Assembly (NCBI GenBank): GCA_012031415.1
Contig: JAAUTN010000039.1
Coordinates: 1 to 32,650 of the forward strand
DNA length: 32,650 bases
Reading direction: 5' to 3'
Source: Leptolyngbyaceae cyanobacterium SM1_4_3
Lineage (GTDB): Bacteria > Cyanobacteriota > Cyanobacteriia > Elainellales > Elainellaceae
This document shows positions 1-32,650 of this stretch, piece after piece. Below the pieces are notes generated by a model. The model saw only the letters and a list, made by a program, of their open reading frames with translations. It was not told the origin of the DNA and ran no database searches. The first letter of the stretch is position 1, and every line of letters starts with the position of its first letter. Position numbers and translations under genes: made by a program.

Positions 1-436
1 ACGGCCGTTCGTCCCTATAGGGTTTGTTTTCACTAGTGTGAAAACCGCTGTGAGAGAGCAGAGCTATCCTAGAAACTGTCAGTTATCTAACAACAGTTGC
101 CTAAGTTAATTTAACTAACTTAACTATAAAACTCGTTACAAAAATTAATGAACTATCCGCTCAGCAATAAAAATATTTGTAGTTTTCTATACTATAGTTA
201 ATAAAAGAAAAGCTGGGCAATCTAAAGGGATTTAGGTTTATGGCTCTGTCTTCTGCCCCCCCTTGTAGGCTGCCTGGATCTGTTGCTGTCGTAGGTTAGC
301 CTCGGAGGTAGTGGCTAGCATTTAAGCCTTACGGAATCTTGGTAGGCAGTGTCAGTTAAGGCAAGGTCTGGATAGATGTGAGCCTAGCCTAAGCAAACCT
401 AATCGCAAATCCCCAGTCTGAGAGGTACAAAGAGGC
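1..436. other. Gene-free leader upstream of the first ABC1K kinase
   Basis: No convincing coding region is visible on either strand. The first half is AT-rich and carries TTAA-rich stretches. A TATACT hexamer at 188-193 could be a -10 element, but I see no good -35 box at the right distance. The second half is more GC-rich and leads to the AGAGG-type ribosome-binding sequence just before the GTG start at 437. A small hairpin sits at 26-45. I recognise no RNA gene here. Confidence 0.5.
26..45. repeat. Short inverted repeat, 8-bp arms
   Basis: The arms gttttcac (26-33) and gtgaaaac (38-45) are perfect inverted repeats around a 4-base loop. No T-run follows, so it does not look like an intrinsic terminator. 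It could be an operator or the tail of the gene upstream of the window. Confidence 0.4.
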
Positions 437-2146
437 GTGAGTCAGCATCCATTAAATCGGCTGAGACGCTACGATGCGGGCGCGATCGCTCAGCACTATC
501 GCTACCGTCCCTGGAAAACCTGGTGGCGTGCCCTAACGGTTATCCTGGCGTTTGCCAGGTTCATATTGAATCTAAAGCGGGACGAGTGGCAGCATCAGGT
601 TGAGGCAAGTAAGTCTAAGCGCGCTGTTCAGTTACGCCAGCTTCTGACTCGTTTGGGTCCAGCTTTTATTAAAGTCGGACAGGCCCTCTCTACTCGGCCT
701 GACTTGATTCGCAAGGACTTTTTGGAAGAGTTGATTAAGCTGCAAGATCAACTGCCTCCTTTCCCAAGTCTTCAAGCGTTTACCATTGTTGAAGCTGAAC
801 TGGGTCGTTCAATTAGTGAAACTTTTAGTGAAATTTCGTCGGAACCCGTTGCTGCTGCATCCTTAGGGCAGGTCTATCGAGCTAAATTGCACAGCGGCGA
901 GGAAGTAGCGGTTAAGGTGCAGCGTCCCGACTTGCTGCCCACTCTGACGTTAGATTTATATCTCATGCGCTGGGCAGCAGGTTGGATTGCTCCCTGGCTT
1001 CCTTTGAATTTGGGTCATGATCTGACCTTAATTGTGGATGAGTTTGGCATCAAACTGTTCGAGGAAGTTGATTATCTGAATGAAGGGCGAAATGCTGAAA
1101 AGTTTGCAGCTAACTTTCAGGACGATCCCAGCGTCAAAGTTCCTGCTATTTATTGGCGATACAGCAATACCCATGTCCTGACGCTGGAATGGATCGATGG
1201 CTTTAAGCTCACTGATACTCAGAGAATTCAGGAACTTGGTCTTGATACAGACACCTTGATTCAAATTGGGGTTACTTCGGGGTTAAGGCAGCTTTTGGAA
1301 TTTGGCTTCTTTCATGCTGATCCGCACCCTGGCAATTTGTTTGCCATGCCCGATGGCCGAATGGCCTACATCGATTTTGGCATGATGGATCAACTCAGCC
1401 AGGAAATGAAGGAAACGCTGGTTGATTCTCTCGTTCATCTCGTCAATAAAGATTATCCTGAACTTGCTGAAGACTTTGTAAAATTGGGCTTTCTCACTCC
1501 ACAAACTAACATTTGGGAGATTGTTCCAGCTCTAGAAATGGTCTTGGGTGAAGCAATTGGCGAAAGCGTTGGTAACTTCAATTTCAAAACTATTACCGAT
1601 CAGTTTTCTGAACTGATGTATGATTACCCGTTTCGGGTACCTGCTAAGTTTGCGCTGATTATTCGCTCTCTAGTAACGCAGGAAGGTTTAGCTCTCAGCC
1701 TCAACCTTAATTTCAAAATTGTTGAGGTTGCTTACCCCTATGTAGCGCGACGGTTGTTGACTGGCGAATCTCCTGAATTGAGGCGCAGACTCATTGAGAT
1801 TTTGTTTAAGAATGGCAAGTTTCAGTGGGAGCGGTTAGAAAATTTGATTGCGATCGCCCGCTCTGACCAAAGCTTCGATATACTCCCAACGGCGCAATTA
1901 GGTTTACAATACCTGTTGTCTGATGAAGGTCAGTTCTTGAGGCGGCAACTTGTTCTAGCGCTAGTTGAAGACGATCGCCTACATACCGACGAAGTGCGGC
2001 GGTTGTGGAACTTGATTAAACCAGATCTTAAGCCCTCACGTTTGTTGAACGCGGCCCTGGGAGCATTGACCGGGCTATCGGCTGAGGAAGTTGCTTTACT
2101 CCCGACTGTTGCAGCCTTCTCAGACCTCAATAGGGCAAATCGTTAA
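437..2146 (+). CDS. ABC1K / AarF / UbiB-family atypical kinase
   Basis: This is a 569-residue member of the ABC1K (AarF/UbiB/ADCK) family of atypical kinases, which in cyanobacteria and plastids are linked to prenylquinone metabolism and photosynthetic stress responses. The family motifs are all present: KVGQALS near residues 79-85, the alanine-rich AAASLGQVY loop that replaces a P-loop, HADPHPGN with His293, and DFGMMD with metal-binding Asp313. The start is GTG at 437, preceded by a purine-rich AGAGG-type site; translation from there gives the expected N-terminal helix region. A small membrane protein follows 37 bases after the stop and may be cotranscribed. A second, longer paralogue lies at 22811-24847. 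The exact substrate cannot be read from sequence. Confidence 0.95.
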   Translation: MSQHPLNRLRRYDAGAIAQHYRYRPWKTWWRALTVILAFARFILNLKRDEWQHQVEASKSKRAVQLRQLLTRLGPAFIKVGQALSTRPDLIRKDFLEELIKLQDQLPPFPSLQAFTIVEAELGRSISETFSEISSEPVAAASLGQVYRAKLHSGEEVAVKVQRPDLLPTLTLDLYLMRWAAGWIAPWLPLNLGHDLTLIVDEFGIKLFEEVDYLNEGRNAEKFAANFQDDPSVKVPAIYWRYSNTHVLTLEWIDGFKLTDTQRIQELGLDTDTLIQIGVTSGLRQLLEFGFFHADPHPGNLFAMPDGRMAYIDFGMMDQLSQEMKETLVDSLVHLVNKDYPELAEDFVKLGFLTPQTNIWEIVPALEMVLGEAIGESVGNFNFKTITDQFSELMYDYPFRVPAKFALIIRSLVTQEGLALSLNLNFKIVEVAYPYVARRLLTGESPELRRRLIEILFKNGKFQWERLENLIAIARSDQSFDILPTAQLGLQYLLSDEGQFLRRQLVLALVEDDRLHTDEVRRLWNLIKPDLKPSRLLNAALGALTGLSAEEVALLPTVAAFSDLNRANR

Positions 2147-2183
2147 GTTAGACAAACGACACACGTTTCTAAGGATCTACCTT

Positions 2184-2558
2184 GTGCCCTCATACTACTC
2201 TTCCCCACCTTACTTTCTGCTATTTGCTGGGCTGCTAGCTGGAATTACCTCTGGAATTGCGTTTAAGACAACATTGGAGCAGGCAGTCCAGGAATGGTCA
2301 CGGAATCGCTCAACGCGCACTTTAGCAAATTTACAGGGGATTCAACTGCTTGTGCCCTTTGTTGGCATCGCTATTGGAGCCTGTGTGTTTCTCTCATCAG
2401 GGCTGGAGATTTTTGGCTTTCCTACCTGGTTGGCGTATGCGATCGCCCTTCCCCTTACCGCCTTCATCAGCTTCCTGGTGTGGTATCAACTCAGCAGCAT
2501 TTTAGTGCAGCTTGAAAAGGGTGGATCTAAAGTGCTGGATCTAGATTTATTTAATTAG
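2184..2558 (+). CDS. Small integral membrane protein, unknown function
   Basis: This is a 124-residue hypothetical protein. I prefer the GTG at 2184, with AAGGA at 2171-2175 eight bases upstream, over the longer frame that starts inside the kinase gene. Three hydrophobic stretches are visible: an N-terminal FLLFAGLLAGITSGIAF-like segment, a central LLVPFVGIAIGACVFL segment and a C-terminal AIALPLTAFISFLVWY segment. The tail is short and polar. It lies 37 bases downstream of the ABC1K kinase on the same strand, so cotranscription is plausible. Its end overlaps the end of the convergent protease-like gene by four bases. I do not recognise a named family. Confidence 0.75.
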   Translation: MPSYYSSPPYFLLFAGLLAGITSGIAFKTTLEQAVQEWSRNRSTRTLANLQGIQLLVPFVGIAIGACVFLSSGLEIFGFPTWLAYAIALPLTAFISFLVWYQLSSILVQLEKGGSKVLDLDLFN

Positions 2559-3238
2559 CTATTAATTGCTTGCTCAATCAACTCACGGCATTTACTTACA
2601 GGTTCAGCCTGGGTCATTGCAGTTACCAATTTTTCGTAAGCAGGCTGATGAGCTTCTAGCAGCGATCGCGCCTGTAATGATGCCCAGCGCTCTTTAGTTT
2701 CACATTCGCTCAGGGGGCGTTTAAGCTGCGTCCAGAGAATGCGTAGCTTTTGGCGATCGTCAGCACCCCCTTCAGCGTTGCCGTAGACCAGCTTTTCAGC
2801 GGCAGTTCCCGCCATCCAAACGGTGCAATAGCGCTCTACTAACTGGGCAGAGAGTATGCCCTTTTCCAGTTCTGTGTTGAGTTCCTGGCTATCAAAACTC
2901 ACCCCCCCTAGCCCCGGTTGCCCCTGTCGAAAAGCTTCCCAGGCGCTTAAGGTGTAGCCCGTAATCGAAATCTCTAGCAGATGAGCAACCAGGAAATGTC
3001 CGGCTTCATGGCGAATCACTCTTTCTCGATGTTGGGGTGAAAAGCGAGCCAACCAGTCTATCAGCAGCGTACCGCCGCGCCCCTGCCAGCTTATCGTGTC
3101 CAAAGTGGCTACCCCTAACAGCCCAAAAACGGCGATCGCTGGCACAACAGGTGACAAATTCACCAGCGGACCCAGCAGACTTGACATTACCAGCGTGAAA
3201 ATTGTGATTGCGACTAAGTTGAGGGTAGTTTGACTCAT
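2555..3238 (-). CDS. FtsH-like (M41) peptidase-domain protein without AAA ATPase
   Basis: The 227-residue protein has two hydrophobic segments at the N-terminus (roughly residues 8-47), then a zinc-protease HEAGH motif (His77, Glu78, His81). Farther on, GGADDRQK resembles the third metal-ligand region of FtsH peptidases. In FtsH an AAA ATPase module of about 250 residues precedes this domain; here there is no Walker A or B. It is therefore a membrane-anchored stand-alone M41-like domain, probably a metalloprotease or a regulator of one. The gene begins 3 bases after the stop of the VanY-type gene upstream, which strongly suggests one transcript and translational coupling. Similar proteins are often annotated as 'ATP-dependent Zn protease' in cyanobacteria, although nothing here would bind ATP. 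Confidence 0.85.
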   Translation of the reverse strand: MSQTTLNLVAITIFTLVMSSLLGPLVNLSPVVPAIAVFGLLGVATLDTISWQGRGGTLLIDWLARFSPQHRERVIRHEAGHFLVAHLLEISITGYTLSAWEAFRQGQPGLGGVSFDSQELNTELEKGILSAQLVERYCTVWMAGTAAEKLVYGNAEGGADDRQKLRILWTQLKRPLSECETKERWASLQARSLLEAHQPAYEKLVTAMTQAEPVSKCRELIEQAINS

Positions 3239-3241
3239 CGG

Positions 3242-4057
3242 TTAGCTTCCCAGTCTGGCAGTGGGGGTACGGGCTTTGTAGAAGGTTTCGAGGCTGTGGC
3301 GATCGCCCACAAACCTCCAGTGCCAGGGTTCATAGCTAACTCCCTGAGGGTTATTCTTGGGAAAGGACAACTCAAAGTTAAAGTAAGCCGCGTTTTCCTT
3401 CAGCCACTTAAAGCCAGGTGTATTTTCAAAACTGACTTCTAAATCTGTCTCTGGTTGAGAGGAATCTGCTACATCAACGGCATAACCTGTATGGTGTTCA
3501 CTGTAGCCAGGTGGGGCGCTAACTTCAGCCCGCTCAGTTGAAGCCTGCCCTTGTTCAGCCTGGATGCCGAAAAACAGATATTGCTGATCCTCAACGGTAC
3601 GAAAGCCAGAAATGGCTACCAGGTTGACTCCTTCAGCACGAGCCGCATTGCTCATGGCAGTGAATCGCTCGGCGGCTGCCTGCCGTAGTTGAACACTTCC
3701 ATCGGCGGTAATTGGCGCTAGCTCTGTTTCAGGGGCTTCTTCGTAAGGGAGATGCCCCAACAGCAGATCGGGAGACTGAATGCCAACGGGAGCCAGAGCC
3801 GACTGAAGCCCGGCTTGTAGAGGAACAGGCGTGCCGCCAGCGAAGGAACTAGAACCGATAGGCTGAGTCAGCCATGCCGCCAGTCCGCCTGCAATCAGGG
3901 CGATCGCAAATCCCATAAATCCCCACCAAAACAGCCGCCAACCAGAGCGAGTGGGTTTAGGCTTGGGGGCAGTAGGAGTTTCGCGCAATGCTTCAGGAAT
4001 ATCATCTCCATGAGCCGATAGCCCTGGAGGCTTTCTGGGCGAACCCGCATTATTCAC
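3242..4057 (-). CDS. D-alanyl-D-alanine carboxypeptidase, VanY/LdcB type (M15B)
   Basis: This is a 271-residue membrane-anchored peptidoglycan carboxypeptidase. A proline-rich cytoplasmic N-terminus is followed by one transmembrane helix (about residues 41-65), then the M15 catalytic domain facing the periplasm. The zinc-site motif SxHxxGxAxD is present with His188 and Asp195, and ExWH supplies Glu243 and His246. The GFRTVEDQ segment is the usual M15B substrate-side strand. It should trim D-Ala or the D-Ala side of stem peptides during wall maturation. It is the first gene of a two-gene unit with the M41-like protein, separated by 3 bases, and is divergent from the AEC permease. Confidence 0.92.
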   Translation of the reverse strand: MNNAGSPRKPPGLSAHGDDIPEALRETPTAPKPKPTRSGWRLFWWGFMGFAIALIAGGLAAWLTQPIGSSSFAGGTPVPLQAGLQSALAPVGIQSPDLLLGHLPYEEAPETELAPITADGSVQLRQAAAERFTAMSNAARAEGVNLVAISGFRTVEDQQYLFFGIQAEQGQASTERAEVSAPPGYSEHHTGYAVDVADSSQPETDLEVSFENTPGFKWLKENAAYFNFELSFPKNNPQGVSYEPWHWRFVGDRHSLETFYKARTPTARLGS

Positions 4058-4158
4058 AGACTAACTCCCATACTTAGAAGTCCTCACATTCCCCACATTA
4101 GTGATTGTAGAAGCGATTGTAAACTGAGACACCCCTAACCTAATCTACTGTTGATTTT

Positions 4159-5166
4159 ATGTCTGGTCTGGAAATAAGCCTACTAAAGCTCTACATTCCG
4201 TTAGTCGGGTGGGTCGGGTTGGGTGTCTTGCTAGGACACAAGCTGCCTAGAGCGATTCCTCTGTTTCTCGGCAAATTTCTGTTTTGGATTGGAGTGCCGC
4301 TTAGCATTGTATCTTTTCTTCGCCAGACAGATTTGTCAGAGTCGGTTTGGCTTGCTCCCGTTGCTGCATGGACTGCAATGCTGTTGGGTGGTGGGCTAGC
4401 CTGGATCTGGATACGCGGGCGATCGCACTGGGAACACCGACAGCAAAAAGCTGTAAATAGTAGGATTCAGGAAAATTCTGGACAGCACCGAAAGGGGCGA
4501 TCGTCCAAGACAAACTGGAGCAAACCTACCCAGGGTAGCTTCCTGCTAGCCGCGATAGTTGGCAATACAGGTTATTTAGGCTATCCCGTTTCGCTGGCGC
4601 TAGTTGGACCACAATACTTTGCCTGGGCAATCTTCTACGACACCCTCGGCAGTACGCTAGGAGCTTACGGGCTAGGCGTAGCGCTAGCAGCCCGGTTTGG
4701 CATGGGTGGTCAAGGACAACGACTACTGGTTGAAGCCTTGCTAAAAAATCCTGCCTTGTGGAGCTTCTGGTTTGGCTTAGGGTTTCGGGTAATTCCACTG
4801 CCAGTGCTAGTCGAGCAGGTGTTAAAGGGGTGTGGTTGGGCCGTTATTGCTCTGTCGCTGCTTCTATTGGGAATGCGATTAAGCCAGCTTACCTCCTGGC
4901 AAAGTGTCAAACCCGCTTCGATCAGCCTGGGAATCAAGATGCTGATTGTCCCCCTTGTAGTTGGCTTAGGACTGTCACATTTTGGAGTAACGGGTTCACC
5001 CCAGTTGGCGATCGTCCTACAAATGTCGATGCCTCCTGCTTTTGCGACTCTGGTTATCGCTGAAGCCTACAACCTTGACCGAGAACTAACAGTGACAGCG
5101 CTGGCCGTTGGCTCCCTGGGCTTGCTGCTAATGCTACCGATGTGGCTATGGCTCTTCCCAGGCTGA
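4159..5166 (+). CDS. AEC (auxin efflux carrier) family permease
   Basis: The 335-residue protein has about ten hydrophobic helices in the two-half arrangement of the AEC/BASS-fold transporters. The first half contains GNTGYLGYPVSLALVGP, a hallmark of the family's discontinuous helix, and the second half ends with SMPPAFATLVIAEAYN, the equivalent crossover segment. A basic hydrophilic insert of about 40 residues (around residues 90-130) separates helix 3 from helix 4 and makes the protein a little longer than usual. Substrates of bacterial members are mostly organic acids, but none can be assigned here. It stands alone and is divergent from the VanY operon across a 101-base gap. A bulged hairpin of transposon-end type begins 11 bases after the stop. 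Confidence 0.88.
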   Translation: MSGLEISLLKLYIPLVGWVGLGVLLGHKLPRAIPLFLGKFLFWIGVPLSIVSFLRQTDLSESVWLAPVAAWTAMLLGGGLAWIWIRGRSHWEHRQQKAVNSRIQENSGQHRKGRSSKTNWSKPTQGSFLLAAIVGNTGYLGYPVSLALVGPQYFAWAIFYDTLGSTLGAYGLGVALAARFGMGGQGQRLLVEALLKNPALWSFWFGLGFRVIPLPVLVEQVLKGCGWAVIALSLLLLGMRLSQLTSWQSVKPASISLGIKMLIVPLVVGLGLSHFGVTGSPQLAIVLQMSMPPAFATLVIAEAYNLDRELTVTALAVGSLGLLLMLPMWLWLFPG

Positions 5167-5173
5167 CGTGACA

Positions 5174-5581
5174 TACTCCCGACGCTGATGCTACGCATAC
5201 AGCGCGGGCTTCTCCCACCGGAAAGTCCTTCTAGGATGAAACCGGACTGGAGCATTTTAGAGTGACGCGATGCCCAACGCCACTTGCATTTAATTTTGTG
5301 TTTCGCCCTATTTTTGACCTGTGCAACGGAGACGCTTGTTTGAGGTCGCAATGCCGCAAATCAGAGGCTTATCAGTCACGTTCAAGGGGAGGAAATCAAC
5401 CCTTATGGCAAGCTGCAAAAGTCATTGCCTTGTGTGTATTTTATCATTGTGTGGCGATTCGTCGCCAACCCCACTCACTGTTTCCGCAGGCGAGAAAAGA
5501 GATTTGGGGGTTGAACTCCTCACCGCCGCGCCTATCATCCCGACGCTCATCCGAAGCGGATAGAGCGCGGGGCTTCCCTTC
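5174..5581 (+). mobile_element. Candidate non-autonomous IS200/IS605-type element (two matching hairpin ends)
   Basis: Two hairpins in the same orientation lie 361 bases apart, at 5178-5208 and 5539-5571. Both have the lower stem cccgacgct/agcgcggg with a bulged A. Their upper stems differ in sequence but keep pairing: atgc/gcat in the first, atccg/cggat in the second. Both are followed by a gggcttc(t)ccc-like run. Direct-orientation subterminal palindromes, rather than inverted ends, are characteristic of IS200/IS605 elements and their transposase-less derivatives. The roughly 330 bases between them hold no recognisable tnpA or tnpB; short open frames there have no family features. Exact boundaries are unknown. 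The first hairpin also resembles the 3' part of TnpB-associated RNA, but I cannot prove expression. Confidence 0.5.
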
Positions 5582-5625
5582 TATTGGGCTAAAACGGTAT
5601 TGCTAACCTCCAGGCTCAAGATTTC

Positions 5626-6084
5626 TCATCCAACCCAGTTGACATCTCCATCGGAAGAACTAACCGAAGGTAAAGGCTTAGAGATGGGCAACTCTTTGCG
5701 GACGGAAGATTGACCTTCAGCAGAATTCAACTGATGACCTGACACAACGGAGCGGGGCGGTAAAGAAATTTCATCCCCCGTTGCTTTGAGGTGTTGACTT
5801 GTGCCGTCAGCTTTAGGCTTTGTCGAATTTACTTGATGCTTGAGGGAACGGCGCTCTGGCATCACAATTTTTTCCATCAGGTAATCAACGGTTTGCTGCT
5901 TGACCCAACCACGAGCCGCTAAAATCTCACCAAACCGCATTCCAGTTACCTTTTGGTCGTTCAGAGCGACTTCAATTTGACCAATGGTCAACAAACCCGC
6001 ATCAACGAGATAACTACCTATTCGCTTCGTACCCGTGAGCGTTGGCACCGTTTTAACTCGGTAACGATCGCTCTTATCTTGCAT
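5626..6084 (-). CDS. Stand-alone MshEN / GspE N-terminal-like domain protein
   Basis: This is a 152-residue protein. I choose the ATG at 6084 because GGAG lies six bases upstream of it; a TTG four codons earlier is less likely. Residues of about 15-70 contain IGSYLVDAGLLT, then IEVALNDQ, GMRFGEILAARGWV and a further helix. This is the helical repeat pattern of the N-terminal domain of type II secretion / type IV pilus ATPases (GspE/PilB, MshEN), which in some proteins binds cyclic di-GMP. No ATPase follows. The C-terminal 80 residues are polar, Ser/Pro-rich and probably disordered. It sits alone between the putative mobile element and a long gene-free stretch. A regulatory or adaptor role is inference. 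Confidence 0.7.
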   Translation of the reverse strand: MQDKSDRYRVKTVPTLTGTKRIGSYLVDAGLLTIGQIEVALNDQKVTGMRFGEILAARGWVKQQTVDYLMEKIVMPERRSLKHQVNSTKPKADGTSQHLKATGDEISLPPRSVVSGHQLNSAEGQSSVRKELPISKPLPSVSSSDGDVNWVG

Positions 6085-6627
6085 ACTCAGCTCCAAAAAT
6101 CACTAGAGAAGGTGTTGTAAGAGGGATATTGAGATAGCTACTCCACTATTTCAAGGGAGTGAGGCGAAAACGTGTCGAGCCATCTGCTCCTATTGCTGAT
6201 GCTAGAGGGGGGCATCTCAAGCAACTACATACCTTGATTGTTGACTTACTTGACTGTTGACTTAGTTACTAAAAGGTACAGATGTTCTGGTTGCCAAAGC
6301 GTAATTCTACACAGTATATCAACTATTTCACGCAAGCTTTATGAAATGCGTTCATATTTTGACAGAGAACTAACTGATGTTGTTCCTAAGGGTCTACGAA
6401 AGTTCGTAGAGGCGATCGCTCCTACACTTCTCTTCACAGTTCCTTTATCGTATTCCTGACCCCATTAGCTTGTCTCTCAAAATAGATAAGTTCTGAAACT
6501 GTCTCTGCCCTCTTTAAATTTTCCAAGAATTTTTAACTGCCCTAAAGGGTGAGTAGAACAACGTGGGGAACACTAACCTCATATATTTCAGCAGCCTTAG
6601 AGCTTGAAGCCCAACTGATTAAACCTC
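6085..6627. other. Gene-free region upstream of the sensor kinase
   Basis: No credible gene is seen in about 540 bases; one short open frame inside it has no family features. It contains a 10-base direct repeat tgttgactta at 6239-6248 and 6255-6264 (period 16), a hairpin and a HIP1-centred repeat at 6393-6429. It presumably holds the promoters of the MshEN-like gene (leftward) and the sensor kinase (rightward), but I cannot point to convincing -35/-10 boxes. Confidence 0.45.
6393..6429. repeat. Inverted repeat plus HIP1-centred dispersed repeat
   Basis: tctacgaa (6393-6400) and ttcgtaga (6403-6410) form a perfect 8-bp inverted repeat with a 2-base spacer. The adjoining 6409-6429 stretch, with HIP1 at 6412-6419 followed by cctacact, matches 11403-11423 at all but about two of 21 positions. 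It looks like a small dispersed repeat built around HIP1. Confidence 0.55.
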
Positions 6628-8325
6628 ATGTTAAGACCAAATCTGTCACCTCTTCAGCAGGTTGATCGCCAGCCTCAGACTGTTGCCATAGGCTCTGTTA
6701 CCAGAAGACCAAAATTTATCAGTCTACGAACAAAGCTATTGGTGGGTTGCAGTTTGGCGTTTGCGGCTGTGTGGGCGGGTGTTTTTTACAGAGCGTATAA
6801 CCTTGCGACCAACCAAGCCGTGTCGCACATCACAGAAGACCTGACCAGAACTCTAACAGCAGCAGCTAGACAAGTCGATGGCGACACGTTTTTAGCTTTG
6901 TCTCAAGCAGGAAAAGCTAGAGAAGATGGTTATAGCAACGATCCGCGTTATTGGCAGCACGTTAATTGGCTGGCAACGGTAGAGGATATTGAACCCAGAG
7001 CATTTACTTACACCTACGTAGCAGCAGCAGCGCCAGAAGCGATCGTCTTTGTGGGTAGCGGTAGCGCTATTAACCACAGAATTGACGGAGCAAAGTTTCT
7101 TGAGTATTACGACGTTGAAGCAGAGGAAGGATCGATCGAAGGCTCAATTCTTCATCAGGGATTATCCAGGCAAACGATTAGCACAGACCCCTTCACCGAC
7201 CAATGGGGAACCTGGATTTCTGGAGTCACACCCATTACTAACGCACAGGGTGAAGAAGTTGGCGCTCTGGGAGTTGATTTTTGCTTTGACTACGTGCATA
7301 ACATTCAAATGGCAATTCGCCGTCAATTCCTGATCTCTTTTATTCCGACCTATGTCATCCTGTTTACGCTAGTCTACGTGCTGTCTAGTGAGTTAACAAA
7401 ACACTTGACGAAGCTAACCGAGTCAGCCGAATTTATAGGCGCAGGAAACTATGAGCAGGGTTTGTCTTATTCTCGTCAAAGCCGCTTTCCAGACGAGATG
7501 GACATTCTCGCAAAAGTTTTTGACCTGATGATTAACAGTATCCGCACTCGTGAACAGTTAATTCGTGAAAGTAAGCAAGTTGAAGATGAAATACGCCACG
7601 CTCTACAGGTAGAGAAAGAATTAGGCGAACTCAAATCCCGTTTTGTCGCAATGGTCTCCCATGAATTGCGAACTCCGTTAACGGTGATTAAAACTTCTAC
7701 CGAGATTTTGGAACACTATGGGCAAAAAACAACAGAGGCGAAAAAGCAGCAATATTTTTACCGAATTCAGGCTGCAATTCAAAACATGACGCAGTTGCTT
7801 GAGGACGTTTTGATTGCTAACCAGGCAGAAACAGGGCAGTTAGATTTTCATCCAATGCCGCTTGATCTGGAACAGTTCTGTCGTGAAACGGTAGCGGAGA
7901 TGCAGCCAGAACCAGGAAGCAGTCCGGCGATCGCCTTCACCAGCCAAATAAACGGAGAAACAACGTGCGCGGATAAAAAGCTTTTACGCTTTATTCTGGT
8001 TAACTTGCTTTCAAATGCTTTGAAATATTCTAAGCCTGGAGGGACGGTTGATTTGGATCTGGTTTGCCACAAGCAGATAGCTGTTTTTACAGTGCGCGAT
8101 CGCGGCATTGGCATCCCTGTTGAAGACCAACCGCATTTATTCAAGCTATTTCATCGGGCTAGCAACGTAGAGTCCATCCAGGGAACGGGGCTAGGATTGG
8201 CGATCGCTCAACAGTGCGTCATCCTCCATCACGGTGAAATCAGCTTCACTAGTCAGCTAGGGGAAGGCACAACTTTCACGGTTAAGATTCCGCTTCAAAA
8301 GACGCGGCCAGTTCTGCTGGGCTAG
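6628..8325 (+). CDS. Membrane sensor histidine kinase (orphan)
   Basis: This is a 565-residue two-component sensor. A first transmembrane helix (about residues 36-55) leads to an extracytoplasmic sensing region of about 175 residues, followed by a second helix (about 233-252), a HAMP-like linker and a short coiled segment. The HisKA domain carries the phospho-acceptor His345 in SHELRTPL. The ATPase domain shows the N box (Asn459/Asn463), DRGIGIP with Asp491, and GTGLGLA beginning at Gly519. The periplasmic part ends with WISGVTPI and GALGVDF-like strands as in Cache/PAS-fold sensors, so a small-molecule ligand is likely but unknown. No response regulator is adjacent. Its last 44 bases overlap the end of the convergent phosphoribosyltransferase gene. 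Confidence 0.95.
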   Translation: MLRPNLSPLQQVDRQPQTVAIGSVTRRPKFISLRTKLLVGCSLAFAAVWAGVFYRAYNLATNQAVSHITEDLTRTLTAAARQVDGDTFLALSQAGKAREDGYSNDPRYWQHVNWLATVEDIEPRAFTYTYVAAAAPEAIVFVGSGSAINHRIDGAKFLEYYDVEAEEGSIEGSILHQGLSRQTISTDPFTDQWGTWISGVTPITNAQGEEVGALGVDFCFDYVHNIQMAIRRQFLISFIPTYVILFTLVYVLSSELTKHLTKLTESAEFIGAGNYEQGLSYSRQSRFPDEMDILAKVFDLMINSIRTREQLIRESKQVEDEIRHALQVEKELGELKSRFVAMVSHELRTPLTVIKTSTEILEHYGQKTTEAKKQQYFYRIQAAIQNMTQLLEDVLIANQAETGQLDFHPMPLDLEQFCRETVAEMQPEPGSSPAIAFTSQINGETTCADKKLLRFILVNLLSNALKYSKPGGTVDLDLVCHKQIAVFTVRDRGIGIPVEDQPHLFKLFHRASNVESIQGTGLGLAIAQQCVILHHGEISFTSQLGEGTTFTVKIPLQKTRPVLLG

Positions 8326-8800
8326 TTTTTTCGTAGCCCTCAAACGGCTGATGAATCCAGGGGTTGTCGGGTAAATAGTCAACGTAGTAGTCGGGCGCAA
8401 TAACAGAGCAATCCTTGTACCACAACACAGCAGTTCGCACTTCATCGACGTAAAACCCGTAGTTGCGGTCGAGCCAGGTCAAAGTGCGCTTTAAAGTTAC
8501 ACCTGAATCGACTAAATCATCAACAAGCAGAACATGGCTTCCCAAATTAGCAGTTGTCATTGTCAGGTCGCGAGAAAAAGTAACTGAGCCTCTGACCTGG
8601 TTGCCTGGGCCTCCGTAGGAAGAGGTTGCCAGAATTGCCAGGGGTTTATCATAGATGCGAGACAAAACATCTCCAACTCTTAGTCCCCCTTTGGCAAGAC
8701 AAATAATCTGGTTGAAATTCCAATCAGACTGATAAATTTTGACCGCGAGCTGCTCGATTCTTTGGTAGTAATCTGCCCAGGAAATGTAAAGGTCTGGCAT
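8282..8800 (-). CDS. Phosphoribosyltransferase (type I PRTase fold, xanthine/hypoxanthine-like)
   Basis: The 172-residue protein has the PRPP-binding signature VLLVDDLVDSGVT at residues 90-102, preceded by the IICLAKGGLRVGD loop (about 32-44) that forms the PPi-binding turn. The short hood and the C-terminal WIHQPFEGYE resemble the xanthine/guanine/hypoxanthine phosphoribosyltransferase group (COG2236-like). It probably salvages a purine base with PRPP in the cytoplasm, but substrate choice cannot be read. The start is the ATG at 8800. The gene ends inside the sensor kinase reading frame, a convergent overlap of 44 bases, and is divergent from the sugar transporter. Confidence 0.88.
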   Translation of the reverse strand: MPDLYISWADYYQRIEQLAVKIYQSDWNFNQIICLAKGGLRVGDVLSRIYDKPLAILATSSYGGPGNQVRGSVTFSRDLTMTTANLGSHVLLVDDLVDSGVTLKRTLTWLDRNYGFYVDEVRTAVLWYKDCSVIAPDYYVDYLPDNPWIHQPFEGYEKTSPAELAASFEAES

Positions 8801-8963
8801 GACAGGCTCAATTCAGATTGCAAAGATGAGAAGCATCATATAGGAAACTTGTTTGATTTTTGAAAGGTTTATACCCCTCAGATTGTAACTTCCAAAAACA
8901 AACTTCAAAATTCCCCAAAACCATGACACCCTGAGAGGATGGCAAAAAATAGCTAGTTTGGCG

Positions 8964-8992
8964 TTGTAACCCTTGTGACCAGACATGATACT
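8964..8992 (+). promoter_or_regulatory. Candidate promoter for the MFS transporter
   Basis: TTGTAA at 8964-8969 and GATACT at 8987-8992 are separated by 17 bases, matching the spacing of a group 1 sigma promoter. The position, about 70 bases upstream of the start at 9065, is sensible. This is pattern matching only. Confidence 0.35.
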
Positions 8993-9064
8993 GGCACTTA
9001 AGGCAGTGTGCTGCTACTGCACCTCACCTCACCTGCTATTTGAGAGGCTTGCTAAAGGAAACGC

Positions 9065-10603
9065 TTGCCTAAAAATACTCCCTATTGTTCAGCCTGCTCT
9101 AAACCCGATATGACTCACTCTGCTCCTGCTGATACCCAGCCCTCTCAAAAACTCGACCTCTTCACCAAGCTAGCTTATGGCGCTGGAGACATGAGCGGGG
9201 GCATCACGGCAAACCTACAGGCCTGGTCGCTGCTGATTTTTCTGACGAATGTTGCTGGGTTAAATCCGGCACTGGCAGGGCAGGTGTTGCTGATTGGCAA
9301 GGTGTGGGATGCGGTGAATGATCCGGCAGTGGGGGTGTTGAGCGATCGCACCCGATCGCCCCGCTGGGGTCGCCGTCACCCCTGGATGCTGTACGGCACC
9401 ATTCCGCTAGGGCTGAGCTTTTGTTTGATGTGGCTAGTGCCAGATTTCAATACGCCCCTTAAGTTTTGGTATTACGTCCTGGTTGGTATTCTCTTTAATG
9501 CAGCTTACACAGTAGTCAACGTACCCTACTCAGCCCTAACTGCGGAGCTAACTCAGGACTATGACGAGCGCACTAGCTTAAATAGCTTTCGGCTTGCCTT
9601 TTCACTGGGTGGCGCAGTTCTAGCACTAGTTTTGGGCTTCGTGATGGGACAGGTTTTCTCCAATGCCAGACAGCAATATTGGGTCACTGGAGTAGTTTGC
9701 GCTGTCCTGTCGATTTTGACGCTGTGTTGGTGCATCGGGGGCACGATTGGCAGAACTCGGCAAAATATGCGGCAAGCCAGCTTGCAGCCAGAAGACGACG
9801 CAGAATCGATGCCAATCTTAGAGCAATTTAAAGTTGCCTTGAGCAATCGCCCTTTTCTATACGTAATTGGCATCTATCTATTTTCCTGGTTGGCGCTTCA
9901 GTTTACGGCGGCGATCATTCCCTACTTCGTCGTCAGTTGGATGGGGCTGGAATCGTACTTTCTCGTGGCGGCACTCGTTCAGGGAACGGCAATTCTCATG
10001 CTGTTTGTCTGTAATGCAATTAGCAAGCGGGTTGGGAAGCGATCGCTCTATTTCATGGGCATGGGCTTGTGGATCATTGTTCAAGCAGGTCTATTCTTTG
10101 TGCAGCCTGACCAGGTAGGGCTGATGTATCTGCTTTGCTTTGCTGCCAGTTTTGGAGTCGCCACCGCTTACCTGGTGCCCTGGGCAATGTTGCCCGACGT
10201 GATTGAGCTAGATGAGTTAGAAACCGGACAGCGGCGAGAAGGCGTTTTCTACGCATTTATGACCCTGCTACAAAAAATTGGGCTGGCGGTTGGATTGGCT
10301 CTAGTCGGAATCGCGCTAGAGCAAGCTGGCTTCATCGAAGCAACTCCAGGGGAACCGCTCCCGGTTCAACCTGAGTCTGCTCTACTTGCGATTCGAGTGG
10401 CGATTGGGCCGTTGCCTACCGTGTCGCTAATCTTGGGCGTTGTCTTAGCATACTTTTACCCGATCACTCGTGAAAAACACGCTGAAATTCTTCTAAGATT
10501 GCACCAGCGCAAGCAGGCTCAACTTGAAGCCGCAGAAGCCTCTTCTGAATTGCCTCCGCATCCCATAGCTAGCGATGAGCCGATAGAAGATGGAACCCGA
10601 TAA
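9065..10603 (+). CDS. MFS transporter, GPH (glycoside-pentoside-hexuronide:cation) type
   Basis: This is a 512-residue, 12-helix secondary transporter of the GPH/MelB subgroup. The N-terminus has KLAYGAGDM, and the first cytoplasmic loop contains VNDPAVGVLSDRTRSPRWGRRHPW, the GPH form of the MFS signature with a conserved Asp and Arg cluster. Later, NVPYSALTAELTQDYDERTSLNSFR is the second strongly conserved stretch. It probably imports a sugar or glycoside with Na+ or H+. I use TTG at 9065 because AAGGA ends five bases before it; an in-frame ATG at 9110 would remove 15 weakly conserved residues and cannot be excluded. It is followed after 45 bases by the phosphopantetheinyl transferase gene. 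Confidence 0.88.
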   Translation: MPKNTPYCSACSKPDMTHSAPADTQPSQKLDLFTKLAYGAGDMSGGITANLQAWSLLIFLTNVAGLNPALAGQVLLIGKVWDAVNDPAVGVLSDRTRSPRWGRRHPWMLYGTIPLGLSFCLMWLVPDFNTPLKFWYYVLVGILFNAAYTVVNVPYSALTAELTQDYDERTSLNSFRLAFSLGGAVLALVLGFVMGQVFSNARQQYWVTGVVCAVLSILTLCWCIGGTIGRTRQNMRQASLQPEDDAESMPILEQFKVALSNRPFLYVIGIYLFSWLALQFTAAIIPYFVVSWMGLESYFLVAALVQGTAILMLFVCNAISKRVGKRSLYFMGMGLWIIVQAGLFFVQPDQVGLMYLLCFAASFGVATAYLVPWAMLPDVIELDELETGQRREGVFYAFMTLLQKIGLAVGLALVGIALEQAGFIEATPGEPLPVQPESALLAIRVAIGPLPTVSLILGVVLAYFYPITREKHAEILLRLHQRKQAQLEAAEASSELPPHPIASDEPIEDGTR

Positions 10604-10648
10604 CGCAACGACCTTTGCTGGAGTTATGGTATCTGTCACATCAAGACG

Positions 10649-11380
10649 ATGATGAGGCATTCTACTAGCTGGGGTTCTCCGCCGCTTCGTCCTGTTTTGG
10701 AGAAACAGCAGGTTCACCTTTGGCTGACCTGGGTTGATCAAGCAATCGCCCAAGTCCCTCAACTCCGTCAAATTCTTTCCACGGACGAGCAAGCAAGAGC
10801 CGATCGCTTTTACTTTGAGCGCGATCGCCACCGCTTCACCATCAGCCGAGCGCGACTGCGGCAGATCTTGAGCCAATATTTGGATATTCCTGCTGAACAC
10901 CTTCAGTTTTGCTACGGAACCTACGGTAAGCCGTCGCTGGCAGGCTCTCTCGCCAACACGGGACTACAATTCAACCTGGCACACTCAGGGGAGGCAGTGC
11001 TGTGTGCGGTGACGTGCGATCGCCACATCGGAGTCGATGTTGAGCAAGTTCGCCCCTTGCCCAAAGTTCAGCAACTCGCAGAACGTTGCCTTTCCGCTCA
11101 AGAGAAAATTCACCTCACCGCTTCAAGCTGCCCTGAAGAAACCTTTTTTGCCTACTGGACTTGTAAGGAAGCCTATTTGAAGGCGATCGGCAGCGGCTTA
11201 ACCCAGCCGATGGATCAAATCGAATTCGCCTTGACCCCAACGATTCAACTGATGAAGGTTTTGGGTAGTTCTGAAGCAGCAAAACTCTGGTCGTTACAGC
11301 TACTCAATTTTTCGCCCGATTATAAAGCAGCCCTCGCAGTAGAGGGGCAAGATTACCAGCTAATGTGCTGGCAGGTTTGA
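10649..11380 (+). CDS. 4'-phosphopantetheinyl transferase, Sfp/HetI type
   Basis: The 243-residue protein is an Sfp-class transferase that moves phosphopantetheine from CoA onto a serine of carrier proteins. Mg2+ ligands appear in IGVDVE (Asp130, Glu132) and in the WTCKEAYLKA motif (Lys173, Glu174). The FNLAHSGEAVLCAV segment is the usual CoA-binding strand. Cyanobacteria commonly have one broad-range enzyme of this type serving fatty-acid ACP and any polyketide or peptide synthases. Two ATG codons in tandem occur at 10649 and 10652; either could be used. The adjacent transporter has no obvious pathway connection. Confidence 0.92.
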   Translation: MMRHSTSWGSPPLRPVLEKQQVHLWLTWVDQAIAQVPQLRQILSTDEQARADRFYFERDRHRFTISRARLRQILSQYLDIPAEHLQFCYGTYGKPSLAGSLANTGLQFNLAHSGEAVLCAVTCDRHIGVDVEQVRPLPKVQQLAERCLSAQEKIHLTASSCPEETFFAYWTCKEAYLKAIGSGLTQPMDQIEFALTPTIQLMKVLGSSEAAKLWSLQLLNFSPDYKAALAVEGQDYQLMCWQV

Positions 11381-11402
11381 TCACATTTAGCCGGAAGTAG
11401 AA

Positions 11403-11423
11403 GAGGCGATCGCACCTACACTC
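11403..11423. repeat. HIP1-centred dispersed repeat, second copy
   Basis: This copy of the repeat at 6409-6429 has gaggcgatcgc followed by acctacactc. It lies in the 48-base gap between the convergent phosphopantetheinyl transferase and rhomboid genes. Both copies are intergenic. Confidence 0.5.
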
Positions 11424-11428
11424 CCCCA

Positions 11429-12025
11429 CTACATTTTGGAGTCAATTTTCTTATCATTCGTCAGTCGTCTCAAGCCCATGATGAGCGCAACTCCTGCTAA
11501 AGCGCCACCAATGTGAGCAATCCGATTGACTCCATCTTGCAGTCCAACCTGCTGCAATTCAGTTACCACCTGCTGGATTACAAACTGCCCTAGAATCAGC
11601 ACTTCCAGAATTTTTCGCCAACTCCATCTCAGCTTAATTAGGACACTGACCACAAATAAGCCAAACACGGCACCGGAAGCCCCTAAAGAAAGAGTTGCTC
11701 CAGGTTGTAACAGCACGCTCAGCAGGTTTGCACCTAGTCCCGTAATGATGTAACTGGCAACAACACCCAAAATCCCTTCTTCCTCCTCGACCAGCTTGCC
11801 GAAGATATAGAGAAAAAATAAATTTCCTGAAAGGTGTGCCCAATTCGCATGGAGGAACATAGACGTAAAGAACTGATACCAGGCAGGGCGAGCATGGTTC
11901 AGGTAGAGAAACTGGAGCGGCAAAACCTGATCCAGCGCAAAGAGAATTAAATTGATTAGAATCAGCGCAAAAACGCCATTATAAAAGCGTTCTTGCTGTT
12001 GGGTAGGTCGGTTAAGTTCTAGCAT
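11429..12025 (-). CDS. Rhomboid-family intramembrane serine protease
   Basis: The 198-residue protein has about six membrane helices. The catalytic dyad is visible as Ser117 in LGASGAVFG and His171 in AHIGGALAG, and the HLSGN motif in helix 2 supplies the oxyanion-side His and Asn. This matches the GlpG-type core with short termini. It would cleave single-pass membrane proteins within the bilayer; substrates are unknown. It begins at ATG 12025 and is transcribed away from the Uma2 gene upstream, with a 160-base gap that shows no obvious regulatory site. Confidence 0.93.
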   Translation of the reverse strand: MLELNRPTQQQERFYNGVFALILINLILFALDQVLPLQFLYLNHARPAWYQFFTSMFLHANWAHLSGNLFFLYIFGKLVEEEEGILGVVASYIITGLGANLLSVLLQPGATLSLGASGAVFGLFVVSVLIKLRWSWRKILEVLILGQFVIQQVVTELQQVGLQDGVNRIAHIGGALAGVALIMGLRRLTNDKKIDSKM

Positions 12026-12185
12026 CTATGAATTGTGGGTTTCGGTTGAGAACAGCAGAGGCAGCAATTCTGTCAGGCTCAAGCGCGTACTCACTTCTAT
12101 TTTAGGAAGGTTAGAACTGAGGTTTAAGTAAGAGACAGAGGTGAATGGCACCAGGGGGGCGATCGCTTACCTACCTTGAATTGAG

Positions 12186-12890
12186 TCAGGAAATTGAGTC
12201 CGGATCGATGTTTAGCTCCCGTAGCCGAGCAGCAAGCCGCTCTGCCCGCTGACGCTCTTGCTCAAGCCGCTGCTCAGCCTGGTCAGCCCTTTCCTCTGGA
12301 GTCGGATAGCGAACTCCCTGTTCGTCATACCAGTACAGCCATTCTCGCTCAATTCCCTGGTAAGCTCCTCGTTCGCGCCCCAAGCCTAGCCCAATCTGAG
12401 GGAGCCAGATGGAGTTGCCAGTCAGAGGGACGTATTCGCCGTTTTCAAGGCTATACACTTCGAGCGGTGGCTTGCGGCGGCGGCGAGAGGAATAGATTGC
12501 GTAATATTTTGCGCCCAGTTCGGCGTAAAAGGCTTTCTTTTTACTGTACTCGCCGCGATATTTACGGGACACCACTTCCAGAACAAACACGGGCACAATA
12601 TTATTCTCTTCCCATAAGACGTAGCTGAGGCGAAGTTCTTCATCGACAATCCGCTGTACGCCTAAGCTAAGGAAACCGTCTGGCACGATCGCAGGTTCAT
12701 CAGGGTCGTAGTAAATCCCCATGTCTACGCCAAAAAACCAGTCCATTCGGTCTTTCCAAAGCTGCGCCAAAATTTGCTTGAGCAGGCTGGGCATCAGGTC
12801 TTGAAGTTCGTTGTCCACTGGCGTTTCGTCCGAATCGGGAAGCTCTTCGGAAGATGGCAGGCATTGCCAGGGATAGTACTTTTTCAGCAT
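12186..12890 (-). CDS. Uma2-family (DUF820) restriction-endonuclease-like protein
   Basis: The 234-residue protein has the Uma2/DUF820 arrangement, a PD-(D/E)xK nuclease-like fold that is greatly expanded in cyanobacteria. The putative active site is Asp71 in VPDGF, and Glu105 and Lys110 in LEVVSRKY. A Tyr/Trp-rich stretch follows (YYAIYSS, then a WLPQIGLGLG element). The C-terminus is a charged coiled coil of repeated Glu-Gln-Arg ending in LRELNIDPD, a common tail in this family. Biological function is unproven. A broken relative with the same tail type occurs at 19473-19824. It is divergent from dnaX across 130 bases that contain a tandem tatgttcgc (12979-12987, 12990-12998). Confidence 0.9.
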   Translation of the reverse strand: MLKKYYPWQCLPSSEELPDSDETPVDNELQDLMPSLLKQILAQLWKDRMDWFFGVDMGIYYDPDEPAIVPDGFLSLGVQRIVDEELRLSYVLWEENNIVPVFVLEVVSRKYRGEYSKKKAFYAELGAKYYAIYSSRRRRKPPLEVYSLENGEYVPLTGNSIWLPQIGLGLGRERGAYQGIEREWLYWYDEQGVRYPTPEERADQAEQRLEQERQRAERLAARLRELNIDPDSIS

Positions 12891-13042
12891 GGCGATCGCT
12901 CCAGGGCTGACTGCTTGTATCTTAACGAAGTAAATCAGGGCAGCGTGAATAACGAAATTATACGGGAAAATAGTTCATATGTTCGCCCCTATGTTCGCAC
13001 TGGCGATCGCTTACCCTAAGAATGGGAATTTACAAACGCTCT

Positions 13043-15322
13043 ATGTCCTACGAACCGCTTCACCACAAATATCGTCCGCAGACGTTTGCAGAACTGGTAG
13101 GACAGGGGGCGATCGCCACTACACTCAGCAACGCCCTTCAACAACGGCGAATTGCACCCGCCTACCTGTTCACCGGACCCAGAGGAACGGGCAAAACCTC
13201 CAGTGCCCGAATTTTGGCAAAGTCGCTGAACTGCATCAACAGTGACGTGCCCACTGCTAAGCCCTGTGGCGTGTGTGAAGTGTGTCGGGCGATCGCCAGA
13301 GGTTCCGCCCTAGACATCATCGAAATCGACGCAGCCAGCAACACAGGCGTAGACAACATCCGCGAACTAATCGAACGTGCCCAGTTTGCCCCTGTGCAGT
13401 GTCGCTACAAGGTCTACGTTATTGATGAATGTCTAACCGGAGGCTCCCTTGTCCTAACTGACGAAGGACTAGTCAGAATCGATGATCCCAGCATTAAGGG
13501 TAAAAGAGTTCTTAGCTACAACGACTCATCTGAAAGCTGGGAATTTAAGCGAGTGACTCGTTGGCTAGACCAGGGAATAAAGCAGACGCTAGTTATTAAA
13601 ACTTCCAACAATCAGGAAATTCAATGTACTAGCAACCACTTAATCAGGACGGAGCAGGGATGGATAGCAGCAAAAGACGTAAAAGAAGGAATGAGGATAC
13701 TATCCCCTGTGAGTGCGGATGCGGCACCGTTATCTACAAGTTCGGCACAGATGGACGTATCCGTAGATTCGCAAGAGGACATCAGTTTAGAGGCAATACC
13801 TACGGACAAAAGCCGTACAAATTGCAGTCTATTCTTGAGCAAGCTGAACTCCTACGCCCGTTCTGTCTTTGCGGCTGCGGAGAGAAACTTGAAGTCACTA
13901 ATTTCCTTCAACAAAAGGGTAAAGGGGTTAGAAGTATTCAGACCCACTGGGAAAAACACCCTTACAAGCAAAAACACGGGATTTGGGAACTCAGGACTAA
14001 GAAGCTTATTGCCAGTACAGGAGTTTTGCAACCCGACGTACTGGGACTCATCTATGGAACCTTGCTTGGAGACTGCTCAATCGGTTATCCAAATCAACGC
14101 AGTAGGTTTCCTAGACTATCCTGGACACATGGAGAACTCCAGCGAGAATGGCTGGAATACAAAGCTCAACGCCTCTCAGTTCTCCGCCCAAAACTCCGAA
14201 TCACTTCAAACCAGGGGTACGGGAAGCAGTCAATTTGTGGCAGCACCGTCTGTCATCCTGAACTTAAGGACGTGTTTAACCTCGTTAAATCTCAAGGCAA
14301 GGAAAAGTACGTATCGCTGGATTGGCTTAACCAGATCACTTCAGAGGGTTTGGCTTGGTGGTACATGGACGATGGTTCTCTTAGCCTTAGCTCAGAAGGT
14401 AGCCCTCAAATTCAATTCCACACAGAAGGCTATTCTGCCAAGGAAAATCAAACTATTGCTGAATGGCTTACGGCATTGGGTTACTCAGCAAAATCAAGGT
14501 TTTACACACGCAAGAGCAACGGCAAGGCATACTACTACGTTTGGATGGACGCAAGGGCATCTAGATCTTGGCTCTCAGCATTTGAGCAATATTCCATCCC
14601 ATCAATGGACTACAAATTTGGAGAGGGTCGAGTCTGTCCACCTCGCTGGGGTTGAGAGGGTCTATGACCTCGAAGTTGAAGATAACCACAACTTTGTTGC
14701 CAATGGGCTGCTAGTGCATAACTGCCATATGCTTAGCACCGCAGCGTTTAATGCGCTGCTCAAAACCTTAGAAGAACCGCCCGATCGCGTCGTCTTTGTG
14801 TTAGCAACGACCGATCCCCAGCGGGTATTACCGACGATCATCTCTCGCTGTCAGCGGTTTGATTTTCGCCGGATTCCCCTAGAAGCAATGGTGCAGCACT
14901 TAGGCGTAATTGCGTCTAAGGAACAGATCACTATTGCCCTGGATGCGGTGCAGCTAGTTGCCCAAATTTCTCAGGGAGGGCTGCGAGATGCCGAAAGTTT
15001 GCTCGATCAGTTAAGCCTGCTAGAAGGTGAGATTACCGTTGAGCGGGTTTGGGAACTGGTAGGCGCGGTGCCGGAGCGAGATTTGCTGGCACTGGTAAGG
15101 GCGATCGCCCAGGATAACGCCGCAACCCTCCTAGATCAAGCACGCCACCTGATGGATCGAGGGCGAGAACCGCTGATCGTGCTACAAAACCTCGCAAGCT
15201 TTTACCGAGATTTGCTGATCGCCAAAACTGCACCCGATCGCAATGATTTAGTTGTCATCACACCGCCCACCTGGGCTGAGCTACGGGAATTTGTGCAAGA
15301 CCTGGATCTGATGATCATCTGA
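13043..15322 (+). CDS. dnaX: DNA polymerase III clamp-loader subunit DnaX, N-terminal part, interrupted by an intein
   Basis: This encodes the AAA+ clamp-loader core. I choose ATG 13043 because the protein then begins with the conserved MSYEPLHHKYRP; an in-frame ATG at 13022 would add seven residues. Walker A is GPRGTGKT (45-52). A zinc module uses Cys64, Cys75, Cys78 and Cys81. Walker B runs VYVIDE to residue 129, where an intein of 431 residues interrupts it. The mature sequence resumes with CHMLSTAAFNALLKTLEEPP, and the sensor/arginine-finger stretch IISRCQRFDFRR follows. The frame ends at TGA 15320-15322 inside the collar domain. The missing continuation starts at ATG 15322 in the -1 frame. 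Adding one C after 15319 makes the two parts continuous, so this is either a one-base deletion (real or artefact) or a true split joined by TGATG coupling. Confidence 0.93.
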   Translation: MSYEPLHHKYRPQTFAELVGQGAIATTLSNALQQRRIAPAYLFTGPRGTGKTSSARILAKSLNCINSDVPTAKPCGVCEVCRAIARGSALDIIEIDAASNTGVDNIRELIERAQFAPVQCRYKVYVIDECLTGGSLVLTDEGLVRIDDPSIKGKRVLSYNDSSESWEFKRVTRWLDQGIKQTLVIKTSNNQEIQCTSNHLIRTEQGWIAAKDVKEGMRILSPVSADAAPLSTSSAQMDVSVDSQEDISLEAIPTDKSRTNCSLFLSKLNSYARSVFAAAERNLKSLISFNKRVKGLEVFRPTGKNTLTSKNTGFGNSGLRSLLPVQEFCNPTYWDSSMEPCLETAQSVIQINAVGFLDYPGHMENSSENGWNTKLNASQFSAQNSESLQTRGTGSSQFVAAPSVILNLRTCLTSLNLKARKSTYRWIGLTRSLQRVWLGGTWTMVLLALAQKVALKFNSTQKAILPRKIKLLLNGLRHWVTQQNQGFTHARATARHTTTFGWTQGHLDLGSQHLSNIPSHQWTTNLERVESVHLAGVERVYDLEVEDNHNFVANGLLVHNCHMLSTAAFNALLKTLEEPPDRVVFVLATTDPQRVLPTIISRCQRFDFRRIPLEAMVQHLGVIASKEQITIALDAVQLVAQISQGGLRDAESLLDQLSLLEGEITVERVWELVGAVPERDLLALVRAIAQDNAATLLDQARHLMDRGREPLIVLQNLASFYRDLLIAKTAPDRNDLVVITPPTWAELREFVQDLDLMII
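13651..13662 (+). promoter_or_regulatory. Candidate ribosome-binding site and start of the nested endonuclease
   Basis: GGAG at 13651-13654 lies five bases before ATG 13660-13662. In the dnaX frame the same bases encode Glu-Gln-Gly-Trp of the intein, so the site could be coincidental. In the endonuclease frame, stops at 13597-13599 and 13630-13632 rule out a longer N-terminus or simple read-in from upstream. Confidence 0.5.
13660..14655 (+). CDS. LAGLIDADG homing endonuclease nested in the intein, -1 frame
   Basis: The 331-residue frame lies wholly inside the intein but is read one base behind dnaX. The N-terminus is basic (KRRKRR, residues 5-10). Two CxCGCG knuckles follow: Cys17/19/21 with His41, and Cys69/71/73 with His96/His100, which suggests zinc-stabilised DNA binding. 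The catalytic core has two LAGLIDADG helices: LGLIYGTLLGDCSIG with Asp138, and GLAWWYMDDGSLS with Asp238. This form (LAGLIDADG_2 type) is best known from group I intron endonucleases. The domain ends at IPSMDYKF, and 12 tail codons overlap the C-terminal splicing domain. It would cut intein-less dnaX alleles and drive homing. If one C were added at 13704-13707 and one G removed at 14620-14621, it would be in frame with the intein, so a pair of indels is the alternative. Confidence 0.85.
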   Translation: MDSSKRRKRRNEDTIPCECGCGTVIYKFGTDGRIRRFARGHQFRGNTYGQKPYKLQSILEQAELLRPFCLCGCGEKLEVTNFLQQKGKGVRSIQTHWEKHPYKQKHGIWELRTKKLIASTGVLQPDVLGLIYGTLLGDCSIGYPNQRSRFPRLSWTHGELQREWLEYKAQRLSVLRPKLRITSNQGYGKQSICGSTVCHPELKDVFNLVKSQGKEKYVSLDWLNQITSEGLAWWYMDDGSLSLSSEGSPQIQFHTEGYSAKENQTIAEWLTALGYSAKSRFYTRKSNGKAYYYVWMDARASRSWLSAFEQYSIPSMDYKFGEGRVCPPRWG

Positions 15323-16452
15323 TGGGACAGCAGCATCTCCGGGCGGCTGAGGTGCAGGTGAAAAATACCACTCAGCCTCGGCTGTGGCTGGAGGTGATTT
15401 TGATGGGGCTGTTGCCTTCTGCGATCGCCAGCCAAACGGCACCCGTCAAGCAGCGGAACCTATCGATTCAACCTGACAGTAGGGGGCGATCGCCATCCGC
15501 GACTCCTGTCACCGCATCACCCAGTCCTTCTGCTGTTCCTACGCCTATCAAACCAAATTCCACTGAACTGGAACAAGCTGCCCCCCAGGAAATAATTCCT
15601 CCTCAACCCGAAATTCATGAAGCCATGCAGCGATCTCCAGAAGTGGCTGCTTCATGGGAAGGCGAACCATCCATAGAAGAAACTGCTGAACCTGAAGCTG
15701 ATCAGGCAGTTTCTCAGCCTGCTGTTGACCCTCCTGAACAAACGAACCTCAATCAGCTTTGGCAAGAAGTTTTAAACTACCTACAGCCTCCCTCCACTCG
15801 GATGCTCTTGCGCCAACAGGGTAGTCTAATTAGCTTTGATGGTCACGTTGCTCAGATTGCCATCAGCGCCAAATGGCACCCAACCGTCAAAGAACGAGCG
15901 TCTAGAGTTGAAGCTGCTTTTCAAAAAGCTTGCAACCATTCCGTTATCGTTAGAATTGATGCCGCAGGTTTGCCTCCGCAAGCAAATAGCGCAGATCCCG
16001 CAAAGGGAATTTCTCCGGCTCCACAGCCTACTTCCCAAAACTCAGCCCATCCGATAGCCAATGACAACCAGCCACCAGATTTTGGACATCCCCCCTCATC
16101 CCCTGCTTCCGCAAAGCCCAGTCTTGCTGAAGATAAGTTCGTAGGTGGGAATGCTCAACCGTCAACCAACGGACACACCCAACCGCCAGAGCAATCTCCA
16201 GACCTGCCGCTAGCCAAGTTTTCAACTGATCCATCTGATGTAGCCTTTTCTGCATCGGTTTGGGAGGCAGAAGATAAGGTGATAGAAGCGGCTAAAAGTT
16301 TAGCGACCTTTTTCAATGGTCAAGTCGTTAGCTTGGAGGGCGATATTGAGCTACCCCAAAGTTCAAGCGTTTTCTCGACGGATGTTAGCGGATCTGAGTT
16401 AAGCGAAAATGAGACGGGACTGGATGCAGAAGACGATGAGCTTCCCTTTTGA
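15322..16452 (+). CDS. dnaX: DnaX C-terminal part (end of collar domain plus cyanobacterial tau-like tail)
   Basis: The frame opens with MGQQHLRAAEVQVKNTTQPRL, the last collar helices that normally belong to the same DnaX polypeptide. A Pro/Ser/Glu-rich linker of about 100 residues follows (about 50-150). Then comes a compact domain containing LNQLWQEVLNYLQPPSTRMLL and VEAAFQKACNHSVIVRI, typical of cyanobacterial DnaX. A second disordered linker leads to an acidic end, DAEDDELPF, which resembles the C-terminal tip of single-stranded DNA-binding protein. The ATG overlaps the preceding TGA by one base (TGATG). I see no strong ribosome-binding site, so expression would depend on coupling if the split is real. 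If the upstream one-base gap is an error, this is simply the second half of dnaX. Confidence 0.85.
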   Translation: MGQQHLRAAEVQVKNTTQPRLWLEVILMGLLPSAIASQTAPVKQRNLSIQPDSRGRSPSATPVTASPSPSAVPTPIKPNSTELEQAAPQEIIPPQPEIHEAMQRSPEVAASWEGEPSIEETAEPEADQAVSQPAVDPPEQTNLNQLWQEVLNYLQPPSTRMLLRQQGSLISFDGHVAQIAISAKWHPTVKERASRVEAAFQKACNHSVIVRIDAAGLPPQANSADPAKGISPAPQPTSQNSAHPIANDNQPPDFGHPPSSPASAKPSLAEDKFVGGNAQPSTNGHTQPPEQSPDLPLAKFSTDPSDVAFSASVWEAEDKVIEAAKSLATFFNGQVVSLEGDIELPQSSSVFSTDVSGSELSENETGLDAEDDELPF

Positions 16453-16508
16453 AATCGTCCTCTGGCATCCAAAAATGCTGTTCCTATTTGTCAAGCCAGT
16501 ACAACACC

Positions 16509-17270
16509 CTATAGCTGCAACAACTGACGGCGACGGGCGAGAATCTGCTCCGGTTCGATCTGGATGACAGCTTCTGCAAGTGGCAGCACCCGTTTTCCGC
16601 CTTGAAACACATTTATTTGATACACGCGCTGATTGGTCATGTCAACTCCGGTCAACCAGCCGCTTTTGGGGTGATAAGCGCCCGTGTCGATATCTAACCA
16701 GCCGCGCCCTTGAGCCAGCGCACCGGGGATTACATTTGGCAAAGTAAAGGTAATAGTGTGCCCTGTGATGATTAGCTTGTCTGGGAAATAGGGCTTTTGG
16801 CTGCCGTGAAACTCTTCCCGAATCCAGCAATAATCCTGCACAGTTTGGTCAGCTAGCGGTACGCCCGGATGCACACCTGCATGAACCAGCCAGATATCTC
16901 CCAGGTCCAGGTGAGTTGGCAGTTGCCGAATCCAATCTAAATGCTCGAGCAATGCTTCGGGTTGCCTATAGCTAGAGATTGTGGTTTGTCCGCCACTGTA
17001 GAGCCACGCCTGAAGAGCGTTAGGACAAACTTTGCCCTGAGGGAAGGAGTCAATCAGCAGTTGTTCGTGATTTCCAAGTAGGCAAGTGTAGCCGTTTTGC
17101 CGGACAAAGCCGACGACCTGGGCACTTTTTGGGCCTCGATCGATCAGGTCGCCTAAGAAGTAAACTTGATCTGCTGAGTCTGGGGCGATCGCCTCCAACA
17201 ATCTCATCAAGCCATCGTAGTGACCATGTACATCACCAATGAAAATGCGACGACCACTAACCACGCTCAC
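16509..17270 (-). CDS. Metallophosphoesterase, PPP family (serine/threonine phosphatase or Ap4A hydrolase type)
   Basis: The 253-residue protein has the three classical two-metal motifs: GDVHG (Asp13, His15), GDLIDRG (Asp41) and GNHE (Asn67, His68). Downstream VHAGVHPG and ITGHT complete the metal site. The size and the GDLIDRGPKS form fit bacterial PPP enzymes such as PrpA-like protein phosphatases or symmetrical Ap4A hydrolases; sequence alone does not decide between them. The start is GTG at 17270. It converges with dnaX, leaving a 56-base gap. Upstream is a 266-base gap with a perfect inverted repeat at 17331-17350. Confidence 0.9.
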   Translation of the reverse strand: MSVVSGRRIFIGDVHGHYDGLMRLLEAIAPDSADQVYFLGDLIDRGPKSAQVVGFVRQNGYTCLLGNHEQLLIDSFPQGKVCPNALQAWLYSGGQTTISSYRQPEALLEHLDWIRQLPTHLDLGDIWLVHAGVHPGVPLADQTVQDYCWIREEFHGSQKPYFPDKLIITGHTITFTLPNVIPGALAQGRGWLDIDTGAYHPKSGWLTGVDMTNQRVYQINVFQGGKRVLPLAEAVIQIEPEQILARRRQLLQL

Positions 17271-17330
17271 TCAGTCCTTCTACTAAAATCACTACGTAGG
17301 GTCATGGGCTAAACATCACAACCCCACTTT

Positions 17331-17350
17331 GAAAACTAGAACTAGTTTTC
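17331..17350. repeat. Perfect inverted repeat, 9-bp arms
   Basis: gaaaactag and ctagttttc flank a 2-base centre. The site lies about 60 bases upstream of the phosphoesterase start and about 190 bases beyond the end of the DUF1995 gene. Its compact symmetry would suit a dimeric repressor, but no regulator can be named. Confidence 0.45.
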
Positions 17351-17536
17351 CAGCGCGACGGTTCTATAGAATTTACGCGCTGCTGAGAGAATTTCAGGAA
17401 ATCAGTTTGGATTGTTTACAGTTGTTTTCTTGCTGGGTAGAAAGCATATGAAACGAACCCTATTACTTCAATTATGCCCAACAGAATCAACAAGTATCAC
17501 GATTTTAGTGTCAAATATGATACCTACATTCAATCT

Positions 17537-18247
17537 TCATTGGCTTAAAGCTCTCAAGAATTGCTGTAAGCCAGACAACAAACCCTTTCGAGAAGGTTGT
17601 TGAGCCGTTGATTGCCCCGTTGCTCTTGCGAAGATTTCATCCAGAGCTTCCCCCACAGGTTTCTGCGGTTCCTCTGCAATCAACTGATATCCTGTATCTT
17701 TTTCCATCCAAACTTGCCAGGGATCAGGGAAAGATCGCAACAGGGCGGCACCCTCTAGGGGTTTGAGGTAGTAGCAAGACTCGAAGGTGTTGAGCAGGCG
17801 ATCGCGAAGCTGCCGTCCAGCATAGCCAATTCCAATCGTGGCAACGTCTTCGAGACGAGGGTTAAGCAGGACAACGGGACGATCCAGTGCGTCTTCACAC
17901 AGCTTTTCGACCTGTGCGACCTCTACGGCAGAGGGTTCTACAAAAATAAATAGTTTGTCTTCTGGCTGAATTTGACCTTTGATTTCCCCCATTGCCCGAA
18001 TCGAGTAAGGCTTTTCACCCCAGTCTCGCCGGGCCAGGGCTGCTGATCCGGCATCGGAGAAAAATACCCGCAGTTGATTACCCAGATTCTCAAAAGCCGG
18101 GATAAATTTCTCGGCGACAGGCATGACTTTGAGTTCTGGGAAGGCTAGCTCGACCTGGAGCCGAGTTAAGCCAGAGGCGATCGCTGCTTGAGTCGCTTGC
18201 TGTGCCTGAGCGATCGCGTCGTCGAGGGTGGTGGGGAGTTCGGGCAT
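17537..18247 (-). CDS. DUF1995-family protein
   Basis: This 236-residue soluble protein matches the pattern of the DUF1995 family, widespread in cyanobacteria and plastids, where a plant member (LPA3) is implicated in photosystem II assembly. Recognisable parts are the N-terminal LPTTLDDAIAQAQQAT helix, QVELAFPELKV, the central LFIFVEPSAVEVAQVEKLC, and GYAGRQLRDRLLNTFESCYYLKPL. The C-terminal 40 residues are polar and variable. It begins at ATG 18247, next to a run of GGGGCTA-like repeats. A photosystem role here is inference from the family. Confidence 0.85.
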   Translation of the reverse strand: MPELPTTLDDAIAQAQQATQAAIASGLTRLQVELAFPELKVMPVAEKFIPAFENLGNQLRVFFSDAGSAALARRDWGEKPYSIRAMGEIKGQIQPEDKLFIFVEPSAVEVAQVEKLCEDALDRPVVLLNPRLEDVATIGIGYAGRQLRDRLLNTFESCYYLKPLEGAALLRSFPDPWQVWMEKDTGYQLIAEEPQKPVGEALDEIFARATGQSTAQQPSRKGLLSGLQQFLRALSQ

Positions 18248-18251
18248 GGAA

Positions 18252-18283
18252 GGGAGTAGGGGCTATGGGCTAGGAGCTAGGGC
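18252..18283. repeat. GGGGCTA-type heptamer repeats (short cluster)
   Basis: The stretch contains consecutive degenerate units such as agtaggggcta, tgggcta, ggagcta and ggg. It has the same character as the larger inverted pair at 25183-25344. Short tandem heptamers of this kind are common in filamentous cyanobacteria and have no known function. Confidence 0.5.
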
Positions 18284-18344
18284 GTGTATCAAAGATGTTG
18301 ATTTCTGTGCGCGTCGTGCATGAAAGTTCAACGCTTAACAACTC

Positions 18345-18863
18345 TTAAACAGAGGAATTGGGATCGACGTAGCCTTGAATGTTTTCGGGGTCGAATTGCT
18401 TAAGAATACGGGTAGCCCGATTAGTGATGTTGGGCGGGCCGTTGACTACGACCAAGTATTTACCTGCCTTGAGGCGGTTGCGGTAGGGGAGTGCATCGCC
18501 GCTACCAACAGCGAGTCCTACGCCACCGCCAACGAAATAGCTGCCCATTACACCTGCGATCGCTCCAAAAACACCGCCAATAAGATGATTGCCTAAAGAA
18601 CCTGCCCAGCCAAATAGCTCAATTCCAGTCAGTAAGTTGAAAGCGTAGCCTGAAATAAAACCAAATGGCACTAGCCAATAAGACATCAGCGTTGCTTGTT
18701 TTTGGGCTTGCTGTTTGGGGTCAATTAAGCCATATTCATCAGCAGTTTTGTAGCCTTTGCCCAAGATGGCAACTTTTTCCATTGGTAGCCCCTCTCTCTC
18801 AAGGGCAGAATAGGCTTCTTCAGCCTGAATGCGGTCTGGTAGAACGGCGATCAGATAGTTCAT
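18345..18863 (-). CDS. Glycine-rich membrane protein with N-terminal stress-protein-like domain
   Basis: The 172-residue protein starts with YLIAVLPDRIQAEEAYSALE, a pattern like the ferredoxin-fold 'YflT/general stress protein 17M' type domain, in which a helix follows the first strand. The middle (about residues 62-120) has two hydrophobic, glycine-rich segments including GGVFGAIAGVMGSYFVGGGVGLAVG, resembling glycine zippers. The C-terminal part, KYLVVVNGPPNITNRATRIL, looks like the closing strand and helix of the same soluble domain. Similar unnamed proteins occur widely in cyanobacteria. No function can be assigned. Confidence 0.75.
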   Translation of the reverse strand: MNYLIAVLPDRIQAEEAYSALEREGLPMEKVAILGKGYKTADEYGLIDPKQQAQKQATLMSYWLVPFGFISGYAFNLLTGIELFGWAGSLGNHLIGGVFGAIAGVMGSYFVGGGVGLAVGSGDALPYRNRLKAGKYLVVVNGPPNITNRATRILKQFDPENIQGYVDPNSSV

Positions 18864-18950
18864 GTCTCAAGCAAAATGGGGGGGCTTGCTCTAGCTTTAA
18901 TACCAGGATACTAAAGCCTGGCTGCTTGATTGAAGAAAAAGTCTGGACGG

Positions 18951-19259
18951 TTATGGCTTGACGGCTGTTTTCTTAAGTCGGCTGTAGTGCAATTTCAGCA
19001 CCAGAATTATAGAGGACAGTATTAGAGTCACCACGTTTGCCAGAATTACGGGCAGATCGTGAACATAGGTTCCATAGATTAACCAGAGGACAATGCCGAT
19101 GCAGAGGGTAATCAACATACTCCAGGAGAGGTCTTCGGCTGATTTTGACTTCCAGGTTTTGATTAACTGGGGCAGGTAAGCAATGGTGGTCAAGGCTCCT
19201 GCCACGAGTCCCAGAACAGTTGTAAAGTCGGTCGTTCCCAGAACTTTTGCAAAATCCAT
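18951..19259 (-). CDS. SemiSWEET sugar transporter (PQ-loop / MtN3 family)
   Basis: The 102-residue protein has three transmembrane helices, the half-unit size of bacterial SemiSWEETs, which dimerise to make one transport path. The PQ motif is in TTIAYLPQ (Pro30, Gln31), followed by the basic KTWKSKSAEDLS loop typical of the family, then CIGIVLWLIYG and the third helix. It likely allows facilitated diffusion of a sugar. It stands alone, about 90 bases upstream of the glycine-rich membrane protein on the same strand. Confidence 0.92.
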   Translation of the reverse strand: MDFAKVLGTTDFTTVLGLVAGALTTIAYLPQLIKTWKSKSAEDLSWSMLITLCIGIVLWLIYGTYVHDLPVILANVVTLILSSIILVLKLHYSRLKKTAVKP

Positions 19260-19472
19260 ATATGTTAGAAGGATGATGAGAGATGGGTTCTAGACACAGA
19301 GGTGAGTGGATTCGTTCCAAAACTATGCGAGTCAGCTTGTAGTCTGCCCGCAACCTTAATTTTTTGTCGATAGGATCGATTGTAAACACAACTACAGAAT
19401 TGTGAACATTCTTCGTAGGAATGAGACTGATCGTTATTGCCTACTTGCACCCACATCGGGGTAGTTCTAAAG

Positions 19473-19824
19473 ATGCTAAGCAGTCAACCTGATTTACAGC
19501 CTGATCGGCCGATTTTTCCACCCAGTGATCTTTTAAGCGATGAGCCGCCTTTAGAAACTTACCGCCATCTGAAGCAACTGATTTTGCTGCTGACTAGTTT
19601 GGAGCGATTGTGGAGCGATCGCCAGGATTTTTTTGCAGGCGGCAATCTCAGTATTTATTACAGTACCCGCCAGCGCAAATCAGAGGATGTTAGAGGTCCA
19701 GATTTTTTCGTGGTCCTCTGAGTCTGAATACGAACGGGCTGAGTCTGAACGTCGGCGATTTGAGCGTTTAAGCCAGAAGCTGCGGGAGATGGGCGTAAAT
19801 CTAGATGAGTTGAATGGGATCTAA
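19473..19824 (+). pseudogene. Uma2-family (DUF820) remnant: head and tail joined, core lost
   Basis: From ATG 19473 the frame encodes an intact Uma2 head: LETYRHLKQL, then FFAGGNLSIYYS and VRGPDFFVVL. It stops at TGA 19719-19721. In the +1 frame the sequence directly continues with SEYERAESERRRFERLSQK and then LREMGVNLDELNGI, ending at 19824, which is the typical charged tail of this family. The roughly 100 or more residues that normally lie between, including the conserved Glu-x-Lys part of the active site, are missing. The gene has therefore suffered an internal deletion that also shifted the frame. An intact relative is at 12186-12890. Confidence 0.8.
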
Positions 19825-19846
19825 AACTTTTTAAGCGTTTAATGTT

Positions 19847-20635
19847 ATGTCTGTTCAGCAATATATGCGGGTGCTACGGCTGTTTTGGGGAGCGGCGATC
19901 GCTGCCGAGTTAGAATACCGCCTTAACTTTTTGATTGCTGCGTTCACTAGTCTGTTTAGCCTGACGGGAAGCTTATTTTCACTGTTCTTGTTTTACCGAA
20001 CGGGCTACACCTTTGAGGATTGGTCATGGGAAGAGGCACTGATCGTATTGGGTATGTTTACGCTGCTGCAAGGGTTTGCAGCAACTTTCCTGGCTCCTAA
20101 CCTGAACCAGATTGTGCGGCAGGTGCAGGAAGGAACGCTGGATTTTGTGCTGCTGAAGCCGATTAGCTCTCAATTCTGGCTGTCTACTCGCACGGTTTCC
20201 CCTTGGGGGTTACCTGATCTAATTTTTGGCATGATTTTAATCGGCTATGCGGGTGGGCGATTAGGGCTTGGTGCGAGTAACTACCTGCTTGGTGTAGCTC
20301 CCATTCTGCTGGGATTTCTTAGTCTCTATAGTCTCTGGTTCATGCTGGGGGCGACGAGCATTTGGTTTGTCAAGATTTATAACGTAACTGAGGTGCTGCG
20401 CGGTTTGCTGGAGGCGGGCAGATTTCCAATGGTGGCGTACCCGGTCGCCTACCGGGTTTTCTTTACGTTTGTGATTCCGGTTGCCTTCCTGACGACTATT
20501 CCGGCAGAGGTGCTGCTCAACCAGTCTGAGGTGGAGTGGGTGCTGGGCGCGGCTGGGCTGGCCATCGCCCTCCTGTTTGCCTCACAACAGTTTTGGCAAT
20601 TTGCCCTGCGTTTCTACACCAGCGCATCATCCTAG
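19847..20635 (+). CDS. ABC-2 type transporter permease (DUF990-like)
   Basis: This is a 262-residue permease with six hydrophobic helices, beginning at ATG 19847 with MSVQQYMRVLRLFWGAAIA. The family features EYRLNFLI near the N-terminus, LVQ-like EGTLDFVLLKPISSQF in the middle, and the late VIPVAFLTTIPAEVLL are characteristic of COG3694/DUF990 export permeases. These normally pair with a second permease and an ATPase; neither is adjacent, so the partners must be elsewhere. Its TAG stop shares the CTAG tetranucleotide with the TAG stop of the convergent coiled-coil gene. Substrate unknown. Confidence 0.88.
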   Translation: MSVQQYMRVLRLFWGAAIAAELEYRLNFLIAAFTSLFSLTGSLFSLFLFYRTGYTFEDWSWEEALIVLGMFTLLQGFAATFLAPNLNQIVRQVQEGTLDFVLLKPISSQFWLSTRTVSPWGLPDLIFGMILIGYAGGRLGLGASNYLLGVAPILLGFLSLYSLWFMLGATSIWFVKIYNVTEVLRGLLEAGRFPMVAYPVAYRVFFTFVIPVAFLTTIPAEVLLNQSEVEWVLGAAGLAIALLFASQQFWQFALRFYTSASS

Positions 20636-22470
20636 CGGGGAAAAGTTGGTAGTTTGACCGCAGCTAAGGACTCAATCTTCTTGGATGATCGCAAAGGATA
20701 GACAATCGGGGAAGGCCAATTTGAGTTGGCTGCAAAGGCGGGCATCTTTTGCTCTGATTCGTTGGATTCATCAGAAATCTCTGGCACAGGTTGCTCGGTA
20801 GCGGCTGTCGGGGAGGAAGAGAGAAGCAGTTGGGCAAGCGAAACCCCCTGAGCAATTTGCTGCTTGAGGTCAAATGACTGTGGCTGAGAGGGAAGGGGTT
20901 GAGAAGAGTTGTCTGATGATGAAGCGGGGCGAGAGTTTGATGGAGTGGGTGGGGCGATCGCCTCAAACGAGTCAAATTCATCTGACACGCTGGCTTTCAC
21001 CACATCATCGGTTGAAACATCAATCAGTCTTGCCAGGTCTTGCCACAGCGCATCTTCAGCATCGTTTAATGGCGGCCCAGATTTCTCAGAAGAGACTGAG
21101 TTAGAAGACTGACTATTAGAGATTTCTACTGAAATGAGAGCCTCTGGAGATGCACGCAGATCTTCCACAGGCTGCGTTTCTGAGCGCGTTGGGTCTGCGT
21201 GAGGCGATTTTGGCGCGAGGCTAGCAGATTCCAACTGGGATGTTGCCTCATGCCACCAGCCCGCAGACCTCTTCAGGTCGTAGCTAAGAGGCTGCGGCTC
21301 AACTTTAGGGGCAGCAGCATCGCTCAGTGTGGAGGGTTCAGCAATTAATTCAACGGCCGATGCATCTGATGTAGCCTGATCGGGATGGATGATGGAAGCC
21401 AAAACTGTAGGAAGATCGAGCGAGGCAGCCGCAGGGGGATAGAACTGATGAGTATTCTGATGTTTTGTCTCTACGGGGGCTTTTAGAGTAAGCTGCGTTT
21501 CGTCTAGATTTTCCAGTTCGTCTGCGTTCAGATTGCTGAGATCGCTCAAAAATTGAGGTTGAGCAGACCAGGGCTGAATTTGTTTCGCTCTGGGCAAGAA
21601 GGATTGGGGGGTGAAGGTATCGCGTTTGTCTGGTGAGGAGTGGGCGATCGCCTCCACCACTTGTTCTTTTGCCTCGTAGTTAGGCGGCGGCACCTCCAGG
21701 CATTTCTCTAGCGCTGCTTTGAACTGGAGCGTGTAGCGCTGTTGGCGCTGGAGGCGGACGTGCAGATCACGACAAGTCTTTTCAGATAGAGTCAATTGAT
21801 GGGTCTGTTCGCTGTAGCGCTGTTGGGTTAGGGCGCACTCTCGCTCTAGCTGAGCAACCCGTTCCTGGCTGACCTCTAGCTGCTCTGTCAGCGTTTCGAG
21901 CAAAATTTGCTGGCGATGGTTTGTTTGCTGAGCAAATTCTAAATCATTGGAGAGTCGGGCAATTTCGGCTTGAGCGGCGATAAGTGTCTGGCTCGTTGGG
22001 CTAGAGGCTGCTTGACTTGCAGTAGAAACTTGAGGCTGTCTGTTTGCCTGAGCTTGGTCTTTTTGAGTGCGCTCCAGGGATTCCTCTAGTTGTGATACGC
22101 GATCGAGCAAAACGTCATTGCATTGATTGAGTTCCTGAATTAAGGCAATCAAGTCCGCGATTTCTGGCGGTTCGGTTGAATGACTGGCTCCGGTTGACCA
22201 TAGCTGGGCTGCACTGGGATTTGGCGTTGCTTGCGCTAGCCAATCGATCAGCGGATCTTCATCTGAGGAGTAAAGTGATTGGCGATCGATCGCCTCTACA
22301 CTCAGCGCGTTAGGAAAATCGACCGTTTGCCAGTCTTGCCAATCCTCCTGCGTTTCTGCAATTCTATCCGTTGCGTTGGTTTGATCTGCACTTGCGGAAG
22401 TGTCCCAATTTGAACTAGGCGACGGTTGGCTTTGGGACGGATCAGAAGATGGAGGATTCGCTTCACTCAT
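20632..22470 (-). CDS. Large coiled-coil, low-complexity protein, unknown function
   Basis: This is a 612-residue protein if the ATG at 22470 (MSEANPPSS) is used; the open frame extends 41 codons farther but that part has a different, Trp-rich composition. After a disordered Ser/Gln-rich start, residues of about 130-310 form a coiled coil (LIALIQELNQCNDVLLDRVSQLEESLE, then heptads rich in Gln, Glu and Leu to YTLQFKAALEKCLE). The rest is Ser/Pro/Glu-rich with short conserved-looking islands (AEDALWQDLARLIDV and the end AAVKLPTFPR). No enzymatic motif is visible. A scaffold or division-related role would be speculation. Confidence 0.7.
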   Translation of the reverse strand: MSEANPPSSDPSQSQPSPSSNWDTSASADQTNATDRIAETQEDWQDWQTVDFPNALSVEAIDRQSLYSSDEDPLIDWLAQATPNPSAAQLWSTGASHSTEPPEIADLIALIQELNQCNDVLLDRVSQLEESLERTQKDQAQANRQPQVSTASQAASSPTSQTLIAAQAEIARLSNDLEFAQQTNHRQQILLETLTEQLEVSQERVAQLERECALTQQRYSEQTHQLTLSEKTCRDLHVRLQRQQRYTLQFKAALEKCLEVPPPNYEAKEQVVEAIAHSSPDKRDTFTPQSFLPRAKQIQPWSAQPQFLSDLSNLNADELENLDETQLTLKAPVETKHQNTHQFYPPAAASLDLPTVLASIIHPDQATSDASAVELIAEPSTLSDAAAPKVEPQPLSYDLKRSAGWWHEATSQLESASLAPKSPHADPTRSETQPVEDLRASPEALISVEISNSQSSNSVSSEKSGPPLNDAEDALWQDLARLIDVSTDDVVKASVSDEFDSFEAIAPPTPSNSRPASSSDNSSQPLPSQPQSFDLKQQIAQGVSLAQLLLSSSPTAATEQPVPEISDESNESEQKMPAFAANSNWPSPIVYPLRSSKKIESLAAVKLPTFPR

Positions 22471-22810
22471 GGCTCTAACTTTATAGCTTGGGGTCAAGGA
22501 GAATTTGGAAAACCAACACCACTGCAAATTTTCAAACCAGTTTGCGATCCAGGCAGTGTTGCTTAATATCTCAGGGTAAATCAATTGAAACAACTGGTGC
22601 TATCGCTGAAGCAATAGTTTTGTACTCAACTCACGAGTTTTGTACTCACAGTGGTCGTTTGTAATTTTGCTACTTAATCTAAACTGATTTGCTCAAGATT
22701 CCAATACTTTTGAGAAACATGACCTGAGGTATGCACTTAATGCATACCTGTTTTGCTTGCCCAACGAAACCTTTAAGGTTATCGACCTCTTTTCTGAGAT
22801 TGATCTGAGA
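22471..22810. other. Gene-free stretch between the coiled-coil gene and the second ABC1K kinase
   Basis: Both flanking genes run leftward, so this 340-base gap should hold the end of the kinase transcript and the promoter of the coiled-coil gene. It contains a 13-base direct repeat agttttgtactca at 22616-22628 and 22636-22648 (period 20, about two helical turns). It also contains a perfect 9-bp hairpin, aggtatgca/tgcatacct, at 22727-22749. No T-run follows the hairpin on the leftward strand, so it is a poor intrinsic terminator. No gene is seen. Confidence 0.5.
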
Positions 22811-24847
22811 CTACCGCTTTGAGGCAGGAAGAGAAAGGGTTGGACGAGGGGAAGTTTGAGGACGTGACCCATTCCCATTTCGATGTCCATTGCCGTTTTG
22901 AGCAGCAGGCTCATCTGTCAATAGCAATTCTCGAATTAGTCGAGCAGCAGCGCGTTGGGCCAGACCACCTGCAATTTGCTGCCCCATTTGCTGCGTTTCA
23001 GGTTTGGTAATTAAACGAGGCAATTTGCTGACTAGCTGTAGCGGATCAAATCCGGGGGTTTCCTGTAAGATGGCAACGATGCGGGTGAGGTGTTCTAAAT
23101 TTTTCTGGTCACGGGGGGGCGCTGGCTTTGCTCCATTTGCGCCATCTAGCCCAACCCGCTGGCGCAAACTATAAGTAATGTTGCTGATGGTATTCCGCCC
23201 AAACACATCAATTCCCTTGACGATTTCTTCAACAAGCTGTTCACGAATGAATTCTCCCCGCTCTGAGAAAAGAAAATCCAGCGTTTGGTCAAGTACCTGG
23301 TTAAAATCGTAGTCCTGACTGTCACGAGCATTACGAAGCAAATTTTCTAACCGATTCCAACGAAAACTGCCTTCTTTGAACAGCAGATCGCGCAGGGAAG
23401 ACCGAAGCTGTGGGGAGGGATCAGTCAGCAACCGCTTTGCAACATAAGGGTAAGCCTTGCTCAGCACCTTAAAGTTTGGGTCAACGTTAATCGCAATCCC
23501 TTCTAGCGTGACTAGCGATCGGATAATTAGCGCATAGTAAGCAGGCACTCGGAATGGAAACTCATACATCACTTCCGAAAGCTGATCGGTCATGCTCTTG
23601 AAGTTTAGCTCTGCTACGCTTGCGCCGAGAGCGCCATTAAACACGTCGGCTAACGCTGGAATGATGGGAGTCAGATCAGTCTCAGGCGAAAGGAAGTCTA
23701 ACTTAACGTAATCCTGAGCTAGCCCTTCATAATCCCGGTTGACCAGATGTACGACTGCCTCAATCAAACCGTAGCGCTGATAGGGTTTGACCTCACTCAT
23801 CATGCCGAAGTCGAGGTAAGCCAGCTTACCATCAGGAGTTGCTAGCAGATTACCAGGATGCGGGTCAGCGTGGAAAAATCCATGTTCTAGCAACTGTCGT
23901 AGAGAACATTGGACTCCGACCTCAATCAAGTGTCTAGCGTCAATTCCCTGGCTAAGCAGCACATCGGGACGGGTGAGCTTTGTACCTGTGATCCATTCCA
24001 TTGTCAGCACTCGCCGCTGAGTGTACTGCCAGTAGATTCGAGGCACGTAAATGTCAGGCAAATGCCCATAAAGCTGAGCAAATTTTTCGGCGTTTTTGCC
24101 TTCCTGGGTGTAGTCCATTTCCTCAAAGATGCGGGCACCAAATTCGTCCATGATGCCAACCAGGTCGCTTCGCACCTGCTCAGATTTGCTGGCCCAAATT
24201 GCTAGCTGGCGCAGAATGTAGATGTCTAGGGTGATTCGCTGTGCTAAACCGGGACGCTGTACCTTAACGGCTACCGTTTCACCGCTCTTTAGCTTGCCTT
24301 TGTAAACCTGCCCGAGTGAAGCGGCGGCAATCGGGTCTGGAGAAAGCTCGGCGTAAATATGTTCGGGGCGATCGCCCAACTCTTCTTCGATGAACCGAAA
24401 AGCGACCTCGTTGGGAAATGGCGGCAGTTGGTCCTGTAGCTTCGTCAACTCTTCCATATAGAGTGGCGGAATCAGATCAGGACGAGTAGATAAAGCTTGC
24501 CCCACCTTGATGTAAGCCGGACCAAGATCTGTCAGAATCTCTCTCAGCCGAGCAGCCCGACGAAACTGATTGCGCTTAATGGTTCCCCAACGTTTGTCCC
24601 AAAATAGCCGTAGACCAAGCCCCAGAAACGGCAGAATGATGCCGACCAGTCTTGCCCACACTTGAAGCGGACGGGCACGGTAATGGCTGGCGATCGCCAC
24701 CGGATCGTATCGTAAAGCCGTATCTGCATTCGTCAGGTCATTCACTTGAACCGACTTTAAATGCTCTTCAGGAGCGGGGTAGCTCTCAATGGCGATCGCC
24801 CCTGACTGTGTTAAATCTTGGGCTGTGGAATTAGCTACGGTAGGCAT
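22811..24847 (-). CDS. ABC1K / AarF / UbiB-family atypical kinase (second paralogue)
   Basis: This is a 678-residue ABC1K kinase, longer than the paralogue at 437-2146 by an N-terminal leader of about 40 residues and a C-terminal extension of about 70. Motifs are YIKVGQALSTRPD, AAASLGQVYKGKL, HADPHPGN with His326 and YLDFGMM with Asp346. The two proteins align throughout the core (for example DLGPAYIKVGQ versus RLGPAFIKVGQ, and FRVPAYYALIIRSLVT versus FRVPAKFALIIRSLVT). They are ancient paralogues rather than a recent duplication. The C-terminus (NGNGHRNGNGSRP) is low-complexity. The start is ATG 24847. A role in quinone metabolism or photosynthetic stress is known for family members, but is not shown here. 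Confidence 0.95.
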   Translation of the reverse strand: MPTVANSTAQDLTQSGAIAIESYPAPEEHLKSVQVNDLTNADTALRYDPVAIASHYRARPLQVWARLVGIILPFLGLGLRLFWDKRWGTIKRNQFRRAARLREILTDLGPAYIKVGQALSTRPDLIPPLYMEELTKLQDQLPPFPNEVAFRFIEEELGDRPEHIYAELSPDPIAAASLGQVYKGKLKSGETVAVKVQRPGLAQRITLDIYILRQLAIWASKSEQVRSDLVGIMDEFGARIFEEMDYTQEGKNAEKFAQLYGHLPDIYVPRIYWQYTQRRVLTMEWITGTKLTRPDVLLSQGIDARHLIEVGVQCSLRQLLEHGFFHADPHPGNLLATPDGKLAYLDFGMMSEVKPYQRYGLIEAVVHLVNRDYEGLAQDYVKLDFLSPETDLTPIIPALADVFNGALGASVAELNFKSMTDQLSEVMYEFPFRVPAYYALIIRSLVTLEGIAINVDPNFKVLSKAYPYVAKRLLTDPSPQLRSSLRDLLFKEGSFRWNRLENLLRNARDSQDYDFNQVLDQTLDFLFSERGEFIREQLVEEIVKGIDVFGRNTISNITYSLRQRVGLDGANGAKPAPPRDQKNLEHLTRIVAILQETPGFDPLQLVSKLPRLITKPETQQMGQQIAGGLAQRAAARLIRELLLTDEPAAQNGNGHRNGNGSRPQTSPRPTLSLPASKR

Positions 24848-25402
24848 AGTGTAGAGAAGATAGGGGTGGGCAGTCTGGACTCCGAGCCGCGTGGGGCTGG
24901 TTTAGCAGTTGTGCTTCAGCGAGTCAGGGCAGAGCAGCCCATGTAAAGCATTGTAACAACAGGTTTAGGAAGAACTACATCTTCTTTTAATAAAGAGACA
25001 TTTAGTAATTAGATCAAATTAGATCATAAGTATCCAATGTGGGCATCAATCCTGACGCTTCCATAAATTTTGTGCCCCCTCGCGAAGGACCCCGTGCCTC
25101 AAAGGGATTGCTGTTAGAAACACCTACAGTCTTGCAAACTACTACTAAACTGAATAAGTACAGGCATTCGGTGGGCGAGAGTAGGGTTAGGGGCTGGGGG
25201 CTAGGGGCTAGATCTGAATCTTGAATTTACAACCTTGCAGTTCTGGTCAGTAGTCCCAGACAGCTACTCCAAGCCCCAGATAGCTGCTCCAGTCAAGTAA
25301 CTTCCCATCCGAACCCTAGCCCCCAGCCCCTAGTCCCTAACCCCTTCAAGATCGCCTAATTCCTCGCCCTGTGGCATCTTTCCCTCTGGTCAATTTTGAT
25401 TC
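24848..25402. other. Gene-free divergent region between ABC1K kinase and recN
   Basis: This is 555 bases without a credible gene. The first 170 bases are AT-rich and probably hold the kinase promoter. The rest contains the inverted GGGGCTA-type repeats at 25183-25344 and, between their arms, two related units around ccccaga(c/t)agct(a/g)ctcca at about 25255-25292. I see no LexA-like operator before recN. Confidence 0.5.
25183..25344. repeat. Inverted pair of GGGGCTA-heptamer blocks
   Basis: The left arm (25183-25211) is built of gggttagggg, ctggggg and ctagggg units. The right arm (25314-25344) is its inverted counterpart, made of ccctagc, ccccagc, ccctagt and ccctaacccc. Aligned as an inverted repeat, about 25 of 28 positions pair. 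The arms are about 100 bases apart. They may be two insertions of a mobile heptamer block in opposite orientation. Confidence 0.7.
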
Positions 25403-27235
25403 ATGCTGATCTCTCTTCAGATTGAAAATTTTGCTTTAGTTGACCGTCTGGATCTGGAGTTTGGCGTAGGGCTAAACGTTTTGACCGGAGAAACGGGCGC
25501 AGGCAAATCTATCATTCTTGATGCTCTGGATGCGGCTTTGGGCGGTAAAGTGACGAGTCGAGCCGTCCGCACGGGAGCCGATCGCGCCCTGATCGAGGCT
25601 AACTTTAAGCTCAATTCATCTTTGGTTGCATGGTTGACCGAGCAGCAAGTCGAGTTGGTTGATGACACGGTTTTGGTGTGTAGCCGGGAATTAACTGTTA
25701 ACCGGGGAAACGTTCGCAGTCGCTCTCGCCTGAATGGAGTGCTAGTTAACAAGCAGCAGATGGAGGCACTGCGCGATCGCCTCATAGAAATCACTGCTCA
25801 AGGACAAACCGTGCTGCTGGGACAGTCCAACCTCCAGCGAGAATGGCTGGATGCCTTTGGCGGTGCCGAACTGATGCAGCAGCGTGAAATTGTAGCAACT
25901 GCCTTCGCCGCTGCCCAGCAAGCGCTTCAGGCTCTCGAAAAACGCCGTCAGTTTGAGCAACAGCGGCTTCAGCAGCTTGACCTGTTTGAATATCAGTCGA
26001 AAGAGTTAAATGCGGCTAATCTAAGTGACCCTAACGAGTTGACCGACCTGGAGCAAGAACGTCAGCGGCTCAGCCACAGCGTTGAGCTTCAGCAGCAGAG
26101 CTATCAGGTGTATCAGGCGCTCTACCAAAACGATGCGGGTGAAGCCTGCGCCGATTTGCTGGGCAAAGCCGAAGGATTGCTCACAGACATGGTGCGCTAT
26201 GACTCACAGGTGCAGTCGGTGCTGGATTTGGTGACGGAGGCATTAGCACAGGTGGAGGAAGCTGGACGGCAAATTAATGCTTATGGCGAGGATCTGGAAA
26301 CCGACCCAGAGCGGCTGCAATTCGTCGAGCAGCGGATTATTGAGCTAAAGCAAATTTGCCGTAAATATGGACCGACCCTGACAGAAGCGATCGCCTACAG
26401 CCAAAAACTTCAAACCGACCTGGCCGAGTTAAACGTTGGCGCTCAGTCTACCGAAGTGCTAGAGCAAACCTATCAAACCCGTCAGGCAGAGTTGCTGCGA
26501 GCTTGCGATCGCCTGACTGAGCTGCGTAAAACCACCGCCCAACAGCTAGAAACACTACTGCTGAGCCAGCTAAAACCACTGGCAATGGACAAGGTTCAGT
26601 TTCAGGTGGGTATTGCGGCTATCTCTCCCAGCACAACGGGGACAGACCGCATTACCTTTCTGTTTAGCCCTAACCCCGGTGAACCGCTGCAACCGCTGAC
26701 CGAAATTGCCTCAGGCGGTGAGATGAGCCGCTTTTTGCTAGCGTTGAAAGCCTGCTTTTCTCAGATTGATTCAGTAGGAACAATGGTGTTTGACGAAATC
26801 GACGTGGGAGTTTCGGGGCGGGTAGCACAGGCGATCGCCGAAAAACTTCATCAGCTTAGCCGCAACCATCAGGTGCTTTGTGTGACCCATCAACCCATCG
26901 TAGCGGCGATGGCAGATGCTCACTTTCGAGTCAACAAGCAAGTGATTGATCAGGTTCTCAATAACGGCAAAGCGATCGCCCCAGACGCAGGTAAGACCGA
27001 AGAAGTTAGAACCGTTGTCCGCGTTGCTGCTCTTGATAATCAGCAGCGTCGCGAAGAATTAGCTCAGCTTGCAGGTGGGCAGAACGCTCAAGAAGCGATC
27101 GCCTTTGCCGAGTCACTCCTTAACCAGGCTGCAAATACTCGCCTAACTCAGGCTAACTCACCTATCAACTCCAACACTTCTACTTCCTCACCAAAATCAG
27201 GGGCAGGACGAAAATCTCGCGCCAAAAAAGTTTAG
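25403..27235 (+). CDS. recN: DNA repair protein RecN (SMC-like ATPase)
   Basis: This is a 610-residue RecN, which acts in double-strand break repair. Walker A is GETGAGKS (29-36) in the typical N-terminal MLISLQIENFALVDRL context. The middle (about 155-385) is a Gln/Glu/Leu-rich coiled coil with the RecN-type hinge sequence VEQRIIELKQICRKYG. The C-terminal lobe has the ABC signature SGGEMSRF beginning at Ser437 and Walker B MVFDEIDVGVSG with Asp464/Glu465. Then follow the D-loop region and CVTHQP. A Ser/Asn-rich basic tail (GRKSRAKKV) extends past the usual end. Start ATG 25403. The reading frame is intact. Confidence 0.96.
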   Translation: MLISLQIENFALVDRLDLEFGVGLNVLTGETGAGKSIILDALDAALGGKVTSRAVRTGADRALIEANFKLNSSLVAWLTEQQVELVDDTVLVCSRELTVNRGNVRSRSRLNGVLVNKQQMEALRDRLIEITAQGQTVLLGQSNLQREWLDAFGGAELMQQREIVATAFAAAQQALQALEKRRQFEQQRLQQLDLFEYQSKELNAANLSDPNELTDLEQERQRLSHSVELQQQSYQVYQALYQNDAGEACADLLGKAEGLLTDMVRYDSQVQSVLDLVTEALAQVEEAGRQINAYGEDLETDPERLQFVEQRIIELKQICRKYGPTLTEAIAYSQKLQTDLAELNVGAQSTEVLEQTYQTRQAELLRACDRLTELRKTTAQQLETLLLSQLKPLAMDKVQFQVGIAAISPSTTGTDRITFLFSPNPGEPLQPLTEIASGGEMSRFLLALKACFSQIDSVGTMVFDEIDVGVSGRVAQAIAEKLHQLSRNHQVLCVTHQPIVAAMADAHFRVNKQVIDQVLNNGKAIAPDAGKTEEVRTVVRVAALDNQQRREELAQLAGGQNAQEAIAFAESLLNQAANTRLTQANSPINSNTSTSSPKSGAGRKSRAKKV

Positions 27236-27574
27236 GCAAGAGTCTTAAAAAGGAAGATTCAAAATTCAAAATAGTTCCCTTTCAAGATTTTTAATTTTAT
27301 ATTTTTGAACTGCTTATTTTGCCTAAACATTCCCCTTAAGGGGGATGCACAGCCAAACAACCCCAAAAGCCTCAAATATATTGAGTTCGTTTCGTATATT
27401 TAACTGCTCAGGGGCAGTCCAATCGTATTGGTGTCACATCCCCACAACAGTTACAGGGCGAATGCATCTTAGGTTGCAAAGAGTCGATCGCTAAGTTAAA
27501 ACCAGCGATGGATTAATTGCTTGCTTTATTAAGCAACAGTGAGCAATTAGCACCTTATTCAAGAGGAACGACTA
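27236..27574. other. Gene-free region between recN and the secreted protein gene
   Basis: It begins with the heptamer-type repeat attcaaaattcaaaat (27257-27272), common in filamentous cyanobacteria, and a matching inverted AT-rich stretch near 27290-27309. A palindrome, ccccttaagggg, lies at 27332-27343; no T-run follows, so I do not call it a terminator. No gene is visible. The ribosome-binding site of the next gene, AAGAGGA, is at 27561-27567. Confidence 0.5.
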
Positions 27575-28237
27575 ATGAGCGTCCAAAATCGTCTCATCTC
27601 ACTCAAACAGTTGATCAGCCTCGGCGCGATCGCAGGTACCAGTGTTCTCTTTGGGTTTCCTGCAACGGCCCAGTCCAGCATCAATTCCGATGCTTCTGCT
27701 AACCCTATTCTGGCTCAAGCAGAATCTACAGGAGATGATTTTGAGCTTTCTCCAGAAGGCTTTGAAATTCTTTGTGAGCGCTTTCCACTCAACTCCCGTT
27801 GTGAAGGAGCCGCTGGCTCTGGAAGTGACGACCTACCAGGCTCTGCTCAAGATCCAAACACAGATGTGACTGATCCACCAATTGAGCCAGGAAATTCACC
27901 CTCTGATGATTCGTCCGGCGGTACACAAGAGCGTCCTGGTGAATCCCCTGATGGGCTAGGCACACCACCAGGAGGTTCAATGGATGACACTCCTGCTCCT
28001 GGTTCTCCTTCCGACCCTAACACCGACACAACTAGCCCACCCTTTGACCCCGGCAACTCTCCTGCTGATGGCTCAGAAGGTGGTATTCAAGAACCGCCTG
28101 GTGACATGATGCCTCCAGGCGGAACGATGCAGCCTCCAGGTGGAACAATGCAGCCTCCAGGTGGAGCGCCTCTCGATACACGTCCTCCTGCCGCAGAGCC
28201 AGACGACTCTACAGTTCCTCCTACCCAAAACCAGTAG
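27575..28237 (+). CDS. Secreted Pro/Gly/Asp-rich low-complexity protein with internal duplication
   Basis: This is a 220-residue exported protein. The N-terminus is a signal peptide (basic NRLISLK, hydrophobic core, cleavage probably after FPATAQ). Next is a short motif, FELSPEGFEILCERFPLNSRCEG, broken here by two cysteines that may pair; it is the only folded-looking part. The rest is disordered and repetitive: a unit starting DPNTD at residue 93 recurs at residue 147, exactly 54 codons later (DPNTDVTDPPIEPGNSP versus DPNTDTTSPPFDPGNSP), and PPGGTMQ repeats near the end. The start ATG 27575 has a strong AAGAGGA site. It is probably periplasmic or cell-surface. Function unknown. Confidence 0.8.
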   Translation: MSVQNRLISLKQLISLGAIAGTSVLFGFPATAQSSINSDASANPILAQAESTGDDFELSPEGFEILCERFPLNSRCEGAAGSGSDDLPGSAQDPNTDVTDPPIEPGNSPSDDSSGGTQERPGESPDGLGTPPGGSMDDTPAPGSPSDPNTDTTSPPFDPGNSPADGSEGGIQEPPGDMMPPGGTMQPPGGTMQPPGGAPLDTRPPAAEPDDSTVPPTQNQ

Positions 28238-28536
28238 GCGGTTGGAACAATGGATTAGAGAGGTTTGCTAAGCAACTGGTTAAATCATCATTCACCCTTT
28301 CAGAAACCCTTTCAAACTCTTCTAAATAGGCTTCTGGGAGATTTTCAAGAAAACGCTTTTCACCTGGAGGGCAAACAATGGTTCACTTCTAGCCCGCCCT
28401 GAGTGAAGCATTGCAGTTGGGGAGCATTTGAGATTAGGTTCCTTCCCAAATCACCCTAAGTCTGTTCATACCAGTCCAATTGAGGTCAAACTTCTCTAAT
28501 GCCGTTTCTGTAGGGCTATACCTACACTTCAGGACA

Positions 28537-28585
28537 CGTATTTGTGTGCAAACTCCCATTGTGCGGAGTTTGCACACAAATTACG
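28537..28585. repeat. Long near-perfect hairpin (about 20-bp stem)
   Basis: The left arm cgta plus tttgtgtgcaaactcc (28537-28556) pairs with ggagtttgcacacaaat plus tacg (28565-28585), with a single bulged base and an 8-base loop cattgtgc. Only a weak TTTT follows a few bases later. It could be a transcription attenuator, an mRNA stability element or a relic of a small mobile palindrome. Confidence 0.75.
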
Positions 28586-28635
28586 TTTTAACCGAGGTGC
28601 GTAACGCCATTTATGTAGCTTCACAAGGAACTTGG

Positions 28636-28680
28636 CTTAGATTGAACATATTTAGATTGAATATATTTAGATTGAACAAC
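28636..28680. repeat. Three tandem 15-bp repeats
   Basis: Units cttagattgaacata, tttagattgaatata and tttagattgaacaac stand in exact register at 28636-28650, 28651-28665 and 28666-28680, ending 17 bases before the antiporter start codon. Fifteen bases is about 1.5 helical turns, so sites would alternate faces. It could be a protein-binding array or slippage-prone sequence. Confidence 0.75.
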
Positions 28681-28697
28681 ACATTGGGATTGTAGTT

Positions 28698-30280
28698 TTG
28701 CGTGCCGAATTAACTCACCTGTTTACGACGCTAGGCAATGTTTCTAAAGATGCTGCTATTGAGCAGAGCCTACGGCAGTTTTTGCTAGTTCTCTCAGTCT
28801 CTTTAGGAGTTGCAACAACTTCCCGCGTATTTAGCTGGTTTCGCCAAATCCCCTATACGCTGCTGCTGGTGATTGTGGGGCTGATTTTGGCAGCCATAGA
28901 TGTGCGGTTAATTAACCTTTCGCCAGAGCTGATTCTGTTTATTTTTTGCCGCCGCTGCTATTTGAAGCAGCCTGGAATATAAAGTGGTCGAATCTGAAGC
29001 GCGATTTATTTCCAATTGCGCTGTTGGCGATCGCTGGCGTAATGATTACCGTCCTGGGGGTTGTATTTAGCCTCAAACTCGTTGCAGGTACGGCTCTCTC
29101 GACGGCTCTCCTGGTCGGAGCTAGCCTATCCGCAACCGATCCGGTATCTGTCGTCGCCCTATTTCGAGAATTGGGCGTAGGCAAACGTTTAACCACCCTG
29201 ATGGAAGGTGAAAGCTTATTCAACGATGGGGTAGCAGTAGTAGCTTTTGGTTTGCTGCTAGGTTTAGCGATGGAAACAGAGCAGTTCAGCCTTTCGATTA
29301 CGCTGGCTCGGTTTCTCACCGTTGTTGGAGTTGGGATTGCAGCGGGCGCTCTGATTGGGTTTGGTATTTCTTACCTGACCCAACGATTTGACCTGCCGCT
29401 GGTTGAGCAATCGCTGACGCTGGTTTCAGCCTATGGAACTTATCTAATTGCCGAGGAATTTGGGGGGTCTGGGGTCATTGGCGTGGTGACAGTGGGGCTG
29501 GTTCTCGGAAATTTTGGCTCCCGCATTGGCATGAATCCTCGAACTCGGCTGGTCGTGTCAGAATTTTGGGATTTCCTGGCATTTTTCGTCAATTCCATCG
29601 TGTTTTTGCTGATTGGCGACCAGATTCGGTTTGCCAGTTTAGGGGAGAATATTGAGGCAATTGGGGTGGCGATCGCCGCTCTCCTTCTCACCAGAGCCAT
29701 CAGCGTTTACAGCTTAAGTACCTTGAGCAATGGGCTAGTGAAATCAGAGATTCCCTGGCAGGATCAGACCGTGCTGTGGTGGGGTGGTTTGCGTGGTTCC
29801 GTTTCAGTCGCGTTGGCGTTAAGCGTTCCTGCTACGCTGGAGCAGCGAGAAGAAGTCATTGCCATCGTATTTGGCGTAATGCTATTTACGCTGCTGGTAC
29901 AGGGGCTTACCACTAAATCCTTACTTGAAAAGCTCGACCGTCTGGGCGACCAGCCTTTACGCCAGGAATACTTGCAGTCTGTTGCCCGTCGTGTAGCGCT
30001 AAATCGGGTTCAGGAACATCTATCTCACCTAATGCAGCGTCAAGAGGTTGACCAGGAGTTTTATGAATACCAGTCGGCTCTAATTCAGGGGCAGATTAAA
30101 AATTTGCAAGACCAGATTAACCACTTGCAAAATCAGCACCCCGAAATTCGCGAGTTTGCCGAAGCGCAACTGCGAGAAGAACTGTTGGCGATCGAAGCAG
30201 ATACTTACGCTGAGCTAATTCGGGCGGGTCAACTTCAAGACGAGTTGACCCCCCTTCTACCAGAAGCGTTGAACGGATAA
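28698..30280 (+). pseudogene. CPA1 (NhaP/NhaS-type) Na+/H+ antiporter, interrupted by one-base deletion
   Basis: Two overlapping frames together make one complete antiporter of about 527 residues. The first (28698-28982, TTG start) encodes helices 1-3 to SPELILFIF, then runs into nonsense. The second (open from 28946) resumes with LPPLLFEAAWNIKW. It contains the family's ion-binding segment LSATDPVSVVALFRELG and the GESLFNDGVAVV motif, then WWGGLRGSVSVALALS. A cytoplasmic coiled tail (HLMQRQEVDQEFYEY onward) follows. The break falls in a run of six T (28942-28947); seven T would restore one frame. This is either a real knock-out, a read error, or, less likely, slippage. Upstream lies a hairpin and tandem-repeat leader. 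Confidence 0.85.
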
Positions 30281-30302
30281 AAACACCCCTGAACGGATAC
30301 CA

Positions 30303-30686
30303 TCAACTGTAGTCAGTGAGTCGATAGATCTTGCCGTCGCGGAAATCAAGTTCTGAGCGTCCTGTAAGTTGCAGGGTTTCTCCCAGCTTCATCCCGTTTG
30401 GCAAGTTTGTAGCCAGCACGCCTACGTATTCTATTTCTAAAGAAGCTCCGTCGCCGTCCAGGTTAAACTTTGTCACGGTTTGCTTTCGTGACGAGAATAG
30501 CCGCTTCGACTGCTCTGCTAACGCTCGAAATTCGTTCTTGCCGGATGCACTCGCGTTAACTTCACCACCAGAGACGTTTTTGAACTCAATGTCCTGGTGG
30601 ATCAACTCCATCATGCGCTCAATGTCGAAGCTGTTGTAAGCGTCGAGGTAACGTTCAAGCAAGGCTCGTTTTTCGTCGGCATGCAT
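30303..30686 (-). CDS. SnoaL / NTF2-like small protein
   Basis: This is a 127-residue protein if the ATG at 30686 is used; a longer open frame reaches back into the peptidase gene but that part has no family features. The pattern ALLERYLDAYNSFDIERMMELIHQDIEF followed by strands ending in LDFRDGKIYRLTDYS is the cone-shaped NTF2/SnoaL fold: an N-terminal helix pair, then a curved sheet. Such proteins bind small molecules or act as isomerase-like enzymes, and no catalytic residue can be assigned here. It lies 28 bases after the stop of the S8 peptidase on the same strand, so the two may be cotranscribed. Confidence 0.85.
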   Translation of the reverse strand: MHADEKRALLERYLDAYNSFDIERMMELIHQDIEFKNVSGGEVNASASGKNEFRALAEQSKRLFSSRKQTVTKFNLDGDGASLEIEYVGVLATNLPNGMKLGETLQLTGRSELDFRDGKIYRLTDYS

Positions 30687-30714
30687 GGGTTCAAATTTCC
30701 TCTTCCCGACTCCC

Positions 30715-32399
30715 CTACTGAGCAGGCACCGTCCACCAGGCAAGCGCATAGTCCTGAGTTGGAGCATGGACGCGATCGCCATACACCACGCGGATCTTGT
30801 ACTGTCCGGTTTCAGAAATTTCGTGGAAAATATGCTCGACGCTATCGACCTCACTCACCGATGACCAGACGCTATCTGAGATATCGTCATCCTCAACCCG
30901 CATCAGGTAAATATTCAGATTGTTTAAGCCTGCATCTGCAAACGTTTCTCCCAGGTCAAATCCCTCACTGCGATTTGCGTCTTGCAGCGCTACTTCACGA
31001 TCCCAGGCGAGTGTGACGGAGACAAAGCTGCCTTCCTGGAGCGGTTGCTCTAGCACATAGTCTTGAAATTCGGGCGCGTCCGAGCCTTCACCCACAGTGC
31101 GATAGTCCCAACCGATCGCCGGAACGGGTGCATCAGGACTCCACTGACCGGGGCTAAACTGCTGATAGGCACGAAACACATTCAGGTGCCCGGTGCCAAC
31201 TTCAGCATCCAGGGGAATCGCTTGATCGCTGTAAGCGTCAGACTCAAGCCAGGTTTGGTTATTTTGCAGCAGCATGGTGCGACTCATGCCCAATCGCAAG
31301 CCATCCCCGCTGTCTTGAATCTTGTCGGCAGAGTTCATCAACACAGCCTTGGCGACCTCGTGGCGACGCGCATCCAGGCTCCAGTTGGGCTGGTTAGTGC
31401 TGATCTGCGATCGCCATACTGATGAATCAACGCCACCGCTGCGGTAACGTGTGGTGCTGCAAAGCTGGTGCCCGTTGCTCGAATGATGCTGCCATCGGGG
31501 TTAAACATCTCAATGTTGGTGCCAGGAGCAACCAGGCTGACTGAGCGACGTGGGCCAACATTGCTCTCGGAGTCAGGCGATCGCCCAAGTACCGTTGCAG
31601 GCTCACTGCCCAGATTAGAGTAGTCAACCTTTGAAAAGACCCCATCTACCTGGGTTGAATTCGAGACCGTCATGCCGTTGAAATTGTCTGTAGGAATCGG
31701 GATACCGCCGCGGCCCTGGTTCCCAGCAATCACATACAGTACATCATGTTCACCTGCCGACCAGTCAACACACTGAGTTAACAGCGCATTTCCATCTAAA
31801 ACTGCATCCGGACGCGGATCTTGAATAAGCGATTCGCCAAAGCTGAAATTGATTGCTCGGACCTGCCCGCCATCCTGCATCGCTACCGTTTGAGAAGATA
31901 GACACTCTTCTGGCTGTCCGCTGCGCTCAATGATCCCCACTGCCGAAGAGTAAAGCGTTGCATCGGGTGCAACTCCTGTCAGATATTTATCTTCACTAAC
32001 CATCACGCTAGCGACATTAGAGGCATGACCATCTACATAGTCATTTGCCTGCGCCCGACCATCCCGAAAAAACACCTGTCCGACCTGCACCACATTGTTG
32101 TTAACAGCAGCTTTATCTAATCCAAACTGGGCAGGACGACCGATCTCCACTTGACCAATCGAAATTTTGCTGCCTGTCAAATTGTAGGGAGCAGCATGGA
32201 GTCTAAGTGCATCAATCCCCGCCTCCCCGACTGAAACCGCCAAACCCCAAACCGGAGTTGCTAGTAGGGAAGCCGAAAAGCCCCCAATCAACCATCCCAG
32301 CCTTTTCACAATTCGCTGCTGCACGGAAGTTTCTCCCACCAAAAATAATTTCCTGTGAATCTGAGCCTTTTGGGGATCAATTCGAGGGCTTGGGAACAC
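30715..32399 (-). pseudogene. S8 (subtilisin-like) secreted serine peptidase, interrupted by one-base deletion
   Basis: The N-terminal part (31338-32399) has a signal/anchor segment (residues 34-56), His125 in DGHASNV, oxyanion Asn227 in IAGN and nucleophile Ser312 in GTSFAAPHV. The place where subtilases carry the catalytic Asp reads GQVEIGRP (Glu85). After HQYGDR the frame goes wrong. In the next frame the sequence continues QISTNQPNWSLDARRHEV, then AKAVLMNSADK, and runs to 30715 through a beta-rich C-terminal domain ending in WWTVPAQ. Adding one C near 31407 (read on the minus strand) unites them into one protein of about 560 residues. The start is GTG 32399 or a later GTG at 32324. It is divergent from rpe. 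Confidence 0.82.
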
Positions 32400-32449
32400 G
32401 CTTTGTTAAACTAACATTACGAGACCAGGACGCAGGAGACATCGTAGCC

Positions 32450-32650
32450 ATGACCCAAGCCAATTCCCACAAGTCAGTCGTCATCGCCCCATCTATCCTA
32501 TCAGCAGATTTCAGTCGTCTGGGGGATGAAATCCGCGCTGTTGATCAAGCTGGAGCCGATTGGATTCACGTTGATGTGATGGATGGTCGATTGTGCCTAA
32601 CATCACGATCGGACCCCTGATTGTAGAAGCAATTCGCCCGGTTACGCAAA
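32450..32650 (+). CDS. rpe: Ribulose-phosphate 3-epimerase, partial (window edge), with apparent one-base deletion
   Basis: ATG 32450 begins [19 protein letters not shown], then [22 protein letters not shown]: the first strand-helix units of the (beta/alpha)8 epimerase, with the metal-site His and Asp in HVDVMDG. It interconverts ribulose 5-phosphate and xylulose 5-phosphate in the Calvin and pentose phosphate pathways. After DGR the expected FVPNITIGP appears only in the -1 frame; adding one T at 32591-32592 restores it, and then [11 protein letters not shown] runs to the window end. As the gene is normally essential in a phototroph, a sequencing error is the simplest reading. The gene continues beyond the window. 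Confidence 0.9.

Follow-up and report, generated by a model that had tools for sequence, protein, structure and literature searches.

A probable non-autonomous IS200/IS605-family element carrying a remnant of a TnpB guide-RNA scaffold in a cyanobacterial genome

The gap between two genes of the DNA analysed here contains two similar hairpins and no evident gene, raising the question of what kind of unit the hairpins delimit and how it came to lie there. The window, 32,650 nucleotides long, is contig C352 of a draft genome (G000, the host genome below) of 7.79 Mb in 700 contigs, and a tnpB fragment of this genome has named relatives that point to a cyanobacterium. On one side of the gap lies a PF03547 membrane-transport gene (4159-5166, plus strand) and on the other a gene to which no family is assigned (5626-6096, minus strand). 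An initial annotation, made from the sequence, placed a possible transposase-less IS200/IS605 derivative at 5174-5581 and considered a guide-RNA relic conceivable.

Borders, copies and loci lacking the element

The gap holds a 426-bp gene-less unit of mobile DNA, read on the minus strand, for which comparison with related genomes gives the following limits and terminal motifs.

5168..5593, minus strand: whole element, with its left end at 5593 and its right end at 5168; the sister-species copy matches exactly 5168-5593, and the left border is common to the copy on contig C276
5589..5593, minus strand: TTTAG, presumed target and left cleavage motif, by analogy with the copies of a related element in genome G075, 8/8 of which are preceded by TTTAG
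5168..5171, minus strand: TCAC, presumed right cleavage motif; 8/8 of the G075 copies end in TCAC, and TCAA of IS608 offers an analogy (available excerpts of PMC5934647)

The location given at the outset was therefore right and its extent slightly narrow, the sister-species copy setting the borders at 5168-5593. This copy, in a species of the same genus (G002), is 87% identical (373/428 columns); neither of its flanks matches those of the window, and the alignment stops at the element borders. In the host genome, a partial second copy on contig C276 is identical at 119/121 bases over the left end, has another flank and runs off the contig, and contig C91 has another left and right end, spaced by about 400 bases and enclosing a different interior. 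Three relatives (G001, G003 and G008) have the same gene pair without the element. The stretch between the points where homology to either side begins again measures about 140 bases in G001, 9 in G008 and 0 in G003; the exact empty joint is unreadable because these relatives are too diverged. Judged from these alignments, the element is a discrete unit with defined borders and with copies at unrelated loci.

Two checks proposed with the initial annotation were thus answered in part: copies exist elsewhere in the host genome, as the C276 fragment shows, and no intact tnpA or tnpB with these ends was seen in the draft; the element-free gene pair exists in relatives, and its precise joint is obscured by divergence. 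The same annotation set its reading against a sequence without other copies, conserved at this locus and unlinked to any IS end. The C276 and G002 copies, the three relatives lacking the element, and hairpins that are those of IS605-type ends show otherwise. A search for the element in 98 genomes, the host genome included, gave matches in 43, mostly to the ends only, and the interior was found in 2 of the 36 genomes of the order, again counting the host genome. Among plasmid records, the element matched one, by its right end only.

Hairpin ends and their kinship with tnpA/tnpB elements

The ends of the element are formed by two hairpins in direct orientation, the spacing from start to start being 361 bases.

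5539..5572, minus strand: left-end hairpin with bulged base; repeat, shuffle-fold and G002-alignment evidence
5178..5208, minus strand: right-end hairpin, overlapping the tnpB end in relatives; fold, relatives' loci and covariation

Repeat and fold analysis recovered both the spacing and the common bulged lower stem that had first been described: a 30-nt direct repeat (5177-5206 and 5538-5567) is 73% identical, and in both hairpins the lower stem is TCCCGACGCT...AGCGCGGG, a single base being bulged. Folded as single-stranded DNA and compared with dinucleotide shuffles, they give z-scores of -4.0 and -3.3 on the plus strand (0/200 shuffles equal for each) and of -3.9 and -2.8 on the minus strand (0/200 and 1/200 equal). 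The upper stems had been said to differ yet to stay paired, and in 34 distinct right-end hairpins of the loci analysed 92.9% of 408 cells are indeed paired, vs. 77.7% after shuffling and 30-51% with partners slid. Between the window and the G002 copy the hairpin tips are replaced with pairing intact, and between the window and locus L076 the tips change far faster than the remainder of the element. The tips of hairpins 5539-5572 and 5178-5208 differ from L076 (9/30 and 9/34 changes) with pairing retained.

Elsewhere in the host genome, a left-end hairpin of this family follows TTTTAGC (L014, G000:C640:13667-13698), and the exact-pattern search gave no right end there. Fourteen left ends were collected with a pattern demanding TTAGC or TCAGC, and they give no support for the motif because the pattern itself required it; the left ends at L079, L083 and L093 show TTGAGC or TTCAGC.

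The assignment of 5593 as left end and 5168 as right end on the minus strand follows from relatives whose tnpB elements are bounded by the same hairpins. These elements are about 1.4-1.9 kb long and several have a divergent tnpA-like frame; PF01797 matches lie inside two of them in G009 and one in G007, and NCBIfam names one TnpB and one TnpA among elements with these ends. In the host genome, a tnpB fragment (PF07282) on contig C241 ends in the same hairpin, on the other strand. Like an IS200/IS605 PATE, the element in the window has subterminal imperfect hairpins at both ends that are common to a tnpA/tnpB element, and, as initially annotated, no transposase gene was found inside it. In the G075 element, insertion lies 3' to a fixed short motif and leaves the target unduplicated; the window copy shows the motif only. 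Classical MITE features are lacking, with no inverted pair within 5100-5700 and no duplication at the eight G075 copies. Nor does the element fit REP palindromes (GTAG/CGTC), defined in the available part of PMC3733652 as dispersed 20-40 bp palindromes in high copy, as the 7.8-Mb genome has six exact-pattern hairpins, of which four form two pairs. An Rfam search of the window gave no match. The copies, the element-free relatives and the ends common to tnpB/tnpA elements together uphold the initial reading as a transposase-less IS200/IS605 derivative. The draft host genome showed neither a cognate TnpA nor an intact TnpB, and no tnpA bracketed by these ends was seen near its five Y1 matches. 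A different TnpB of the host genome (L020, G000:C9) is split into frames of 207 and 157 aa.

The element of G075, a genome of another family, has the same layout: it is coding-less, 430 bases long, and present in eight copies (L160, L164 and L166-L171) that are identical over 420 bases and have eight different flanks. All eight are preceded by TTTAG (TTTAGC in seven, TTTAGA in one) and end in TCAC, and none shows a flank duplication; in IS200/IS605 elements the left cleavage motif is kept in the flank. Going by these copies, the G075 element is recently mobile. Its interior matches, whole or in part, 10/388 genomes of the class, and the element matches no plasmid and no phage. The Y1 loci examined in G075 are not bracketed by these hairpins. 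A PF07282 protein was found in neither G075 nor G066, the former result not being proof because the G075 assembly is a draft; G043 has 40 such proteins and G002 has 3.

Coding-less elements at L141, L142, L143, L144, L145 and L154 (G075, G066, G043, G181, G317 and G229, respectively) share a strongly conserved non-coding core running from GACCGACCCGTA to GCAAGTC(C/T)CCCG. In G229 this core is joined to a different right-end type. It is not in Rfam (three loci searched), where one sub-threshold match fell elsewhere in L127. The G229 element (L154, G229:C292; approximately 1100-1650, minus strand) interrupts a long open frame that resembles a DNA polymerase IV gene.

The right-end domain and the interior

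The last ~125 bases of the element (window 5168-5288) correspond to a tnpB 3' end plus the right end, the gene itself being gone. In ISDra2, the guide RNA of TnpB (reRNA) comes from the tnpB 3' end and right-end region, according to the available excerpts of PMC8612924. Features of this domain and of the adjoining interior and flank are as follows.

5261..5284, minus strand: helix I of the scaffold domain (tnpB-3'/reRNA), which covaries and is paired in 98.4% of cells across 18 elements
5218..5248, minus strand: middle hairpin of this domain, whose outer stem reads CCGG/CCGG here and CGGC/GCCG in relatives; 2/4 pairs change on both sides, 100% of cells paired in 12 rows
5150..5167, minus strand: flank that would act as guide if a guide RNA were made, being the 3' end of the permease gene in antisense; predicted from the ISDra2 reRNA layout (PMC8612924, excerpts)
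5294..5430, minus strand: conserved segment of the interior, which may be the 5' part of a non-coding RNA; 3/137 changes vs. the G002 copy, and a 13-nt word common with the G075 interior
5438..5446, minus strand: extended -10-like box TGATAAAAT (TGATAGAAT in the G002 copy), putative promoter; found by alignment and script, not listed by a sigma-70 scan

The right-end domain is linked to tnpB 3' ends by DNA alignment, its translated score being weak (39 vs. a shuffled mean of 33). Helix I and the right-end hairpin, compared across 18 elements with and without coding sequence, are paired in 97.9% of 287 cells (vs. 87.7% after shuffling and 39-53% with partners slid), and 7/16 pairs are changed on both sides, so that the domain has the conserved structure looked for in a TnpB guide RNA (reRNA/omegaRNA). 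In 12 coding-less rows, with the middle stem added, 96.2% of 238 cells are paired (shuffled 83.6%, slid 39-58%) and 9/20 pairs are changed on both sides; these rows include G088 of alignment A8, a right end without the rest, and those from G028, which are coding-less only as far as contig ends allow. Several rows being closely related to one another, such pairing counts are not independent events. A compensating change in helix I also separates the window from the G002 copy. The early remark that the hairpins resemble the 3' part of a TnpB guide-RNA scaffold is borne out by the alignment of 5168-5288 with tnpB 3' ends and by the covarying helices. Both early ideas hold together on this comparative evidence: the element is a transposase-less IS200/IS605 derivative and contains the remnant of a TnpB guide-RNA scaffold. 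Any role as RNA is argued only by helix I and the middle stem, because TnpA also requires the right-end hairpin to fold as DNA, and these two helices could also be inherited from the parent element.

Upstream of the scaffold, segment 5294..5430 differs from the G002 copy less (3/137) than the flanking stretches do (9/86 and 9/82; Fisher p ~0.01 each, for segments chosen after looking). A box of the form TGnTAnnAT scores best at the position of the -10-like box in 6/11 coding-less elements (window, G002, G075, G043, G361 and G379; script); in the other five the best-scoring box lacks TG or lies elsewhere. The word of 13 nt common to the window and G075 interiors is found in 0/300 shuffles. The RNA of the interior is not unusually stable (z +1.3), nor is the whole RNA (z -0.7).

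Several origins for the interior were considered and rejected. As a tnpB remnant, the ~300 bp are not demonstrably derived from the gene: a weak similarity to the N-terminus of TnpB (40% over 37 residues, E 0.09) has a score reached by 8/200 shuffles. As for homology with the interior of the G075 group (alpha), the 13-nt word is the one likeness beyond chance: a covariance model of the alpha 5' segment found neither the window nor the G002 copy, even at E up to 10, and nothing genome-wide in G000 and G002 under stricter filters; covariation in the alpha segment itself is equalled by 82/500 shuffles and comes from five close sequences. A likeness to Cas12k tracrRNA found no support: the model hit 6/388 genomes, and the hits examined were these elements or pieces of them.

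Alternative readings and comparison with known systems

The element is very probably a non-autonomous, PATE-like derivative of the IS200/IS605 family. It keeps hairpin ends and scaffold without genes, so its movement probably depends on a transposase from elsewhere. TnpA, a Y1 transposase acting in trans, would bind the single-stranded hairpins, excise the element and insert it 3' to TTTAG, following the single-strand peel-and-paste route of the family. The need for the right end to fold as DNA would be one reason for the scaffold to keep its fold; a possible second is that it still gives rise to a guide RNA used by a TnpB from another source. The window and G002 copies with their exact borders support a mobile unit, and the eight identical G075 copies and the covariation also favour this reading at the level of sequence comparison; the mobility of the window copy itself is a prediction. 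Weighing against the reading are the Y1 loci seen in the host genome and in G075, which lack these ends, and the blurred empty joint in the diverged relatives.

An extension of this reading would make the element a stand-alone source of guide RNA, with the -10-like box driving a ~260-nt RNA that crosses the conserved interior and the reRNA scaffold and enters the flank; a TnpB from elsewhere would use this RNA to cut the empty donor site, so that the element is retained. Covariation of the scaffold helices among coding-less copies by themselves (96.2% vs. 83.6% shuffled) points this way, as do the interior segment as the most conserved part, the recurrence of the -10-like box at this position across several coding-less elements, and a 448-aa TnpB frame with a similar right-end domain in G002. 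Against it stand the ordinary stability of the RNA, the presence of such elements in G075 and G066, where no PF07282 protein was found, the need for the right-end fold in the DNA itself, and a conservation contrast tested on segments chosen after looking; we consider the addition rather unlikely. Slightly less likely is an immobile relic, a dead deleted IS605 copy now decaying, whose paired tips are left over from its parent. Such a relic would agree with the host genome having two copies only and no intact cognate TnpA or TnpB seen, but not readily with an 87% identical short form at another locus in G002, end hairpins that differ between those two copies yet stay paired, or a related short form in eight identical copies. 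That the hairpins sit in the gap after a gene end might suggest paired transcription terminators or a host regulatory RNA unrelated to transposition; with no terminator-like site, absence from the syntenic locus in three relatives, and a hairpin pair that travels as one unit to the G002 locus, this is scarcely credible.

As a non-autonomous, PATE-like derivative, the element indicates that cyanobacterial IS605 mini-elements are able to persist and spread, retaining a nuclease's guide-RNA scaffold after the gene for that nuclease has been lost. A broader proposal, which we regard as speculative and improbable, is that cyanobacterial mini-transposons may be ends, promoter and guide RNA only, having dropped TnpA and TnpB while selection preserved a scaffold that has a promoter of its own and a conserved 5' RNA segment; TnpB in trans would serve donor-site homing, or the RNA would be used otherwise where there is no TnpB, as in G075. 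If such elements are transcribed, whether TnpB serves elements other than its own, and whether a guide RNA without its nuclease can be a selfish element, become testable questions.

Open-access literature searched, seen partly as excerpts, gave no cyanobacterial case with a retained guide scaffold; subscription literature lay mostly outside this scope, so no absence from print is claimed. As described in the available parts of the sources, the PATEs of Haloquadratum walsbyi are transposase-less, with near-terminal palindromes of IS605-type elements and no terminal inverted repeats (PMC3119063), and in a PATE-like element of Halanaerobium hydrogeniformans the LE hairpin and the entire RE persist together with the final 58 nt of tnpB (PMC7290912). 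The element in the window shares with them the lack of transposase, the near-terminal IS605-type palindromes and the lack of terminal inverted repeats. It differs in being cyanobacterial, in the covariation shown for its scaffold, and in a ~300-bp interior that is conserved between species, has a -10-like box and is not demonstrably tnpB. IS608, of the IS605 group, likewise has subterminal hairpins, with foot guide motif GAAT and right cleavage motif TCAA in the excerpts of PMC5934647; the corresponding motifs, as read from alignment, appear to be GAAG and TCAC here, which would fit one changed base pair. Unlike IS608, the element is without tnpA or tnpB and its left motif is TTTAG, not TTAC. 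Its right-end domain resembles the ISDra2 TnpB reRNA, so far as the excerpts of PMC8612924 describe it, in running from the tnpB 3' end through the right end with the flank as expected guide, and differs in sequence, in having no tnpB in cis and in being putative as an RNA. A further relative is ISSoc10 (named in the depositor's annotation of Chondrocystis plasmid AP018282), 47 nt of whose right end are 95.7% identical to the right end here, and which differs in carrying an orfB (TnpB) gene.
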